The notes under the pieces are model-generated. The model ran no database searches and was not told the DNA's origin. It saw nothing but the letters and a program-made list of their open reading frames with translations. Positions 1 to 64,000 of a DNA stretch of 64,000 nucleotides are shown in pieces (position 1 is the first letter of the stretch; each line of letters opens with the position of its first letter). This DNA is from Terriglobia bacterium (lineage in GTDB: Bacteria; Acidobacteriota; Terriglobia; UBA7540), in assembly GCA_035712365.1 (NCBI GenBank), contig DASTAW010000048.1, positions 62,001-126,000 on the forward strand, read 5' to 3'. The translations under genes and the position numbers were made by a program.

Positions 1-832
1 GCGGCTTGCCGACGTCGTGCAGCAACACGCCAAGGGCCAGTGTCGGCGTCGGTTTTTCGAGTCCATCCAGCATCATCAGGGTGTGCGTCCACACGTCGCC
101 CTCGGGATGGAACTCCGGCGGCTGCTCAACGCCCTGCATGGCCTTCACCTCCGGCAGCACCTGCTCCAGAAGATGGGTGCTGTCCAGGAGTTCGAAGCCC
201 CGGCGCGCCTGCCCTTCCGTCAGAATTTTCAGGATTTCGTCGCGAATCCTTTCGGCGCTGATCAGCCGGATTTCGCCGGCCAGTTTTCTGATGGCATCCA
301 CAACCGCGGGGTCAAGCTCAAAGTTGAAGCGGGCCGCAAAACGCACGGCGCGCAGCATGCGAAGCCGGTCCTCGCCGAAGCGTTGGTAAGGGTCGCCAAC
401 CGTGCGCAGCCTGCGGCCGATGATGTCCGCCTGGCCTCCTACATAATCGATCACTCTGTTTTTCAAGGGATCGTAGAGCAGGCCGTTGATGGTAAAGTCA
501 CGCCGGCGGACGTCCTCCTCGGCAGACCGCGCGTACTCCACCTTGACGGGATGCCGGCCATCCGTATAAAGGCCGTCGCGCCTGAAGGTTGCTACCTCCA
601 CGTTCCCTTCTTCGCGCGGAACAATCACCACCCCAAAATTCGCACCCACCGTCAGGCTTTCCGGAAACATCCCGACCACCTCCGCCGGTTGCGCTGAGGT
701 GGCGATGTCGTAGTCCTTCGGCTCATTGCCCATCACGATGTCACGCACGCAGCCGCCCACCAGGTAGGCGTCAAACCCGGCGCCTCGTAATCGCCGAACA
801 ATTTCGGTTGCCGCGTGGCGCTTAGTTTCCAT
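1..832 (-). CDS. cca: CCA tRNA nucleotidyltransferase / poly(A) polymerase family, 3' end cut by window edge
   Basis: Adds or repairs the CCA end of tRNAs (or polyadenylates RNA). The minus-strand translation from ATG at 832 begins METKRHAATEIVRRLRGAG and carries the family signature LVGGCVRD followed by the metal-binding DYDIATSA (DxD) within the first 50 residues. RRRDFTINGLLYDP and the RFGEDRLRMLRAVRFAARF nucleotide-binding segments follow. Near the window edge the reading frame shows LLHDVGKPP, the start of an HD phosphohydrolase domain, as in CCA-adding enzymes with an attached HD domain. The C-terminus lies outside the window. It is the last visible gene of the minus-strand run prfA-prmC-dinB-cca, 100 bp after dinB. 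Class II CCA-adding enzymes and poly(A) polymerases cannot be separated reliably by eye. Confidence 0.9.
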   Translation of the reverse strand, partial: METKRHAATEIVRRLRGAGFDAYLVGGCVRDIVMGNEPKDYDIATSAQPAEVVGMFPESLTVGANFGVVIVPREEGNVEVATFRRDGLYTDGRHPVKVEYARSAEEDVRRRDFTINGLLYDPLKNRVIDYVGGQADIIGRRLRTVGDPYQRFGEDRLRMLRAVRFAARFNFELDPAVVDAIRKLAGEIRLISAERIRDEILKILTEGQARRGFELLDSTHLLEQVLPEVKAMQGVEQPPEFHPEGDVWTHTLMMLDGLEKPTPTLALGVLLHDVGKP

Positions 833-932
833 GAGTGTCCTGGATGGTGCTCCGGTCCCTTTCCGGTTGGCCGCTTCCTCATCAGCCACAACGCTGCCTT
901 CGCAACCTTCGCCTCGACCAAAGTACCACGAG

Positions 933-2102
933 CTACTTCTTTTCCCGCTCCAGAGACCGGGCCAGTTGGACAGCATCGAACCCGTAACGCCCCCGCACCT
1001 GGTCTGCGGCGCGAAGCACACGGTCCAGCTTTTCGCGCTTCGCCGAATCAAACAGGCCGCGCTGGAAGGTTGAGCTGTCCAGTTTCGACGCGCGCACGCC
1101 TACCAGCCGGATCCTCTCCTGCCCGTCCCACGCCGCGCTAAACATCCGCAGAACGTGCTCAAAAATGACTGAATCCAGATGGGTCGGCTCGTCCAGCGTT
1201 GTGTCGCGCGTGATCGTTTCGAACCGGTGGTTGCGGAGCTTTAATCCGATCGTGCGCGCAAACACCCGATGCTCCCGCAGGCGTCTTGCAACAAGCTGAG
1301 AAAGATAGGATAGCGTCCGTTCCAGCTCTTCGGACTCTGCCGTGTCTACCGGGAAAGTGGTTTCGTGGCTGATCGATTTCGGCTCCTCTTCGTAAGCGTA
1401 GGCTTCAATGTCCTTGCCCATCGACTTGGTGAAGAGCCATTCGCCGTACTTGCCAAATTTATTTCGCAGGCGCTCGGCCCCGTAAGTCTGCAGGTCGCCG
1501 ATGGTCACAATGCCGAGCGAGAGGAGTTCGGGCTCCGTTACCTTTCCAATGCCCGGCATGCGGCGGACCGGCAGCGGCGCAAGGAAAGCCGCCTCGCATC
1601 CTGGGAAGACGTAGAGCAATCCATGAGGCTTGGCCTGGTCGGAAGCGATCTTCGACACCAGGTGCGACGTGGAAGCGCCTACCGAGCAGTTCAGCCCCGT
1701 CCGCTTCTGGACACTCTGGATCAGCCGGTCAGCAGCGCTCAACATTCCGCCGTGCAGGCGCTCGGAGCCGGTCAGGTCCAGATAGGCCTCGTCGATGGAA
1801 ACCATCTCGATGACAGGGGTGAATTCCTGGAAAACCTCGTAAACTTTGTGCGAATACTCACGGTATTTTGCATGCTGTCCGCGGAGGAAGATAGCATGGG
1901 GACAAAGCTTTTTTGCCGTTCCGATCGCCATGGCGGAGTGGACGCCGAATTTGCGGGCTTCATAGCTGGCCGCGGTCACTACGCCCCGGCCATCCGGGTC
2001 CGCGCCCACGACAACCGCCTTGCCCTTGAGCGATGGGTCAGCCAATTCCTCGACGGACACGAAGAAGGCGTCCATATCGACGTGAAGAATCTGGCGAAGC
2101 AT
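933..2102 (-). CDS. dinB: DNA polymerase IV (Y-family translesion polymerase)
   Basis: Error-prone polymerase for bypass of DNA lesions. The 389-residue product has the usual DinB length. The N-terminus HVDMDAFFVSVEELADP carries the first catalytic aspartate, and SIDEAYLDLTG carries the catalytic DE pair. A helix-hairpin-helix region (MPGIGKVTEPELLSLGI) and a C-terminal little-finger domain follow. The ATG at 2102 lies 6 bp after the prmC stop, so the two are probably co-transcribed. No beta-clamp motif of the QLxLF type was checked with certainty; the C-terminal RGRYGFDAVQLARSL could be a divergent one. No LexA-type operator is visible immediately upstream. Confidence 0.95.
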   Translation of the reverse strand: MLRQILHVDMDAFFVSVEELADPSLKGKAVVVGADPDGRGVVTAASYEARKFGVHSAMAIGTAKKLCPHAIFLRGQHAKYREYSHKVYEVFQEFTPVIEMVSIDEAYLDLTGSERLHGGMLSAADRLIQSVQKRTGLNCSVGASTSHLVSKIASDQAKPHGLLYVFPGCEAAFLAPLPVRRMPGIGKVTEPELLSLGIVTIGDLQTYGAERLRNKFGKYGEWLFTKSMGKDIEAYAYEEEPKSISHETTFPVDTAESEELERTLSYLSQLVARRLREHRVFARTIGLKLRNHRFETITRDTTLDEPTHLDSVIFEHVLRMFSAAWDGQERIRLVGVRASKLDSSTFQRGLFDSAKREKLDRVLRAADQVRGRYGFDAVQLARSLEREKK

Positions 2103-2108
2103 AGCTGA

Positions 2109-2981
2109 TCAACCGGTCTTTCGCGCGATGATAACGCGTGGGATTCCGGCGAGGTCCTGGCGCACTTCCCGGTCCCGCCAACCCTCTCCCAGCAGGCGCA
2201 GGACTGCGTCCCTCTTATTGTAGCCAATCTCAACCACCACTGAGCCGCCCGGCTTGAGGAGGCGGCGTGCCTGCGGAAACAGCCGGGCATAGACCTCCTC
2301 GCCCTGGAGAAGACCACCCCACGCAAGGCGCGGCTCAAATTCACGCACCTCGCGCTGCACACCGGCGAGTTCGTCATGTCCCACATAGGGCGGATTGGAT
2401 ACGACAAAATCGAACGTATCCGCGAATTCCGCACGAAGCAGGAAGTTAAGCAAGTCGGTTTCAAGCAACCTGACCTGCTCCGCCGCCCCCAGGCGCTGGG
2501 CGTTCCGCGCCGCAACTTCAAGCGCATCGGCTGAGATGTCCGTGGCGTACAGTTCGGCGCGCGGCAGTTCTTTGGCCAGAGCAATAGGAATACACCCGGA
2601 GCCGGTGCCCACGTCTGCAATGCGAAAATGGCCATCCTTGGACAGGCCTTCCAGGCGGACCAGGTCGAGCACTGCCTCGATGATGTGCTCGGTTTCCGGC
2701 CGTGGAATCAGGACCGCGGGCGCCACTTCAAAATCCAGGCCCCAGAACTCCTGATGGCCCGTGATGTACTGGGTGGGTTTCCCTGTACACCGCTGGCCTA
2801 TCAATTCCATGTAGGCTTCAAACTGCTCACTCGGAATTTCCCGTTCGGGATGCGTGTAAAGAAAGGAGCGGTCCTTTTGAAGGACGTGCATCAGCAGCAA
2901 TTCCGCAGCCAGGCTCGCAGAAGGTACGTCTTGTTCCTGCAGGCGTTTCAACCCCGCCCGGAGCGCATCACGAAGTTGCAT
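2109..2981 (-). CDS. prmC: Peptide chain release factor N5-glutamine methyltransferase
   Basis: Methylates the glutamine of the GGQ motif in release factors RF1/RF2, improving termination. The class I SAM fold is visible: the SAM-binding stretch IADVGTGSGCIPIALAKEL and the catalytic VSNPPYVGHDEL (NPPY). The ATG at 2981 (MQLRDALRAGLKRLQEQ) aligns with the usual family start. The frame also opens further upstream from a TTG at 3008, only 4 bp from the prfA stop, which would add nine residues. It sits directly downstream of its substrate gene prfA, the typical bacterial arrangement. Confidence 0.94.
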   Translation of the reverse strand: MQLRDALRAGLKRLQEQDVPSASLAAELLLMHVLQKDRSFLYTHPEREIPSEQFEAYMELIGQRCTGKPTQYITGHQEFWGLDFEVAPAVLIPRPETEHIIEAVLDLVRLEGLSKDGHFRIADVGTGSGCIPIALAKELPRAELYATDISADALEVAARNAQRLGAAEQVRLLETDLLNFLLRAEFADTFDFVVSNPPYVGHDELAGVQREVREFEPRLAWGGLLQGEEVYARLFPQARRLLKPGGSVVVEIGYNKRDAVLRLLGEGWRDREVRQDLAGIPRVIIARKTG

Positions 2982-3011
2982 GGCAGATACCAGGAGCCAC
3001 GCGGGCAATCA

Positions 3012-4097
3012 TCAGGCAGCGACGGTCGCCTGCTTGAGTTTTTCAGTCTGGTAGTGGGTGATCAGGGCGTCGATGATTTCGTCCAGCTTTCCATCCAGGA
3101 TGCGGTCAAGCTGGTGGAGCGTGAGGCCAATGCGGTGGTCGGTTACGCGGTTCTGCGGAAAATTGTAAGTTCTGATCTTTTCACTGCGGTCGCCGGTGCC
3201 CACCATCGTGCGGCGCTCTTCAGAAATCTGTTTCTGCTGCTCTTCGAGCCGCTGCTCGTAAAGCCTGGAACGCAGAACGCGCATGGCCTTGGCGCGGTTC
3301 TTGATCTGCGACTTCTCGTCCTGGCACGAAACCACCATGCCTGTGGGCAGATGCGTGATGCGAACTGCGGAGTAAGTGGTATTCACCGACTGGCCGCCCG
3401 GCCCTGAAGAACAGAAAGTGTCAATGCGGACCTCCTTGGGATCAATCTGCACATCCACTTCGTCAGCTTCGGGAAGCACCGCGACGGTTATTGCAGAGGT
3501 GTGGATCCGGCCCTGCTGCTCAGTAGCAGGAACGCGCTGAACGCGGTGGACGCCGCTTTCGTATTTCAGGCGGCTGTAAACGTTCTTACCTTCGATCACC
3601 GCAATCACTTCTTTCAGACCGCCAACGCCCGAGAGCGATGAAGAAAGCACATCGACTTTCCATTTCTGCTCTTCCGCATAGCGTCCGTACATGCGGAAGA
3701 TCTCCTGCGCAAAGAGCGTCGCTTCATCGCCTCCCGTTCCCGCGCGGATCTCAAGCACGATATTCTTTTCGTCATTGGGGTCCTTCGGCAGCAACAACAC
3801 TTTCAATTGGCCCTCAACCGCCTCCTGCCGCTTCTCGAGTTCCGCCAGCTCTTCTTGCGCCAGAGCCCGCATTTCTGAATCGGAGGATGAATCTTCCAGC
3901 AGGGACTTAGTTTCCACCAGCGCCTTCTGAACTTCCTTCCACTCCCGGAAACGGTCAACGAGATCCTCGAGTTCTGCATGGCTTTTTGCTGTCTTTTGGT
4001 AGGCAGAGGGGTCCCCAAGCACCCGCGGGTCGCTCAGTGCCGCCGTCAGGTCCTCATAGCGTTTCTCGATCTCTTCCAGTCTGGCAAGAAAAAGCAT
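3012..4097 (-). CDS. prfA: Peptide chain release factor 1
   Basis: Recognises UAA/UAG stop codons and triggers peptide release on the ribosome. The 361-residue product has the standard RF1 length. It begins [17 protein letters not shown], carries the GGQ peptidyl-transferase motif in [17 protein letters not shown], and the conserved [13 protein letters not shown] segment precedes it. The codon-recognition PxT-type region lies in [18 protein letters not shown], typical of RF1 rather than RF2. First gene of the minus-strand operon prfA-prmC-dinB-cca. The start at 4097 is the only ATG that gives the canonical N-terminus; its Shine-Dalgarno is weak. Confidence 0.96.
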
Positions 4098-4341
4098 CTC
4101 AACAACCCTTCATCAGCGGTCAATGCAATGCGATCGTCCTGCACGGGCCTTGCGCTCAAGAGTCCTTCAAACTCCAGCAAACTCTCATGTTTCTCGATTT
4201 CATGCGAGCGCCGTGTCGGATGAGTGCGCTAAACAAGACCTTCCAAAAGGATAGCCGGGTCTGATTAACGTGTCAATGAACCGGGCCGTCCTTTGCAGAT
4301 CGTGGCGCGCGGAAGGGCCGCTGGAAATTCCGGCAAAGGGC

Positions 4342-4370
4342 TTGACACGATAGTAAAGTTGTCATATATA
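4342..4370 (+). promoter_or_regulatory. Sigma-70-type promoter
   Basis: TTGACA at 4342-4347, a spacer of exactly 17 bp, then TATATA at 4365-4370. The -35 is perfect and the -10 matches five of six consensus bases. It points towards the TonB-receptor gene, which begins about 435 bp downstream. It could alternatively drive a small RNA in the long leader. Confidence 0.65.
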
Positions 4371-4769
4371 TAAGCCAACAATCGATTGTCAATACCTGCT
4401 GTTTTGGCGTTGTTGATTGCGTCGAGTTGCCAGGGTCTTCGCGATAGCACGATCGCCGAAAGCAAATCAGGGGTTCTGCGAAAACTCTAAGTTTGATTTA
4501 GGCATGGCAGACAACATGCCAGGAGTGATCCGCCCTGAACAAGGAGGCTTTGGCCAGTTGACATAACGCCTGTCCTCGCTTTCTTAATCTGAAAAGTTCC
4601 GGGCGTAATAGCCGTCTAGCAATTCCGGTCAATCCTCTTCCTCGACTTCAGAACACTTTGACCGGTCCATAGCCGATGTCACCAAGCGCACTCGCCGGAA
4701 CATTTCCTCGCTCGATATTCACAAGCGACTCAAATGCTCCGGCTTTTGTGGTGACGTTTCCTTAATTCA

Positions 4770-4787
4770 CCTCAAGTGAACTTGAGG
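4770..4787. promoter_or_regulatory. SoxR-box-like 18-bp palindrome
   Basis: The sequence CCTCAAGTGAACTTGAGG has perfect 8-bp arms around a central GA, 19 bp before the start codon of the TonB receptor. It differs at one central base from the well-known SoxR operator of E. coli soxS (CCTCAAGTTAACTTGAGG). MerR-family operators of this kind sit in an over-long 19-bp promoter spacer; here TTCACC lies 19 bp from TCATGA, which is a poor -10. Binding by a SoxR/MerR-type regulator is an inference; no such regulator gene is in the window. Confidence 0.5.
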
Positions 4788-4806
4788 ACTTCATGAAAGG
4801 AGCATC

Positions 4807-7800
4807 ATGCGCGATATACAAGCGAAAGCGATCATTGCAGTGTTCCTGGGTATCCTGCTTTCTAGTACGCTTTGGGCCCAGTCGGATTTCGGGACCATAT
4901 CCGGATACATCAAGGACCCGTCGGGCGCCACCGTCCCGGGGGCCGCGGTCACGGTGAGCAATCAGAGCGGAGTTCTACGCCAGGCCAAAACGGACACAGG
5001 AGGTTTCTATTCCATTCCCAATCTCCCGCCCAGTTATTACACCATGACGGTCGAGGCGACTGGTTTCCAGAAGTTTGTGTCAAATAACAACAAGCTAGAC
5101 CCGAGCGGCCGTCTGGCATTAAACGTCGCGTTGCAAGTGGGCGCAACCACACAAACCGTGGAAGTTACAGCCCAGGTAGCAACGCTGCAAACTCAATCCG
5201 CAGCCGTGCAAAAGCTGGTTACGCGGCAGCAGATTGACTCCCTGGAGCTCAACGGACGCAATCCTGTCAACCTCGCCCAGCTTGCGCCGGGGGCGCAAGG
5301 CGGAACCCTTGCCGGTTTGAATTTCAATTTTGGCCAGGGGCCGGCGCACTTCAACGGCTCCCGCAATTGGAACAACGTGATCACCGTTGACGGCGCAATC
5401 GCCACGCGCACACGCGCCAACGGCACCAGCCTGGGTTCCGCTGACGAGGATTCCACCGAGGAGGTCCAGGTGTTGGGCGCGGACTACCCCGCAGAATACG
5501 GCCGGACCGCCGGCGGCCAGATCCGCATCGTCACCAAGAGCGGCGGCCCTCAATTCCACGGCGCCGCGTACGAATATGTTCGGAACACCTTCCTGAACGC
5601 CAACACCTGGCAGCGGAACGCCAACACCACGACCACCGGCCTGGCCGCCACCAATTTCGTCGCGCCCGATCACTACAATGACTTCGGATACAACATTGGC
5701 GGGCCCTTCTATATTCCCGGCCATTTCAACACCAACAAAGACAAAGTGTTCTGGTACTGGGGTGACGAATTTACCCGAAACTATTTCACGGACCAGACCA
5801 CCATGACCGTTCCTTCCTTGCTGATGCGGAACGGCAACTTCAGCGAGCTGCTCGATCCAAACAATTTTTACTATCACAAGGCGGTACAACTCATAGACCC
5901 CAAGACCGGGCAACCCTTCCCCGGCAACATCATTCCAGCGCCCGGAACCGCTACATCAGGTTCGACCGCCAGCGCCAACGGGCTTGGACTTCTCAACGCC
6001 TATCCATTTCCCAATCTCACAACGCCTGTCAACGGCAACAAGAACTTTTTCCTTTCCGCCGCTCATCCGCAGCGCCAGCAGAAAAAGACGATTTCCGTGG
6101 ATGTGAACGTCACACCCACTCAGCGGCTTCGTTATCGCGGCCTTTACTACACGTTTTTTGAGTATCAGCCGCTCGACGGCAACAGCGGAGAAACGCCGAA
6201 GTTCTTCAATCGGCCCAACTTCACGAACTCCCTCGATTACACCTGGGTACTGAGCCCAACCAAGGTGAACGAGCTGCTGTTGAGTGTCAGCCATGACCGC
6301 GTCCTGATTCCGGTGAACGAGGCGGGCTTTGTTGACCGCACCACGCGCGGCGTCAACTTCCCCTATATTTATCCGGTCTCTGAAAAACTGATCCCCAACC
6401 GAATTCCCACCATAAACATGTCGGAGTTCGACGGGTTAAGCGGCGGTCCATATCCCTCGCACTCCGCGGGACCCATTGTGGACCTCTCGGACAATTTTTC
6501 CTGGGTGAAGGGCAATCACACCATCAAGTTCGGTGGTTTGTGGGAATGGCAGGGCGAGAACAACAACGACGAAATCAACGTCTCGGCCTGCAACACCTGC
6601 ACGAACACACAGAACGGGCAATTCCTTTTCAGTGATAACGGTGGAAAATTCGTGCGTCCGGGCTACACGGTGGCGTCATCGGGCGCCGCAGTCGCGAACG
6701 CCGCGCTGGGCCTGTTTGATTCGTACTCAGAAATCGGCCATAGAGCCTACACCATCTTCCGCGGCAACATGTACGAAGGATTTGCGCAGGATGCCTGGTC
6801 AGTCACAAGCAAGCTGCACATCGACTACGGCGTTCGTTACACAATCATCGTTCCCTACCACGCGGATTGGGGCAACATGATCGTTTTTGACCCAACGTTC
6901 TACAATCCTGCAAGCGCCGTAACGGTTGACCCCTCGACCGGCCTGATCACCGGTTCCCCAACCATCAATCAGCTTTACAACGGCATGGTGATTCCGGGCA
7001 GCGGGTTCCCTTCATCGGCTATGGGACGCGTCCCCGAAGCCTCTTCCGGCTTGTATAATGACCTGTTTCACGGATTGCCCAACCATTACGGTTTCGTCCA
7101 GAAAAACACTGCTCAGCCGCGTGCCGGCATCGCCTATCGCTTGACTGACAAGACTGTGGTGCGCGCTGGGATAGGCCGCTTCATCACTCGCCTGGGAGAT
7201 AGCGATTCGATCTTCCTGGGCGGGAATCCACCCTTCCAGCCGAACGCCAGCACCTCCTTTGGTTTTGTGGATAATCCTGGCGGGACGGGAGTCAACCCGG
7301 TTCCACTGGTGGTGACCACCGCAGCAAGAGACACCAAGAGCCCGGAGGCCTGGACATGGAACGTCACGGCGGAAACTCAACTCCCCTGGCACTCCCTCCT
7401 GAGTGTAGCTTACGTCGGGAGCCATGGGCTGCACTTGCAGCGCCAGGCGGATATCAACCAGCCTACCCTGGCCACAGTCGCAGCCAATCCTGGCATAAAC
7501 CTTAACGCCATCCGGCCCTACAAGGGTTTTGGGTCCATTCGTCAATCAAACGGCGTGGCGACTTCCCAGTACAAGTCGTTGCAAATCGGCTGGAGCCGCC
7601 CCTTCGCCAAGGGCCTGCTGTTCAGCTTGGCCTACACGCTATCCAAGACCATGGATAGCGGATCTAACGTGCGCGATGTGGTTCCGGACACCTACGACAC
7701 CAGCTTTCTGTGGGGGCCGTCGGAGTTTGACGCGCGCAACAACCTGGTGGCCAGTTTCCTCTACCACCTGCCCTTCTTCAGCACTCAGAGGGGTTTGGCC

Positions 7801-8343
7801 GGCCAGGTGTTGGGTGGCTGGGAGGTCTCGAGCCTACTCCAATTCCAGAGCGGAAATCCGTGCAGCGTGGCCGGATCGACTGACTATGCCGGCGTGGGAC
7901 TCGACTCGAACTTCGGCTGCGGTGTGAACGGTCAATATTGGGTAGAGAACGGCAAGCCGAAGCTCGTCAAGACATTCGGACCAAACGGCCAGTGGTTCTC
8001 AACGACCAACCCCGATGGGTCGCCCATTTTTACGGCGCCTCCCGCGGGTACCTTCAATACGCAACGCGTTCGGGACACCATCTATCAGCCTGGGTTTAAC
8101 AACTGGAACTTCGGAGTCTTCAAATCATTCCCAATCCGCGAAAGCATGGGGCTCCAATTCCGCGCCGAGGCTTTCAACTTCCTGAACCACCCGAATTGGT
8201 GTGGCCCGAGCGGTTGCAGTGGCACTACGAATATCGGCCTCAACCCCACTTCGGCGACCTTTGGCAAAGTGCTGACCAAGGGTGGCAGCCCAGGAAGCGG
8301 TGGCGAGCGCAACATCCAGCTCTCACTGCGCTTTTATTTCTAA
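4807..8343 (+). CDS. TonB-dependent receptor, Oar-like, with carboxypeptidase-regulatory-like domain
   Basis: Outer-membrane receptor of 1,178 residues. A signal peptide is clear (residues 1-25, hydrophobic AVFLGILLSSTLWAQ). Residues about 30-120 form a carboxypeptidase-regulatory-like beta-sandwich (GTISGYIKDPSGATVPGAAV, FYSIPNLPPSYYTMTVEATG). A plug domain follows to about 260 (TRQQIDSLELNGRNPVNL, EVQVLGADYPAEYGRTAGGQ), then a long beta-barrel ending in LSLRFYF with the C-terminal phenylalanine used for BAM recognition. The layout is typical of the large Acidobacteria receptor family, thought to import glycans or peptides, but the substrate cannot be read here. The ATG at 4807 follows an AAAGGAG Shine-Dalgarno. 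It has its own terminator at 8417-8455. Confidence 0.93.
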   Translation: MRDIQAKAIIAVFLGILLSSTLWAQSDFGTISGYIKDPSGATVPGAAVTVSNQSGVLRQAKTDTGGFYSIPNLPPSYYTMTVEATGFQKFVSNNNKLDPSGRLALNVALQVGATTQTVEVTAQVATLQTQSAAVQKLVTRQQIDSLELNGRNPVNLAQLAPGAQGGTLAGLNFNFGQGPAHFNGSRNWNNVITVDGAIATRTRANGTSLGSADEDSTEEVQVLGADYPAEYGRTAGGQIRIVTKSGGPQFHGAAYEYVRNTFLNANTWQRNANTTTTGLAATNFVAPDHYNDFGYNIGGPFYIPGHFNTNKDKVFWYWGDEFTRNYFTDQTTMTVPSLLMRNGNFSELLDPNNFYYHKAVQLIDPKTGQPFPGNIIPAPGTATSGSTASANGLGLLNAYPFPNLTTPVNGNKNFFLSAAHPQRQQKKTISVDVNVTPTQRLRYRGLYYTFFEYQPLDGNSGETPKFFNRPNFTNSLDYTWVLSPTKVNELLLSVSHDRVLIPVNEAGFVDRTTRGVNFPYIYPVSEKLIPNRIPTINMSEFDGLSGGPYPSHSAGPIVDLSDNFSWVKGNHTIKFGGLWEWQGENNNDEINVSACNTCTNTQNGQFLFSDNGGKFVRPGYTVASSGAAVANAALGLFDSYSEIGHRAYTIFRGNMYEGFAQDAWSVTSKLHIDYGVRYTIIVPYHADWGNMIVFDPTFYNPASAVTVDPSTGLITGSPTINQLYNGMVIPGSGFPSSAMGRVPEASSGLYNDLFHGLPNHYGFVQKNTAQPRAGIAYRLTDKTVVRAGIGRFITRLGDSDSIFLGGNPPFQPNASTSFGFVDNPGGTGVNPVPLVVTTAARDTKSPEAWTWNVTAETQLPWHSLLSVAYVGSHGLHLQRQADINQPTLATVAANPGINLNAIRPYKGFGSIRQSNGVATSQYKSLQIGWSRPFAKGLLFSLAYTLSKTMDSGSNVRDVVPDTYDTSFLWGPSEFDARNNLVASFLYHLPFFSTQRGLAGQVLGGWEVSSLLQFQSGNPCSVAGSTDYAGVGLDSNFGCGVNGQYWVENGKPKLVKTFGPNGQWFSTTNPDGSPIFTAPPAGTFNTQRVRDTIYQPGFNNWNFGVFKSFPIRESMGLQFRAEAFNFLNHPNWCGPSGCSGTTNIGLNPTSATFGKVLTKGGSPGSGGERNIQLSLRFYF

Positions 8344-8710
8344 CCATGAGGAGATTTGAGCGCCGCGAAATATGCGCAGAAGGGCGCGAAGAATCTCTTC
8401 GCCACTTTCACGAGGACCGCAGGGGTGAGCGGAACGCCTGCCCCTGCGGTTTTTTCCTGATAAGGAATGGCGGATCCGGTTGAAGGCCGTCCTTCCCTGG
8501 AAACAAAGTTCTCCAGCCAGGTCAGCCGCCCTGGAGGCGGGCGACTTCCCGCCTGTCCGCCTAAATTTCCAGTCAGAATTTGATATACTTCGGCCCTGTT
8601 CCCGTCTGCTGGCTTGGTTCCGTTGAAAGCCGCCCTGGGCTTTGCTGGCGGAACAAGGAAGGCGGCGTGGTCCTGCTGTCGGATGGCGGCGGTAGGCCAA
8701 ACGAGGTCGA
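8344..8710. other. Intergenic region holding a terminator
   Basis: The 367 bp between the TonB receptor and the TPR gene contain a strong intrinsic terminator (8417-8455). The remainder, 8456-8710, has no recognisable gene, and no clear promoter was seen. Confidence 0.5.
8417..8455 (+). terminator. Rho-independent terminator after the TonB receptor
   Basis: CCGCAGGGG (8417-8425) pairs perfectly with CCCCTGCGG (8441-8449), giving a 9-bp GC-rich stem with a 15-nt loop, followed immediately by six T (8450-8455). This ends transcription of the receptor gene 74 bp after its stop. Confidence 0.9.
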
Positions 8711-9997
8711 ATGCGGATACAAGTGGAGGGCCGGTTCGCACAGAGAATCCTGATGATCTCGCTGATCGCGGGATTTATACTGGCCACCGGATGGATTATA
8801 AAAACCTGCCTCGCTTACCGTGCCGGTCACACCCTGACGATCGACAGCCTTCGGCTGGCTACCCGGCTAAATCCCCGGGACTCCACATACCATGTTCAAC
8901 TGGGCCGCCTGTATCAATACAGCATCGAAAATCCAAAGCCGGCCGAAGCCATTCAGCAGTTCCAGGAAGCCGTCAAGGTGAACCCTTACGATCCGGATGC
9001 CTGGATCAATCTGGCGGCCGCGCACGAATTCCAGGGAGACACTTCCAGCGCTGAAGAAGACTTGCGGCACGCATCCACTCTGGCGCCCAACCTGCCCCAA
9101 TTCCAGTGGACCATTGGAAACTATTTCCTGCTGCACGGAAATACGCAGGAGGCTTTCCAGCACCTGAAAGTAGTACTGGCCGGCTCGCGCCAGTATGACC
9201 GCACGGTCTTCAACGTTGCCTGGAAGGCTTCCGGCAACGCTCAACAGATCCTTGAGCAGCTCATCCCGAATAAACTTCCGGCGGAATTCAGCTATCTGAA
9301 CTATCTGACTGCCGAACAGCGCTTCCCCGAGGCCGCGGCCGTGTGGAAGCGCATTGTGGCAACTCCGGATACCTTCAAGCCGCAAGAAGCCTCAGGCTAC
9401 ATCGACACCCTTGTCAAAACCGGCCAGGCCGGCGCGGCCTACGAGGTCTGGACGGGTCTCCAGGGGAGGGGACTGGTCCAGGCCTCGCCAGGCGGGCCAA
9501 ACCAGAACCTGATGACCAACGGAAATTTTGAAGACCCTCTGCTCAATATGGGGTTCGGCTGGAGAATTCAGGAAGTTCCCGGGGTGTACGCCGGCCTGGA
9601 CACGGCCACCTTTCATTCGCCAGGACATTCACTTTCCGTGCAATTCACCGGAAAGCAGAACTTGAATTATCACCAGCTCTTCCAATTCGTCAGGGTGTCG
9701 GCCAATCACGCGTATGAACTGAAAGCCTTCATGAAAACGCAGGACGTCACCAGCGACAGTGGGCCGCGCCTTGAGGTTGTCGATGCTTACGACCCTCGTG
9801 CACTCGACAAATTTACGCCTGGAATGACAGGGACAAGCGGCGGCTGGAATCCCCTCAACATGGAATTCAAGACCGGACCCAAAACCCAGCTCATCCTTGT
9901 CCTTTTGGTGCGCTCGCCCAGCAGTGCGGACGACGACCCTGGAATCGCCGGTAGAGTCTGGCTCGACGACGTGCAGATCAGCTCTGCGACAGAATGA
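8711..9997 (+). CDS. Membrane-anchored TPR protein with C-terminal carbohydrate-binding-like domain
   Basis: A 428-residue protein of unknown specific role. Residues about 13-35 form one transmembrane helix (LMISLIAGFILATGWII), so most of the chain is probably outside the cytoplasm. Residues about 40-230 contain TPR-like repeats (LNPRDSTYHVQLGRLYQYS, VNPYDPDAWINLAAAHEFQG, APNLPQFQWTIGNYFLLHG). Residues about 265-428 look like a jelly-roll carbohydrate-binding-type module: it opens with NLMTNGNFEDPLLNMGFGW and ends with GRVWLDDVQISSATE, a pattern seen in CBM4/9-like domains. It stands alone between the receptor terminator and a convergent gene. The ATG at 8711 has only a weak GAGG upstream. 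Confidence 0.75.
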   Translation: MRIQVEGRFAQRILMISLIAGFILATGWIIKTCLAYRAGHTLTIDSLRLATRLNPRDSTYHVQLGRLYQYSIENPKPAEAIQQFQEAVKVNPYDPDAWINLAAAHEFQGDTSSAEEDLRHASTLAPNLPQFQWTIGNYFLLHGNTQEAFQHLKVVLAGSRQYDRTVFNVAWKASGNAQQILEQLIPNKLPAEFSYLNYLTAEQRFPEAAAVWKRIVATPDTFKPQEASGYIDTLVKTGQAGAAYEVWTGLQGRGLVQASPGGPNQNLMTNGNFEDPLLNMGFGWRIQEVPGVYAGLDTATFHSPGHSLSVQFTGKQNLNYHQLFQFVRVSANHAYELKAFMKTQDVTSDSGPRLEVVDAYDPRALDKFTPGMTGTSGGWNPLNMEFKTGPKTQLILVLLVRSPSSADDDPGIAGRVWLDDVQISSATE

Positions 9998-10084
9998 GAA
10001 AATAGAGAGCAATAAAATTGGCGCGCGATCAGGACCTTCCACTCGCAACAGGCCCATCGGCCACGACGTAAAACGCTCTCTAAA

Positions 10085-10215
10085 AGGTTGACGAAAAACC
10101 CTCTGTACCACGTCATCCTGAGCGAAGCGAAGGATCTGTTTTGGTCATTTTCAGTGAGATACAGCAGATGCTTCGCTTCGCTCAGCATGACGGGTAACCT
10201 TTTTCAACAACCTGC
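10085..10215. repeat. MITE-like palindromic intergenic repeat, copy 1
   Basis: Element of about 130 bp between two convergent genes. Its ends are imperfect inverted repeats: AGGTTGACGAAAAA (10085-10098) against TTTTTCAACAACCT (10200-10213). Inside lies a perfect 14-bp inverted repeat, TGAGCGAAGCGAAG (10119-10132) with CTTCGCTTCGCTCA (10171-10184). The core CGTCATCCTGAGCGAAGCG recurs in variant form at 49830-49950. It overlaps the last base of the downstream gene's stop codon and may act as a bidirectional terminator. Confidence 0.8.
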
Positions 10216-11543
10216 TAAAGGTGAGAAAAGTGCGTCTGGCAATCATTGCCAAACGTGAATGAATTGATCGTCAGTCCGGAGCGGGTGGGAAATAACTCCA
10301 CCTTGTGGCTGCCGGATTTCGGGTTGGCAGTCAGGTAGTACATCCGCGGCTCACGCACTTCGATGTACGAGTGCCCTTCAGCGTCAAATCGAACGTCAAC
10401 CCCCGCGTTCTGCTTTGTGAGATCTTTTCCGTCCTGACGAATGTAGACTCGTGATGGACGGCCGTGTTCCACATTCATCACAGAATACAATTCCCGCGCG
10501 TGATAGCGCATGACGAGCTCGTCGGTGGAAGGAGCATCTCTGTTTTTCTTTCCGCGGTAGATCATCCCGTTGCTTTGGCCGGAAGTATTTCCCTTATCCG
10601 TTTCCCAGCGCCCTGAGACGGCCGCGTGCCCATCCTCGACGTTGGCCGGAAGGGCGTAATCGATCGCTTTCCCCTTGCGGTACCCTTCTTTGTTGGAAAG
10701 GATCCCACGATCTCCCCACTGGCCCACATACATTTCAGGCGTCGTCTCGCCACAGGACGGAGCAAATGCATTTCTCTCCGGAGGAATCGCGTAACTCGGG
10801 GGGAATTGCAATCCCGGGTGAGCTTCCTTCAGAAGCTGCTGGATGGCGTGTTCCAGCGCGCTGTCTTCGCCTTCGCCGGAACGGTTGTAGCGAATGTAAC
10901 CTTTGGCATCAATCAGGAACCGGTTCGGCCAGGTGGAATTGTGATAGGCGCGCCAGATCAGGAATTTGTCGTCAACCACAACCGGGTAAGGAAGCCCAAA
11001 CCTCCTGACCGCCTCCTTCACGTTAGAAACCTGATAGGCGATGTCGAATTCCGGACAGTGGACACCGACGATTTCAAATCCGTACTTGTGGTATCTCTCA
11101 TACCATTTCTTATTCTCATCGAACGTGCGGACGCAGTTGATACAGGTGTACTCCCAGAAGTCGATCAGAACGACTTTGCCCTTCAGCCCTGCCATCGTCA
11201 GCGGCCTTGAATCTATCCATTGCACGTCAGCCCCGGCCGGGGCCGTTGGCGATTCGGGCATGCCTGGAGATTCCGGCGCACGAGTGTCCGGCGCGCCCCG
11301 AGGAGAGGCTATTGAGGCTGGCGGAGTAGAGGGCGGAGCAGAAAATTGAGAGCTGGGAGATGATTCGACTGGGAATTCCGGCGCGCGCTCGTGCATCTTG
11401 ATCAATCCTGAAGCGCCAGATTCCTGAGGCAGCAGGCGGCCTTGATTCAGCAGGAAGCCGGCCACAAGGCAACAGAAAATGAGCACGGCTCCCGTGACCT
11501 TGAAAGTGGTCCTGCCGGCCAGGTCTGTGTTGAGATCAGACAT
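10215..11543 (-). CDS. Membrane-anchored thioredoxin-like (redoxin / DipZ-type) protein
   Basis: Thiol-disulfide oxidoreductase of 442 residues. A single N-terminal transmembrane helix (about residues 14-34) is followed by a Pro/Ser-rich linker (about 45-105). A redoxin domain follows with the active site WEYTCINC, cysteines 134 and 137, in the context KGKVVLIDFWEYTC. The WPNRFLIDAKGYIRYNRSGEG segment carries the cis-proline region. Residues about 270-442 form a beta-rich C-terminal domain like that attached to thioredoxin in DipZ-type proteins. The active site probably faces the periplasm. The ATG at 11543 gives MSDLNTDLAGRTTF. It is transcribed alone, converging on the TPR gene. Confidence 0.85.
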   Translation of the reverse strand: MSDLNTDLAGRTTFKVTGAVLIFCCLVAGFLLNQGRLLPQESGASGLIKMHERAPEFPVESSPSSQFSAPPSTPPASIASPRGAPDTRAPESPGMPESPTAPAGADVQWIDSRPLTMAGLKGKVVLIDFWEYTCINCVRTFDENKKWYERYHKYGFEIVGVHCPEFDIAYQVSNVKEAVRRFGLPYPVVVDDKFLIWRAYHNSTWPNRFLIDAKGYIRYNRSGEGEDSALEHAIQQLLKEAHPGLQFPPSYAIPPERNAFAPSCGETTPEMYVGQWGDRGILSNKEGYRKGKAIDYALPANVEDGHAAVSGRWETDKGNTSGQSNGMIYRGKKNRDAPSTDELVMRYHARELYSVMNVEHGRPSRVYIRQDGKDLTKQNAGVDVRFDAEGHSYIEVREPRMYYLTANPKSGSHKVELFPTRSGLTINSFTFGNDCQTHFSHL

Positions 11544-11993
11544 AGGTCGTCCTTGGTGCGCAACAGGCGAATCGAACGCGGAATCACAATGATGTTGTTC
11601 CGCCGCTTAGCCCCGGCTCGAACGCCGAACCGGCCAGACCGGCCCAATGCGAAGCGCATGCGGTCGCATCCATTCTATCTGATTTCCATCTAAAAGCTAT
11701 GCAGAGCAGCCCCCGGCCAGTGTCGTCATCTTTCCAACGCACATGGCTGCAGGCGGCCCCACAACGAGGACAGCTTGCCTATAGAATCCCGTGCGTCACT
11801 GATCTCAATCGCGGTCATCTGGGTTGAGAACGACCGTATTGATGATGTCGTGACGCCGGGGTAAAATCTACTGATTGTAACTGAACAATCGGGCCGCATC
11901 CCTGGAAAACCACGCAGGCGCAGGAAAGTAACGGTGATTTTGCTGGTGCATCTACTGATGGAGATGGCGAGACCTTGCAGGCTGAGAGGATGA
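11544..11993. other. Divergent intergenic region, nothing specific seen
   Basis: 450 bp between the divergent thioredoxin-like and fatty-acid-hydroxylase genes. Promoters for both are expected here, but no convincing -35/-10 pair, riboswitch or small gene was found by reading both strands. Confidence 0.4.
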
Positions 11994-12752
11994 ATGGTAA
12001 AGATCGCTTCAGGGGGAACCGTGGCAACTGAACAGCGTGAACACCGGCTGGCACATTCCGATGTGCCGTTTGGCGTCTATAAGCGCCAGCAGGCCCGCAT
12101 TTCCCGGCATCGACTTTACCCGATGACAGTTTTTTACACCTTATATGCACTTGTGGTCCTCTTCTTCGCGCTGCGCTCGCCACGCCCTTTGACGGCGATC
12201 ATTTTCTACGCCTGCGGCCTGCCGATCTGGACTTTCGTGGAATATCTGTTCCACCGCTTTGTGCTGCACGGACGCTTCGCTCCCGGCAAAGGAATCATCC
12301 GCAAGTTCCTGCACGAGCGTCTGGATCCGCTCCACTGGGAACACCATGCGCGGCCTTTCGACGGGCATCATATCAATGGAGAGCTCCGCGACCTGCTCCC
12401 TTTGTTCTTTGTTGCCGCGCCGGTCAGCCTTCTCGCTCCGGTCTACACGCTTCCAGTCCTTTTGGCAGGGGTGGTGCAATGCTATGTGGTCGAGGAATGG
12501 GTCCACCACTCGGTGCATTTTTATAACTTCCGAAGTCCTTACTTCCGTTATATCAAACGGCACCACTTTTACCATCACAGCCCGAAAGGCATGGAAAAGG
12601 GGTATGGCCTGACCAACGGCTTCTGGGATATCGTTTTCAAGACGCGTTATTCCGGCCCGGTGCGGGCAGCTCTTTACCACGGAAAGCGTTCTGCAGCCCC
12701 GCGTACAAACGCCCGGAACCCACAAACTGCGGCCTCCGAGCTTGAGGCATGA
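11994..12752 (+). CDS. Fatty acid hydroxylase / sterol desaturase family membrane protein
   Basis: Di-iron membrane oxygenase family, 252 residues, probably hydroxylating or desaturating a lipid. The histidine clusters that hold the iron pair are present in order: HRFVLHG, DPLHWEHHARPFDGHH, VEEWVHHSVHF and YIKRHHFYHHSP. Several hydrophobic helices separate them (TVFYTLYALVVLFFALRS, LTAIIFYACGLPIW, LFFVAAPVSLLAPVYTLPVL). The ATG at 11994 follows a GAGAGGA Shine-Dalgarno; a GTG at 12021 is an alternative. Its stop overlaps the next gene by 4 bp (ATGA), so translation with the SDR gene is probably coupled and the two enzymes may act on the same lipid. The substrate is unknown. Confidence 0.85.
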   Translation: MVKIASGGTVATEQREHRLAHSDVPFGVYKRQQARISRHRLYPMTVFYTLYALVVLFFALRSPRPLTAIIFYACGLPIWTFVEYLFHRFVLHGRFAPGKGIIRKFLHERLDPLHWEHHARPFDGHHINGELRDLLPLFFVAAPVSLLAPVYTLPVLLAGVVQCYVVEEWVHHSVHFYNFRSPYFRYIKRHHFYHHSPKGMEKGYGLTNGFWDIVFKTRYSGPVRAALYHGKRSAAPRTNARNPQTAASELEA

Positions 12753-13528
12753 GACCTCCCTTCTATTCACTGATTACGGGCGCCTCCAGCGGCATCGGAG
12801 AATGCTTTGCGCGTGAGCTTGCTGGGCGTGGGAAAAATTTGCTTCTGGTCGCCCGATCGAGTGACAAACTGGAGGCGCTGGCAAGCGAACTCAAGCGCGC
12901 ACACAGCATTCTCGCCGAACCTTTGGCGATGGATTTAGGCGAACCCGGGGCAGGCGAACGCCTGGCTCTGCAGGTTGGCGCGCGCGGGCTAGGGATTGAT
13001 CTCCTCATCAATAATGCCGGCTTCGGCGCTCGCGGGAGATTCTGGGAACTGCCCCTCGACAAACAAACGGCCCTGATGCGCCTTCAAATCGAGACGCTGA
13101 TGGAGTTGACTTTTCATCTTCTGCCGGGAATGATTGAGCGGCGAAGTGGCGGAGTCATCAATGTTTCGTCGATGACAGGTTTTCAGCCGATCCCCTACGC
13201 CACAGCATACGCAGCCACAAAGGCCTTTATGAACAGCTTCTCGATGGGGCTTCGGGAAGAGTTGAGGCCTTACGGGGTGGCTGTGGTGACGCTCTGCCCC
13301 GGCGGCACTCGGACCCATTTTGTGAACGTTGGCGCGAGCGAGGGACGGCACAAATTCCCTGGCGGCCCGCAGCCACCAGAGGAGGTGGTGACGGACGCCC
13401 TCGACAAGCTCCAGCGCGGCGGCGGCCTGGTTGTGCCGCGCTTTGTCAACAAGGCCAGCATTTTTGCGCAACGGTTCCTGCCTCGCGAAACCATCGCCAA
13501 AGTGCTGGCCAGGATGAGCAAAACCTGA
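12749..13528 (+). CDS. SDR-family NAD(P)-dependent oxidoreductase
   Basis: Classical short-chain dehydrogenase, 259 residues. The Rossmann motif TGASSGIG lies near residue 9 and is followed by LLLVARSSDKLEAL, an arginine pattern that suggests NADPH. The structural motif NNAG is in DLLINNAGFGARG, the catalytic serine in INVSSMTGF, and the YxxxK pair in YATAYAATKAF. Resembles the DltE/YqjQ type of SDR with broad lipid or ketone substrates. It overlaps the preceding hydroxylase by 4 bp and is likely the second gene of a two-gene operon. Confidence 0.9.
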   Translation: MRPPFYSLITGASSGIGECFARELAGRGKNLLLVARSSDKLEALASELKRAHSILAEPLAMDLGEPGAGERLALQVGARGLGIDLLINNAGFGARGRFWELPLDKQTALMRLQIETLMELTFHLLPGMIERRSGGVINVSSMTGFQPIPYATAYAATKAFMNSFSMGLREELRPYGVAVVTLCPGGTRTHFVNVGASEGRHKFPGGPQPPEEVVTDALDKLQRGGGLVVPRFVNKASIFAQRFLPRETIAKVLARMSKT

Positions 13529-13571
13529 CCAGGAGCAGATCACTTCGCAATTAGCTGGAGTCACCTCAGAG

Positions 13572-13598
13572 TTGTTTTTATTCCCCATAGTCTATAGT
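13572..13598 (+). promoter_or_regulatory. Possible promoter for the membrane-protein gene
   Basis: TATAGT at 13593-13598 is a good -10 box. The upstream TTGTTT at 13572-13577 is 15 bp away, a short spacer, so this is only a tentative promoter about 50 bp before the next start codon. Confidence 0.35.
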
Positions 13599-13648
13599 GT
13601 TAGTCTTGCCTTTGGAGTGTGCGGAACATCGGACCCAGGAATGTTGTT

Positions 13649-14542
13649 ATGAGTGAAAGGGAAGACGGCGTGTCCTGGCTGCACAGGCTGGGGAGTCTCA
13701 TCGCGGTCCTGACGTTTTTCCTTTACGTGACGGGGGCGCTCGGGTCGAGCGCTGGGCAGGCGCCCAACGGTTCCCCAGGTAAGTCCGCGCATGCCGTAAT
13801 GGTTCTGGCTGTTGCGGTAACCGCATTGACCGTTCTTTTCGTTTGGCGGTTGTGGAAGAGCAATTCGCCACGTTACCTGAAAAACCTGGGAGCCATAACG
13901 GTCGCTGTACTTCTTTTACTGGCGCTTGTGGAACTGGGTCCCGTGCCCAATCTTTTTCCCGCAGCAGCAGCGGTTGGCTACACATTCGGCATTCTGACCT
14001 TTTTCTGCCTAACGGTATGCCTGGCACTGTTTACGCGGACCGACTGGCGATGGGATGAGCCGAAAGCACCAGACCTCGCCTCCCCCTCCATCCGGCAAGT
14101 GCTGGTTTTCACAACAACGGCAGTGTTCGTAGAGCCATTCCTGGGAAGGGCCTTCCGGGAACAGGCCATCGGGATTGCGCCGCACCTGGTACTGGGAATT
14201 GCCGCCATGGCCGGCTCGCTATGGGTCCTGGAAATGGCGCTGACCAAGTTTTCGCACCTGCGCGCATTCAAGATCTCGGCAGTCTTCCTCGCGGAAGTGG
14301 TTGGCTTGCAGCTTTTCTTCGGGATCGTATCCTACAGCATGGCCCTCAACGGGCGCGCTGCTCCCGGAACCCAGCCGGGGCTCTCGGTGATGAATGCCAC
14401 TCATGCTGCAGTAGGCGCGCTGGTCCTGGCGACGAGCCTTTTTGTTGCCTGCCAGGGGTTCAAGTATTTTGCGCCCGCAATGTCCGAAGTTTCTTCCGCA
14501 ATTTTGAATGATCATCAACAACCGGAACCGAGGGATGGCTGA
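13649..14542 (+). CDS. Multi-pass membrane protein, possibly heme A synthase (CtaA/COX15)-like
   Basis: About 297 residues with roughly eight hydrophobic helices, apparently two four-helix halves. Histidines sit at helix starts (SWLHRLGSLIAVLTFFLY, KSAHAVMVLAVAVTAL, IAPHLVLGIAAMAGSLW, NATHAAVGALVLATSLF), the pattern of haem-ligating histidines in CtaA-type proteins; this resemblance is weak and is inference. The N-terminal region lacks a recognisable GxGxACPDWP stretch. The ATG at 13649 with AGGA 8-9 bp upstream is preferred over an in-frame GTG at 13619, which has no usable Shine-Dalgarno. No cytochrome oxidase genes lie nearby. Confidence 0.55.
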   Translation: MSEREDGVSWLHRLGSLIAVLTFFLYVTGALGSSAGQAPNGSPGKSAHAVMVLAVAVTALTVLFVWRLWKSNSPRYLKNLGAITVAVLLLLALVELGPVPNLFPAAAAVGYTFGILTFFCLTVCLALFTRTDWRWDEPKAPDLASPSIRQVLVFTTTAVFVEPFLGRAFREQAIGIAPHLVLGIAAMAGSLWVLEMALTKFSHLRAFKISAVFLAEVVGLQLFFGIVSYSMALNGRAAPGTQPGLSVMNATHAAVGALVLATSLFVACQGFKYFAPAMSEVSSAILNDHQQPEPRDG

Positions 14543-14653
14543 ACAGTTTCCAGGCTTGCTGATTTCGAGTGGCACCGGAACTGTCCAACCGCAATTCGCT
14601 TATTGCTAGCGGCCCATCGAGGCATCGCGCGGCACGGTGTATCATAAGAGGCA

Positions 14654-15175
14654 GTGAAAGCCAGAGGGGCAGCCAGGAAAAGATCTACAGGGTTGCTTTC
14701 CGCCCCACAGGAAGGAAGCTTGCCGGCACGGGTATTGGCGATCGACTTTGGTCTCAGGCGCATCGGGCTGGCTGTTTCTGACACCCTGGGCATCACGGCA
14801 CAGGGGATCCCAACTCTTCAGCGAACTGCCGTGCGAAAGGACATCGAATATATACGCGCTGTAGCCCGGGAGTATTCCGTCGGGAGAATCATCGTTGGAA
14901 ACCCAATCGGCCATGCCGGCAAGGCGACTTCAATGTCGCGTCACGCGGCAGATTTTGCCAAAAAACTGGGAGACCGTTCGACCTGCCCGGTGGAGCTTTG
15001 GGACGAGCGATTGACCAGCGCGGAGGCCAACCGCATGCTCAAAACGGCGGGCATCAGCATCAACAAACGCCGACAGGCGGTTGACCGGGTGTCGGCTGTG
15101 CTGCTCCTCCAGAACTACCTGGACCACCATGCCAACCTGGCCGCACAGAATGACGCCGGTGGAGGCCGCCCTTGA
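14654..15175 (+). CDS. ruvX: Putative pre-16S rRNA nuclease / Holliday junction resolvase-like (YqgF/RuvX)
   Basis: YqgF-family RNase-H-fold nuclease, implicated in 16S rRNA 5' maturation. The conserved first strand reads RVLAIDFGLRRIGLAVSD with the catalytic aspartate. VGRIIVGNPIG and the WDERLTSAEANRML motif follow, then a C-terminal RRQAVDRVSAVLLLQNYLD. The GTG start at 14654 has AGAGG just upstream. The product is 173 residues, longer than usual because of about 25 residues before the first strand, so a later start is possible. Its stop overlaps the mltG start (TTGA). Confidence 0.9.
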   Translation: MKARGAARKRSTGLLSAPQEGSLPARVLAIDFGLRRIGLAVSDTLGITAQGIPTLQRTAVRKDIEYIRAVAREYSVGRIIVGNPIGHAGKATSMSRHAADFAKKLGDRSTCPVELWDERLTSAEANRMLKTAGISINKRRQAVDRVSAVLLLQNYLDHHANLAAQNDAGGGRP

Positions 15176-16251
15176 AGAAACGGGTCTTCGCGCTCGTCAT
15201 CCTTCTAGTTGTCGCCGGTCTCGCCGCTGCAGGTGTTGAAATTCTGCGCCCTTATCGCGGTCATGCCGGTCAGGTCATCGTTGAGATTCCACCGGGAACA
15301 CAGGCGCCGGAGATTGCGACCCGGCTGGCGAAGCAAGGCGTGATCTCCCATCAGTGGCCATTCCTCCTGATCTATGGCGCAGGCCGGTGGCGTTATCATG
15401 TCAAAGCAGGTGAGTACCTGTTCGACCGCCCTCTGCGGCCGCTGGACGTCTATCGCAAACTCGTTCGCGGTGAAGTCTATTTCCGCTCGGTCGTTATTCC
15501 TGAAGGCTCCAACCGCTTCGATATCGCGCGAATCCTGCAAAGAAGCCTCGGGACCGACCCTGAAGATTTCCTGCGGGTCACCGAGGAAGCGTCTCCGATC
15601 CATGACCTCGATCCGAAGGCGCAAACGCTCGAGGGATATCTTTTTCCGGACACCTATCGTTTTGAATTCCACCCCACGACGGCACGAATCGCCTTGACCA
15701 TGCTGGCGCGCTTCCGGACGGTTTTGCGTCAGAGCTTTCAAAAAGACCTCAACCAGTCGCATGAGAACCTCCATCAGGTGCTGACGCTCGCGTCCCTGAT
15801 TGAAAAAGAAACCCCGGACCCCGACGAGCGCCCCATCATCGCTCAGGTTTTCGGGTTGCGCTTGCAAAAAGGGATGCTTCTGCAGTGTGATCCTTCCGTG
15901 GCGTATGCTGCCGAGATGGCCCATTTGCCGCCGGCGCCCATCACAGAAAGCGACTTGAATCTGAAGTCGCCTTATAACACGTATGTCCACACCGGGCTGC
16001 CTCCGGGCCCGATCTGCAATCCGGGAAGAGCTTCCATTCTTGCAGCGCTTCATCCTGCTTCCACGGACTATCTCTACTTTGTCAGCAACAATCACGGCGG
16101 CCATCAATTTGCCAGAACGCTTGCGGAACACCAGCGCAACGTGGCGCAGTATCGAAAACAGGCGGCCGCGCTCCGGCACATCGAACCGGACGAAGCGGGA
16201 ACATCGCAACAACGCGCACACACAATTAAGGCAAAAAAGCGGCAACGCTAA
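15172..16251 (+). CDS. mltG: Endolytic peptidoglycan transglycosylase MltG
   Basis: Inner-membrane enzyme that cuts nascent glycan strands. One N-terminal transmembrane helix (residues about 4-22, VFALVILLVVAGLAAAG) is followed by a LysM-like region (VEIPPGTQAPEIATRLAKQG) and the YceG catalytic domain. The signature LASLIEKETPDPDERPIIA carries the catalytic glutamate. QCDPSVAYA and SPYNTYVHTGLPPGPICNPG are the other family signatures. It starts with TTG at 15172 overlapping the ruvX stop, the common ruvX-mltG pairing. The length of 359 residues is normal. Confidence 0.93.
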   Translation: MKKRVFALVILLVVAGLAAAGVEILRPYRGHAGQVIVEIPPGTQAPEIATRLAKQGVISHQWPFLLIYGAGRWRYHVKAGEYLFDRPLRPLDVYRKLVRGEVYFRSVVIPEGSNRFDIARILQRSLGTDPEDFLRVTEEASPIHDLDPKAQTLEGYLFPDTYRFEFHPTTARIALTMLARFRTVLRQSFQKDLNQSHENLHQVLTLASLIEKETPDPDERPIIAQVFGLRLQKGMLLQCDPSVAYAAEMAHLPPAPITESDLNLKSPYNTYVHTGLPPGPICNPGRASILAALHPASTDYLYFVSNNHGGHQFARTLAEHQRNVAQYRKQAAALRHIEPDEAGTSQQRAHTIKAKKRQR

Positions 16252-16446
16252 TTCCTCCGCCGGTGAGGTGTGACACGAAACCAAGGCGCGCGAATCATCT
16301 GGTGATACTGCGAGCGGCGCCATCCGGCGCGGGCCTGCGTGCTCGAGAAGGTTTTTCCATTTAGTTTTTCTTCGAGACAATTTACAATCCCTGTTTACCC
16401 GTTTTTCAGTCTGCATGCCAGCGTTCGATGAAACGAGTCCTATTTG

Positions 16447-16455
16447 AAAAAGGAG
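16447..16455 (+). promoter_or_regulatory. Ribosome binding site deciding the pyrF start
   Basis: AAAAAGGAG lies 6 bp before the GTG at 16462. An upstream in-frame TTG at 16444 overlaps this site and is therefore unlikely to be the start. Confidence 0.7.
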
Positions 16456-16461
16456 ATTGCA

Positions 16462-17211
16462 GTGCAGGTCCGAGACAAGCTGATTGTTGCGCTAGATTTT
16501 AGCACCGCTGAGGCCGCCACGCAGATGACGGACAAACTGCGCGGCCGCGCCGGCATGTTCAAAGTCGGGATGGAGGCATTCACCGCGGAAGGTCCGATGC
16601 TGGCCCGGTATCTGGTCGATTCGGGAGAAAAGGTGTTCCTCGATCTGAAGTTTCTTGACATCCCCAATACCGTTCGCGGCGCCTGCCGGGTGGCGGCGAA
16701 TATGGGAGTCACGCTGCTGAACGTCCACGCCCTGGGCGGAAGAAACATGCTGCGTGCGGCGCTCGATGGAGCCGCGGAAGGCGCAACCGGAAGTCGGCCC
16801 CGTCCGCTGGTGCTCGCCGTGACCATCCTCACCAGTCTGGCTGCCGGAGACCTGGATGAAATGGGCATCGCCGGCCCTCCCGAGAGCGCCGTTCTTCGCA
16901 TGGCGCGCCTGGCGCAGTCCGAGGGGCTGGACGGCGTAGTGGCATCTGCACGAGAAGTTTCCGCTCTACGCAAAGAATGTGGGCCGGAGTTTGTGATTGT
17001 TACTCCGGGCATCCGGCCCGCGGGTGCTGCTGCAGACGATCAGTCCCGTACCGCAACGCCGCAGGCTGCTCTCGATTCCGGAGCAGACTATCTGGTTGTC
17101 GGCCGGCCCATCACTGCGGCCTCCGACCCGGCCGCAGCGGCAGAAGCAATCCTGGAGGAGATGCGCAAATCCTCCGGACATATTCCAAAATCCTCAGAGG
17201 GCAGTTCATGA
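16462..17211 (+). CDS. pyrF: Orotidine 5'-phosphate decarboxylase
   Basis: Last step of de novo UMP synthesis (OMP to UMP plus CO2). The TIM-barrel begins KLIVALDFSTAEAA and carries the catalytic Asp-x-Lys-x-x-Asp pattern in KVFLDLKFLDIPNT. Further family segments are VTLLNVHALGG, VTILTSL, VIVTPGIRP and the phosphate-binding DYLVVGRPI. The GTG start at 16462 is chosen for its Shine-Dalgarno. The stop overlaps the pyrE ATG (ATGA), so pyrF-pyrE is a coupled pair for consecutive pathway steps. Confidence 0.95.
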   Translation: MQVRDKLIVALDFSTAEAATQMTDKLRGRAGMFKVGMEAFTAEGPMLARYLVDSGEKVFLDLKFLDIPNTVRGACRVAANMGVTLLNVHALGGRNMLRAALDGAAEGATGSRPRPLVLAVTILTSLAAGDLDEMGIAGPPESAVLRMARLAQSEGLDGVVASAREVSALRKECGPEFVIVTPGIRPAGAAADDQSRTATPQAALDSGADYLVVGRPITAASDPAAAAEAILEEMRKSSGHIPKSSEGSS

Positions 17212-17795
17212 CTGAAGACGACATTCTCAAAATCTTCCGCGAGCATTCCGCCCTGCTGGAGGGGCACTTTATCCTTTCGTCAGGGCTCCACAGCGACCGC
17301 TATATCCAGTGCGCGCTGGTGCTGCAACATCCCCGAGTGGCAGAGCAGTTGTGCGCCGAATTGCGTCCCAAACTGGGTGGACTCGGAGCAAAGACCGTTG
17401 CGGCGCCCGCTCTGGGTGGAGTGATTGTGGCGCACGAAGTTGCCCGAGCAATGGGGCTGAGGGCGCTGTTTACCGAACGGCAGAATGGCGAGATGACGCT
17501 TCGGCGCGGCTTCCACCTGGAGCCGGGCGAGCCGGTAATCGTTGTAGAAGACGTCATCACTACCGGAAAATCCACCCGTGAAACCGCTGATTGCGTTGAA
17601 AGCGCCGGCGGCAAAGTGGTCGGCATCGGCGCGCTCATTGACCGCAGCGGCGGCAAGGTTGAGTTTGGCGTTCCCAAGGCTGCACTCGTCACTCTCGATG
17701 TGAAGACCTGGGAGCCTGACGATTGCCCCCTCTGCGCGGAGGGCAAGCCCGCCGTAAAACCGGGCAGCCGCCCTGCAGCGCCTAAGCGTGCTTAG
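17208..17795 (+). CDS. pyrE: Orotate phosphoribosyltransferase
   Basis: Converts orotate and PRPP to OMP. The 195-residue protein contains the PRPP-binding loop VIVVEDVITTGKSTRE and the FILSSGLHSDRYIQC substrate region. PALGGVIVAHEVARAMG and FTERQNGEMTLRRGF are typical of this enzyme family. The C-terminal CPLCAEGKPAVKPGS tail with two cysteines is seen in several bacterial homologues. The ATG at 17208 overlaps the pyrF stop. It converges on pyrC, leaving 71 bp between the two stops. Confidence 0.95.
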   Translation: MTEDDILKIFREHSALLEGHFILSSGLHSDRYIQCALVLQHPRVAEQLCAELRPKLGGLGAKTVAAPALGGVIVAHEVARAMGLRALFTERQNGEMTLRRGFHLEPGEPVIVVEDVITTGKSTRETADCVESAGGKVVGIGALIDRSGGKVEFGVPKAALVTLDVKTWEPDDCPLCAEGKPAVKPGSRPAAPKRA

Positions 17796-17866
17796 CAAGC
17801 TCAACCGGCAGCGCCGACGCCCGGAAACCCACAATCACCCGGGACACTACCTGGCGCGAGAAGCGA

Positions 17867-19144
17867 TCAGCGCCGGTAGACCACCCGGCCCTGAACGATG
17901 GTGGCCGTCACGGCGCCCTGAAATGCCCATCCGTCGAACGGCGAGTTGTGGCTCCTGGAGCGGCCGGCGGCGGCGCTATAGGTCCATTCGAGTTTTGCAT
18001 CAAACAGGGTGAGATCTGCAGCCCCGCCCAGCCGGATGCGGCCAAGCGGCTGGTTAATGATGCGCGCCGGCTTCGAGCTCATCAACGCGATCAGGCGGCC
18101 AATCGAGATCGTTCCGGAATAGACCAACCGTTTGAGACCCAGCGCCAAGGCCGTCTCGAGTCCGGTTACCCCGAACGGCGCTTCGGCCATGGACCGCGAT
18201 TTCAACTCACCTGCGTGCGGCGCGTGGTCAGTGGCAATCGCATCAACAACGCCGTCACGAATGCCATCGAGAAGAGCTTCCACGTCGTCGTTCTTGCGAA
18301 GAGGAGGATTCATTTTGGCATTGGTCCCGCAGCGCGCGACGTCTTCATCGATCAGCGTAAAGTGATGGGGCGTAACTTCACAGGTTACTTTTAACCCGCG
18401 CTCTTTGGCTTCACGCACGAGCTGGATGCCGCCCGCCGTTGACAGGTGGGCCACGTGCAGATGTCCTCCGGTGGCTTCCGCAATTTCAATATCCCGGGCA
18501 ATGCAGCCGTCTTCAGCGCCGTTGGGGATCCCGCGCAGACCCAGCGACCGTGAGTGTACACCTTCATTCATCACTCCGCCGGCGCTCAGCTCCGGTACTT
18601 CACAATGGTCGATGACAGGCGCGCCCAGGCCCTTTGCTTTTCCGAGGGCTTCCCTCATCAACGCGGCTGTTTTTACTGGCTTCCCGTCATCTGAAAATCC
18701 CACCGCCCCAGCAGCCATGAGCGCCTCAAAATCGGTCAGCCTTTCACCCTGGCTGCCTACGGTTACCGCCGCAATGGGAAAAACGCGCGCCAGTTTCAAT
18801 TCCTCAGCGCGGCTGACGAGTTGGCGCGTTAGCTCCGGATTGTCATTGACAGGGCGGGTATTGGGCATGGGGCACACAGCCGTGAAGCCGCCCGCCACCG
18901 CGGCACGAAGACCGGTTTCGAGCGTCTCTGAAATTTCTCCGCCCGGCTCGCGAAGGTGGACATGAATGTCCACGAAACCCGGCGCAACAATCTGTCCGCC
19001 GGCATCGATGATTTCGTCAGCAGAGGCGGAAAGGTGCGGAGCGATTTCACGAATCTCGCCCTCTTCAAGCAACAGGTCCATTTCGCCGTCCAGATTATCT
19101 TCCGGCGAAACCACACGTCCGCTACGAATCAGCAATCGAGCCAC
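17867..19144 (-). CDS. pyrC: Dihydroorotase
   Basis: Zinc amidohydrolase that closes the dihydroorotate ring. The 425-residue length fits the class I (PyrC/AllB-like) enzymes. The metal-binding HxH is in FVDIHVHLREPGGE. Other signatures are CPMPNTRPVND, VIDHCEVPEL, HLHVAHLSTAGG and the DAIATDHAPHAGELK motif that carries the catalytic aspartate. The C-terminal IRLGGAADLTLFDAKLEW is the usual amidohydrolase closing strand. The start at 19144 is supported by the standard ARLLIRSGRVVSPEDNLDGE opening. It lies tail-to-tail with pyrF-pyrE, while pyrB is 35 kb away in the same window. Confidence 0.94.
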   Translation of the reverse strand: MARLLIRSGRVVSPEDNLDGEMDLLLEEGEIREIAPHLSASADEIIDAGGQIVAPGFVDIHVHLREPGGEISETLETGLRAAVAGGFTAVCPMPNTRPVNDNPELTRQLVSRAEELKLARVFPIAAVTVGSQGERLTDFEALMAAGAVGFSDDGKPVKTAALMREALGKAKGLGAPVIDHCEVPELSAGGVMNEGVHSRSLGLRGIPNGAEDGCIARDIEIAEATGGHLHVAHLSTAGGIQLVREAKERGLKVTCEVTPHHFTLIDEDVARCGTNAKMNPPLRKNDDVEALLDGIRDGVVDAIATDHAPHAGELKSRSMAEAPFGVTGLETALALGLKRLVYSGTISIGRLIALMSSKPARIINQPLGRIRLGGAADLTLFDAKLEWTYSAAAGRSRSHNSPFDGWAFQGAVTATIVQGRVVYRR

Positions 19145-19915
19145 TGGAATGACCTCAGGCTACCCGTATATCACAAGCATAACATCGGCAGGGCGAAGTT
19201 TTGGAAGGCAAGACGTTTCAAAATCAACTGCGCTGACTGCAAGGAAGCCTTGCCAGTCAATCGGGTCCGACGCGGGAGATCAATGATGGGAGCAAACGAG
19301 GGGCGATTCCGCGACTGCAAAACAGGCTGGAAGTCCGGGAATTTTCATTCTGAGTTCGCTGTGGTTCGTTTCGGTCCCGTTTTTCCGCCATCTTTTATTT
19401 TCAATGAGATCGGTAGCTTCGTTTTCCGGTTTGTTCCGGTTTGTTTTTGGGACATTTCCGTTTGTTTTCAGCAACTTCTCCGGTTTGTTTTTCAAAAAAC
19501 GTATTTTCTTGTCCCATTTCGTGTACTTTTAGTCCCGGAAAAGCTCGCGGCTCGCAGGCACTGAAGGAAGACTACCATGCTAGGCCAGTGCTTGTCAAGC
19601 AAATTCGGCGGGAGAGGCTGGAAGTCAGAAGTCAGGAGCGGCGGGATCAGCGCTGCAGAATTTGCTGATGGGGGTGGCGCAGATATCGATTTTTGATATC
19701 AGCGTTCAGCGAAGCTGAGTGGGTTTACGACATGCGGTGCAGTCTTCCCATGGCTTGCAACATGGGCTAAAGGCTTCCGCCTCTGATGGGGGCTGGGAAG
19801 GACCACACGGACCTCAAAAGTGGCGGCCCTCGCTACTGGCTATCCGCTGGCTTCTGGGACATTCGGCGGGCTGCATACATTCCAAACTCCGGAACGACCG
19901 CAGCATTGTGGCGGT
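19145..19915. other. Long intergenic region with a T-rich low-complexity tract
   Basis: About 770 bp between the pyrC start and the rnhB stop. The stretch 19363-19540 is T-rich on the plus strand with repeated CCGGTTTGTT. The rest, including 19560-19915, shows no gene on either strand. A minus-strand reading (19280-19495) gives a Lys/Asn/Pro/Glu-rich peptide that looks like translated low-complexity DNA rather than a protein. Confidence 0.5.
19426..19489 (+). repeat. Short direct repeats CCGGTTTGTT
   Basis: CCGGTTTGTT occurs at 19426-19435, 19436-19445 (tandem) and 19480-19489, with a variant CCGTTTGTTT at 19458-19467. Base composition here is strikingly poorer in GC than the surroundings. 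Confidence 0.75.
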
Positions 19916-20590
19916 TCAGGCGAGGCCAAACGGCAGGCGGGGAGTGAGAACGTCTTTCACGGGCTGGTAGGTGCGGCGGTGTTCGGGACAGGGGCCATAG
20001 CGTGCCAGAGCGTCCAAGTGCTCCGGCGTCCCGTAGCCTTTGTTTCGGGCCAGGCAGTACTGCGGGTATTTGCGGTCAAGGCGTTCCAGATGCAGGTCCC
20101 GCTCGACCTTCGCCAGGATGGAAGCTGCTGCAATCGACACCGAGCGCGCATCGCCGTGGATGAGGGGCCAGTAAGGGATGGAGAAGCCCGGCCTGCGGCC
20201 ATTCTGCAGCGGCATGGCGTCAACCAGCGCAAACTCCGGCAGCGGATCGAGCGCCACCAGGGCCCGGACCATCGCCTGCCGGGTGGCTTCATACACGTTC
20301 AGAGCGTCAACTTCTTTTGCCGGCACCGAGATCACCCGCCAGCAGACGGCCTTGTGGCGGATTTCCTCCGCAAAGCAGAAACGCGCCTGCGGGGAGAGCT
20401 TTTTTGAATCGTTCAGTCCGGGAATGGGCTGCGCGGCGTCAAGAATCACGGCCGCGACGTATAAAGGGCCAAGGAGCGAGCCCCGCCCGGCCTCATCGGT
20501 GCCCGCGACCACACGTATCCCGCGGCGAAGCAGGCAGAACTCAAGCCGCGAGGAACATTCCAGGTCTTCGGGTGTACACAGTCGCGGCAT
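19916..20590 (-). CDS. rnhB: Ribonuclease HII
   Basis: Removes ribonucleotides and RNA primers from DNA-RNA hybrids. The signature VVAGTDEAGRGSLLGPLYVA carries the catalytic Asp-Glu pair. LNDSKKLSPQAR and IHGDARSVSIAAASILAKV carry the further active-site aspartate region. The 224 residues are normal for the family. ATG at 20590 gives MPRLCTPEDLECSSRLE. It is the last gene of the minus-strand ribosomal operon, 65 bp after rplS, the usual rplS-rnhB order. Confidence 0.95.
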   Translation of the reverse strand: MPRLCTPEDLECSSRLEFCLLRRGIRVVAGTDEAGRGSLLGPLYVAAVILDAAQPIPGLNDSKKLSPQARFCFAEEIRHKAVCWRVISVPAKEVDALNVYEATRQAMVRALVALDPLPEFALVDAMPLQNGRRPGFSIPYWPLIHGDARSVSIAAASILAKVERDLHLERLDRKYPQYCLARNKGYGTPEHLDALARYGPCPEHRRTYQPVKDVLTPRLPFGLA

Positions 20591-20619
20591 GAAATGACGA
20601 CCTGAGTTTACTCGAAATA

Positions 20620-20643
20620 GGGCGGCGGGAAAGCCTGCCGCCC
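20620..20643 (-). terminator. Hairpin between rplS and rnhB
   Basis: GGGCGGC (20620-20626) pairs with GCCGCCC (20637-20643), giving a 7-bp GC stem with a 10-nt loop. On the minus strand only a short TATTT follows, so it may be a partial terminator or mRNA-processing hairpin rather than a full stop. Confidence 0.4.
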
Positions 20644-20655
20644 TCGCCGTGCCGA

Positions 20656-21012
20656 TTAACCTTCGCGCTCCGTGCGGGCTTCGCGGATGCGCGCAGCCTT
20701 GCCGCGCCGCCCGCGCAGATAACCCAGCTTGGCGCGGCGGACCTGGCCGGACTTGATCCGCTCAATCTTCTCGATGACGGGCGAGTGCAAGGGAAAAATA
20801 CGCTCGACGCCATGGCCGAAGGAAATCTTGCGGACAGTGAAGGTGGAGTGGTTTTGCGCGCGGTGCTGTCCCATGACGATGCCTTCAAACACCTGGATCC
20901 TCTCCTTGTCCCCTTCCTTGATCTTCACGTGTACCCGCACCGTGTCACCCGCATGGAAGTGCGGCATGTCCTTCTTCAACTGTTCCTGTTCGATCTTTTC
21001 AACGATACTCAT
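20656..21012 (-). CDS. rplS: 50S ribosomal protein L19
   Basis: Large-subunit protein at the 30S-50S interface. The 118-residue product shows the family pattern [52 protein letters not shown] and [22 protein letters not shown] at 21012 ([15 protein letters not shown]). It follows trmD as usual, but the 234-bp gap between them is filled by a palindromic repeat. Confidence 0.97.
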
Positions 21013-21035
21013 TGTAGTGACGCTCCATCTTCTAA

Positions 21036-21187
21036 CAGGTTGTTGAAAAACTCACATTACGTGCCATTCCGAGGGCCGATGGTCCTTCTCGACCCGAGGA
21101 ACCTGTTCTGGGTCCAGTAGATTGAGAGAAGCAGATTCCTCGCTTCGCTCGGAATGACGCCCTTTCGAAACGTTTTTCAACAACTTG
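21036..21187. repeat. MITE-like palindromic repeat, copy 2, inside the trmD-rplS gap
   Basis: Element of about 150 bp with clear terminal inverted repeats: CAGGTTGTTGAAAAA (21036-21050) and TTTTTCAACAACTTG (21173-21187), matching at 14 of 15 positions. Internally CATTCCGAG pairs with CTCGGAATG, and GCTTCGCTC resembles copy 1. It lies within a conserved translation operon, so it must be read through or must modulate rplS expression. Confidence 0.8.
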
Positions 21188-21246
21188 CCAAATAAAAATT
21201 CGTGTGATTTCTGCTCACATCTTCAGGCCATAGCCGCCGGATGAAT

Positions 21247-22029
21247 TCAGCCCTGCCGGGACGTAACGGTCAGCCAGGGCGCCTGGGACAAGCCTTTCAG
21301 GACCTGCCGGTCCTCCCCGTCCAGCGGGAGAGCGGCCAGCAGTTCCGGCCTTTTCCGCCACGTTTTCTCGAGCGCTTTCCGCCTGCGCCAGCGGCGAATT
21401 TCCTCGTGGTCACCCGAGAGCAGCACGTCCGGAACGCGCAGCCCTCTGAACTCCGCGGGCCGGGTGTAATGCGGCCAGTCAAGAACGCGACGGCCGGGCA
21501 TCCTTTCCTCGCCGAAGGAATCCTGAACAACCGACTCCTCATTGCCGAGAACGCCCGGCGTCAGCCGCGCGACGCATTCCATGACGACGGCAGCAGCGAT
21601 CTCGCCGCCGCTCAAAACGTAATCTCCGATGGACAGCTCGTCCGTCGCCAGGCCCTCTGCCACACGCTCATCCATGCCCTCATAGCGCCCGCAGACCATA
21701 ACGATGCGCGAGTGCCGGGAGAGTTCTTCAACCACCGGCTGCCGCAACAACCGGCCCTGTGGGGACAACAGAATAACCGGAAGCTCTTCTCCCGGCTGTT
21801 CTGATTTTATCGACTCCACGGCACGAAAGATGGGTTCCGGCTTGAGAACCATTCCCGGCCCGCCACCAAACGGACGATCATCAACCGTACGATGGCGATC
21901 TTCTGTGAAATCTCTCAGGTCGTGCAGCCGGACCGCAAGCTGGCCGCCGGCCGCGGCCCGTTTCAAGACGCCGTGGGCCAAGATGCTCCCGAAAAAATCC
22001 GGGAAAATGGTGACAACATCAAATTGCAT
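21247..22029 (-). CDS. trmD: tRNA (guanine-37-N1)-methyltransferase
   Basis: SPOUT-class enzyme that makes m1G37 and prevents frameshifting. The 260-residue protein begins MQFDVVTIFPDFFGSILAHG. It contains the family signatures DRHRTVDDRPFGGGPGMVLK, VMVCGRYEGMDERV and the knot-forming SIGDYVLSGGEIAAAVVMEC. LDWPHYTRPAEFRG and VLLSGDHEEIRRWRR follow. It sits between rimM and rplS in the standard operon order. Confidence 0.97.
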   Translation of the reverse strand: MQFDVVTIFPDFFGSILAHGVLKRAAAGGQLAVRLHDLRDFTEDRHRTVDDRPFGGGPGMVLKPEPIFRAVESIKSEQPGEELPVILLSPQGRLLRQPVVEELSRHSRIVMVCGRYEGMDERVAEGLATDELSIGDYVLSGGEIAAAVVMECVARLTPGVLGNEESVVQDSFGEERMPGRRVLDWPHYTRPAEFRGLRVPDVLLSGDHEEIRRWRRRKALEKTWRKRPELLAALPLDGEDRQVLKGLSQAPWLTVTSRQG

Positions 22030-22159
22030 GGGTTCCTATTTCGCACGGCCATCCCGTTCGCTTCGCTCGGGGCGTGCCTGGCCGTGTCTTTTCATTGCAC
22101 ACGGGCGAGGGCGCCCGTGCCCACAATTACTGAGCCGCCACCCCGCGTGATGACGCCCC

Positions 22160-22750
22160 TCACTCCGGATTCAGATCCAGAAGGTCTTCCGGAGGTTCGA
22201 TAACGATCAGCCCGGACCCGGGGTCGATCAGCTTGCAAATCGACTCGGCAAAGGGAACCAGGACTTCCCGGGAACCATGCGCAACGTGGAGCAGGTCCGC
22301 TCCTGCTGTGCGCTCAATCTCGGTCACCGTTCCCAGAGGCTTGCTTGTCTCGCCGCTTTCGACCATCACCTGGCAGCCCACAAGTTCCCACACGTAATAC
22401 TGCCCGTCCGCAAGAGCAATTCTCTCCTCTGCCGGAAGCAGAACCAGCCGTCCCCGGAGCGCTTCGGCATTATCAATGGAGCCGATGCCGGCGAGCTTGA
22501 GCACCACCTTACCCTTGTGCAGCCAGGCGTCTTCAACGGCTATCGCGCGGGGAAGATGGCCAGGCTGGTCGATAAAGACGCGCTGAAGGTCCCGGAACCG
22601 GGCTGGGAAATCGGTCAGGATCTCCGCCGAGACTTCCCCTTTGCGTCCCTGCGGACGCACCACACGCGCGATGGCAATGAAACCCGGCGCGTCAGCTACG
22701 GCAGCGTGTGTTGCTCGCGGAGCCTGCTGGCGCGACGCGGAGTCACTCAT
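22160..22750 (-). CDS. rimM: 16S rRNA processing / ribosome maturation factor RimM
   Basis: Assists maturation of the 30S head near S19. The N-terminal RimM barrel reads FIAIARVVRPQGRKGEVSAE with the family's GxxG-type loop. The PRC-barrel follows with YYVWELVGCQVMVES and VPFAESICKLIDPGSGLIVI. The ATG at 22750 has GGGGA upstream; an in-frame GTG at 22783 would add eleven residues. About 30 poorly conserved residues precede the barrel with either start. It lies between khpA and trmD, with a 130-bp gap to trmD. Confidence 0.92.
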   Translation of the reverse strand: MSDSASRQQAPRATHAAVADAPGFIAIARVVRPQGRKGEVSAEILTDFPARFRDLQRVFIDQPGHLPRAIAVEDAWLHKGKVVLKLAGIGSIDNAEALRGRLVLLPAEERIALADGQYYVWELVGCQVMVESGETSKPLGTVTEIERTAGADLLHVAHGSREVLVPFAESICKLIDPGSGLIVIEPPEDLLDLNPE

Positions 22751-22788
22751 CTTGTCCCCGATGCTTGCCGGATGCGCCGTCACTTACG

Positions 22789-23025
22789 CTATTCCAGGAT
22801 TTCAAGGGTAAAACGCTTCTTGAGTTTCATCCCGGCAGCCCCGAGAATGGTCCGAATCGACCGGGCGGTCCTCCCCTGCTTGCCGATTACTTTCCCAAGA
22901 TCCGAGGGATGGACTCGAAGCTCCAGGACAGTGATCTGCTCCCCTTCCACCGGCCGGACAGTAACCTGGTCGGGATTATCCACTAGCGCCTTAGCAATCG
23001 CCTCAATGAGGTTCTTCATTTCCAC
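22789..23025 (-). CDS. khpA: KhpA-type KH-domain RNA-binding protein
   Basis: Small single-KH-domain RNA-binding protein of 78 residues, which partners KhpB in other bacteria. The KH signature [18 protein letters not shown] contains the GxxG loop (GKQG). It begins [20 protein letters not shown] from a GTG at 23025 that has a well-placed AGGAGG upstream. It sits between rpsP and rimM, the canonical rpsP-khpA-rimM-trmD-rplS order. Confidence 0.95.
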
Positions 23026-23143
23026 TTGGTCCCTCCTGCCGAACTGACTTTTGCTCCAGCTGTTGAAGAAGAGTTCTTGGGAAACCCAAATGGTGGACCC
23101 TGTGCCATGGTGAGGCGAACCGCACGGAACTTTCTGTCTTCTG

Positions 23144-23377
23144 CTACCCTGACTTCTTCAGAAGGCTCCGCACTGTCTCGGACGGCTGAGCGCCTTTACC
23201 CAGCCAGTAATCCACGCGGTCTCGTTTCAAGACCAACTCAACAGGATTTCTCCGCGGGTTATAGTGTCCTACAATTTCCACAAACCCGCCGTCACGTGCT
23301 CGCTCCCGTTCAATCACCACAACTCTGTAACTCGGTTTTTTGTTAGCTCCCGTCCGAGCCAACCGTATTCTTAACAA
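23144..23377 (-). CDS. rpsP: 30S ribosomal protein S16
   Basis: Small-subunit assembly protein of 77 residues. It begins [20 protein letters not shown] and contains [18 protein letters not shown] and [18 protein letters not shown], all diagnostic of S16. The start is TTG at 23377 with GGAGG four to five bases upstream. It lies directly downstream of ffh. Confidence 0.97.
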
Positions 23378-23487
23378 TCGTCCTCCCTGCCATTCAAATT
23401 AATCGGCGGCCACGGGCCAGCCGTCTTTCCTCAACCCGTTCATGAACACAATCGCAAAACCTTCCATCTTCCCTGAATTCCTGGCGC

Positions 23488-24843
23488 TCAGGAAGCCGGT
23501 CCGCCCATCCCGGAAGGCAATTTCAGGCGACCCAACTGTTTTCCCAGCAGGCTGGCGCTCATGGTCTTCATCATCTTCCGCATCTGAACATACTGCTTCA
23601 GCACCTGATTGACCTGCTGAACGGTGGTCCCACTGCCGCGCGCGATGCGCTTGCGGCGCTTTCCGTTGATGATGTCGTGGCGGCGCCGCTCCTTGTCGGT
23701 CATGGAATTGATGATCGCCTCGATCCTGAACAGCTCCTTCTCGTCCACCTGGACCTTGCCGATGTTCTTCAGCATGCCCACCTTCGGAAGCATGCCCAGC
23801 ATCTGGTCGAGCGGGCCAAGCGAACGCATCTGGGCCAGTTGGTCGCGGAAGTCCGAAAGCGTGAACGAATCCGACTGCAGCTTCTGATGAACTTCCAGAG
23901 CTTTTTGTTTGTCGATTTTTTCTTCCGCTCTCTCGATGAGCGACAGGATGTCACCCATTCCCAGAATCCGCGAAACAATACGGTCCGGGTAAAAGACATC
24001 CAGGGCGTCATACTTTTCGCCTACGCCGATAAACTTGATGGGCTGGCCGGTCACATGCCGGATGCTGAGCGCGGCGCCGCCCCGCGCATCTCCGTCGAGC
24101 TTGGTGAGGATGACGCCCGTGGCGCCAAGTCTTTCGTGGAATTCCTGCGCGCTCTTGACGGCATCCTGTCCCACCATGGCATCAGCAACCAGGAGGACCT
24201 CGCTCGGCCGCAGGGTTGACCGCAATTCAGTGACTTCCTTCATCAATGGCTCATCGATGTGCAGCCGCCCGGCCGTATCGACAACCAGGACGTCGTGCCC
24301 GCGGTCGGCGGCGTCTTTTCTTGCCGCCCTGGCCAGTTCAATGGGAGAATCGATGCCGGCCCCTGCAAAACAGGGAATGCCAATCGCCTCAGCGATCACC
24401 GCCAACTGTTCGCGCGCCGCCGGCCGGTAAACGTCAGTCGAAACCAGCATGGGACGCCGCTTTTTCTTGCTCAGCCAGAGGGCCAGCTTCCCAGAGGTGG
24501 TTGTCTTGCCGGAGCCTTGCAGCCCTACCATGAGCAGGACCGTGGGAAACTCTTTTGAAAAAGTCAGCAGTGAGGCGTCACGCCCAAGGATATCAATCAG
24601 TTCGTCTCGTACGATGCGCACCACTTCCTGCGCGGGCGTAAAGGTGGCGCCAATTTCCTCGCCCAGGGCGCGGACCCGCACCCTCTCAAGCAGCGCCTTG
24701 ACCACATTAAAGTTGACGTCTGCTTCCAGCAAGGCCATGCGCACGTCACGCAGCGTCTCGTCAATGGCCTCCGGGGTGAGATTACCCCTGCCGCGAAGGT
24801 TCTTGAACGCCAGTTGAAACTTGTCCTGTAGGGCCTCGAACAT
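23488..24843 (-). CDS. ffh: Signal recognition particle protein Ffh
   Basis: GTPase that with SRP RNA targets nascent membrane proteins to FtsY/SecYEG. The 451-residue product begins MFEALQDKFQLAFKNLRGRG (N domain). The G domain carries VGLQGSGKTTTSGKLALWL (P-loop), VDTAGRLHIDEPLMKEV and TKLDGDARGGAALS. The methionine-rich M domain binds SRP RNA (RRRHDIINGKRRKRIARGSG) and ends LGRLKLPSGMGG. It heads the operon ffh-rpsP-khpA-rimM-trmD-rplS-rnhB, with a promoter visible 87-115 bp upstream. Confidence 0.97.
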   Translation of the reverse strand: MFEALQDKFQLAFKNLRGRGNLTPEAIDETLRDVRMALLEADVNFNVVKALLERVRVRALGEEIGATFTPAQEVVRIVRDELIDILGRDASLLTFSKEFPTVLLMVGLQGSGKTTTSGKLALWLSKKKRRPMLVSTDVYRPAAREQLAVIAEAIGIPCFAGAGIDSPIELARAARKDAADRGHDVLVVDTAGRLHIDEPLMKEVTELRSTLRPSEVLLVADAMVGQDAVKSAQEFHERLGATGVILTKLDGDARGGAALSIRHVTGQPIKFIGVGEKYDALDVFYPDRIVSRILGMGDILSLIERAEEKIDKQKALEVHQKLQSDSFTLSDFRDQLAQMRSLGPLDQMLGMLPKVGMLKNIGKVQVDEKELFRIEAIINSMTDKERRRHDIINGKRRKRIARGSGTTVQQVNQVLKQYVQMRKMMKTMSASLLGKQLGRLKLPSGMGGPAS

Positions 24844-24929
24844 CTACTTCCTCGCACACCTTCTTTTACAGTCCTGCCCCTGATTCACATCCGGCCTTAA
24901 CCGGAGGCAATCCAAGGGCAAAATGATTT

Positions 24930-24958
24930 ATCTTATTTTACGATACCCTGCAGGTCAA
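24930..24958 (-). promoter_or_regulatory. Promoter of the ffh-rpsP-rplS operon
   Basis: Read on the minus strand: TTGACC (24958-24953), a 17-bp spacer, then TAAGAT (24935-24930). The -35 matches five and the -10 four consensus bases. It lies about 90 bp upstream of the ffh start. Confidence 0.6.
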
Positions 24959-25093
24959 GGAAAGCCTCCCGTTCGTTTTGTCTACTTGCTTAGAGGTTAA
25001 AAAGGTTAACAGTTGTCAGGTTAAGCTAATTTTTAGGCCAGGAAACCGCTTCAAAAGCCGTCTGTGGAAAAAGCGCCACAAATGTCAGTCTGA

Positions 25094-25195
25094 ACCCGCA
25101 GAGCGGGAGAAGGTCCTGCTTTTAACGCCGAGAAGCCAAAACGGCAGATTCCTCGCCGCCCGCCTTGGCGAGGCTTCTTGGAATGACAGGGTTGA
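25094..25195. repeat. Degenerate palindromic intergenic repeat, copy 3
   Basis: Shares the layout of the other copies: a left part with GAGCGGGAGAAGGTCCTGC and a right part CAGATTCCTCGCC ... TTGGAATGACAGG, comparable to CAGATTCCTCGC ... CGGAATGACG of copy 2. The terminal inverted repeats are not recognisable. Confidence 0.45.
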
Positions 25196-25242
25196 GTCCG
25201 CAAGCGCCTGAAATAACTGAAAAAGCGACCCGATGCTCCTGG

Positions 25243-25327
25243 ATAGAAGTGGCGCCGGACTTCAGCCCGGTATTTTCGGTTTTACCGCTTGTGCCGACCC
25301 CGCCCCGGCAGGGCCGGCGCTACGAAA
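25243..25327. repeat. Possible second intergenic repeat type
   Basis: Reads GTGGCGCCGGACTTCAGCCC at one end and CAGGGCCGGCGCTACGAAAA at the other, with GGCGCCGG/CCGGCGC-type inverted ends. Only one copy is visible in the window, so the assignment rests on its inverted-repeat shape. Confidence 0.35.
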
Positions 25328-25415
25328 ACCTGAACAGAAAAACTCCGCCGCCAACCTCGCCAGCCATTGAACTTTTGGACTCTTCTAAGCGGGGCATTTC
25401 GATGCTTGCGACGGG

Positions 25416-27797
25416 TCAGCGAAGGGGTTCATCCATTTCCCGCACCCAGTCAGGGCGCTTCAAGACCTCGCGGGGCTTGGAGCCATCCGGAGCGCTGATG
25501 ATCCCATCGCGCTCCATCAGGTCAAGCAGCCGGGCGGCCCGGCCGTATCCCAACCGCAGGCGCCGCTGTAAGAGCGAAGTGGATGCCTTGCCGGATTCCA
25601 CCACCACGCGAACTGCGTCCTCGTAAACCGCATCCAGTTCTGAAGAATCAGTTTCGTCATCCAATTCCGCGCCGCGATCATCCTTGTCGCGTACAGGTTT
25701 GAGGAACTCTTCGTTGTATTGCGGCTCGCGCTGCTGTTTGCACCATTCAACGACCTTATCGATCTCTCTTTCGGTAACCAGCGCACCGTGCATGCGGACC
25801 AGCCGGGCGGTGCCTGGCGGCAGGCAAAGCATATCGCCGCGGCCCAGAAGGGCTTCCGCGCCATTCGAGTCGAGAATCGTCCGGGAGTCCACCTTCGAGG
25901 CCACCCTGAATGCGATGCGCGAAGGCAGGTTGGCCTTGATCAGGCCGGTGATGACGTCAACTGAGGGGCGCTGGGTGGAAAGTATCAGATGGATTCCCAC
26001 CGCGCGCGCCATCTGGGCAAGGCGCGTGATGGATTCCTCAACGCCTTGGGGTTCAACCATCATCAGATCCGCAAGCTCATCGATAACAATCATGATGTAA
26101 GGCAACGGACGGCCGCGCTCCGGGTCGGTCTCAAAAAGATCCAGAGTGGAGCTGTCATCAAACAGATTGTTGTACTGCTCGATGTTCCGCACGCCCTGTT
26201 CGGCCAAGAGCTTCAGCCGCCGCTCCATCTCCATGGTGGCCCGGCGCAGAACGTTGGCGGCCTGCTTGGGCTCCGTCACAATGGGGGTAAACAAGTGCGG
26301 AATGCCTTCGTAGAGGTTCAACTCCAGGCGTTTGGGGTCGATCAGGATCACCTTGACTTCATCGGGCGTCGACTTGTAAAGGATGGAGACGATAAAGGAG
26401 TTGATTGCGACGCTCTTCCCTGTGCCCGTTGAACCGGCAATCAAAAGGTGCGGCATCTGGGCCAGGTCGGCAACGCGTATCTTACCGGTAATGTCTTTGC
26501 CAAGCGAAAGGACCAGCTTGGATTTGTGGCCAGTAAACTCGCTCGACTCGATCGTCTCCCGCAGGTGGATGGTTTCGCGACGCGCATTAGGGACCTCGAT
26601 GCCCACAGTGGATTTGCCCGGAATCCGCTCAATCAGGATGGATTCAGCTTTCAGGGCCAGGCAAAGATCGTCCGCCAGGTTCACAATGCGGCTGTACTTG
26701 ATGCCGGCTTCCGGCTTGAATTCATACGTGGTGACGACCGGGCCGGGATGGATCTGGGTGACCGTGCCGGTAACCCCAAACTCAGCGAATTTCTGGGTCA
26801 GCCGGAGCGCCCGCTCTTTCAGCTCATTCTCGTCGATCCTCTCTTCGGCGTCGGGAGGGTGCAGCAGAGTGGTGCTGGGCAGCTTGTATCGGCCGCGTCC
26901 GCGCGCGGGGGCCTTTGGAGGCTTGGGCGCCACCTCTTCTGTTTCCACGTCCCGGATTTCGGAAACGCGCTCGATTATCTCTGGTTCCAGTGAATCAAGC
27001 CCATCCACCTCCAGCGCCGAGGCCGGTTGACCGGCTGCAATACCGTCGTTCCTGGCTTCCGCGCGAGACGAGGGTTGGCGATCCTGCTGCGTCACAACAG
27101 GCAGGCTGCGCGCAGCCTTTTTCCGCTCAATCTGGAGCCGCAGGCGCTCGGCCCGGCGCCTTTCTCGCCAGTCTTCCCAGCGGGCAACCAGTCTGCCCAC
27201 AAAAGCAAAGCGTTTTTGAAGGATGGCCAGCAGGGCTGAAAAAGAAAAACGGGTGACGAGGAACAGAGAAGTCAAAAACAGGGCGCCGGCAACGATCGCG
27301 GCTCCCAGGGGATTCAAGAGATTGATCAGGCCGATCGCCACCAGGTAGCCCACCAGGCCGCTTCCCTGGATCACTCCGTTGATGCGCGGAGTATAAGGAA
27401 ACAGTTGCAGCAGTGCGCCCAGTGACAAGATCAAGAGCAAAAATCCAAACACTTTAGTACGTGGCGCCTCGAGGGATTTTCTCCAGACCAGTCTGACACC
27501 AGCAAAGAAAAGAGCGAGGGGAACCAGATAAGCCGTCCAACCCAGCAATTGCTCCAGAACATCGGCGCCGTAAGCCCCGATCAGACCAATCCAGTTGTGG
27601 ATGGCTCCCGAGGCGCCCCCACTGGTATCAAGTGAAGGATCGCGGGGAAAATAGGAGACCAGACTGCACAGAGCCAGCAGGCCCAGGATCACCAGCAGAA
27701 AACCTACCAGCTCAGAGAAACGCGCTGAGCCGATCAGAGGATGGCTGGAAGACCCTTTGGCGTGGTCCTTTTTGGAAGCTGAAGAGGAGGTTGGCAT
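25416..27797 (-). CDS. ftsK: DNA translocase FtsK/SpoIIIE
   Basis: Septal motor that pumps chromosome ends during division. The 793-residue protein has four N-terminal membrane helices (about residues 25-185, for example LVGFLLVILGLLALCSLVSYF). A charged linker follows, then the RecA-like motor with Walker A LLIAGSTGTGKSVAIN and Walker B YIMIVIDELADLMM. The C-terminal winged-helix gamma domain reads STSLLQRRLRLGYGRAARLL and would recognise KOPS sites. The linker is short, giving the compact SpoIIIE-like size. ATG at 27797. It is followed on the same strand by the ffh operon after 570 bp. Confidence 0.96.
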   Translation of the reverse strand: MPTSSSASKKDHAKGSSSHPLIGSARFSELVGFLLVILGLLALCSLVSYFPRDPSLDTSGGASGAIHNWIGLIGAYGADVLEQLLGWTAYLVPLALFFAGVRLVWRKSLEAPRTKVFGFLLLILSLGALLQLFPYTPRINGVIQGSGLVGYLVAIGLINLLNPLGAAIVAGALFLTSLFLVTRFSFSALLAILQKRFAFVGRLVARWEDWRERRRAERLRLQIERKKAARSLPVVTQQDRQPSSRAEARNDGIAAGQPASALEVDGLDSLEPEIIERVSEIRDVETEEVAPKPPKAPARGRGRYKLPSTTLLHPPDAEERIDENELKERALRLTQKFAEFGVTGTVTQIHPGPVVTTYEFKPEAGIKYSRIVNLADDLCLALKAESILIERIPGKSTVGIEVPNARRETIHLRETIESSEFTGHKSKLVLSLGKDITGKIRVADLAQMPHLLIAGSTGTGKSVAINSFIVSILYKSTPDEVKVILIDPKRLELNLYEGIPHLFTPIVTEPKQAANVLRRATMEMERRLKLLAEQGVRNIEQYNNLFDDSSTLDLFETDPERGRPLPYIMIVIDELADLMMVEPQGVEESITRLAQMARAVGIHLILSTQRPSVDVITGLIKANLPSRIAFRVASKVDSRTILDSNGAEALLGRGDMLCLPPGTARLVRMHGALVTEREIDKVVEWCKQQREPQYNEEFLKPVRDKDDRGAELDDETDSSELDAVYEDAVRVVVESGKASTSLLQRRLRLGYGRAARLLDLMERDGIISAPDGSKPREVLKRPDWVREMDEPLR

Positions 27798-28029
27798 GCG
27801 CCGAAATCTCTCCGGGAAAGCCCCTGGCTGCGGTTACCCTCCGTCGCAGGTTTGTGGCTCTGGGAATCAATTTCACCGTGTTTAGAGCTCAGTGCCGGAT
27901 GAGGTGGCGCAACCCCATCTGATGGAAGATACTACCATGCCCGGAGCAAGACAGCAACCAACGAAAATCCAAGTCTTTCAGGGTCAGGCGAACATGCAAA
28001 GCGTCTTTGGGATCTGGAAACCGGTGCCC

Positions 28030-29703
28030 TCACACCTCGAGGACCACAGGAAGGACCATGGGCCGCTTGCCGGTTTCCTGGTCAAAATGGCGGCGCAAAG
28101 CGGTCCGGATCTTCTCCTTGATAACGCCCCAGTCGGCAATCTCTTCGGTGTTGGAGACCTCGATGGTCTTGAAAATCACCTGGCGGGCGCTTTCCACCAG
28201 GTCCTTCGCCTCCTCCATTGGAATAAAACCGCGCGAAACGATTTCGGGGGGCACCTCAAGCTGCCCGGTATGCTCATTGATCGCCAGAATCGGGATGACG
28301 ATACCGTCTTCAGAAATGTGCCGTCTTTCCTTGAGGATGACGTCGCCCACCTCGTCCAGCGTTCCGACATCAATACAAACGCGGCCCACGGGAACACGCT
28401 CGGCTTTCTTTGCCCCATCGGCTGAAAATTCCAGCACGTCGCCGCTTTCCAGCAGAAACACGTTGTCCCGCGGGATGCCTACCCGCTTGGCCGCCTCCGC
28501 GTGCTGGAAAAGCTGGCGATATTCGCCATGGATCGGCACGAAGTATCGCGGCCGAACCAGATTGAGCATCAGGCTGGACTCCTCCGCGCTTCCATGCCCG
28601 GAAACATGAACGGGGGGCTGGCTGCCATCGTCGTAATGGATGTGAGCTCCCCTGCGGTAGAGGTGGTCAATCATGCGGAAAATCGACTTCTCGTTGCCCG
28701 GAATTACGCGAGCGGAAATCACCACCTCATCGCCGGGCTCGACGGTAGCCCACTTGTGGCGATTGACTGCGACCCGCGGAAGCGCTGCCATCGGTTCGCC
28801 CTGGCTGCCGGTTAACACCACGACCACCTTTGAGCGCGGAAGATTGCGGAGTTCCTGCTGCTCGATCAGCAAACCCGGCGGAAGCTCGAGTTTTCCCATC
28901 TGCTGGGCAATGTGCGAAATCTGGAGCATGCTGCGCCCCAGAAAGCAGAGCCGGCGGCCGCGTGCATGGGCGAGCTCCGCCACAAGCTGCAGCCGATGGA
29001 CGGAAGTTGAGAAACAACTGATCAGGACGCGCCCTTCGGCCACCGTCATAATTTCAGAAAGCCGTTCACGGACGGCCCGTTCCGAAGGCGTGATGCCGGG
29101 GCGCTCAACGTTGGTGGAATCGGAGAACAGCGCCAGGACCCCTTTTCGCCCGTAATCCGCGAGCGTGTGCAAGTCGCTTTGCCGGCCGTCCATCGGAGTC
29201 GGATCGAATTTGAAATCACCCGTGTGGAGGATGGTCCCGGCAGGCGTTGTGATGGCGAGCGCGCCCGACTCAATAATGCTGTGAGTGAGGTGAATAAACT
29301 CCACGTGGAACGGCCCGATGTCAAACGGCGTGGCGGGCTTCATCTCACGCATCTCGACGCTCTCTTCGAGCCCGTGCTCCACCAGTTTGGCTTTCGCCAG
29401 CGCCAGGGTGAATGCCGTTCCATAGACGGGAGCGTCGATCTCATCCAGGACGTAAGGCAGCGCGCCAATGTGGTCTTCGTGGCCGTGGGTGAGAAGAATG
29501 GCCCTGATCCGGCCTTGAATCTGTCGAAGATAAGTAATGTCGGGAACAATGATGTCAACGCCAGGCAGTTCGGAATCCGGGAACATCACGCCGCAATCAA
29601 CTACGACGGCATGATCGCCATACTCGAAGACCATCATGTTCATGCCGAACTCACCGAGGCCGCCGAGTGGGATGGCTCGTAACTTATTATGAGAGTTTGA
29701 GAT
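28030..29703 (-). CDS. rnj: Ribonuclease J
   Basis: Metallo-beta-lactamase-fold RNase with 5' exo- and endonuclease activity. The metal site HGHEDHIGALPYVL, the HTGDFKFDPTPMDG region, beta-CASP segments (FSDSTNVERPGITPSE, VVLTGSQGEPMAAL) and HVSGHGSAEE are all present. The first ATG (29643) would start within the fold at MNMMVFEYGDHAVVV. The frame stays open upstream and encodes NKLRAIPLGGLGEFGMNMM, the conserved first strand of the family. The only position there with a Shine-Dalgarno (GAGGAGG, seven bases upstream) is an ATC at 29703, so a non-canonical start or a single-base sequence error is likely. The minimal ATG form is 28030-29643. Confidence 0.9.
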   Translation of the reverse strand: MSNSHNKLRAIPLGGLGEFGMNMMVFEYGDHAVVVDCGVMFPDSELPGVDIIVPDITYLRQIQGRIRAILLTHGHEDHIGALPYVLDEIDAPVYGTAFTLALAKAKLVEHGLEESVEMREMKPATPFDIGPFHVEFIHLTHSIIESGALAITTPAGTILHTGDFKFDPTPMDGRQSDLHTLADYGRKGVLALFSDSTNVERPGITPSERAVRERLSEIMTVAEGRVLISCFSTSVHRLQLVAELAHARGRRLCFLGRSMLQISHIAQQMGKLELPPGLLIEQQELRNLPRSKVVVVLTGSQGEPMAALPRVAVNRHKWATVEPGDEVVISARVIPGNEKSIFRMIDHLYRRGAHIHYDDGSQPPVHVSGHGSAEESSLMLNLVRPRYFVPIHGEYRQLFQHAEAAKRVGIPRDNVFLLESGDVLEFSADGAKKAERVPVGRVCIDVGTLDEVGDVILKERRHISEDGIVIPILAINEHTGQLEVPPEIVSRGFIPMEEAKDLVESARQVIFKTIEVSNTEEIADWGVIKEKIRTALRRHFDQETGKRPMVLPVVLEV

Positions 29704-29710
29704 GTCAGTT

Positions 29711-29717
29711 CCTCCTC
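29711..29717 (-). promoter_or_regulatory. Ribosome binding site pointing to a non-standard RNase J start
   Basis: On the minus strand GAGGAGG lies seven bases before ATC at 29703-29701. The next in-frame ATG is 60 bases further on and has no Shine-Dalgarno of this quality. An in-frame TGA lies eight codons upstream of ATC, limiting the choice. A TATGAT (-10-like) at 29740-29735 would give a short leader. Confidence 0.6.
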
Positions 29718-29808
29718 GTATTCGTCAGAATCTTATCATAGCTCCGTGAAGTTCGGAGAGTCGACACCGGCTGGCGTGAATTGACCCCTCGCGGCGCACC
29801 CCGCTGGC

Positions 29809-30606
29809 CTAGCGGACCCTTGAAAAAATCGAGATGAATTGTTCAAGCGAGAGCTCTTCAGCACGGACACTCAGGGGCAGCGCAAGCCGGTTGAGTTGAG
29901 CTTCGATTTCCTGTCGTGAATACATCGGAACAAGGCAATTCAGGAGCTTTTTTCGCTTGAAGGCGAACGACTGCTTCAGGAATCCGAGGAACTCCTGCTC
30001 GTTTTCCGGACGAATGCCACGCCTGCCCGCGTGCATCTCAAAGCGGACAAAGGCTGAGTGAATCTTGGGCGGCGGAGAGAAAGCGCCCGGAGGGACATTG
30101 AAAACCACGCGGGCGGAACTGTAGAAGCGTGTGAAGACCGTAAGATAGCCGTAATCGCGCGAACCGGGCTGCGCAACCAGGCGGTCTGCAACTTCGCGCT
30201 GCACCAGCAACCCCATGGCGCGAACCTGAACCGCGGATGCCAGCACATGGTGAATGATGGGGGAAGTAATGTAGTAAGGCAGGTTGCCAAATAAATAGCA
30301 CTGTTCCATTTTCTTGCGACGGCATAAGTCTCCGAGGTCCGTGAGGAGAATGTCGCCGTGAACGATCTCGACGCTCGGAGATTGCCGGAACTTCTGCCGA
30401 AGCTCATCCACAAGTTCACGGTCTATCTCAATCGCCACCACGCGCTGAGCACGAGAGGCCAGCAACCCTGTCACGGCGCCATGGCCCGGGCCAACTTCAA
30501 TGACAAGCTCGCGGGAGTTCAGATCCAGCGCGTCCGCAATGCGCAAGCAATATCGAGCATCGGAGAGAAAGTGCTGTCCCAGCTTCGGCCGATGGCGTTT
30601 CATCAT
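29809..30606 (-). CDS. rsmA: 16S rRNA dimethyladenosine transferase (A1518/A1519)
   Basis: KsgA-family methyltransferase that dimethylates two adenosines at the 3' end of 16S rRNA. The 265-residue product begins MMKRHRPKLGQHFLSDARYC. It carries the SAM motif LVIEVGPGHGAVTGLLA, the acidic AIEIDRELV and the catalytic GNLPYYITSPIIHH (NLPY). The C-terminal RKKLLNCLVPMYSR region is typical of the family. It precedes RNase J on the same strand with a 105-bp gap. Confidence 0.95.
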   Translation of the reverse strand: MMKRHRPKLGQHFLSDARYCLRIADALDLNSRELVIEVGPGHGAVTGLLASRAQRVVAIEIDRELVDELRQKFRQSPSVEIVHGDILLTDLGDLCRRKKMEQCYLFGNLPYYITSPIIHHVLASAVQVRAMGLLVQREVADRLVAQPGSRDYGYLTVFTRFYSSARVVFNVPPGAFSPPPKIHSAFVRFEMHAGRRGIRPENEQEFLGFLKQSFAFKRKKLLNCLVPMYSRQEIEAQLNRLALPLSVRAEELSLEQFISIFSRVR

Positions 30607-30682
30607 AAAAATTCAGCGGCGCCGCAGCGCGACTAAGGCGAAATCACGCTCGTTATCGGCTGCCGGGTTCGAATCCAATACC

Positions 30683-30711
30683 TTGACTTTGCCGATTTCA
30701 TACTCTAACTT
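30683..30711 (+). promoter_or_regulatory. Possible promoter of glgA
   Basis: TTGACT at 30683-30688, 17-bp spacer, TAACTT at 30706-30711. The -35 is good and the -10 is weak. It lies about 42 bp upstream of the glgA ATG. Confidence 0.45.
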
Positions 30712-30752
30712 AGCCTATTAAGTCGGTGTAACAAATTCAGTGGATTAGCACA

Positions 30753-32231
30753 ATGAAGATAGTTTTTGTTGCGTCTGAAGGTGTGCCCTATTCGAAAACG
30801 GGAGGGCTGGCTGATGTTGTAGGCGCACTGCCCAAGGCGTTGGCGTCACTCGGTTACGAAGTAGAGACCTTTCTTCCTCGTTACAAACTCACAAAACCTG
30901 GGACCGCTGTCCCGGGCGCCGGAAGTATAACCGTTCCGCTCTCCGGCGGCTTTAAGTTCGCTTCGATCCAGATTGCCGGCTCCGCCAACGGCGTCCGAAC
31001 GTATCTGATGGATTGTCCGGAATTGTTCGGCCGTGACCAGCTTTATATGGACAAAGGCAAGGATTATCCCGACAATGCCGAGCGTTTCGCGGCATTTTCA
31101 ATGGGCGCGCTGGAATTCATCAAGCGCTCTTCCCCTGCGCCGGCGGTGATTCACTGCCACGACTGGCAGTCTGCCATGGTCCCGATCTATCTTCGCAGCC
31201 TTTACGCAAACGATCCGTTCTACGAAAACACCTCCGTGCTGTTCACAATTCATAACATCGGGTATCAGGGACTTTTCCCTCCCGAGATTATGCCTCGAAT
31301 ATCCATCGATAAGGACCTCTTCAAAATCGAGGGCCTGGAGTACTACGGCAAGGTGAATCTGCTAAAGGGTGGAATCGTCTTCTCAGACTTCGTTTCCACG
31401 GTAAGCCAGAAATATGCCCAGGAGATCCAGACTGACGAATTCGGGCACGGACTTGAAGGCGTGTTGCGAAGCCGCGCCGACCACCTGACGGGAATTTTGA
31501 ATGGGGTCGATTACGAAGACTGGAACCCCGCCACGGACAAATTGATTGAGGCAAATTACGGGCCTGAGGACATGCGCGGAAAGGACGTTTGCAAGAGGGC
31601 CCTGCTTGAAAAGCTGGGGGCGCACAATTCCGCAATGGACCGCCCGGTGATCGGCATCGTGTCGCGGTTTGTACGGCAGAAGGGGTTCGACCTGATTGCG
31701 AAGGTCGCCGATGAGCTGATGAGGGAGGACCTTTACATCGCGGCGCTCGGGACAGGCGAGCCCGAATACGAAGAACTGTTCCGCACGCTTTCGGAAAAAT
31801 ATCCGGACAAATTCCTGGTGAAAGTGGCCTATGACAACACTCTGGCACACCAGATTGAGGCCGGCGCCGATATGTTCCTGATGCCTTCCCGCTATGAGCC
31901 TTGCGGACTCAATCAAATCTACAGCATGAAATATGGTACAGTGCCCGTGGTGAGGGCGACCGGCGGCCTGGATGATACCGTTCAGCCTTTCGACGGCGAA
32001 AAGGGAACGGGATTCCGTTTCCGGCAGTATTCACCCGTCGCCTTGCTCGCATGCCTCCAACGAGCGATTGCCACCTTCCGGGACAAGGATGCGTGGTCCA
32101 GGCTGCAGCAAAACTGCATGCGGGAAGATTTTTCATGGACGCAATCGGCCAGGCGTTACGCGAGCCTCTACGAAAACCTTTACGCCACCAGGGCCCAGCG
32201 AGCAGCGTCCAGCGTTATTTCGTATTCTTAG
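30753..32231 (+). CDS. glgA: Glycogen synthase (ADP-glucose type)
   Basis: GT5 enzyme that extends alpha-1,4-glucan from ADP-glucose. The 492-residue product starts MKIVFVASEGVPYSKTGGLADVVG-like with the KTGGL ADP-glucose-binding motif near residue 18. VIHCHDWQSAMVPIYL, TIHNIGYQGLFP and a C-terminal PSRYEPCGLNQIYSMKYG followed by ATGGLDDTV (the second GGL motif and catalytic glutamate region) are all present. It stands upstream of trxA with 29 bp between them. No other glycogen genes are in the window. Confidence 0.95.
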   Translation: MKIVFVASEGVPYSKTGGLADVVGALPKALASLGYEVETFLPRYKLTKPGTAVPGAGSITVPLSGGFKFASIQIAGSANGVRTYLMDCPELFGRDQLYMDKGKDYPDNAERFAAFSMGALEFIKRSSPAPAVIHCHDWQSAMVPIYLRSLYANDPFYENTSVLFTIHNIGYQGLFPPEIMPRISIDKDLFKIEGLEYYGKVNLLKGGIVFSDFVSTVSQKYAQEIQTDEFGHGLEGVLRSRADHLTGILNGVDYEDWNPATDKLIEANYGPEDMRGKDVCKRALLEKLGAHNSAMDRPVIGIVSRFVRQKGFDLIAKVADELMREDLYIAALGTGEPEYEELFRTLSEKYPDKFLVKVAYDNTLAHQIEAGADMFLMPSRYEPCGLNQIYSMKYGTVPVVRATGGLDDTVQPFDGEKGTGFRFRQYSPVALLACLQRAIATFRDKDAWSRLQQNCMREDFSWTQSARRYASLYENLYATRAQRAASSVISYS

Positions 32232-32260
32232 ATTTCGTATTCCCCTGGAGGAGTCAACCG

Positions 32261-32590
32261 ATGGCCGGAGGTAACATCCTGGAGTTTAGTGACCAGAATT
32301 TTGAGCAGGAAGTCCTGAAGTCCGACAAGCCCGTGCTCGTCGATTTCTGGGCCGAATGGTGCGCTCCCTGCCGCATGATTTCGCCGGCGGTGGAAGCAAT
32401 CGCCGGCGAGTACGCAGGACGGGCGAAAGTTGGAAAGCTGAATGTGGACGAGAATGTCTCGGTAACTAGTCGCTACAATATCCGAAGCATTCCTACGCTG
32501 CTGGTTTTCAAGAACGGGGAAATCAAAGACCAACTCGTCGGGACCACGTCGAAAGACACTCTCGCCAGGCTGCTGGACAAGAATCTGTAG
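32261..32590 (+). CDS. trxA: Thioredoxin
   Basis: Cytoplasmic disulfide reductase of 109 residues without signal peptide. The active site is FWAEWCAPCRMISP (WCxPC, here WCAPC). The cis-proline is in IRSIPTLLVFKNGE. The ATG at 32261 has a strong TGGAGGAG Shine-Dalgarno seven to eight bases upstream, and the open frame upstream of it overlaps glgA and is not coding. It follows glgA closely and may be co-transcribed. Confidence 0.96.
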   Translation: MAGGNILEFSDQNFEQEVLKSDKPVLVDFWAEWCAPCRMISPAVEAIAGEYAGRAKVGKLNVDENVSVTSRYNIRSIPTLLVFKNGEIKDQLVGTTSKDTLARLLDKNL

Positions 32591-32711
32591 CCATGCCGGG
32601 CCCGAACACCGGCAGGACCCGGACATCCTTGAAAACTTTGTTCCGCTGCTCCCGAACAGAGGTACGATTTCCCGCGTCAACCGGCCCATCGGTCCCCGCA
32701 ATCAGGCTACA

Positions 32712-34070
32712 ATGCGACGAAGAAGGCAGACATCTAAAGGTATGAAGACGAGCGAGGGAAGTGCCAACGTTGCCATCGTCGGTCTCCAATGGGGTGACGA
32801 AGGCAAAGGCAAGATTGTCGATACTCTTTCCGAACATTTTGACATTGTCGCCCGCTATCAGGGCGGCGCCAATGCCGGCCACACGGTGGTTGCGGGAGAT
32901 AAGAAGTACATTCTGCAACTGGTTCCCACTGGCATCCTTCGGCCGGGGAAGATTGCGGTCATCGGTCAGGGAGTCGTCGTTAACCCTGAGGCTTTGCTCC
33001 ATGAGCTCGAGGGACTTGAAAACCAAGGCATCAATGCCCGCGATAGGCTTAAAATCAGCGACCGCGCCCATCTGATCATGCCGTACCACCGTAGCCACGA
33101 AGTTGCCGCGGAACAGGCGCGGGGCGTGGGAAAGATTGGAACGACGGCCAAGGGAATTGGCCCGACTTACGAAGACAAGTCCGGCCGGCGGGGGTTGCGT
33201 ACGGGCGACCTCTGCAATCCCGAAGCGTTTCTCCGCAAATGCAAGGCCGTGCTCTCGGAAAAGGACAGAATAGCTTCAGCACTGTTCGACGACACCCCTT
33301 TTGGCGGCGAGGACTGGATTGAGGAGTATATCGAGAAGGCCCGCGAACTGCTTCCGATGCTGGTTGACACTTCGGATTATCTCAATAGCGAAATTGACCG
33401 CGGCAAGCGCATTCTGTTTGAAGGGGCGCAAGGCACTTTGCTCGACATTGATCACGGCACCTATCCGTTTGTAACATCGTCAAGCGCCTCGGCGGGAGGA
33501 GCATCGACCGGCACAGGAGTGGGACCAACCCGGATTGGGGCGGTTTTGGGTGTGTCAAAAGCGTACACAACCCGGGTGGGCAGTGGGCCCTTTCCAACCG
33601 AGATCATGGGCGACGGCGGCGAAGAGTTGAGAGCGAGAGGAGGCGAGTACGGCGCCGTCACCGGGCGCCCGCGCCGCTGCGGCTGGTTCGACGTGCCGGC
33701 AGCACGCTATGGCGCACGACTCAATGGGCTTAGCGCCATGATCATCACCAAGCTCGACATCCTGGATACTCTGGACGAAATTCCGGTGGGCATGGAATAC
33801 GAATACCGTGGGAAACGGTTCACCAGTTTTCCTGCTGATGTCGATGTCCTCGATGAGCTCAAGGTTCACTATCGCGTCCTCCCCGGCTGGAAACAGTCAA
33901 CCTTCGGCCTGAAGGAATTTTCAAAACTTCCTCAAAAGGCCCAGGACTACCTGCATTTCCTTTCCGATCAGGTCGGCGTGGAAATCGCGATGGTCTCAAC
34001 GGGACCCGAGCGCGAACAGGCTATCTGGTGCGACGAAACCCGGGCGGCTAACCTCATCTCTTCAAAATAG
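32712..34070 (+). CDS. purA: Adenylosuccinate synthetase
   Basis: First committed step from IMP to AMP (GTP- and aspartate-dependent). The signature ANVAIVGLQWGDEGKGKIVD holds the P-loop and catalytic aspartate. GGANAGHTVV carries the catalytic histidine. Further family segments are GIGPTYEDKSGRRGLR, LFEGAQGTLLDIDHGTYPFV and TGRPRRCGWFD. The conserved fold starts about residue 18 from ATG 32712; an ATG at 32742 is an alternative that leaves a shorter tail. Neither start has a strong Shine-Dalgarno. Confidence 0.95.
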   Translation: MRRRRQTSKGMKTSEGSANVAIVGLQWGDEGKGKIVDTLSEHFDIVARYQGGANAGHTVVAGDKKYILQLVPTGILRPGKIAVIGQGVVVNPEALLHELEGLENQGINARDRLKISDRAHLIMPYHRSHEVAAEQARGVGKIGTTAKGIGPTYEDKSGRRGLRTGDLCNPEAFLRKCKAVLSEKDRIASALFDDTPFGGEDWIEEYIEKARELLPMLVDTSDYLNSEIDRGKRILFEGAQGTLLDIDHGTYPFVTSSSASAGGASTGTGVGPTRIGAVLGVSKAYTTRVGSGPFPTEIMGDGGEELRARGGEYGAVTGRPRRCGWFDVPAARYGARLNGLSAMIITKLDILDTLDEIPVGMEYEYRGKRFTSFPADVDVLDELKVHYRVLPGWKQSTFGLKEFSKLPQKAQDYLHFLSDQVGVEIAMVSTGPEREQAIWCDETRAANLISSK

Positions 34071-34112
34071 CCCCGATTCCGGTAGAGGCTTTGTGCCGGC
34101 GAGCAGATTCCG

Positions 34113-35351
34113 ATGAATCCCGGCGAATCTCCAGTCACAAAGATGCTGAGCTTTGAACAGGCGCTATCGGAGGTTGAGGCCAGGCTCGCAGCAGCCGCCC
34201 TCGCTCCCGCGCTGGAAGTTGTGCCCCTCAGCCAGGCATGGGGCCGCGTCCTTGCAGAAGACGTGAGCGCCGATCGCGACTATCCTCCCTTTAATCGTTC
34301 CACGCGCGACGGCTTCGCCGTACGCTCCTCAGACGTTGAACACGTGAACGCCGTGCTCACGCTCGTTGGTGAAGTGCGGGCTGGAGAACATTTCGATGAA
34401 GAAATTGCGTCCGGACATTGTGTTTCCATCATGACGGGAGCTCCGCTGCCCGCGGGAACGGATGCCGTGGCGATGGTTGAACATACCCGGACCCAGGGCA
34501 ACAAGGTCGAGATCGAAAGGCCTGTGGCTTCTTTCGAAAATGTCGTTCGCAAGGGAAGCGAAGCCCAGGCGGGACAGGGAATCCTGGCAAAGGGCAGGCG
34601 AATTCGAGCGGGCGAGATTGGGCTGCTCGCGTCCATCGGCAAAGGTAGTATTGCCGTTTCTGTCCGCCCGCGAGTCGCAATTATCTCCACGGGAGACGAA
34701 GTGGTCCCAATTGACCGCCGGCCCGAGTGGTACCAGGTGCGCAACAGCAACTCGGCTATGCTGGCGGCAGTTGTAACTGCTGCGGGCGCGAATCCCTGGG
34801 AAATCGGTATTGGACCGGACAGCAAGGAAGCGCTGCGGAGCCTCATCGAGAACGCGTTGGAAGCCGACATGCTCCTGCTGAGCGGCGGCGTCTCCATGGG
34901 CAAGTACGATTTGGTTGAAGACGTACTCGCAGATATGGGCGCGGAATTTTATTTCCGAAGTGTCGCCATACGTCCCGGCAAGCCTCTGGTTTTTGGCCGC
35001 GTCCGAGGTAGATTTTTTTTTGGGTTGCCAGGCAATCCCGTTTCTGGTTTTGTGACTTGTACTCTTTTCGCGCGGCCTGCGATGGGCGCTTTGATGGGAG
35101 GCGCGTTTGAGCGTCCCGGTTTTCTCCGCGCGAGGCTGGCAAAATCGGTGCATCATAGAATAGGGTTGACAACCTTCATGCCGGCGCGGATTGAAACACG
35201 GAATGCGGAGCCCATCGTCGAGCTTGTGGGATGGCAGGGATCGGGCGACCTTGTGGGAGTTGCGGAGGCCAATGGCTTTCTGGTGGTCCATCCGGAGCAG
35301 CCACCGCCCGCCGCAGGGGACTGGGTGGATGTGCTGCCGATGGCAAGCTAG
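34113..35351 (+). CDS. moeA: Molybdopterin molybdenumtransferase MoeA
   Basis: Inserts molybdate into adenylated molybdopterin. The 412-residue product shows MLSFEQALSEVEARL at the start of domain I and PPFNRSTRDGFAVRS. MTGAPLPAGTDAVAMVEHT and RVAIISTGDEVVP open domain III, and LLLSGGVSMGKYDLVEDVL and FGLPGNPVSGFVTC are signature loops. Start at 34113, with an alternative ATG at 34143. A run of nine T lies inside the GRFFFGLPG codons (about 35010-35018). It heads the cofactor cluster moeA-moaC-mogA. Confidence 0.95.
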   Translation: MNPGESPVTKMLSFEQALSEVEARLAAAALAPALEVVPLSQAWGRVLAEDVSADRDYPPFNRSTRDGFAVRSSDVEHVNAVLTLVGEVRAGEHFDEEIASGHCVSIMTGAPLPAGTDAVAMVEHTRTQGNKVEIERPVASFENVVRKGSEAQAGQGILAKGRRIRAGEIGLLASIGKGSIAVSVRPRVAIISTGDEVVPIDRRPEWYQVRNSNSAMLAAVVTAAGANPWEIGIGPDSKEALRSLIENALEADMLLLSGGVSMGKYDLVEDVLADMGAEFYFRSVAIRPGKPLVFGRVRGRFFFGLPGNPVSGFVTCTLFARPAMGALMGGAFERPGFLRARLAKSVHHRIGLTTFMPARIETRNAEPIVELVGWQGSGDLVGVAEANGFLVVHPEQPPPAAGDWVDVLPMAS

Positions 35352-35383
35352 AAAATCATAGCTCGGACACAGAGGCAGGATAG

Positions 35384-35878
35384 TTGAAGAAGAAAAAAGC
35401 TTCCGCAAAAACGAAGACCTTGAGCCACTATGACCGCGCAGGACGGGCGCGCATGGTGGACGTTTCCACAAAGCCGGCAAGCCACCGGCAAGCCCTCGCC
35501 AGCGTGCTGGTCAAGATGAAACCTCAAACACTGAAGAAGATCAAAAATAATCCCAAGGGTGATCCGCTGGAGATTTCGCGGATCGCTGGAATTGCCGCGG
35601 CCAAGCGTACGCCTGAGCTGATTCCGCTTTGCCATCCACTGCTGCTGAGTCACATCGACGTTCGCGCGGAGTTCTGCAAGAATGGCGTCTCCATCACGGC
35701 GGCCGTCCGCTCGACAGGATCAACGGGCGTCGAAATGGAAGCCTTGACGGGCGCCGCGGTCGCAGCCCTGACGGTGTATGACATGTGCAAGGCCGTCGAT
35801 CATGAAATTGAAATCACGGAGTTAAAGCTGCTCTACAAGAGCGGCGGCAAGTCCGGCGAGTTCCGGGCTTCGAAGTAA
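35384..35878 (+). CDS. moaC: Cyclic pyranopterin monophosphate synthase MoaC
   Basis: Second step of molybdenum-cofactor synthesis, forming cPMP. The 164-residue protein contains [17 protein letters not shown], the [15 protein letters not shown] substrate loop, [20 protein letters not shown] and [12 protein letters not shown], all diagnostic. The TTG start at 35384 has GAGG eight bases upstream; about 15 lysine-rich residues precede the conserved core. It lies 32 bp after moeA. Confidence 0.95.
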
Positions 35879-35919
35879 GGCAACCTGCTCGCGGGAATGA
35901 ATGATGGTCCGGTGGAAGC

Positions 35920-36462
35920 ATGCTGGAGGCCGACGGCAGTAATCCTGTGGTGAATTCAATCAGTCCAATGAAACATATTTTCCAGGCAAGAATTCTGGTG
36001 TTGAGTGACCTGGCCAGCCGCGGAGAGCGGGAAGACCAGTCAGGCCCCGCCGTCCGCGAGATTCTCGAGTCTCACGGCTGGCAGGTAACCGCACTCGAAG
36101 TGCTGCCGGATGAATTTGATCAGATCCGCGGCCGTCTGGAGGCCTGGACGGATTCCGAAGACTGCGATGCCGTCTTCACTTCCGGCGGAACGGGCATCGG
36201 GTCGCGAGACGTAACCCCGGATGCCACTCGCGAGGTAATCGAAACCGAAATCCCTGGCCTGGCTGAGCTGATGCGCGCCGAGGGGGTAAAGAGCACTCCG
36301 CTCGCAGCTCTCTCGCGCGCCATCGCCGGAGTGCGGAACCGCAGGCTGATTGTAAACCTTCCCGGAAGCCCGCGCGGCGCCCGTGAATCGCTCGAGAGCA
36401 TCATCGAGGTCCTTCCCCACGCCATCGACCTCATCCAGGGACGCACCGGGCACTCCGAATAG
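35920..36462 (+). CDS. mogA: Molybdopterin adenylyltransferase (MogA/MoaB family)
   Basis: Adenylates molybdopterin before metal insertion by MoeA. The MoaB/Mog fold signatures are present: [40 protein letters not shown] (the GGTG loop) and [17 protein letters not shown]. The ATG at 35920 gives 180 residues; an ATG at 35968 ([11 protein letters not shown]) would start closer to the fold. It is the last gene of moeA-moaC-mogA, 41 bp after moaC. MoaA and MoaE/D are not in the window. Confidence 0.92.
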
Positions 36463-36549
36463 CCAGTTCGCTGCTGTCCGATTCAGCGTCTATCGCCTGC
36501 GCGAGCACCGGGTGTAAGATTTTGGCATCAAACTTCAATCAGGAGAGCT

Positions 36550-38439
36550 ATGAAATTTCAGTTCGATACTCAGGAAGCTGCCGCAGTCGTAGATGGAATC
36601 ATCCATCACACTAAAGGTCGCGCCATCGATGCAACGACCCGTGAACAACTCGTGAAACACTTCGGAGATCTCGGTCTGGATACCTTCAGGCCCTACGCCC
36701 GGTCTCTCGCAATAGATCCCGTCCATCCGTCGAATTTTTACCTGGCGGCTGACGTCGTGAACGATGGTAAAGCCACTCCGCTGTTGCTGCACATGGCTGT
36801 TGACCCATCTTCGTCCGGCAAGCTTCTCGCTCAGCCCGCCCGCCATGAGCGCGTTCAGGTTGACGGGAAGGAAGTGCTGCTCAGCTTCATCCCTTTCGGC
36901 AGCCATGACCATGAAACCATCAGGAAGTTCGCCGAGCAGGTTGATCGGGCGTTTTTGCCGCGGCCGCAACGCTCCGAGCCCGCCGTAGCGGCTGGCAATC
37001 GCCATCCCGAAATCAGTTTGCCCGCTGTATTCGACGCCTACCGGACCATCCTGAACAAGCTGCACGTTAACATGGCCTCAACAGTGCAGCTCTCCGCGAC
37101 TCGCGAGATGACCACTGAGGACGCCTTGGAACAGCGCGACGGCGAGAACCCTGTCGCGACCGGCCACACCCGCGTTTCTATTCGCCACCTGTACCACACC
37201 GGCCTGTGGGCCGCCATCCGTTCCGGCTGGCGCGACGGTTACAGCGCCGAGGCCGACCACTTCATCGTTTCCGGCAATAGCGCAGAAGAGGTCGTCCAGT
37301 CGGTCGAGATGGTCAAGACAGCCATTCGCCACGCAGCCGGCTACACCAAATTCACCACTGACACCTCGCGCCTCTTCGAACTCCAGGCTGATTCCCGGCA
37401 TCCGGATCCGTGGAGCCATTCCGCCGTCAGTGAGAAATTTCAACAGGTGTTTTCCGGCGATGAACAGAGGTGGTTGCGCAGCGAGTTCTCAAAGCCATTC
37501 AAGATCGGCGGCAGGAATTACACATTCGGCGAACCGGAAATCATTCGTCTGGGCGTCAAGTTTGGCCAGAGCCTTAAGCTGAATGAAGAGCTCTATGATT
37601 ACATCATTCAGGCAAAGTCCAGCGCCGGCTTGGGAACCGCGTTCGACTTTGAACCGTCCATCGACGAAGCCGAGACGCTGACGACCGCCAAAGAGCTCCT
37701 GTTTTATATGCACTGGCTGAAGGCGCGCGGCCGGGCCGCTCAGCTTTGCCCGCCGAACCTGGGATTCAAAAAACGCCAGGCTTATCCGGTTGCCATGGCC
37801 ACTTCGCCGGCGGATGGCGTCGGCCTGCTGGATTATTGCCATCACAAAATGTGGCCGGAGCTTCCGGAGCGTGTCGAAAAGGAATTCCGCGGGAAGCCCC
37901 TTGACGAGCTGGCGGCACGCGTTGCGGAGCTGGCCGACGTGGCCAGGAGTTTCGACACCACACTCAGCATCCACTCCGGCAGCGGCAAGCAAGCCGAAGT
38001 CCTGGAGCGGATCGGGAAATCGACGGCGGGGCGTGTAAATTACAAAATCTCCGGCGAGCTTCAGTTGCAGCTTTTCGATGTGCTGCGAAGCCAGCCGGCG
38101 GCTTCCCACTGGCGAAAACTCTATGAGCGGATGGTGATGCGGGCCAACGATTTCGCCGCCACCGGAGCGTTTGGCTGTGAAAGCGAATTGGCAGCTAAAT
38201 ACACATCGTTGGGCCTTGAATACGACCTGGGTGAGGCATCACGCGGTCGCGTTGACGGCAATCTCTTCCTGGTTTTCTGGCTGGGGAACCTGGTGGGTAG
38301 TCGCGATGTGGATTCGCCGGACGGCGACCGGCGCTTTTTCAAAGAGAAAATCGACGAACTTCCGGAAGACCTTCTGGCGGAGGTGCGACGGCGCAACAGC
38401 AGGTACGTTGTCTGGCTGGCTGAGCACCTGCAAGGCTAA
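36550..38439 (+). CDS. Large protein resembling UxaE-type tagaturonate epimerase
   Basis: A 629-residue cytoplasmic protein without signal peptide or membrane segment. The C-terminal half contains TLSIHSGSGK (H475 to K480) and, 12 residues later, RVNYKISGELQLQLFDVLRS. These resemble by eye the HSGSDK and KTAGTS-type segments I associate with tagaturonate/fructuronate epimerases of the UxaE family. It is longer than the roughly 480 residues I expect for that family; the extra part seems N-terminal. Histidine-rich stretches IRHLYHTGLWAA and SAEADHFIVSG could bind metal. The ATG at 36550 has AGGAGAG upstream. Its neighbours (LarA homologue, two SDR dehydrogenases) fit a sugar-acid pathway. The family link is tentative. 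Confidence 0.55.
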   Translation: MKFQFDTQEAAAVVDGIIHHTKGRAIDATTREQLVKHFGDLGLDTFRPYARSLAIDPVHPSNFYLAADVVNDGKATPLLLHMAVDPSSSGKLLAQPARHERVQVDGKEVLLSFIPFGSHDHETIRKFAEQVDRAFLPRPQRSEPAVAAGNRHPEISLPAVFDAYRTILNKLHVNMASTVQLSATREMTTEDALEQRDGENPVATGHTRVSIRHLYHTGLWAAIRSGWRDGYSAEADHFIVSGNSAEEVVQSVEMVKTAIRHAAGYTKFTTDTSRLFELQADSRHPDPWSHSAVSEKFQQVFSGDEQRWLRSEFSKPFKIGGRNYTFGEPEIIRLGVKFGQSLKLNEELYDYIIQAKSSAGLGTAFDFEPSIDEAETLTTAKELLFYMHWLKARGRAAQLCPPNLGFKKRQAYPVAMATSPADGVGLLDYCHHKMWPELPERVEKEFRGKPLDELAARVAELADVARSFDTTLSIHSGSGKQAEVLERIGKSTAGRVNYKISGELQLQLFDVLRSQPAASHWRKLYERMVMRANDFAATGAFGCESELAAKYTSLGLEYDLGEASRGRVDGNLFLVFWLGNLVGSRDVDSPDGDRRFFKEKIDELPEDLLAEVRRRNSRYVVWLAEHLQG

Positions 38440-38457
38440 CGGGCTATGCGTTCAGCG

Positions 38458-39726
38458 TTACGCCGCTTTTGAAACTCTTTCTTCCACGCGGTAAAGCATC
38501 TCGCCGGCGCGCGGCACCAGCAGGATGCCTTCGTCTTCCCTGCCTTTCCATTCCTCCAGGTTGACGCTTGCCGGATCGAGGTAACCGAGGTTTATCCGTT
38601 GGCAGCGCTCTTTGGATATCCCCGTCGCCAGCGTGACCTGGATGCGCGGTGTCTCCTTGCCGGTTGCGGCATCGTACTTCCCCAGCCCCTTGACATGCGT
38701 GGAATGCGCCAGCGCGCTGCCCGGATAGTCCTTGAACCTGTCCCACTGCGCCAGGAAGTAATCGCGGCAATGGTAGCCGATCTCCTCGATGATCCTGCCG
38801 TGGGTGTAGCTGACTTCGGTGATGTGGGGCGAATAGATCACCACTTCGCCGCCGTCGGCTACCGCGGGCTCCATCTTGTACATCCCTTTCGCGCCGGTCC
38901 ACAGGTCGTCATAGAGCGTCGGCATCACAGAAAGGACACGCCGAAAAGGCTTCTTCACGTAGATGATGTGTTTGCGCGCCGAGAGCTCTGACGCGGCTTT
39001 CCAGGCTTCCTTTGCTGAGCCAAAGTAAAGTCCCTCAAAGCCGCCGTGGGTTACCACCAGCGCAAAGCACGCCGCGGGCCGGTCAATCATCCCGGCAGCC
39101 CGGTCAATGATGGCGCGCACCGGCGTATAGCCTGCGCCGATGATCTTGTAGTTGGTCATCAGCGCGCCCGTCCAGTGGGTCTGATTGATGATTTCCGATC
39201 CGCCGATGCCCGGGAAAAAGTATTTGTTGCCGCCCGAGAATCCAACCACTTCGTGGGGGAAAACCGGCCCGCAAATGATGATCTGGTCATAGTCCAGAAT
39301 CATCCTGTTCAGGCGGACAGGAATGTCCTTCTCGAGCACGCCGCCGGTGATCTCACCTGTTTCCTTTGCTGGAATCACGCCAAGCGTCGCGAAGGTTTCC
39401 GGCTTCTCCCAGTGGTGATTGAAGATGCGGATTTTGCCAACTTTTCCGTCCACCACCTCGCGGCCCACCAGCTTGCTGAGGTTCTTGTCATCCATCAAGG
39501 GATGCGTCCCAAGCGCCACCAGGTAATCAAGCGCGGCCACGCGCAGGGACAACTCACGCTCAAACAGATCGAACATCAGCGGCATGGGCATCGTGCGAGT
39601 GCCGTCCGGGATAATGATCAGCACGCGTTTACCGTCAACAGCCAGCGTGGCCAGACCTTCCTGGACAGTCCGGCTTATTTCCTCGCTGGTCAGATGGCGG
39701 TCCGCAAAACCCTGTCCCATCACCAT
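38458..39726 (-). CDS. LarA-family nickel-pincer racemase/epimerase homologue
   Basis: A 422-residue member of the lactate-racemase (DUF2088/LarA) family. In L. plantarum LarA the key residues are H108, H174, K184 (carries the nickel-pincer nucleotide) and H200. Here H158, K168 and H184 have exactly the same spacing (10 and 16), in PHEVVGFSGGNKYFFPG and NQTHW, and a HH pair at 104-105 (FNHHW) can supply the first histidine. So it is probably an active nickel-pincer enzyme. Because its neighbours handle sugar acids, the substrate is more likely an aldonate or uronate-derived 2-hydroxy acid than lactate; this is inference. ATG at 39726 has GGAGGAGG upstream. Cofactor genes larB, larC and larE are not in the window. 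Confidence 0.85.
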   Translation of the reverse strand: MVMGQGFADRHLTSEEISRTVQEGLATLAVDGKRVLIIIPDGTRTMPMPLMFDLFERELSLRVAALDYLVALGTHPLMDDKNLSKLVGREVVDGKVGKIRIFNHHWEKPETFATLGVIPAKETGEITGGVLEKDIPVRLNRMILDYDQIIICGPVFPHEVVGFSGGNKYFFPGIGGSEIINQTHWTGALMTNYKIIGAGYTPVRAIIDRAAGMIDRPAACFALVVTHGGFEGLYFGSAKEAWKAASELSARKHIIYVKKPFRRVLSVMPTLYDDLWTGAKGMYKMEPAVADGGEVVIYSPHITEVSYTHGRIIEEIGYHCRDYFLAQWDRFKDYPGSALAHSTHVKGLGKYDAATGKETPRIQVTLATGISKERCQRINLGYLDPASVNLEEWKGREDEGILLVPRAGEMLYRVEERVSKAA

Positions 39727-39789
39727 GGCAGGCCTCCTCCAAAATCCCTTCTTCGCACGGCGTGCTTCGGCCGCCGGCCTCCGCTACCC

Positions 39790-40623
39790 CTATACTCCAC
39801 TATACGCCGAAAAACCGCCGTCGATTGGCACAATGACCCCCGTCACAAACGCCGACGCGGGCGACAATAGCCACAAGACGGCCCCAAACAGGTCTTCCGG
39901 ACTGCCAAAACGGGCCATGGGCGTATGGTCAATAATTGCCTTGCCACGCGCGGTCAACGCACCCGACTTCTCATCGGTGAGAAGAAACCTGTTCTGCTGA
40001 GTCAGGAAGAAACCCGGCGCGATGGCGTTCACCCGAATTTTTGGCGAGTATAACTGCGCCAGGTGCACTGCCAGCCATTGCGTAAAATTGCTGACGCCCG
40101 CCTTCGCGGCCGAGTAGGCCGGTATGCGCGTCAGCGGGCGGAAAGCATTCATGGAGGATATGTTGAGGATGGTTCCGCGGCCTTTCTCCGCCATGACTTT
40201 GCCGAATACTTGCGAGGGAAGGACGGTCCCGATGATGTTGAGATCGAAGACCCATCGCAGGGCGTCGGCGGGCAGATCAAAAAACGCGAGATCCGCGCTG
40301 GTGGTTGCCTGGGGCTTATTGCCCCCGGCTGCATTCACCAGGCAATCGACCCCGCCGAACTTCTCCAGCACGGCTGTCGAGGCCTGGCGCAGGTTGTCTG
40401 CGTCCAGGACGTTGGTCTTTACCGTGAACGTCTGGCGCGCGCGCGGGCCCATCCTCTCAAGGATGTCCTTGGCCGGATCAAGATTCAGATCCAGAATCGC
40501 CACGTTGGCGCCGCATCCCACAAGCGCCTGCGCGATCTCGCCCCCCAGTATTCCCGCTCCTCCGGTGATGGCGACCGTTTGTCCGGTAAAGTCATACATC
40601 CGCCTCAGTTGCTCCAAGTCCAT
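39790..40623 (-). CDS. SDR-family oxidoreductase, fructuronate reductase / mannonate dehydrogenase-like
   Basis: Short-chain dehydrogenase of 277 residues. The Rossmann motif reads AITGGAGILGGEIAQALVG, and the acidic VAILDLNLDPA suggests NAD(H). VNAAGGN replaces NNAG, SSMNAF carries the catalytic serine, and YSAAKAG the YxxxK pair. It begins DLEQLRRMYDFTGQTVAI, an opening I associate with SDR-type mannonate/fructuronate oxidoreductases. The ATG at 40623 has GGAGG upstream. It is likely co-transcribed with the LarA homologue 63 bp downstream. Confidence 0.85.
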   Translation of the reverse strand: MDLEQLRRMYDFTGQTVAITGGAGILGGEIAQALVGCGANVAILDLNLDPAKDILERMGPRARQTFTVKTNVLDADNLRQASTAVLEKFGGVDCLVNAAGGNKPQATTSADLAFFDLPADALRWVFDLNIIGTVLPSQVFGKVMAEKGRGTILNISSMNAFRPLTRIPAYSAAKAGVSNFTQWLAVHLAQLYSPKIRVNAIAPGFFLTQQNRFLLTDEKSGALTARGKAIIDHTPMARFGSPEDLFGAVLWLLSPASAFVTGVIVPIDGGFSAYSGV

Positions 40624-40840
40624 TCAGTTATAGCCTCCCATCAGGTTTTTGAAATGAGCACGCCTTCGTGTTTGCGCAGGCCTGTTTGTGCGTGGGCCCA
40701 GCGCCCGCCCAGCCTGTCCGCGGGTGTGAGTAAGGTGGAAGCCTAACACTCCGGCAACCGTTGACGCAAGCGATGCACCGCTGGACATTGCCCGGGTTTT
40801 TTCCTTGATGGTAGGATGGCACTCACGAATCCAGCGGCGG

Positions 40841-40846
40841 AAAGGA
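40841..40846 (+). promoter_or_regulatory. Ribosome binding site deciding the SDR start
   Basis: AAAGGA lies six bases before a TTG at 40853 that gives LSYYKGLSLEGKCALV. Upstream in-frame starts (TTG 40805, ATG 40808) lack such a site. Confidence 0.65.
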
Positions 40847-40852
40847 ATTCGC

Positions 40853-41632
40853 TTGTCTTACTACAAAGGACTGAGTCTCGAGGGAAAGTGCGCTCTGGTA
40901 TTTGGTGGAACCAGCGGGCTGGGCAAGGCTATCGCCATGGGTTTCGCCGAAGCCGGCGCCGATGTCGCCGCAGTGGGGCGCCGGGCTCAAGAAGTCCAGA
41001 GAACCGCGCGGGAAATCGAGGCGGCGGGAAGAAGAACCTTCGAGATGACCGGTGATGTGACTGACCGCGACCAGATTCAGGCGGTGATCCGCCGGATGCT
41101 GGACGAAATGGGCCGGATCGACATACTTGTAAATTCCGCCGGAGTGACGAAGCGGGTCCCGTCGTTTGACGTGGAAGACAGCCTGTGGAAAGAGATCATG
41201 GAAATCAATCTGAAGGGAGTCTGGAACACCTGCCAGATGGCCGGCCGGGTCATGAGAGATCAGCATTATGGGCGCATTATCAATGTCGCCTCGATCGCCT
41301 CCTTCGTCAGCGCGCACGAGGTTGCTCCCTACGCAGCCAGTAAGGGTGGAGTGGTTCAGATCACGCGCTGCCTGGCGGCGGAATGGGCCAAACACAACAT
41401 CAGAGTCAACGCCATCGCGCCGGGCGTCTTTGAAACCGACCTCAACCGCGACATCATCAACCGGCCCGAAAGGAAGGCATCGATCTTTGCACACACGCCG
41501 ATGAAGCGTTTTGGACAGGTGGAGGAAATAAAAGGCGCGGCCATCTTTCTGGCCTCAGATAGTGCAAGCTTCGTCACCGGAGCTTCCATTCCGGTCGATG
41601 GCGGCTTTCTGGCGCAGGGCATTGGCGAGTAG
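40853..41632 (+). CDS. SDR-family oxidoreductase, gluconate 5-dehydrogenase / KduD-like
   Basis: Short-chain dehydrogenase of about 259 residues. It shows GGTSGLGKAIAMGFAEAGAD, NSAGVTKRVP, IINVASIASF and YAASKGGVVQ (catalytic Tyr-x-x-x-Lys), and ends DSASFVTGASIPVDGGFLAQ. The YYKGLSLEGKCALV opening and overall pattern resemble dehydrogenases acting on gluconate or 2-keto-3-deoxygluconate. It is divergent from the other SDR gene, with a shared 230-bp promoter region. TTG at 40853 is preferred on Shine-Dalgarno grounds. Exact substrate unknown. Confidence 0.85.
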   Translation: MSYYKGLSLEGKCALVFGGTSGLGKAIAMGFAEAGADVAAVGRRAQEVQRTAREIEAAGRRTFEMTGDVTDRDQIQAVIRRMLDEMGRIDILVNSAGVTKRVPSFDVEDSLWKEIMEINLKGVWNTCQMAGRVMRDQHYGRIINVASIASFVSAHEVAPYAASKGGVVQITRCLAAEWAKHNIRVNAIAPGVFETDLNRDIINRPERKASIFAHTPMKRFGQVEEIKGAAIFLASDSASFVTGASIPVDGGFLAQGIGE

Positions 41633-41665
41633 TTCCGGCGCTTCGCCCAGCAAAAAGCGTCCCGC

Positions 41666-43450
41666 TCAGTATTGCCACCTGGTGCCAAACCGCACTTCGT
41701 TTCCGCGAAGCGGGCCCAGAATCTGCGCCGTGTTGTAATGCGTGTATCCGAGAGTCAGGCTTACATGCCTGCTGACTCGCAGCGAAAGGCTGGGGCTCAC
41801 CTGCCAGGCGTTTGTCACCGCTCCCTCGCGTCCCGTTTGCTGGACGCCAATACCGCCGCTCAAGTCGTATCCCAACGGGCCGAAGAGAGTTCCATAAATG
41901 CGCGGAACAAGCTCATGGCGCTGGTAAAAGCTGGGATCAAAAAAACCCATGAAAACGTTCTGCCCCTGGCCCGCAAATCCCTCGATCAAACCTTCATAGC
42001 CCAAATCCAATGACAACACGGAGGATTTGAGCAGATGCCCGGTAAAGACGACCGAACCGCCGCGCCCCTGGTCATGATCTGCCAAAACAACCCCTTGCGG
42101 AACGCCGCTCACATTCACTGTGTGGGAGTAATCCTCGGAGGTGTATTGCCCGTACCAGTAGGCCAGATGCAGCTCCGTCCGGGGGTTGAAGAAGAAGTTG
42201 GCACGTGCCTGGAGGCGGTCCTCGATGACTCCCAGCCTTGTGGAGAGCGGAGTGTACGTGATGGCCGACTTTGTTGCATCCAGGTCCAGGGAAAGTTTTT
42301 TTGTAAGCCCTAAGCTGATGCCTGCCAGCCCCACAGGTCGCTCCGGCGCTCCTTTGACGAGATCGGGCTGCCCGGGAATGGAGACGGGTTCGCCGGGACC
42401 GAAGCGGGTGAACCCCGCGCCGCCGCGCACCGTCAGCCAGCGACCGAAGCGTGTGGACTGCCAGTAGAGAAAATTGTAGGGAGCGGTGGCGCCCGTGATT
42501 CCCGTCGGGATCTGATCGCCATTGCTGTCGCGCAGAGGCCCAGGAGGACTTTCGCTGGGAACAGAGGTGAAAGAAATGTGAGATGTGGTTGCGGGAAACA
42601 CATTCATGGCAATTGTGGTCCCGTAGGTGTACATCCGCAGGTCTTCGTTGGGCAGCCCTGAACGGCCGTTGGACGCGCTGGGCGGCCCGATTTCGCGCGC
42701 GTATGCCGCCGTGGTCATCAGCGTCACCCGCGCTTCCCCAAGCACCCGGTTGCGCAGGGATGCCACCTCGGCATCGCCCGGGCTCAGCTTGTCCGCCTGG
42801 TCCAGGAGACGCAGGGTTTCGCGGCGGTGATGTAGCGCGTGTTCGATGCTGGCCAGCAGAAAGACCGCGGAAAAGTCATTCGGCTGCTTTTCAACCGCCA
42901 GCGCTGCCCCGGCCTGGGCCTCGGGAAGCTTGCCCCGGTAGAATGCGATGCGAGCCCTGCCCAGCAGAGCCGCCGAGTCCTGCGGGTTCTGCTTCAGCAG
43001 AAGATCGTATTGTGTCACCGCCGCGCCATATTGGTGATCGAAGGTCAGCAGGCGAGCAAGCTCAAGCCTGGAGTCGCGGTCGTCGGGATAAATTTCAAGA
43101 ACGCGCCGATAGTCCTGAATGGCGGCCTGTCGCTGGTTTAACCTCGATTCCTGGTATGCAAGTCCCTTCAATGCATCCCGGTCTTTCGGGTTGATTTGAA
43201 GCCGCTGGCGATAGAATTCAATCCACAACAGCGGCGAGGCATCGGCCGGAGGTCTCAAGGCGCTCCGCTGGGCGACCTGCTGGACCTGGCTGTTGCTCTG
43301 TGCCGCCATTACCGCATGCGGTTCTATCACGCAGACCACAAACAAGCAAAGCAGGCCCTGAAACAGGCAGATTCTCCAGCCGCACGTCCGTTCGATCACG
43401 CCGTGAAGGACAGGCATAGCAAGGCGAGACTTTCTGAAATCCGATGCCAT
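41666..43450 (-). CDS. TPR protein with C-terminal outer-membrane beta-barrel (polysaccharide export porin-like)
   Basis: A 594-residue exported protein. A signal peptide or anchor lies at about residues 27-49 (LFQGLLCLFVVCVIEPHAVMA). Residues about 75-225 are TPR repeats (NPKDRDALKGLAYQESRLNQ, YPDDRDSRLELARLLTFD, NPQDSAALLGRARIAFYRGK). Residues about 240-594 alternate like beta-strands and end FGTRWQY, a barrel-type C-terminus. This TPR-plus-barrel layout is that of PgaA, BcsC and PelB-type exporters of exopolysaccharide. It follows a synthase-type glycosyltransferase on the same strand with 100 bp between, supporting that role. An alternative ATG at 43417 would shorten the leader. Confidence 0.75.
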   Translation of the reverse strand: MASDFRKSRLAMPVLHGVIERTCGWRICLFQGLLCLFVVCVIEPHAVMAAQSNSQVQQVAQRSALRPPADASPLLWIEFYRQRLQINPKDRDALKGLAYQESRLNQRQAAIQDYRRVLEIYPDDRDSRLELARLLTFDHQYGAAVTQYDLLLKQNPQDSAALLGRARIAFYRGKLPEAQAGAALAVEKQPNDFSAVFLLASIEHALHHRRETLRLLDQADKLSPGDAEVASLRNRVLGEARVTLMTTAAYAREIGPPSASNGRSGLPNEDLRMYTYGTTIAMNVFPATTSHISFTSVPSESPPGPLRDSNGDQIPTGITGATAPYNFLYWQSTRFGRWLTVRGGAGFTRFGPGEPVSIPGQPDLVKGAPERPVGLAGISLGLTKKLSLDLDATKSAITYTPLSTRLGVIEDRLQARANFFFNPRTELHLAYWYGQYTSEDYSHTVNVSGVPQGVVLADHDQGRGGSVVFTGHLLKSSVLSLDLGYEGLIEGFAGQGQNVFMGFFDPSFYQRHELVPRIYGTLFGPLGYDLSGGIGVQQTGREGAVTNAWQVSPSLSLRVSRHVSLTLGYTHYNTAQILGPLRGNEVRFGTRWQY

Positions 43451-43550
43451 CTACGGGTTCCTCGTTTGAAAATTCCTGCTGAACCAGGGAGTGCGCTGTG
43501 CTCCGGTTCGGCCTTATCTGGCCGTCGCGGCGTAAAATTGGCAGCACGGT

Positions 43551-44978
43551 TCAGGAGACCTGCCCCGTGACTCCAACGTGAGTGACTTTTTCCCAGTGCC
43601 GGGACCCGGTCAGGAACCGCACAACGCCTTCAAACCGGTAGTAAAGCACCAGTTGGCGATAGCCGAGGTTTTCGATGAAGGCAAACCACAGCAACTTTGC
43701 AAGGTCCGCATAACTCGGGTAACGGCGGTAAGTGAGTTCTTCCAGGAGAACCGCGCCGATGGAGAGCAGTCCGCCGTAGGCAAGGCTGAGCAGGACGAAC
43801 AGCAGGTAGAGCAAGGCCGGCACCATGCCAAAAATGATGGCCAGCGGTACCATGAAGTAGCCCAGAAACTCCACCACGGCCCCGAGGGCTTCCACATAAA
43901 GGTGAAAAGGAAAGCTGAAGTTTCCCACGATTCCGTACTTGCGGTTGAAAAGCATTTCGGAATGTTTCCAAAGTGTCTGGCATAACCCAAGCTGCCACCG
44001 CCGGCGCTGCTTGCCCAGCATCTTCAGCGTGGCCGGGCACTCCGTCCAGCAGACCGGATCGGAAGTGAACGACATCCGAATCCGCCGCTTGCGCAGCACC
44101 GCCCAATGATGCAGTTGGATAATCAGGTCCATGTCTTCGGTGACGGTATCATGGGCGAATCCTCCCGCTTCCATTACGGTTTCGCGGTGGAAGACCGCAA
44201 ATGCGCCGGAAACAATCAGCGTGCCGCCCAGCAGGTCCCATCCGGTGCGGCCAAACAGAAAGCTGCGGAGGTATTCCACCACCTGGAAGCGCTCGAGCGA
44301 CGATTTGGGAAGTCCCACCTTAGCCACGCGCCCATCGCGAATCTGGCAGCCGTTCATCACGCGGACAATCCCGCCGCTGGCGACGGTATTGACGGGCGAA
44401 TGGATCACAGGCCGCATCAGGCGTAACAGGGCGTCCCTCTCGAGGATCGAGTCCGAATCCAGAGTGCAGAAATAGGGTGTGCGGCAGATATTGATGCCGA
44501 CATTCAAAGCGTCCGGCTTGCCGCCGTTTTCCTTGCTGACCACCAGAAGATTGGGCAGCTCCGGGTTCATGTAGAAACCGAGCACTGGCTGGGTTGGAAT
44601 TTGCGGGCGATAGATAAGGTCCATCTTCACCAACTTGAAATGCTCGACCAGGTGGGCCAGCGTGGCGTCGTTCGAGCCGTCGTCCACCACCACGACCTCA
44701 AGTTCCGGGTAGTCGGTCTGGAGCGTAGACTTCGTGGTCTCTACGATGATCTGCTCTTCATTCCATGCCGGGATGACAATGGTGACGGGAGGCGTCACGG
44801 GCGACTCGCGGATTTCATCCATGTCCTGGTAGGCCAGGCGGCGGTTGTAGAGCCACACCGTTGCCAGGGACAGCACCATCAGCAGCGTGTAGACACCGTT
44901 TCCGATAAGGAAATAGGAAACGATGAGGAAGTTGAACGTGTTCATCCCGTGGATAAACACCTGCCGCCACAATTCCAT
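43551..44978 (-). CDS. Processive family 2 glycosyltransferase (exopolysaccharide synthase)
   Basis: Membrane synthase of about 475 residues, PgaC/BcsA/hyaluronan-synthase type. Two N-terminal helices (FNFLIVSYFLIGNGVYTLLM) precede the GT-A domain with VTIVIPAWNEE, the DDG pair at about residues 99-100, DSD at about 174-176, TED at about 280-282 and QRRRW at about 324-328, the full processive set. Several C-terminal helices could form the translocation channel. No PilZ domain is present. The ATG at 44978 lies one base after the stop codon region of the HEAT gene (4-bp gap) and has AAGGG upstream; an upstream TTG at 45044 would overlap the HEAT gene by 62 bp and is less likely. Confidence 0.88.
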   Translation of the reverse strand: MELWRQVFIHGMNTFNFLIVSYFLIGNGVYTLLMVLSLATVWLYNRRLAYQDMDEIRESPVTPPVTIVIPAWNEEQIIVETTKSTLQTDYPELEVVVVDDGSNDATLAHLVEHFKLVKMDLIYRPQIPTQPVLGFYMNPELPNLLVVSKENGGKPDALNVGINICRTPYFCTLDSDSILERDALLRLMRPVIHSPVNTVASGGIVRVMNGCQIRDGRVAKVGLPKSSLERFQVVEYLRSFLFGRTGWDLLGGTLIVSGAFAVFHRETVMEAGGFAHDTVTEDMDLIIQLHHWAVLRKRRIRMSFTSDPVCWTECPATLKMLGKQRRRWQLGLCQTLWKHSEMLFNRKYGIVGNFSFPFHLYVEALGAVVEFLGYFMVPLAIIFGMVPALLYLLFVLLSLAYGGLLSIGAVLLEELTYRRYPSYADLAKLLWFAFIENLGYRQLVLYYRFEGVVRFLTGSRHWEKVTHVGVTGQVS

Positions 44979-44982
44979 GAGA

Positions 44983-46467
44983 CTACCCTTCCCTCCGGCG
45001 CCGGGCGTCTGCCAGAGCCTCTTGAGCAACGATGCGAACTTCAAAATCAGGTTCCTTCACCGCCACCTGCTCCACCCAATGCTGGATCTGAGGGTCAGGC
45101 GACTGCCCCAACAACTGAAGAAAGTGTTTGCGCAGTTTTCCGTTCCCTGCCTCATCTTCGAGCGTCGCAACCATGCAGCTGGTCTTACCCAATTCGGCCA
45201 GATGCCGCAGGACTGCCGTTTCCCTGCCGTTGCCCGTTTCGGTCGAGCGCGTCAACAGGGCGGGAACCAGGCCCGCGCGCTGGAACTCATCCGCAATCTG
45301 TTCCCGGCTGTACCGATCGCGCGTGGAAAGAAAGTGGGTGGTGAGGAGGTCGAGGCCTGGCTGCCCGAAACCTCTCAGCGTCCGCACCGCCGTTTCGCGC
45401 ACCCGCCAGTTGGGGTCCGTGAGTGCCTTTGAAATTCGCGCGGCGTACGGAAGGAACCTGTCGCCGACAAACGACCTCACTGCATGCAGCCTGACAAACC
45501 ATACAGGATCCTCCAGCAGCTTGAGCAGCATCGAAGCAGCACGCTCTCCGGCAAGGCGCGCAATCACCGGCGCAGACCGGGCCCGAACGTCGGGATTGTC
45601 GTCAAACGGCAGGTCTGCCAGGAAGATCTCTGCCATCTCATCGTTGAAATTCCTGTTGTCCAAACGGAATTCCGGCCTGCCGGAAGCTTCCCGCTCCACT
45701 ATTTCCCGCATAACGTCCGTGGCCAGAAAGCGAATTCGCGGATTGGTGTGCTGAAGTGAATCGCGCAGCTTGCCGGCGCTCTGGAGCGAAAAACCCACCA
45801 GCGCGGATTTTAAGGTTCGCACCGAGAGGTTGGAGGCGGGATCCAAAACCGCCTTGTGGAGACGATCGACCAGGGGCAGGAAGCTCCCGGGGTGATGGAT
45901 CGCAGCAAGCGAGCGCACGGCCACCACCTGAAGGTCCGGATTGGGACCTTCAAGCGCCTTGACCAGCAGGGGCCAGCTCGCCTCATGGCGAACCAGTCCC
46001 AGGTTTTCAGCGCTCTTGGAACGAACCAGGAAATGCAGGAATTTGACCCGCCTCAGCAGCCCCTGTGGATTGTAAAGGGCTTCACGCAATGAGGCGTGGT
46101 CAATCTGCCCCATGAGACGTTGCTGCCAGATCTTGACCAGCCCGAGGTCTTCGCAAAGCCGCCTCAGCGTCGGCTCTTCCGCAGGCGTAGCTTTCTTTTC
46201 GAGACAAAGCCGTTCGAGAACGGAAAGGCGATCGGGGCTAGAGATCCCGCGCAACTCCTCAAGCCCGCCAGAATAATCGAGACGCCCTGAAAGGACCCCC
46301 GCAACGATGGGACCGTATCGTTCGCGGAACGTGTCAACCCGATTGAAGAATTTTTTGCGCCGGTGCCGGCGGTGGAAAACGACCCCGATCAGAAAAAAGT
46401 TTCCCAGCAGAGCAAGAATGAAAAATGCAAGGACCAGCAGAGTTACGTTTTCGATCAAAAATGGCAT
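44983..46467 (-). CDS. Membrane-anchored HEAT-repeat protein of the polysaccharide cluster
   Basis: A 494-residue protein with one N-terminal transmembrane helix (about residues 8-32, TLLVLAFFILALLGNFFLIG) and a basic stop-transfer segment (HRRHRRKKFF). The rest, from about residue 150, is helical HEAT/ARM-like repeats: PDLQVVAVRSLAAIHHPGSF, NPRIRFLATDVMREIVERE, NPDVRARSAPVIARLAGERA, PVWFVRLHAVRSFVGDRF, DPNWRVRETAVRTLRGFGQ. The N-in topology implied by the basic segment would leave the repeats cytoplasmic, where they could scaffold or regulate the synthase; this is inference. It is the first gene of the three-gene unit and ends 4 bp before the GT2 start. Confidence 0.8.
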   Translation of the reverse strand: MPFLIENVTLLVLAFFILALLGNFFLIGVVFHRRHRRKKFFNRVDTFRERYGPIVAGVLSGRLDYSGGLEELRGISSPDRLSVLERLCLEKKATPAEEPTLRRLCEDLGLVKIWQQRLMGQIDHASLREALYNPQGLLRRVKFLHFLVRSKSAENLGLVRHEASWPLLVKALEGPNPDLQVVAVRSLAAIHHPGSFLPLVDRLHKAVLDPASNLSVRTLKSALVGFSLQSAGKLRDSLQHTNPRIRFLATDVMREIVEREASGRPEFRLDNRNFNDEMAEIFLADLPFDDNPDVRARSAPVIARLAGERAASMLLKLLEDPVWFVRLHAVRSFVGDRFLPYAARISKALTDPNWRVRETAVRTLRGFGQPGLDLLTTHFLSTRDRYSREQIADEFQRAGLVPALLTRSTETGNGRETAVLRHLAELGKTSCMVATLEDEAGNGKLRKHFLQLLGQSPDPQIQHWVEQVAVKEPDFEVRIVAQEALADARRRREG

Positions 46468-46802
46468 AGCGTTCGAGGGCTGGCGTTAAGCCCTCTTGTC
46501 CCGTGTCCAAACTTCTGGGCTATCGCGGGCTGCGGCGGAGGTCCTCCACCTCCCAGTTATCGGCTGTCGAGGGAAAATGATGAGCGGGATTCAGAAGAAT
46601 CGCGGATGAAGGCGGGCGCCGCCCCGGAGGAGCAGGTAAGGTCAGGCAGGTTACGGCGAGGCAGGTAGAGGCTACCTCGATGAGAGAGACGATGGGAGCC
46701 TGCGTCGAGAAAGGTCAGTGAGTTTAGTGGCTTTTATAGCCTTGATGGAACGGGCCAATCCCGATGGGCTGAAAGGAGTTCAATAATGGTGCATGGCAGA
46801 AG
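46468..46802. other. Intergenic region upstream of the HEAT-GT2-TPR cluster
   Basis: 335 bp between the HEAT gene start and the VKOR-fusion stop, both on the minus strand. It should hold the cluster promoter, but no convincing -35/-10 pair was found. A good AAAGGAG followed by ATG at 46786 on the plus strand opens only a 23-codon frame running into the neighbouring gene. Confidence 0.4.
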
Positions 46803-48440
46803 CTACTGCTTAACCGGAAGCCCGGCCTTTTTCCAGCCGGTCAGACCGTCCCGGTAAACGTTGACGTCACCAAAGGGGAACCCTTGCGCCAGCAGAATGC
46901 GGCCTGCTGACCGGCTGAAGGCGCAGATGTCGCCGCCGGATTCGCCTCCCTGATAGAGCACAATCATCTTGTTTTTGGGCAGGCGGGTCCATTGCTGCTC
47001 AAAGGAATCTATCGGCATATTGAGGGCCCCCGGGATATGCCCTGCCTGAAAATCGCTTGCGGTCCTCACGTCTACAAACAGGGCCTGAGAGTTGGCGTCG
47101 TAGAGTTTCTGTGCCTGCGACGTCCCGATCATCTTCGGCTGGCGCTTCTTGGCCTCGTCCTCGCTGCAGGCTGCCGCGGAGTTTTGGTAGCCCGCAAGGA
47201 GATTGGATGTCCCTCCCAGGACCGGCATGGTGTCCGTTGAAGTCTTGGACGGCGTTTGGCTGGGGACGGATTTCTGGCTGGCCTTGTTTTTTTCGGCGGG
47301 GGCCGACGCCGGTTCGGCAAGCTTGGGGCCGCCGTCCGGGGCGGAACCTTCCACGGCGGCTATTTTCAATTCGTTTTCCACGAGTTGAGCAAAGGTCGGA
47401 TAAGGCATGGGCCCCACAGTCATCTGGCCGTTGATAAAAAAGGTGGGAGTGGCGTGGACTCCCAGCGCCCTGCCGTCCATGAGGTCCTGGTCAACCCGTG
47501 ATGCCATTTCGCCTTTCTGAAGGCAGGCGACAAATTTCTGCGAGTCGAGCCCCATCTCGCCTGCATACCGGTTGATAGCCGGCAGGGTTAAATCTTCCTG
47601 GTGATCGTAGAACATGTCCACCGCCTGCCAGAACTTGCCCTGCTGGCCCGCGCATTCAGCAGCCTCTGCTGCCTTCTCAGACTCGGCATGGACGTTAACA
47701 AGAGGATATTCACGGAACGCAAAGCGGACCCGGTCGCCATAGTTCTCCCGAATTTTCCTGGCTGACACTTCAGCCTGGCGGCAGGCCGGGCACTTGAAAT
47801 CCCCAAATTCAACGATGGTGACTTTGGCGTTCGGGTCGCCATAGAAATGGGTGTCGGGACGAACAAGGTGGTTCCTGACTGCCTGGTTCGAAGGAGGCTT
47901 CGGCGGAGGCATGCTGCCGTGCGAGGTGAGAATGATAAAGGCGGGTACCCCCAGCACAAAAGCGAACAGGATGAGGGCGAAATTCCGCTGCACCAGAGAG
48001 AGCGCCTGGGCGGGTTCCAGAGACTTCGGCGGGTGCGAACGGTCCGCGATGGACAGAATGAAAATTGCAGTCACCAGCAGAGCGGACAGCACACACCACA
48101 TGCACCACGAATGCAGCACGAAAGCTTCAATCCCGGTGAGATAGACCGAAAAAAGAAATCCCGCGCCTGCAACTACCATCACAACGTGTTGCGTAAGGCG
48201 GACATAGGTACTCGGCAACAAAGGGTAAAGGAAAAGCAACAACACCAGGAAGGCATACATGAACACGCCGTATATGGGCACCGGCAGGCCGCCAAGGTGG
48301 GAGTACGCGCTGGCGCGAACGGCATCGCAGCCTCCTCCCATGCAAACCATGGGGTGGGCTGGCGAGGTGTATTCCCACAGGAGATAGATAGAGTCAAACA
48401 GCCCAACAAGGCTTAGAACCATCAGCAAGATTTTTCGCAT
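46803..48440 (-). CDS. VKOR-DsbA-rhodanese fusion protein (disulfide-bond formation)
   Basis: A 545-residue fusion of three modules. Residues 1-150: integral-membrane vitamin-K-epoxide-reductase domain with loop cysteines C33 and C38 and the active-site WCMWC (C113, C116). Residues about 185-365: DsbA/thioredoxin-like domain with FGDFKCPACRQ (C217, C220) and the cis-proline HATPTFF (P332). Residues about 430-545: rhodanese-like domain (LFVDVRTASDFQAGHIPGAL), but the catalytic cysteine position in IVLYQGGESGG is glutamine 497, with C506 nearby. A Pro/Ser/Lys linker joins the last two. VKOR-DsbA fusions make disulfides in proteins exported from cells lacking DsbB; the added inactive rhodanese is unusual. 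ATG at 48440 with AGAGGA upstream. Confidence 0.92.
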   Translation of the reverse strand: MRKILLMVLSLVGLFDSIYLLWEYTSPAHPMVCMGGGCDAVRASAYSHLGGLPVPIYGVFMYAFLVLLLFLYPLLPSTYVRLTQHVVMVVAGAGFLFSVYLTGIEAFVLHSWCMWCVLSALLVTAIFILSIADRSHPPKSLEPAQALSLVQRNFALILFAFVLGVPAFIILTSHGSMPPPKPPSNQAVRNHLVRPDTHFYGDPNAKVTIVEFGDFKCPACRQAEVSARKIRENYGDRVRFAFREYPLVNVHAESEKAAEAAECAGQQGKFWQAVDMFYDHQEDLTLPAINRYAGEMGLDSQKFVACLQKGEMASRVDQDLMDGRALGVHATPTFFINGQMTVGPMPYPTFAQLVENELKIAAVEGSAPDGGPKLAEPASAPAEKNKASQKSVPSQTPSKTSTDTMPVLGGTSNLLAGYQNSAAACSEDEAKKRQPKMIGTSQAQKLYDANSQALFVDVRTASDFQAGHIPGALNMPIDSFEQQWTRLPKNKMIVLYQGGESGGDICAFSRSAGRILLAQGFPFGDVNVYRDGLTGWKKAGLPVKQ

Positions 48441-48593
48441 TGTCCTCTGTCCTACGGCGCCTGGGTCCGGTGGGACTCAGACGGTCCTTTATTTGCCTTG
48501 GGTGTTGCCCCATAAACCACTGGCGGGCAGCGCCTCCAGTCTGAGCAAGCACACCCCTAAGAGTATAAAGCCAAGCTTCGCCCCGCGAAACCT

Positions 48594-49409
48594 CTACGGC
48601 GAGGTTCTCCGCAAATGCATGGGATTGGCCGGCCCCCGGCCCCGGCCGAGCGGAAGACCTTCGCGGATGGCGGCGGTCACGAAGTCCTTGGCCAGGGCCA
48701 CGCTCTGCCGCACCGTGTTCCCCTTTGCCAGACCTGATGCTAGGGCTGAGGCAAAGATGCAGCCCGTCCCGTGGGTATTTTGCGTTGCGATGCGGGGCAA
48801 ACGAAACTCGACAAACTCATGCCCGTCAAAAAGCACATCCACGGCCCTCGTGCCTTCCGAATGCCCGCCTTTAACCACGACATTCTGCGAACCGAAGCCA
48901 TGGATCAGCCTCGCAGCCTCCTTCATCCCCTCGAGGCCGTCAATCGCCCGCCCCAGCAGAGCACCCGCTTCGTGCAGGTTTGGGGTTACCACCGCAGCCA
49001 GCGGCAGCAAGCTTTCCCGCAGAGTCATAATGGCTTGGGGGTCGAGTAACGGTATCCCGCTGGTGGAAACCATCACCGGGTCCACGACGACAGGAATTTC
49101 ACGGTGCCGCCTGATTTCGTCCGCCACGGCCCGAATAATCCCGGGATTCGCAAGCATCCCTGTTTTGATCGCGTCGCAGCCCACATCTTCAATACACACC
49201 TTCATCTGCAAGGCCACAAACTCCGGGTCCGTTTCCACTATCCCAAGGACACTCTCCGTGCTCTGGGCGGTCAAAGCCGTGATCGCGGTCATTGCGTAGA
49301 CGCCAAGCGCGGACGCCGTCTTCAAATCGGCCTGAATGCCGGCGCCGCCGCTGGAATCAGAGCCGGCCACAATCAGCAGACGCGGGAGCTTGGCTGCGCT
49401 TGCTTCCAT
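48594..49409 (-). CDS. thiD: Hydroxymethylpyrimidine / phosphomethylpyrimidine kinase
   Basis: Ribokinase-family enzyme phosphorylating HMP twice for thiamine synthesis. The 271-residue product shows LLIVAGSDSSGGAGIQADLK and AMTAITALTAQ at the N-terminus. VVVDPVMVSTSG, VTPNLHEAGALLG and the C-terminal anion hole TQNTHGTGCIFASALASGLA with the catalytic aspartate-region GTGC are present. Start ATG at 49409. It lies 153 bp after the stop of no co-directional partner, so it is probably transcribed alone or with the VKOR gene. No thiamine riboswitch was seen upstream. Confidence 0.94.
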   Translation of the reverse strand: MEASAAKLPRLLIVAGSDSSGGAGIQADLKTASALGVYAMTAITALTAQSTESVLGIVETDPEFVALQMKVCIEDVGCDAIKTGMLANPGIIRAVADEIRRHREIPVVVDPVMVSTSGIPLLDPQAIMTLRESLLPLAAVVTPNLHEAGALLGRAIDGLEGMKEAARLIHGFGSQNVVVKGGHSEGTRAVDVLFDGHEFVEFRLPRIATQNTHGTGCIFASALASGLAKGNTVRQSVALAKDFVTAAIREGLPLGRGRGPANPMHLRRTSP

Positions 49410-49536
49410 AGCTTTTTCATTTTACCTGCATTGGGTCCGCATTAAAGATGGCTTGGAACCGGCCGGCCAAGATCCGTGCTGCTGGGATGGCTGAGAGATA
49501 AAATGAAGGGGCTGCCAATTCCTGAGGAGGTGCAAG

Positions 49537-49818
49537 ATGCCTGCAATCATTCGCGTTGAACGATGCTGTCCCGGCAGCTTTCGAGTCACCATCACGGAAG
49601 GCGCCAGCAAGTCCTCGCACACGGTTTCGCTTAGCCGCGAATATTACGAAATGCTCACCGGAATGCAGGTCTCTCAGGAAGTACTCATTGAACAGTCGTT
49701 CCAATTCCTGCTGGAGAACGAGCCCAGGGAATCCATATTGCAGCAGTTTGATTTGCCCCTCATCGGCCGCTACTTTCCAGACTACGAAAGTGAGATCCGC
49801 AGGCGCCTGGCCGGTTAG
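49537..49818 (+). CDS. Small conserved-looking protein of unknown function
   Basis: A 93-residue soluble protein, MPAIIRVERCCPGSFRVTI at the start, with no recognisable domain. It is supported by a strong GAGGAGG Shine-Dalgarno five to six bases before ATG at 49537 and by balanced composition (mixed alpha/beta, acidic C-terminal half: YFPDYESEIRRRLAG). Overlapping frames on both strands (for example 49417-49854 minus) lack a good ribosome site. It is divergent from thiD and followed by an intergenic repeat. I do not recognise the family. Confidence 0.65.
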   Translation: MPAIIRVERCCPGSFRVTITEGASKSSHTVSLSREYYEMLTGMQVSQEVLIEQSFQFLLENEPRESILQQFDLPLIGRYFPDYESEIRRRLAG

Positions 49819-49829
49819 CGATTCAGCAA

Positions 49830-49950
49830 ATCTTTGAAAAACCCCCTCTGCCACGTCGTCCTGAGTGAAGCGAAGGACCTGTCATATTCGTTTAGGTGAC
49901 ATACAGCAATGCTTCGCTGCGGCAGCATGACGGGTGGGCTTTTTCACGAA
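49830..49950. repeat. MITE-like palindromic intergenic repeat, copy 4
   Basis: Closely similar to copy 1: GAAAAACCCCCTCTGCCACG, then GTCCTGAGTGAAGCGAAGGA, ACATACAGCAATGCTTCGCT and CAGCATGACGGGTGGGC, closing with CTTTTTCACGAACTC. The internal inverted repeat is degraded (TGAGTGAAGCGAAG against CTTCGCTGCGGCA). It lies between two convergent genes. Confidence 0.75.
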
Positions 49951-49958
49951 CTCGGCCG

Positions 49959-51380
49959 TCACGGGTTCGCGTAGCCAAGACTCTTCAGCATTTCGAGATC
50001 CTGTTTCGAAAGCCGGCCCTGGGGATTAAGTCCGCGATTGGTTTGCTTGTACCAGGTATCCAGGTCTTCCCGATATCCGCTGAGGTTTGCGATGCTCACA
50101 TTGCTCGAAGACAGTTCCTTTTCCTGTGAAAAGGCATCGCCCAGCCGGTAAACCTTGAGATTATCGTTGTCCCCGGAGGTAATCACCTTGATGTCGCCCT
50201 CGACGAATCCCCGCAACGAAGGGGACCGCTTCGTTTCTGCCCAGGTCCAGAACATGCTCATCCACTGCGGTGGCAGCAGCGTCGGTTCCGCATAGGTCAG
50301 AAAAAAGGTAGGCTGCTCCGTAGCATTCTTTCCGCCATTCGCGATCACTGGATTCAGGCTATACCCAGATTCGCCCGGAAACTTGAATTCGAGACCTGCA
50401 TAACTGAGGATCGTCGGCAAAATGTCAACCGTGGAAACATTGGTGCTGATCCGCTCCCCCTGCGGGATTTCTTTGGGGTAGGAATAGATCATTGGAATGT
50501 GTACTGCCGGCTGGTCGATGTGGTCGCCGTGTCCCCAGATCCCGTTTTCGCCGAGGCCCTCGCCATGGTCCGCCACAAAAACGATGAGCGTGTTGTCTCG
50601 AACGCCCAGGTCGTCCAGCAGCTTCAGCGTTTTCCCCAGATCGTTATCATCAAAAGCGATTTCGCTGTCGTAGGCACGGATCTTGGCAGCCCGGTCTGCA
50701 TCAACCGACGCCGGTATCGGAAAGATTTTGGCGTTCTTTTCCTGGGGAAGGTTGGCGAACTCGGGATGCAGATCATAGGGATGGTGAGGATCAAAATAGT
50801 GGACCCAGAGGAAAAACTTCGAGCGGCCGTGCTTTTCCAGCCAGCGGCGGCTCGCGTCGCCCACTTCGTTGCCGCGGCGGGCTGCATTAACCATTTTGTA
50901 GTGATACGAGAAATTCTCGTTGTAGACGTTGAAGCCGCGCCCCAGACCCGTGATGCCCTTCTTCAGAGGCCAGGCGCTGATAAATGCCGCCGTCCGGTAT
51001 CCCAGGTGATGGAGTACCTGGGCCAGCAAAACCGGGTGGGGACTTTCGGTCATGTGCATGCCGTTGATGGTCGCACCGTGCTGCTGGGGGTAGAGAGAGG
51101 TCATCATCGAGATGTGAGAGGGGCCGGTGAGAGGAATGGCCGTATAGGCGTTTTCAAACAGGACCCCGTGCGCCGCCAGGCTGTCAATTGTCGGCGAGGT
51201 CCGCCGGGCGTACCCATAGCAGGAAAGATGATCGGCCCGCGTCGTGTCAAAAGTGACCAGCAGAACATTCGGCGCGTCTTTCAGATCGAAATGGGCCTTG
51301 CTGACCTTTGCCCGCTGTCCGGCAAAAGAAACCAACGGCACGAGAACAACCGCCAGCACAGCGCCAGAGATTCGGCGCAT
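49959..51380 (-). CDS. Sulfatase-like hydrolase / transferase (alkaline phosphatase superfamily)
   Basis: A 473-residue exported protein with a signal peptide (residues 1-21, ISGAVLAVVLVPLVSFA). The metal-binding VLLVTFDTTRADHLSCYGY (D45) and the second site VFVADHGEGLGENGIWGHGD fit the sulfatase fold. The position of the modified nucleophile reads PLTGPSH (T85), not C/S-x-P-x-R, so formylglycine cannot form; a threonine nucleophile as in phosphotransferases of this superfamily is more likely. Substrate unknown. ATG at 51380 has GGAGGTG six bases upstream. It lies downstream of the ABC genes with 73 bp between. Confidence 0.85.
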   Translation of the reverse strand: MRRISGAVLAVVLVPLVSFAGQRAKVSKAHFDLKDAPNVLLVTFDTTRADHLSCYGYARRTSPTIDSLAAHGVLFENAYTAIPLTGPSHISMMTSLYPQQHGATINGMHMTESPHPVLLAQVLHHLGYRTAAFISAWPLKKGITGLGRGFNVYNENFSYHYKMVNAARRGNEVGDASRRWLEKHGRSKFFLWVHYFDPHHPYDLHPEFANLPQEKNAKIFPIPASVDADRAAKIRAYDSEIAFDDNDLGKTLKLLDDLGVRDNTLIVFVADHGEGLGENGIWGHGDHIDQPAVHIPMIYSYPKEIPQGERISTNVSTVDILPTILSYAGLEFKFPGESGYSLNPVIANGGKNATEQPTFFLTYAEPTLLPPQWMSMFWTWAETKRSPSLRGFVEGDIKVITSGDNDNLKVYRLGDAFSQEKELSSSNVSIANLSGYREDLDTWYKQTNRGLNPQGRLSKQDLEMLKSLGYANP

Positions 51381-51453
51381 GGAAACACCTCCAGTAATCA
51401 GTATAAAGCAGCCACCCTGCGGAAACGGGCATGGTCAGAATTTCCGAAGGGGC

Positions 51454-52227
51454 TCAGCGCGGAAAACGGCCTTCGAATCTCTCGACCCATTCGTGCGAGG
51501 GCTCAAGGTCTCCCCTCATCAGTTCACGTTCTACGCTGCCATCTTTCATTTGGATGATCCGGTCGGCGCGCAATGCAACCTCAGGGTTGTGGGTCACCAT
51601 CACGATGGTCAAGCCCAGATCTGCCTTCAGCCGCAGCAGCAGGTCCAGCACCGCGTCCGCATTTCTTGAATCCAGGTTCCCAGTCGGCTCGTCAGCCAGC
51701 AGAATGTCCGGGTCGTTAATGAGGGCCCGTGCGATGGCGACGCGCTGCTGCTCGCCGGAGGAGAGTCCACTTACTTTCCGCAGCCGCTTTTTTTCCAGCC
51801 CTACGGCCGCCAGGAGGCTGTCAATCGATTTTGTAGAGGACCGCACCTTCCATCCCAGCAGCCGCGGAGCTTCGATGTTGTCCCGCGCGGAAAGGAAGCT
51901 CAGCAGATTAAACCGCTGAAAAACGAAACCCATCCGGATGTTCCGCATTTGCGCCCGGGCCGTGTCCCCCAACGAGGAGATCGAGACGCCGTCGATCAGC
52001 ACTTCGCCCCCGGTCGGTTCCGCCAGGCCCGCGATCAGGTAAAGAAGAGTCGACTTGCCGGAGCCGGAAGGTCCCATAATGGCTGTAAACTGCCCGGCAG
52101 GAATTCTCAGATTCAGCGCATTGACAGCAGGTGGAGCGCCAGGTCCACCGTCATAAACCTTGGTCAACGCGCGCGTCTCGATCAGGATTCGCGGCCCTCC
52201 GTCGTCAATGCGGGCGCCATTATTCAT
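51454..52227 (-). CDS. ABC transporter ATP-binding protein (MacB/LolD type)
   Basis: A 257-residue ATPase subunit. Walker A is GPSGSGKST (about residues 52-60), the signature LSSGEQQRVAIARAL and Walker B DILLADEPTGNLDS, followed by the H-loop VMVTHNPEVAL. The DEPTGNLDS form is typical of the LolD/MacB/FtsE subgroup. The ATG at 52227 overlaps the permease stop by 8 bp, so the pair is translationally coupled; a longer in-frame opening to 52308 lies inside the permease gene. Confidence 0.93.
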   Translation of the reverse strand: MNNGARIDDGGPRILIETRALTKVYDGGPGAPPAVNALNLRIPAGQFTAIMGPSGSGKSTLLYLIAGLAEPTGGEVLIDGVSISSLGDTARAQMRNIRMGFVFQRFNLLSFLSARDNIEAPRLLGWKVRSSTKSIDSLLAAVGLEKKRLRKVSGLSSGEQQRVAIARALINDPDILLADEPTGNLDSRNADAVLDLLLRLKADLGLTIVMVTHNPEVALRADRIIQMKDGSVERELMRGDLEPSHEWVERFEGRFPR

Positions 52228-53326
52228 AAGCAAGTGCCGCAATCGGCTCGCAGGCGCTCGCGCGATAGGCCGGGTAGGCCCCGCCGAGCACGGCGCTGGC
52301 CAGCGCAATCGCCCCTACCCGCATCACGGTTGCTGCAGGAAGCAGAAAATGAAGCGATGGATAGATGGACAAAACAATTGTCCTGGTCAGCAAGTAGAGA
52401 ACGAGGGAAAGCCCTCCCCCAAACAGGCACAGCAGGCAGGCCTCACCCACAAACAGCCTCAACATGTAACGGCGACTGGCGCCCAGCGCACGAAGAATTC
52501 CCAGTTCGCGCGTCTGGCCCAGCACCTGGACGTACAGCGCCAGAAAAATCACCAGAAAGTTAATGACCCCTGCGAACACTACGATGACCATCAGGAACTG
52601 CCGCAGGCCCAGGAACGATGAGGGCGTGATCAAACTGGCAAGATCGCTCATCCGGGTGATCTGGTAGTCCTTCAGGGCCCCGCCCGCAAACTGCCTCAGC
52701 CGTTTTTCCACTTCTCCGATCGGGCTGCCGGGCTCGGATTTTACGAATATCACGGCGCACTTTCCCGGAGCCAGCAGGTCCTGGAGGGTTTTAAGAGGTA
52801 CGAATACCCGCGCGCCCCTGCCGTGCTCGACCACACCGGAAACCATGAACCGGTGGTCCAGAATATTCAGCGTGCTGCCCAGATGCACGTTATGCGTCCG
52901 GGTGTAGACGTCGTCCACAAGGGCTGTGTAAGGACCGGAAAACGGGCCTCCCTGAAGATATATAAAACCTCCCGTCACCCGGCTGAAACTGGGCAGGTCG
53001 ATGCCAAGAACGGTTTCCAAGCGGTTGGTGAAGCTGACGTTGGTTGCGGTAGGCGTTGCCGCCTCCACTCCATTAACTTCCGCGAGTTTCTGCGCGAGCT
53101 CATCGGGCATCACGTTCTCGCCCAGACCCAGAATGTAGGAAGAATGGGGCGGCTGAATCATCAGGTCCGCTCCAATCCCCTGCGTTCGCTGGATCTTTTC
53201 CTGCATCACACCGTTGGACAATCCTTTGATCACAAACCCCAGCAGCAGCGCCACGCTGATCATGACCATCGAGAGCAGCATCCTGATGGGATGATGCAGG
53301 AGTTGTCGCAACATGAGCTTAAGCAC
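52220..53326 (-). CDS. ABC transporter permease, FtsX/MacB-like
   Basis: A 368-residue membrane subunit. One N-terminal helix (MLLSMVMISVALLLGFVI) is followed by an extracytoplasmic domain of about 200 residues (MacB-PCD-like, for example GIGADLMIQPPHSS). Three C-terminal helices follow (LRQFLMVIVVFAGVINFLVI, EACLLCLFGGGLSLVLYLL, VMRVGAIALASAVLGGAYPA), the FtsX fold. LGILRALGASRRYMLRLFVG is the family's coupling-helix motif. It starts with GTG at 53326 or ATG at 53314. With the ATPase it forms a two-gene transporter; no periplasmic adaptor gene is adjacent, and the cargo is unknown. Confidence 0.9.
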   Translation of the reverse strand: MLKLMLRQLLHHPIRMLLSMVMISVALLLGFVIKGLSNGVMQEKIQRTQGIGADLMIQPPHSSYILGLGENVMPDELAQKLAEVNGVEAATPTATNVSFTNRLETVLGIDLPSFSRVTGGFIYLQGGPFSGPYTALVDDVYTRTHNVHLGSTLNILDHRFMVSGVVEHGRGARVFVPLKTLQDLLAPGKCAVIFVKSEPGSPIGEVEKRLRQFAGGALKDYQITRMSDLASLITPSSFLGLRQFLMVIVVFAGVINFLVIFLALYVQVLGQTRELGILRALGASRRYMLRLFVGEACLLCLFGGGLSLVLYLLTRTIVLSIYPSLHFLLPAATVMRVGAIALASAVLGGAYPAYRASACEPIAALAYE

Positions 53327-53662
53327 AGCAGCGTTCCCGTCCCTTCAGATTGCTTCCGGTACAGCTCTTCTATTTTCTTATTCTTATTATCTTAAGGCAT
53401 TTGGACGAGTTTTTCCGGTGCGGAGTTGTGCCGAGGCCTGGAACCGGCGCTCGTGGAAATGTCCAGGTGGTAGTTTCGGCGGAATTGCCGGGGTGAGGAC
53501 GGAGCCGGCCGAGATTGTTAGTGATTGCTAATGGAAAAGCTTGCAGGAAGGGTTGGTTGGAAAGGGGCGGAGTGGGAAACTCAAAGCTCGTCAAGCCTGC
53601 CGTAGAACCCACCAGGACAGGTGGCAAATACTGCGCTGGGAAGCGGGCCTACCGAGCGGTGT
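53327..53662. other. Intergenic region, nothing specific seen
   Basis: 336 bp between the permease start and the XRE-regulator stop, both on the minus strand. An A/T-rich patch around 53370-53400 could hold the permease promoter, but no clear boxes were identified. No gene is supported on either strand. Confidence 0.4.
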
Positions 53663-54061
53663 TTATCTGGGAGTTGGCAACGGGCGCTCTGCCAGCTTTT
53701 TGGCAAGGGTCAGCAAAACGTCCCGGTCAGTGGGCGAAAGCCTTGGCTGCAGGCTCCTGAGTTTTAACAGGAACCTTGCTTCTGCCCCTGCTGCGCCCCC
53801 TTCCTGGGCCAGACGTTCGAGAGTCATGTCGGTTGTTGCGAAATCGCACTCTTCTGGGGTCGCATCATCGTAATAAAAGAGCTTGTAAAGTGGTACATCC
53901 AGCGCGCCAGCAAACCTCTCCAGAGTCTCCAGTGAGGGAACCGTGTGGCCGTTCTCGACGCGCGAAATGTAGCATCGCAGCAGTCCGGTCCTTTCCTCGA
54001 TGTCACCTTGAGACAGGTGTTTCTGCTCCCTCAGCTCTTTGATGCGTTCGCCAATACCCAT
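53663..54061 (-). CDS. XRE-family helix-turn-helix transcriptional regulator
   Basis: A 132-residue DNA-binding protein. The HTH domain occupies about residues 1-65: GIGERIKELREQKHLSQGDI, then ERTGLLRCYISRVENGHTVP and SLETLERFAGALDVPLYKLF, a textbook Cro/CI-type pattern. The remaining 65 residues (LERLAQEGGAAGAEARFLLK, LSPTDRDVLLTLAKKLAE) are helical and probably mediate dimerisation. ATG at 54061 has GAGGAGAAG upstream (54075-54067); the frame continues further upstream but without a comparable ribosome site. Regulated genes are unknown; the ABC transporter downstream is one candidate. Confidence 0.92.
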   Translation of the reverse strand: MGIGERIKELREQKHLSQGDIEERTGLLRCYISRVENGHTVPSLETLERFAGALDVPLYKLFYYDDATPEECDFATTDMTLERLAQEGGAAGAEARFLLKLRSLQPRLSPTDRDVLLTLAKKLAERPLPTPR

Positions 54062-54332
54062 GGTAACTTCTCCTCTATGGTCTGTCGACTGAGTGGCACA
54101 CGGCCTCACCGCTCCCAGCGTACTGGATATTAACCAGGTGAGACAAGGGTACAGCAGTACTAGCACCTGAGTTCCAGTGGCGAAAAAAGCGGACGGGTAA
54201 TGGCTACAAACTAATGAAAGGACGTGATTAAGATAGTGTTCGCCGGTTTCCATATTCTGGTATCACCGGGCCGCTGGACAAAGAGTTTCCCCGTAGGATT
54301 GCCTCTCGAAAATTCGGAAATCTTTCAACTGG

Positions 54333-55256
54333 CTATTTGGATAACAGGGCCGTCAGCAACGCCATGCGAACGAAAAGTCCGTTCTGCGCCTGTCGAAAAT
54401 ACGCTGCTCGGCGGTCCTGGTCCACTTCCATGGAAATCTCTTCCAGGCGGGGAAGCGGGTGCATGATGATGGCATTGGGCTTCATTAAGCGGAGTGAATT
54501 CTGGTTGATGATGTAAATTCCGCGGCAACTCTCATAATCGGCGATCCGGTCTCCAAACCGTTCTTTCTGGACCCGGGTCTGATAAACCACGTCTACCTCC
54601 GGAAGCACCCGGTCCAGAGTGGTTTCCTCGGTAAACCACGACCCGCGTTCCTCGAGGTGCTCCAGGATGTCATCCTTCATTTTCAGCAGTGGCGGGGCAA
54701 CAAAGTACATCCTGGTGTCGTTGAACTTGCTCAACAAGTATGCCAGCGAGCGGACCGTGCGGCCCTGCGCAAGATCACCCACCATGGCAATCTTCAGGCC
54801 ATCGATGGATCCGATTTCCTTATGGATCGTGTAGAGGTCAAGGAGGGCCTGGGTGGGATGCTGGCCAACGCCGTCACCTGCGTTGATGATCGGAACCCGC
54901 GAGACGGCTGCCGCGCGCTTTGACGTGCCCACCTCACTGTGGCGCAGAACGATCACATCCACGTAACCGTTCATGATGCGAATGGTGTCTTCCAGGGTTT
55001 CGCCTTTCGCCACCGAAGAGAACTCTGCGGCATTTTCCGTTGAAATCACCCGGCCGCCCAGCCGGTGCATGGCCGCTTCAAAGGAAAACCGGGTGCGCGT
55101 GGACGGCTCATAAAACAGCGTTGCCATCAACCGGCTGCGATACTCGTCCGTGCCGCCGTGCGCCACCAGCGTTTCCATTTCAGTGGCGACCTCAAAAAGG
55201 TGGTTGATCATCGGCAGATCGAACTGCTGAGCTTCAATCACATGGTGCAGTCTCAT
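54333..55256 (-). CDS. pyrB: Aspartate carbamoyltransferase catalytic subunit
   Basis: Second step of pyrimidine synthesis. The 307-residue product shows the carbamoyl-phosphate motif FYEPSTRTRFSFEAAM, VIVLRHSEVGTSKRAA, INAGDGVGQHPTQALLDLYT (HPTQ) and IAMVGDLAQGRTVRSLAYLL. The aspartate-binding loop region reads VVYQTRVQKERF, and IMHPLPRLEEI follows. ATG at 55256 (MRLHHVIEAQQFDLP) gives the usual length with GGAGG nine bases upstream; ATG 55265 and TTG 55295 are alternatives. It stands apart from pyrC and pyrF-pyrE in the same window, and no pyrI or pyrR is adjacent. Confidence 0.95.
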   Translation of the reverse strand: MRLHHVIEAQQFDLPMINHLFEVATEMETLVAHGGTDEYRSRLMATLFYEPSTRTRFSFEAAMHRLGGRVISTENAAEFSSVAKGETLEDTIRIMNGYVDVIVLRHSEVGTSKRAAAVSRVPIINAGDGVGQHPTQALLDLYTIHKEIGSIDGLKIAMVGDLAQGRTVRSLAYLLSKFNDTRMYFVAPPLLKMKDDILEHLEERGSWFTEETTLDRVLPEVDVVYQTRVQKERFGDRIADYESCRGIYIINQNSLRLMKPNAIIMHPLPRLEEISMEVDQDRRAAYFRQAQNGLFVRMALLTALLSK

Positions 55257-55686
55257 CGTCCACATCCTCCGGCCAAGGGTGCAATGCGTCCTCAATTTTG
55301 AATGAAATACAACTTAACTCCAGAACATATCCCCAAGCAGTGCCGGGCGTCAACCTACACCGCGTTATGAATCGCCAAATGAATTCTTCGAGGCTGTAAA
55401 CCGAAGAGGCAGGCGCCTCTATCGGGTCAATGAAAGCGCCCTGCGCCACGTCATCATGGTTCTGCGGAGCCTTAGAAGGTACTGCTTTGTTGAGTTTAAG
55501 CAAGCGGCTGCAAATTCTTCCGGAGGTTGCCCTCAACATGGCGGGTGGCCTTTTCCAGCAACCCGCTAACGCTGGGAAGGCGAGCCTCCGATAGAAAGCA
55601 AAGGAGGACCTGAACCTGGAAAGTGAGCGAGCGCTCCACGGCTTTAGCTTTGCGCCGGCGATCAAGGCCCCCAGGGGAGAGCCAAC
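55257..55686. other. Divergent intergenic region with a degenerate repeat
   Basis: 430 bp between divergent pyrB and the HD-GYP gene. It contains a degenerate copy of the palindromic repeat family (55440-55575). No attenuator or PyrR-binding leader was recognised upstream of pyrB. Confidence 0.45.
55440..55575. repeat. Degenerate palindromic intergenic repeat, copy 5
   Basis: Shares CCCTGCGCCACGTCATCATG on the left and ATGGCGGGTGGCCTTTTCCA followed by GCAACCCGCTA on the right with copies 1 and 4. The internal inverted repeat is not preserved. Confidence 0.4.
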
Positions 55687-56817
55687 ATGCGTGACAAGGA
55701 AACCAAGCCGAGAGTCCTGCTGGTGGATGACGAGCGTGCTGTGTGGCAAGTCCTGGGAGAGAAGCTGGGACGAAGCGGATTCGATTGGCACGGCCGATCG
55801 AGCGCAGAGGATGCGCTGGCTTGCCTGGAACAGGAACCCATCGACGCTGTGGTGTCAGACCTGAAAATGCCGGGAATGACAGGCCTGGAACTGCTGGCCG
55901 AGACGCAGAAGCGCTATCCTCATTTGGCGTTCGTCATGGCCACCGGTGAGGACGACATCCGGGTGGCGGTCGAAGCCATGAAACACGGCGCGGACGACTA
56001 TCTGGTGAAGCCCTTTCATCTGGAAGCAGCCGTGGAATCCGTGCGCCGCGCGCTGCGAAAGAAGCTCATGGAAGCGGAACTGGACAGGTATCGCCGTCAA
56101 TTGGAAGAGATGGTAGAACGGCGGACCCACCAGCTCCAACTGGCCATGAAACGCATCGAGCGCGCTTACGACCAGACCCTCGAAGCGCTGGGGGCCGCGC
56201 TCGACCTTCGAGACACTGAAACGGCTGGCCACTCCCGGCGCGTCAGCCTCTACTGCCTTGAGATCGCCCGGGCGGTGCGCTGCACGAATGAGCAGCTCAA
56301 GACCATTGCCCGTGGAGCTTACCTGCACGACATCGGGAAGATTGGCATTCCGGATTCAGTGTTGCTGAAGCAGGGCAAGCTTACCGCGGAAGAAATGGCC
56401 ATCATGCAGACACACGTCCGCATCGGATACGAACTGCTCAGCCGCATACCCTTTCTCTCTTCAGCCTCAGAAATTGTGCTCGCGCACCAGGAACGTTTCG
56501 ACGGGGCCGGCTACCCTCGGGGGCTCATGAGAGAAGAGATCCCCCTGGGAGCCCGGATTTTTGCGATTGCAGACACACTGGATGCGATGACGTCAGACCG
56601 CCCTTATCGCCAGGCTCAACCGTTCAAGACAGCGCGCGAGGAGATTATTCGTGAATCGGGGAAACAATTCGACCCGGACGTCGTCCGCGTCTTCCTCTCA
56701 TTTCCGGAGCAGACATGGGAAAAAATCCGGCTTCAGGTGGCGAGTGGCCGGGGGCGTTCCAGCCACCTGGACACGGACGGCGAAGAAAGCTTTTTGAACG
56801 AAATGTTGGTGAATTGA
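55687..56817 (+). CDS. Response regulator with HD-GYP cyclic-di-GMP phosphodiesterase domain
   Basis: A 376-residue two-domain signalling protein. The receiver domain (residues about 8-125) has VLLVDDERAVWQ and the phospho-acceptor D58 in AVVSDLKMPGMTGLELL. A coiled-coil linker (RRQLEEMVERRTHQLQLAMK) leads to an HD-GYP domain (about 165-345): TAGHSRRVSLYCLEIARAV, YLHDIGKIGIPDSVLLKQG, and HQERFDGAGYPRGLMREEIP with the GYP motif. It probably degrades c-di-GMP when phosphorylated. No histidine kinase is adjacent. ATG at 55687. It could influence the exopolysaccharide cluster at 41666-46467, but nothing in the sequence links them directly. Confidence 0.94.
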   Translation: MRDKETKPRVLLVDDERAVWQVLGEKLGRSGFDWHGRSSAEDALACLEQEPIDAVVSDLKMPGMTGLELLAETQKRYPHLAFVMATGEDDIRVAVEAMKHGADDYLVKPFHLEAAVESVRRALRKKLMEAELDRYRRQLEEMVERRTHQLQLAMKRIERAYDQTLEALGAALDLRDTETAGHSRRVSLYCLEIARAVRCTNEQLKTIARGAYLHDIGKIGIPDSVLLKQGKLTAEEMAIMQTHVRIGYELLSRIPFLSSASEIVLAHQERFDGAGYPRGLMREEIPLGARIFAIADTLDAMTSDRPYRQAQPFKTAREEIIRESGKQFDPDVVRVFLSFPEQTWEKIRLQVASGRGRSSHLDTDGEESFLNEMLVN

Positions 56818-56897
56818 CTTCAAAACCGCTCGGCATCACGGCCAGGGATTCATCTAACGAACGTGCTCTTCCGTCCCGGCGGTCCAGCGCGCACCCG

Positions 56898-57224
56898 CTA
56901 CTGTTCGATATAGCCCAGGATTTCCGCCGTGCATCCTGCCAGTGTTCTTCCTGTCCGGCCCGGCCGATGGTCCACCTTGGTGGCAAAAGCAACTTTCTGG
57001 ACCATAATCCTGTACTTCTGAAACTCGCATTCGTCGGCCAACACAAGATGGTCACTGTCGAACAGCTCGTCGAAACGGATTTCCCTGGCTTCGAGGTCCA
57101 CATACGCTTCAGCGACGCGCGCCACCAGCTTTCCCTTCTGGTAGATAGCGTCCTGCTCCCGGTTTCCGGCGCCTGACGGGACTGCCGGACTTATATTTTC
57201 AGGACCCACAGACTTTTCGCTCAC
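56898..57224 (-). CDS. Small protein of unknown function
   Basis: A 108-residue soluble protein from a GTG at 57224 (GAGGGG nine to ten bases upstream). After a flexible N-terminus it reads AIYQKGKLVARVAEAYVDLE, FDELFDSDHLVLADECEFQK and ends TLAGCTAEILGYIEQ. The composition and even strand pattern look protein-like, and there is no better frame on the other strand. I do not recognise a named domain. It lies convergent to the HD-GYP gene, 80 bp away. Confidence 0.6.
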   Translation of the reverse strand: MSEKSVGPENISPAVPSGAGNREQDAIYQKGKLVARVAEAYVDLEAREIRFDELFDSDHLVLADECEFQKYRIMVQKVAFATKVDHRPGRTGRTLAGCTAEILGYIEQ

Positions 57225-57542
57225 TGATTATTCACCCCTCCAAATGGCAGGCAGCCACATTCCATGCGCTCATTGTTGCAGCCCCTGATCTACTGCCAAT
57301 CGCGCTGGCAGCCCAATCCTATTTCTTAATGGAATCCGGCATCATTGGTCAAGGCCTCACCGCCATCCTTTCCGAAGCCGAATTCTAACGTACAGCCTTT
57401 GGGTTGCGAATGTCATGCGAAACGATTACTCTTGCGCAGAGCGGCCGGTGCCGGCAACTGCGACGGCCGACAAAATCTGACGAACGAAGTGGCGCTGCTT
57501 CACAAACCAACGGCGCTGTACAGTTCCAGGAGGGATTTTTTC
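57225..57542. other. Divergent intergenic region, nothing specific seen
   Basis: 318 bp between the small minus-strand gene and the beta-lactamase-like gene. The frame of the latter stays open back to 57345 but without a ribosome site there. No promoter or repeat was identified with confidence. Confidence 0.4.
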
Positions 57543-58481
57543 ATGGGCTTGATTTCTCAGCGCCGGATGCTTCTCGCGATCCTCTCCCTGTCCTTCGTGT
57601 TTTCCGGAGCATTCATGACGGCTGCGCCGCAGCAGCAACAGACGCCGCTTGGCCGCCAGTTGGCCGATATTGCCTCGCATTTTGGCGGCAAGGTCACCTT
57701 CGCTGTGGTGGACCTCAAGACCGGCGAACGCCACGGGCTGGCCGCCGATCAGCCCGTCGCAACGGCATCGGTGATCAAGTTGCCGGTTATGGTGGAGGCG
57801 TTCTATCAAATGCAGGAAGGCAAGCTGCAATGGTCGCAGCCGGTGGAGGAAACCGGCTTCGACCGCGTCCGTGGTTCCGGAATCCTGCAGGACCTGCATC
57901 AGCAAATCGGACTTACGCTTGGCGACGCCATCACCCTGATGATCGACTTGAGCGACAACACCGCGTCCAACATCGTCATCCGCACTGTGGGGATCGATTC
58001 CGTGAATGCGCGAATGCGCAAGTTGGGGCTCCAACATACCGCTCTGAATGGCTACGTTTTCCATGAAAAGGATGCTACAAACGAGGATGCAAAAAAGTTT
58101 GGCCTAGGGGTCACGACGGCCGGCGACATGCTGCATCTGCTCACCGTCATCAGGCAACACGAGATCCTCACGCCGGCGGCCTGCGACCAGATGCTGAAGA
58201 TTCTGGGCAAGCAGCGCGACAACGATGCTTTTCCGCGCTACACCAGCGACCTGCAGGGCGTCACCTGGGAGCACAAGACCGGCGCGCTTGATGCCGTCCG
58301 CAACGATGTCGGGATCGCCGAAACGCCGGTCGGACCCGTCGTCATGGCGGGCTTCGCTTACGACTCTCCCGACCACCAGTGGACTGCCGACAACGCTGCG
58401 CTGCTGGTGTTAGGACGTCTGGCCCAGGCTGCCCTGGCGCATTTCCTGCCGACAAAAGCAGCGGGTGAAGCGGCAAACTAG
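57543..58481 (+). CDS. Class A beta-lactamase-like serine hydrolase
   Basis: An exported 312-residue enzyme of the penicillin-binding/beta-lactamase fold. A signal peptide is clear (residues 1-27, LLAILSLSFVFSGAFMTAA). The three active-site boxes are present: S76-V-I-K79 (SxxK), S137-D-N139 (SDN) and K245-T-G247 (KTG), spaced as in class A enzymes. A typical omega-loop ExxLN was not found; the corresponding stretch reads HEKDATNEDAKKFGLGVTTA, so whether it hydrolyses beta-lactams is open. ATG at 57543 has GGAGGG upstream. Transcribed alone between divergent and co-directional genes. Confidence 0.85.
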   Translation: MGLISQRRMLLAILSLSFVFSGAFMTAAPQQQQTPLGRQLADIASHFGGKVTFAVVDLKTGERHGLAADQPVATASVIKLPVMVEAFYQMQEGKLQWSQPVEETGFDRVRGSGILQDLHQQIGLTLGDAITLMIDLSDNTASNIVIRTVGIDSVNARMRKLGLQHTALNGYVFHEKDATNEDAKKFGLGVTTAGDMLHLLTVIRQHEILTPAACDQMLKILGKQRDNDAFPRYTSDLQGVTWEHKTGALDAVRNDVGIAETPVGPVVMAGFAYDSPDHQWTADNAALLVLGRLAQAALAHFLPTKAAGEAAN

Positions 58482-58559
58482 ACCAGAATCTGCCGGCCAC
58501 AGCGGCTACGTACTCCTTTTCCATAACAGAGTCTAGCTCTGATACAATTCGTACCAGTG

Positions 58560-59711
58560 ATGCCCGTCCAGTCAGGAGCGAGAAGCCGCTCGATTTTCCG
58601 CGCTTTCCGGCCCGAGAAGCGCCTCAAGCTTGTCATCTTCTTCATCACCTCTGTGTGCAATGCAAAGTGCCGGACCTGCTTCTACTGGGAAGAACTCAAC
58701 CAGCGGGGCGACCTCACATGGGAGGAGATCCAGACGCTGTCGGGAACCATGCCGCCCTTCACCGACCTGTGGCTTTCAGGCGGCGAGCCCATGCTGCGAC
58801 GGGAACTTGCCGACATCCTGCGCCTGTTCTACGTAAATAATGGTATCCGATGGGTGAATCTACCCACCAATGGCCTGCTTCCAGAGCGCACCGCTGCGCA
58901 GGCGGCAAAGATCTGCACCGACAACCCAAAGCTGCAGCTTGACGTTAACGTGGCCATGGACGGCCTCTATGCCGTGCAGGATTCCATCCGCTCCGTTCCC
59001 GGCAATTTTGAAAGAACCTTGAAAACGCTGGAGGCCCTTCAGCCCTGCCGGGAGAAATTCGCGAACCTGCGCGTCAACATCAACACGGTGATCTGCGCGG
59101 AGAATTTTGATAGCGTGCTGGAAATCGGTCGCTTCGTCCGGCAGAACTGCCGAGTGGATGGCCACTACTTCAACATCATCCGGGGCAGCGCCAAAGACCC
59201 GACGCTCAAGCGAATTCCAACGGAACGACTTCCTGCTCTCTATGGCGAAATTCGAAAGATTTATGCTCACTATGCGCGCATTGCCACCCGGCACCACGGC
59301 GGCCTGTTCAACAGGATCGGGCGGGCGTATTACGAGGGTGTACTGGCATTCCACAACAGGGTGCAGCTTGAAAACGTCGAGTCGTCTCACGCCTGGCCCA
59401 TGCCCTGCACGGCTGGCGAGACCTCCATCGTGATCGACTACAACGGTGACGTGCGCGCCTGCGAACTCCGAGGCAGGCTCGGCAGCCTGCGCGATTTTGA
59501 CTGCGACTTCCAGAAATTCTGGAATGCTGAAGCGCGACGCAACGAACCCACCGCCATCGCTCACGACCAATGCTGGTGTACGCACGTCTGCTTTATCCAC
59601 GACAGCCTGCGCCACTCTCCCAAGGCGCTGCTCTATGACGTTCCTCTGAGCTATCTGCAGCTTAAGCTCGCGCGCTTACCGAACGGCCACCATCGTGGCG
59701 ATGGTCAGTGA
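58560..59711 (+). CDS. Radical SAM protein with C-terminal cysteine-rich (SPASM-like) region
   Basis: A 383-residue iron-sulfur enzyme. The radical SAM cluster motif is ITSVCNAKCRTCFYW (CxxxCxxC), followed by DLWLSGGEPMLR (the GGE SAM-binding motif). LPTNGLLPERTA follows. The C-terminal third carries further cysteines, MPCTAGETSIVIDYNGDVRACELRG and HDQCWCTHVCFIHDS, consistent with an auxiliary 4Fe-4S cluster of SPASM/twitch type. Such enzymes often modify peptides or sugars, but no precursor peptide gene is visible beside it. ATG at 58560 directly follows an in-frame GTG at 58557; neither has a good Shine-Dalgarno. Confidence 0.88.
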   Translation: MPVQSGARSRSIFRAFRPEKRLKLVIFFITSVCNAKCRTCFYWEELNQRGDLTWEEIQTLSGTMPPFTDLWLSGGEPMLRRELADILRLFYVNNGIRWVNLPTNGLLPERTAAQAAKICTDNPKLQLDVNVAMDGLYAVQDSIRSVPGNFERTLKTLEALQPCREKFANLRVNINTVICAENFDSVLEIGRFVRQNCRVDGHYFNIIRGSAKDPTLKRIPTERLPALYGEIRKIYAHYARIATRHHGGLFNRIGRAYYEGVLAFHNRVQLENVESSHAWPMPCTAGETSIVIDYNGDVRACELRGRLGSLRDFDCDFQKFWNAEARRNEPTAIAHDQCWCTHVCFIHDSLRHSPKALLYDVPLSYLQLKLARLPNGHHRGDGQ

Positions 59712-59806
59712 GCCGCCGGGCAGCGGATGGCCGAACCACTGGCACGGCTCGCACGTTCAGCGGATTCTGCAAAACCTTTCCCAGGTTCTCGACCGGAGTG
59801 TGAATC

Positions 59807-60685
59807 GTGAAACTTAACAATGGAAAATCCGAAGACCAGATTCAGCATGTCAGCGACACGGCGTTGATGGTCGCCGCGTGCCGCGCCATGGAGACCGCGG
59901 AACCGGATGGCCTGATCCGCGACACTTTTGCGGAGCGCCTGGCGGGCGAGCGAGGCATGGCGATTGCGCGCGGCATGCCGATCCTCGAATGGATGCGGTT
60001 CGGCGTGGGCATACGGGCAAAGTTTATTGACGATATCCTGATGGACACACTGCGCGAGAGGCAAATCAAGACCGTCCTGAATCTCGGCTCTGGACTTGAC
60101 ACCCGGCCCTGGCGGCTGGAACTGCCCCGAACGCTTCGCTGGGTCGAGGTGGATTTTCCGGCCATGATGGAATACAAGCGGGAAAAGCTGGCAGATGCCA
60201 GGCCTAACTGCCGGCTTGAGCAGGTGGCAGCAGACCTCTCAGACGCTCGGCAACGGCAGAAAGTGTTTGAGAGAGTGGGCGCGAAAGAAGCTTTGATGAT
60301 CACGGAAGGACTCCTGATGTATCTTCCGCGGGCGGGGCTTTTGGAACTGGCCGCCGGAGCGCCGCACGCTTCCGGTTTACGGCATTGGCTGCTCGACGTC
60401 GTTTCCGAAGAAATGTTGCGCATGTCCGCCGTAGGGAACCAGTCGGCCGTGGATGATCTGCGGCCCAAAGACCACATGGTTGGGCAGGCGATTCTGGATG
60501 CGGCCACAGAAAACGGGTGGGCGATCACGAAAAAGCGGACGTACGCAGAGGGCGGCGCCGTGGCAAGCCCGGCCCGTAGCCGGAAACTTGGCAAATTGAT
60601 CATGAAATACACAGGGCTGAGTTCCGTTCCGAAGGACGATGGTGTGACCGGGATTTATCTGCTGACTCGCGACGGAGGCGGGTAG
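59807..60685 (+). CDS. Class I SAM methyltransferase of the leucine carboxyl methyltransferase (LCMT/PPM1) family
   Basis: A 292-residue methyltransferase. The family pattern is clear: VSDTALMVAACRAMETAEPD near the start, then RDTFAERLAGERG, TVLNLGSGLDTRPWRL (SAM-binding with the family's GxGLDTR), WVEVDFPAMMEYKREKL and ITEGLLMYLP. Bacterial members methylate small molecules such as polyketide or secondary-metabolite acids; the substrate here is unknown. GTG at 59807 has GGAG eight bases upstream. It follows the radical SAM gene by 95 bp on the same strand and may belong to the same unit. Confidence 0.9.
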   Translation: MKLNNGKSEDQIQHVSDTALMVAACRAMETAEPDGLIRDTFAERLAGERGMAIARGMPILEWMRFGVGIRAKFIDDILMDTLRERQIKTVLNLGSGLDTRPWRLELPRTLRWVEVDFPAMMEYKREKLADARPNCRLEQVAADLSDARQRQKVFERVGAKEALMITEGLLMYLPRAGLLELAAGAPHASGLRHWLLDVVSEEMLRMSAVGNQSAVDDLRPKDHMVGQAILDAATENGWAITKKRTYAEGGAVASPARSRKLGKLIMKYTGLSSVPKDDGVTGIYLLTRDGGG

Positions 60686-60750
60686 CTTCGACGAATAACC
60701 CGGGCTGGCATGAAATCTCGCGAGGCCCCGGCCGCGCCGGGCACCGGATC

Positions 60751-61350
60751 TTATCGCCTGACGGCCACGATGAGGCCGGTGGCCCAAGACAATGCGGCAA
60801 TGGCAAAGCGGCCATCGCCGGTGAGTTGATTGATGAGGAGAGGAACCTTTTCACCGTGGCCTGGCGGCCAGTTTGGCTGCGGAAGCAGGTCATCAATCAC
60901 ATAGAAGCCGCCGGGCTTCACAACGCGCAGACAATCTTCAAGCCCTTCGTACTTGCCGGGGACCGCATCGGCAAACACGAAATCAAAACTCTCTGACGGC
61001 TGGCGGCCCAGGAACTGGAGGCCGTCTTCAAGCACCAGCGTCAGGCGGCTGTCGCTGCCCAGAAACTCGCGCGCCACCTCCTGGTGCCTGGAATCCACGT
61101 CCACGCTGGTCAAGGTTGCGCCGGCATCCATTCCGGCCAGGATCCATGCGGTGGCAACGCCGGTGCCTGTTCCGAGCTCCAGCAGACGACTGCCCGGCTT
61201 GGAAGCCGCAAGCGCGCGTAACAGGGCTCCGGTGCGAGGCTCGGAAGCCATGTCGAATCCTATGGCGTGGGTCCGGGCATTGATTTCCGCAAGGGCCGCG
61301 GGTGGCTGTACGAGATCGAGATCATTTAATCCTTCGAGGCCTGAAATCAT
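60751..61350 (-). CDS. Class I SAM-dependent methyltransferase (O-methyltransferase-like)
   Basis: A 199-residue methyltransferase. It shows SRLLELGTGTGVATAWILAG (motif I), LTSVDVDSRHQEVAREFL (acidic motif II) and SFDFVFADAVPGKYEGLEDC. KPGGFYVIDDLLPQPNW follows, close to the catechol O-methyltransferase-type layout. The substrate is unknown. ATG at 61350. It converges on the LCMT-family gene with 65 bp between stops and has no co-directional partner nearby. Confidence 0.88.
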   Translation of the reverse strand: MISGLEGLNDLDLVQPPAALAEINARTHAIGFDMASEPRTGALLRALAASKPGSRLLELGTGTGVATAWILAGMDAGATLTSVDVDSRHQEVAREFLGSDSRLTLVLEDGLQFLGRQPSESFDFVFADAVPGKYEGLEDCLRVVKPGGFYVIDDLLPQPNWPPGHGEKVPLLINQLTGDGRFAIAALSWATGLIVAVRR

Positions 61351-61746
61351 GCCGCCATTCTATCCGTGCCGCGAGGAAACTGCAAAGCGTGGAAACCGCC
61401 TCTGCCACTCGATGGTGTGTCAATCTGACGCAGGTTCAAAAACCCGTGTCACGATCCACCCCGACAAGTAAGCCCTCGGAAGGCTGCGCCGGGGTAATGT
61501 GCCAATATGAGGATTGAGATTGATTCAGGGACATCCTGAGCTTATACTGGTGCTAACCAGGGAGCTCAGATTCGAATTAGCACACAATTCCCTTGACCTG
61601 GGAAAAATGTGGGCGTGTTCGAGCACCGCAAGGATGCGCGGCGTTTTACCGTAGACTGCCGCCTCGGAGCCAATCTACGTAAGGACGTCCTCGCAGAAGA
61701 AATCTTCCAGGGCTTGTGAAGCCTTGGAATCATAGGGGGCCCGACG
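61351..61746. other. Divergent intergenic region, nothing specific seen
   Basis: 396 bp between the minus-strand methyltransferase and the large gene at the right edge. Promoters for both are expected, but no clear boxes, repeats or small genes were recognised. Confidence 0.4.
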
Positions 61747-64000
61747 ATGAAATCCCTAATCCTCCGATCGGCCTTGCTCACAATTATAATTCTGTTGCCT
61801 GGATGGGAGATGAACGGCGCTCCGGGCCGCAATTCGCTTCCTTCTCTTCCCGGAGCGGATTCAGCGCAATCCAGTTTGACCACCATCAGCCTTCCTGGAC
61901 CTCTGCGCTCCTTCCTGCGTATGGCTGCGATCAGCCAGCAAGTTTCTGAAGATGAGGTCATTCCACTGCTGGCCCACAATGTGGCGGTCGAAGGGTTTAC
62001 CTACGATCGGAAGGGGCGGAGGCCGGATCCCACCGAATATCTGACCTTGCTAAAGGATTATGTGAAGCAGGCCAGGGAGTTGGTGGCAATTGCCGGTCCC
62101 CGGCAGGTTATCCGTATCAGTAGCTGCGACCAGGCCGGGCCGTTGCTCAAAACCCTTGGCTACGAGCTGGCAAGCCCCTGCGGACCGGACACTTACCTCG
62201 TCACCGGTGACTCTGAAAGGGCCTTTCTCACCGATGATTCGGGATTCCCTCTTACGGCCCTCGAGCAAACACTGCGCGGAGGCCAACCTTTCGAGTACGG
62301 TTTTGAGTCCGTCAAGGTGCCGGTGTTATTCAGCCAGGGCGATTGGATGGCACTTGACCCGAATAAGAAGGATGATTTACTGGACGCCATCCTCTCCGAC
62401 GCGGGAGTAGCAAGACTCTACTGGGCCATGGCGCGGATTGACCGGCACACTTGCGAATATCTCCGGAAATCCCCGGGCCTCAAGGGCCTTTTGCCTCTTG
62501 CCCCGGCCCTCGATTTCTATGGTAGCCAGATCACGATCCAATCGGGACGCATCATGGTGCCTGGAGGAAAACCGGCTGAAGGGGCCTGGGCACAACTGGC
62601 GGGAGCAAATCCCGGCTCCCCTGGCCAGTTTGTGCTTCACGTTCTTGCCAAGGATGACGGTTGGCTGGCCGCCTATTTTGATGGGCTGTCGCGGGTTGAT
62701 CCCGCACAGCAGGCCTATGTGTCACAATCTCATCACCTTCAGAATTTCTATAAGGCGCTGGTTGGCAAGAACCCCTCTCCCGGCCCGGCGCGCCCTGTTT
62801 TCAGGCCGGACGCTGGGTTGCTGCTCCTCGTGTCTGGTCTCCAATTGGATGCGAATGGCAAACCCCAGATTCCGGGCGGACTGGTAGCGTGGAAGGCAAT
62901 TCTGCAGGAGCTCCAGCGCCAGGACCATTCCAAACTGGTCCACGAGTGGGCCGGGCACGCGGCACGGTGGACCACCGCCGAACAGTTGTTGGAATCCATG
63001 TTTGCATTCTCCCGGCTCAATATTGACGACGGGCCTCTGCAGGCTTACCTCTCAATCAGCGGAATTGATCGCACGCGTTCTTCAGGAACGCGCCTGACGC
63101 CCGATACGGTGCGGTTGCTTGCAACCAACTTCAAGAAGTTTGGCGACCAATACCTCACCTTTTCTGAATTCCCCTTGGACAACCCTTCGATCACAAATTT
63201 TATTCGTGCTGCTGAGGCAATTGATGAAATCCACGACCGTAATTTGCGGTCCGACAGCCTCGGCATTTTCCAGGCCAACATAGGCCTCTGGAAAATTCTG
63301 GCCAGACAGCGTGAAATCCCTGAATCAAACTGGGACAAATCCTGGCAGGCGTTGATTAAGCCGTTTACGGGAATCCGCACCTCCGGCCAGCTCTATGATG
63401 CTGCCCGGACCTCGACTCGGGCGCTCTTGCAGGCATCAGCGGGGAACGCCAATCTCTCGCAGGCCGGGATCATCGACTTGCTGGCAGGGCCGGCGCAGAC
63501 GAGCCCGGAAGGCAGAGAGGTGAGGACGGACCTGGCCAATAAGCTTCGGATGATGATGGCGGCTCAACGCCTCGTCCCGCTCGATACTCTGTTCGAATTG
63601 GGCGACGGCCTGGAACAAATGGCTAAGGGTGGCGCGCCGTCCTCAGCCCTGGTTCCTTTGGCGGCGCAGCTCCGTCAGTTCCAGCTTCCCAAGCCTCTGT
63701 TCACCAGAGGTGAAAGGGCCGAGTGGTCCATGGGCCTTTACGAGAACCAGCATCTCCAGAGCGAGATGCAGACAAACCTCGCCAAAATAATACAGACGAG
63801 ACCTTCGGCTGACAGGCTTCGGGCGGCGCGCGGCGATTTGGTTCCGTTCCTTAGAGACACACTGGTGGGCCTGAACTATGCGTATTACGAACCTCCTGGC
63901 GCCCAGATGATTTACAACAACGTTCTGTTCGTGCGCTCCCACGATTTTTCGGGTGCAAGCAGCATGGAAGAAGATCGCTCCTGGAAAACTCCTGATCTCT
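61747..64000 (+). CDS. Large exported protein of unknown function, cut by the window edge
   Basis: The frame opens with ATG at 61747 and runs uninterrupted for 751 codons to the right edge. A signal peptide is visible (LRSALLTIIILLPGWEMNGA, residues about 6-25). The rest is mostly helical and soluble, with segments such as AISQQVSEDEVIPLLAHNVA, LQNFYKALVGKNPSPGP and LVGLNYAYYEPPGAQMIYNN. I recognise no named domain, catalytic motif or repeat. Codon use matches its neighbours. It could be a lineage-specific periplasmic or outer-membrane-associated protein; the missing C-terminus prevents a better call. Confidence 0.8.
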   Translation, partial: MKSLILRSALLTIIILLPGWEMNGAPGRNSLPSLPGADSAQSSLTTISLPGPLRSFLRMAAISQQVSEDEVIPLLAHNVAVEGFTYDRKGRRPDPTEYLTLLKDYVKQARELVAIAGPRQVIRISSCDQAGPLLKTLGYELASPCGPDTYLVTGDSERAFLTDDSGFPLTALEQTLRGGQPFEYGFESVKVPVLFSQGDWMALDPNKKDDLLDAILSDAGVARLYWAMARIDRHTCEYLRKSPGLKGLLPLAPALDFYGSQITIQSGRIMVPGGKPAEGAWAQLAGANPGSPGQFVLHVLAKDDGWLAAYFDGLSRVDPAQQAYVSQSHHLQNFYKALVGKNPSPGPARPVFRPDAGLLLLVSGLQLDANGKPQIPGGLVAWKAILQELQRQDHSKLVHEWAGHAARWTTAEQLLESMFAFSRLNIDDGPLQAYLSISGIDRTRSSGTRLTPDTVRLLATNFKKFGDQYLTFSEFPLDNPSITNFIRAAEAIDEIHDRNLRSDSLGIFQANIGLWKILARQREIPESNWDKSWQALIKPFTGIRTSGQLYDAARTSTRALLQASAGNANLSQAGIIDLLAGPAQTSPEGREVRTDLANKLRMMMAAQRLVPLDTLFELGDGLEQMAKGGAPSSALVPLAAQLRQFQLPKPLFTRGERAEWSMGLYENQHLQSEMQTNLAKIIQTRPSADRLRAARGDLVPFLRDTLVGLNYAYYEPPGAQMIYNNVLFVRSHDFSGASSMEEDRSWKTPDL

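Follow-up and report, generated by a model that had tools for sequence, protein, structure and literature searches.

The question raised by this locus of an Acidobacteriota genome is whether a HEAT-repeat protein, a family 2 glycosyltransferase (GT2) and a TPR protein with an outer-membrane barrel act together in the secretion of a polysaccharide, and to which class of systems they would belong. The three genes lie on the minus strand, in the order HEAT, GT2, TPR-barrel, within the window, the stretch of 64,000 nucleotides that was analyzed. The HEAT-repeat protein P0002 (44983..46467) consists of 494 amino acids; the GT2 P0001 (43551..44978; 475 amino acids) carries processive-type motifs and is a putative polysaccharide synthase, and P0003 (41666..43450; 594 amino acids) is composed of TPRs and a C-terminal barrel ending in WQY and is a putative polysaccharide export porin. 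The open reading frame lister places the start of the GT2 gene at an upstream TTG at position 45044; use of the ATG at 44978 results in a gap of 4 bp to the HEAT stop codon, which confirms the co-directional trio with a 4-bp HEAT-GT2 gap described in the initial annotation. The GT2 stop codon and the ATG of P0003 are separated by a 100-bp spacer (43451..43550, minus strand) with the ribosome-binding-site-like sequence GAGGA before the ATG. No terminator-like site was found in this gap, and the region as a whole contains 6 such sites versus 6.2 in shuffled sequences. Judged from its layout, the trio forms one putative operon.

P0002 matches the Pfam models PF13646 (HEAT_2, 84.9 bits) and PF02985 (HEAT, 59 bits), both above cut-off, lies next to the GT2 gene and possesses a single membrane helix at its N-terminus (residues 12-30), which is followed by RRHRRKK. 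The protein is thus membrane-anchored, as had been noted at the outset, and the topology of the helix indicates that the solenoid is probably located in the cytosol. HEAT_2 was found in three reading frames of the same genome, which contains 23 GT2 matches, and none of the 8 other GT2 loci checked (around 3.6 kb each) gave a HEAT hit; the adjacency of P0002 and the GT2 therefore seems to be more than chance. The HEAT bit score was dropped as proof of orthology, since an unlinked HEAT protein of this genome scores 113 bits; as a control, this protein and a second unlinked HEAT protein were found to possess a hydrophobic stretch as well.

P0001 is recognized by the Pfam models PF00535, PF13641 and PF13632 above their cut-offs. 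All four motifs attributed to it in the initial annotation could be located, DDGS at position 99, DSD at 174, TED at 280 and QRRRW at 324, and an alignment of 18 sequences shows no variation at D100, D174, D176, E281, D282, Q324, R325, R327 and W328, which is consistent with a processive enzyme. In a hydropathy scan, no more than two membrane helices stand out clearly. Among NCBIfam models, the PNAG synthase fits P0001 best (119.5 bits, cut-off 422.3); the cellulose synthase (CelA) model reaches 52.4 bits with a cut-off of 699.1, and solved cellulose synthases give weak sequence matches to P0001.

P0003 matches three TPR models of Pfam above cut-off and no Pfam barrel family above its cut-off. 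Its AlphaFold model (mean pLDDT 78, pTM 0.58) contains 11 TPR helices, followed by about 16 long strands, a figure obtained by our own merging of the predicted strand list. The proposed architecture of a TPR protein ending in an outer-membrane barrel is borne out by these data. The solved structures closest to the model are PelBC chain (Z 25.8), BcsC (25.2), 4y25 (24.9), which we take to be PgaA, and BcsC again (24.6); the model is closer to polysaccharide exporters than to general porins, which agrees with the export role assigned to the barrel. The YaiO barrel models TIGR04390/PF19413 gave no match to P0003 at E values up to 1, nor at 0.01 in a second scan.

Is the arrangement conserved? Of 40 loci of relatives, all chosen for holding the GT2, 29 contain HEAT, GT2 and TPR-barrel together. 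Among the 80 best named loci, 78 have a HEAT gene next to the GT2; their hosts are Acidobacteriota, Bacillota, Actinomycetota, Bacteroidota, Spirochaetota, an archaeon and others. The pair was also seen in nine of ten plasmid records viewed. Where more than 9 kb are available on both sides of the GT2 (39 loci), 38 HEAT reading frames lie at less than 4 kb and none at 4-8 kb. A helix is present at the N-terminus of 73 of 77 linked HEAT proteins, and the charge is more positive after the helix in all 73. Three of 20 more distant loci (L101, L107 and L109) lack a detected HEAT gene next to the GT2. The printed linked GT2s score 406-806 bits on a profile built from Acidobacteriota members including P0001, on which near relatives score high by construction; the E. 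coli references PgaC, YaiP, BcsA and NfrB score 136, 61, 40 and 14 bits, respectively. These profile scores were used instead of a GT2 tree, which was set aside because the four references were placed on very long branches. P0001 and P0002 fit the HEAT-linked GT2 family as defined here, that is, a helix-bearing HEAT gene adjoining a profile-matching GT2.

The barrel behaves differently from the HEAT-GT2 pair. Using our own profiles and a distance of 6 kb, outer-membrane barrels were detected in the vicinity of HEAT-GT2 at 25 of 53 non-monoderm loci versus none of 27 monoderm or archaeal loci; contig ends explain some, not all, of the 28 non-monoderm loci without a barrel. Since the pair is also present in monoderm and archaeal loci where no barrel was detected, gene content indicates that the barrel lies outside the core. 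The first barrel profile (BARR) mixed the barrel of the window family with the YaiO-like barrel of other class members, which had been joined by clustering, and BARR counts mean a TPR-barrel of either kind; the trio is also found together when both types are profiled separately. Barrel-only profiles detected no homology between the two types outside the TPR part. By sequence, therefore, the constant unit is the HEAT-GT2 pair and the exit varies. YaiO-type barrels precede the pair in other phyla, with the order YaiO-HEAT-GT2 in Mesorhizobium ciceri WSM1271, and Rossellomorea vietnamensis (L205) is a further carrier of the pair. The barrels of L166, L175, L188, L192, L224 and L228 exceed the cut-off of the YaiO model (TIGR04390/PF19413), with L106 below it. 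Receiver domains cluster beside the pair, as seen with a receiver profile of five sequences from these same loci and a distance comparison as the sole control.

According to passages of a 2020 survey (PMC7112194), which lists five synthase-dependent polysaccharides, such systems comprise an inner-membrane synthase, a c-di-GMP-binding regulatory or co-polymerase subunit, which is typical but not obligatory, a periplasmic modifying enzyme and a TPR-coupled outer-membrane pore. Judging by its GT2 models and processive motifs, P0001 would represent the synthase, and the TPR models and predicted structure of P0003 provide the coupled pore. A Pfam-type scan of the three proteins and 13 flanking genes revealed neither PilZ nor another known c-di-GMP receptor, and deacetylase, BcsB and PgaD are absent from the same 13 genes; the locus indeed lacks these components, as stated in the initial annotation. 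No periplasmic polysaccharide-modifying enzyme is encoded beside the operon. This absence looks like a secondary loss, because in the closest relatives of the GT2 a large clan GH-A-fold protein is encoded between GT2 and barrel (e.g., L120, L122, L123 and L126), at the position of the 100-bp spacer. A protein of this fold is an addition to many loci; it is full-length in nine of 20 near loci and absent from the window. Its relocation within the genome was rejected, as a genome search gave TPR matches only; GH157 (beta-1,3-glucan) was set aside as a clue to the sugar, as the GH2 and GH5 rows score nearly equally.

We read the system as a new form of polysaccharide secretion by the synthase-dependent route, with HEAT as the constant synthase partner, and we consider it likely that the trio is an operon for the production and export of an extracellular polysaccharide, in which the synthase would have HEAT as its obligate partner or as a regulatory adaptor. 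The GT2 would polymerize a nucleotide sugar at the cytosolic face and move the chain through the inner membrane, while the one-helix anchor of the HEAT protein would place the solenoid beside the catalytic domain, where PilZ or PgaD stands in other systems. The TPR arm of P0003 could then guide the chain through the periplasm to the barrel, which could release it outside. Processivity, HEAT-GT2 contact, export and a single shared machine are predictions, of which the last is supported by the co-conservation of the trio and the exporter-like model of P0003; neither of the two outcomes that the initial annotation named as refuting it, a trio not conserved in relatives or a barrel modeled as a non-export protein, was obtained.

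Alternatively, the product of the HEAT-GT2 pair might be non-polymeric, such as a glycolipid or a wall or surface glycan, with the TPR-barrel as a neighbor with a separate job. Monoderm and archaeal pairs with no detected barrel, the lineage-dependent barrel type and the few clear GT2 helices would fit this explanation; however, a secreted polymer requires no outer-membrane exit in monoderms, two unrelated barrel types adjoin the same pair, and P0003 resembles polysaccharide exporters more than general porins, which makes a non-polymeric product unlikely. A divergent PNAG (pga/ica-like) system producing poly-N-acetylglucosamine, which lost PgaB and has HEAT in the place of PgaD, appears improbable. 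It is suggested by the best NCBIfam model, by PgaC as the nearest of the four references, by the match of P0003 to 4y25 and by glmS and a sugar nucleotidyltransferase, which lie next to one haloarchaeal pair, but the printed linked GT2s score far above PgaC. PNAG membership as such was rejected, as P0001 remains well below the cut-off and the PgaB/IcaB deacetylase and PgaD are absent from the 13 flanking genes. Reduction of a cellulose-like system, or of another known synthase-dependent one, to three genes is scarcely credible: BcsC is among the top matches of P0003 and solved cellulose synthases match the GT2 weakly in sequence, but BcsA is distant on the linked-GT2 profile, and cellulose (bcs) membership was rejected given the low CelA score and the absence of PilZ and BcsB from the scanned genes. 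The model scores thus place the locus outside the PNAG and cellulose systems, which agrees with the earlier impression that the combination matches no system that could be named.

Beyond the preferred reading of a polysaccharide operon, it can be speculated, with some way to go before it is probable, that HEAT-GT2 is an ancient signal-gated polysaccharide synthase of bacteria and archaea and forms a class separate from PNAG, cellulose, alginate and Pel. Its HEAT solenoid, in place of PilZ or PgaD, might answer a phosphorelay via neighboring receiver or receiver-GGDEF genes, and the exit would depend on the lineage: monoderms would have none, many diderms a YaiO barrel, and the window family a barrel resembling those of PelB, BcsC and PgaA. 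No description of the HEAT-GT2 pairing was found in the open-access literature searched, "heat repeat" does not occur among the matches listed in one literature search, and the "HEAT repeat" passages seen in PMC10434189, PMC12419801, PMC3826837 and PMC11450739 are unrelated to it. If true, the HEAT-paired synthase of many phyla would be a further widespread, apparently unnamed class beyond the five in the passages of PMC7112194, whose regulator differs from PilZ and PgaD, and would offer a way to approach the matrix polymers of Acidobacteriota. Because the exit barrels are exchanged while the synthase stays constant, and the periplasmic enzyme seems to have decayed within one family, it can be tested directly which parts are essential.

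Among the known systems, E. coli YaiP-YaiO and NfrB-NfrA likewise combine a GT2 gene with the gene of an outer-membrane barrel or TPR protein; unlike the window, these stretches have no annotated HEAT gene, YaiP and NfrB score low on the linked-GT2 profile, and P0003 lacks a TIGR04390 match. The comparison with Pel concerns the barrel protein: PelB is a TPR-barrel porin and gives the top Z score. The 13 scanned flanking genes do not include PelF, PelG or PelD, which are named in passages of PMC7112194. In PNAG systems (PgaABCD/IcaADBC), the synthase is likewise of the processive type, and diderm members have a TPR-barrel porin for export, to which P0003 is structurally similar; the window differs by its HEAT partner, the lack of PgaB and PgaD in the scanned genes and the low score of its GT2. 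The cellulose system BcsA-BcsB-BcsZ-BcsC differs in the same manner, with neither HEAT partner nor a CelA-like score shared and PilZ and BcsB not found in the scanned genes, but it also combines a synthase with a TPR-barrel porin that P0003 resembles, and the GH-A-fold protein of the relatives is positioned like a periplasmic hydrolase.

The three co-directional genes described in the initial annotation, encoding a HEAT-repeat protein (P0002, 44983..46467), a family 2 glycosyltransferase (GT2; P0001, 43551..44978) and a TPR protein with a barrel (P0003, 41666..43450), were found in that order on the minus strand of the window (41666-46467). The GT2 start codon (ATG at 44978) lies 4 bp past the HEAT stop codon, as had been proposed, and the DDG (as DDGS), DSD, TED and QRRRW motifs were located in GT2, their key residues being invariant in an 18-sequence alignment; a hydropathy scan revealed only two clear membrane helices. 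GT2 and the barrel gene are separated by 100 bp with a GAGGA ahead of the latter, and no terminator-like site was found in this gap. The HEAT protein possesses a single N-terminal helix (residues 12-30) followed by RRHRRKK, which, by the positive-inside rule, would place its repeats in the cytosol. The gene immediately preceding HEAT, in the same orientation (46803-48440), encodes a VKOR-thioredoxin/DsbA-rhodanese fusion; the corresponding cluster (c6) adjoins HEAT in 7 of the 20 GT2-bearing loci of the near set described below. The window also contains a sugar-acid neighbourhood, in which a gene for a 629-aa protein with a partial match to tagaturonate epimerase UxaE (36550-38439, plus strand) and a lactate racemase-like gene (38458-39726, minus strand) adjoin two SDR genes.

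Gene neighbourhoods indicate that the HEAT-GT2 pair is the core of the system. The GT2 alignment was scanned over 84,980 named genomes, and the best 80 of 585 confirmed loci were analysed, so that the sample represents the nearest loci rather than all of them. A HEAT gene adjoins GT2 in 78 of these 80 (at least 20 bits, weakest 22 bits; 77 with stricter spans), the exceptions being L177, whose GT2 lies at a contig start, and L147. Hosts among the best 80 include members of the Acidobacteriota, Bacillota, Actinomycetota, Bacteroidota, Ignavibacteriota, Spirochaetota, Nitrospirota, Myxococcota and Balneolota and a methanomicrobial archaeon. GT2 also matches 173 plasmid records; HEAT precedes GT2 in nine of the ten inspected (eight annotated, L226 by profile), two of the nine being haloarchaeal, and L230 has an unnamed gene in its place. 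In 39 loci with more than 9 kb on both sides, 38 HEAT ORFs were found within 4 kb of GT2 versus none at 4-8 kb. An N-terminal helix was identified in 73 of 77 linked HEAT proteins, in each case with a more positive charge after it, and two of the four proteins that lack it are truncated; profile score and helix should be read cautiously, since one unlinked HEAT protein of the window's own genome scores 113 bits with the HEAT profile, and both it and a second unlinked one have a hydrophobic stretch. On a Planococcus maritimus plasmid (L233, 2786-10221), HEAT-GT2 ends a run with polyphosphate polymerase domain, DUF4956 and CotH kinase genes. On an Erythrobacter aureus plasmid (L227, 6322-10215), a response regulator-TPR-HEAT-GT2 series lies inside a flagellar gene cluster.

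Among 101 genomes (the window's own and relatives), GT2 was detected in 51 (E 1e-40), HEAT in 41 and the TPR-barrel protein in 40 (E 1e-8; some of the latter TPR-only), and a phylum-wide draw gave GT2 in 46 of 197 genomes (E 1e-60). Co-conservation of the trio was checked in 40 loci chosen from the GT2 matches in the 101 genomes because they bear GT2: a near set of 20 (18 from the window's family, two from another family of the class) and a distant set of 20 (18 from the class, plus L117 and L118, which are second copies in the window's family). The full trio occurs together in 29/40 (near 16/20, distant 13/20). The near loci without the full trio lie at contig ends (L121, L125, L134) or, for L131, have the genome's barrel match on another contig; in the distant set, no HEAT match was found in L101, L107 and L109, and no barrel match in L100, L111, L117 and L118, though HEAT is present there. 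Near loci typically have the order HEAT-GT2-barrel, and the majority of the distant loci barrel-HEAT-GT2; in L105 the barrel gene is in the opposite orientation.

A model of P0003 built from 10 sequences (mean pLDDT 78, pTM 0.58) agrees with a TPR protein ending in a barrel, with 11 TPR helices followed by about 16 long strands, a count obtained by merging the model's strand list by hand. The top Foldseek ranks were BcsC, a PelBC entry and 4y25, labelled 'bacterial polysaccharide outer membrane secretin', which we take to be PgaA. A second structural comparison gave Z 25.8 for PelBC chain M (359 residues, 3.8 A), 25.2 for BcsC (343 residues, 3.8 A; another BcsC row 24.6) and 24.9 for 4y25 (276 residues, 2.9 A), and TPR-only rows trailed at 22.1 and below. 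The best solved matches (Z 24.6-25.8) are thus polysaccharide exporters rather than non-export proteins, and the modelled fold is that of an export porin.

Exit and signal parts vary around the pair, as judged from its neighbours. With the loci grouped by record title and three profiles applied, no outer-membrane barrel was found within 6 kb in the 27 Bacillota, Actinomycetota and archaeal loci among the best 80 of 585, versus 25 of the remaining 53. At least two barrel types occur, that of the window's family and a YaiO type (L166, L175, L188, L192, L224 and L228 exceed the TIGR04390 cut-off), with no detectable homology between their barrel parts. In 46 of the same 80 loci there is a receiver-like ORF within 6 kb, and the 39 full loci hold 42 within 4 kb versus 3 at 4-8 kb; the profile was built from five sequences of these loci and has an internal control only, and Pfam confirms receiver identity in 5/5 sampled ORFs, which are those same five. 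In Bacillus infantis, an Hpt-receiver-GGDEF protein (Pfam) is encoded ahead of HEAT. Five Bacillota operons (L194, L205, L213, L215, L216) have a receiver-matching protein of 533-557 aa before HEAT, that of L194 being Hpt-receiver-GGDEF, which may point to a link with c-di-GMP. The sole receiver-like frame in the window (55648-56814) is away from the operon.

Many relatives encode a large putative periplasmic enzyme of GH-A fold, full-length between GT2 and the barrel in 9/20 near loci. Pfam detected only repeats and one chance-level secretion-protein match in 29 members; the modelled L144 copy (pLDDT 82.8, pTM 0.84) is of clan GH-A type and matches GH157 (Z 24.6) and GH2 and GH5 rows (22-23.4). 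Its expected catalytic glutamates, assigned by motif, are residues 252 and 425. Both are present in 27/27 first-type copies outside the near set, and four second-type copies have D/E at these positions; only 1/10 distinct near-family copies retains both (L120, the same gene as L144). The gene ahead of HEAT on plasmid L233 also matches the GH-A-fold profile (188 bits). L121 carries a piece of the gene at a contig end, and L134 (8094-8699, minus strand) a 201-aa remnant that lies between the GT2 and barrel genes, within the contig, and represents either a loss in progress or a misassembly. No such gene lies between GT2 and barrel in 9/20 near loci, including that of G002 from the window's genus (L119), and the window's genome yielded TPR matches only. 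Secondary loss is the likelier explanation for the window, since its neighbours in the GT2 tree (L144, L148, L145, L139, L140) all have the gene, either complete or truncated by a contig end. In G001, from the window's genus, the enzyme is intact and the barrel less closely related (27% identity), as though the two had been swapped jointly.

It is quite probable that the trio synthesizes and exports a polymer: GT2, partnered by HEAT in the cytosol, would make and extrude the chain, which P0003 would pass outward by way of its TPR arm and barrel. Constant pairing, topology and the receivers neighbouring HEAT-GT2 elsewhere suggest that HEAT may be a regulator or assembly partner of GT2. As for sugar-related neighbours, one haloarchaeal pair has glmS and a nucleotidyltransferase next to it, and a Legionella pair is accompanied by epimerases and a nucleotide sugar dehydrogenase. 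That HEAT-GT2 represents an ancient signal-gated synthase class of bacteria and archaea with lineage-specific exits is a more speculative reading, less probable than not and made slightly less likely by the number of enzyme-less near loci and by the internally controlled receiver profile. No description of the pair was found in searches of an open-access library.

PNAG or cellulose identity was rejected, as GT2 scores far below the cut-offs of the PNAG (119.5 versus 422.3 bits) and cellulose synthase models (52.4 versus 699.1 bits) and, as initially stated, PilZ, deacetylase, BcsB and PgaD are missing, none having been detected by Pfam scans in 13 flanking genes between 35920 and 55295. On a HEAT-linked GT2 profile, the listed linked GT2s reach 406-806 bits and the E. 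coli references PgaC 136, YaiP 61, BcsA 40 and NfrB 14 bits. Synthase-dependent exopolysaccharide secretion, in the survey PMC7112194, is defined by a synthase, a TPR-pore, a modifying enzyme and, typically, a c-di-GMP subunit; compared with that definition, the window is without a recognisable c-di-GMP subunit or modifying enzyme but shares the synthase and the TPR-pore. In line with the earlier view that it matches no nameable system, the locus fits none of the known systems tested, yet seems to work like the synthase-dependent ones.
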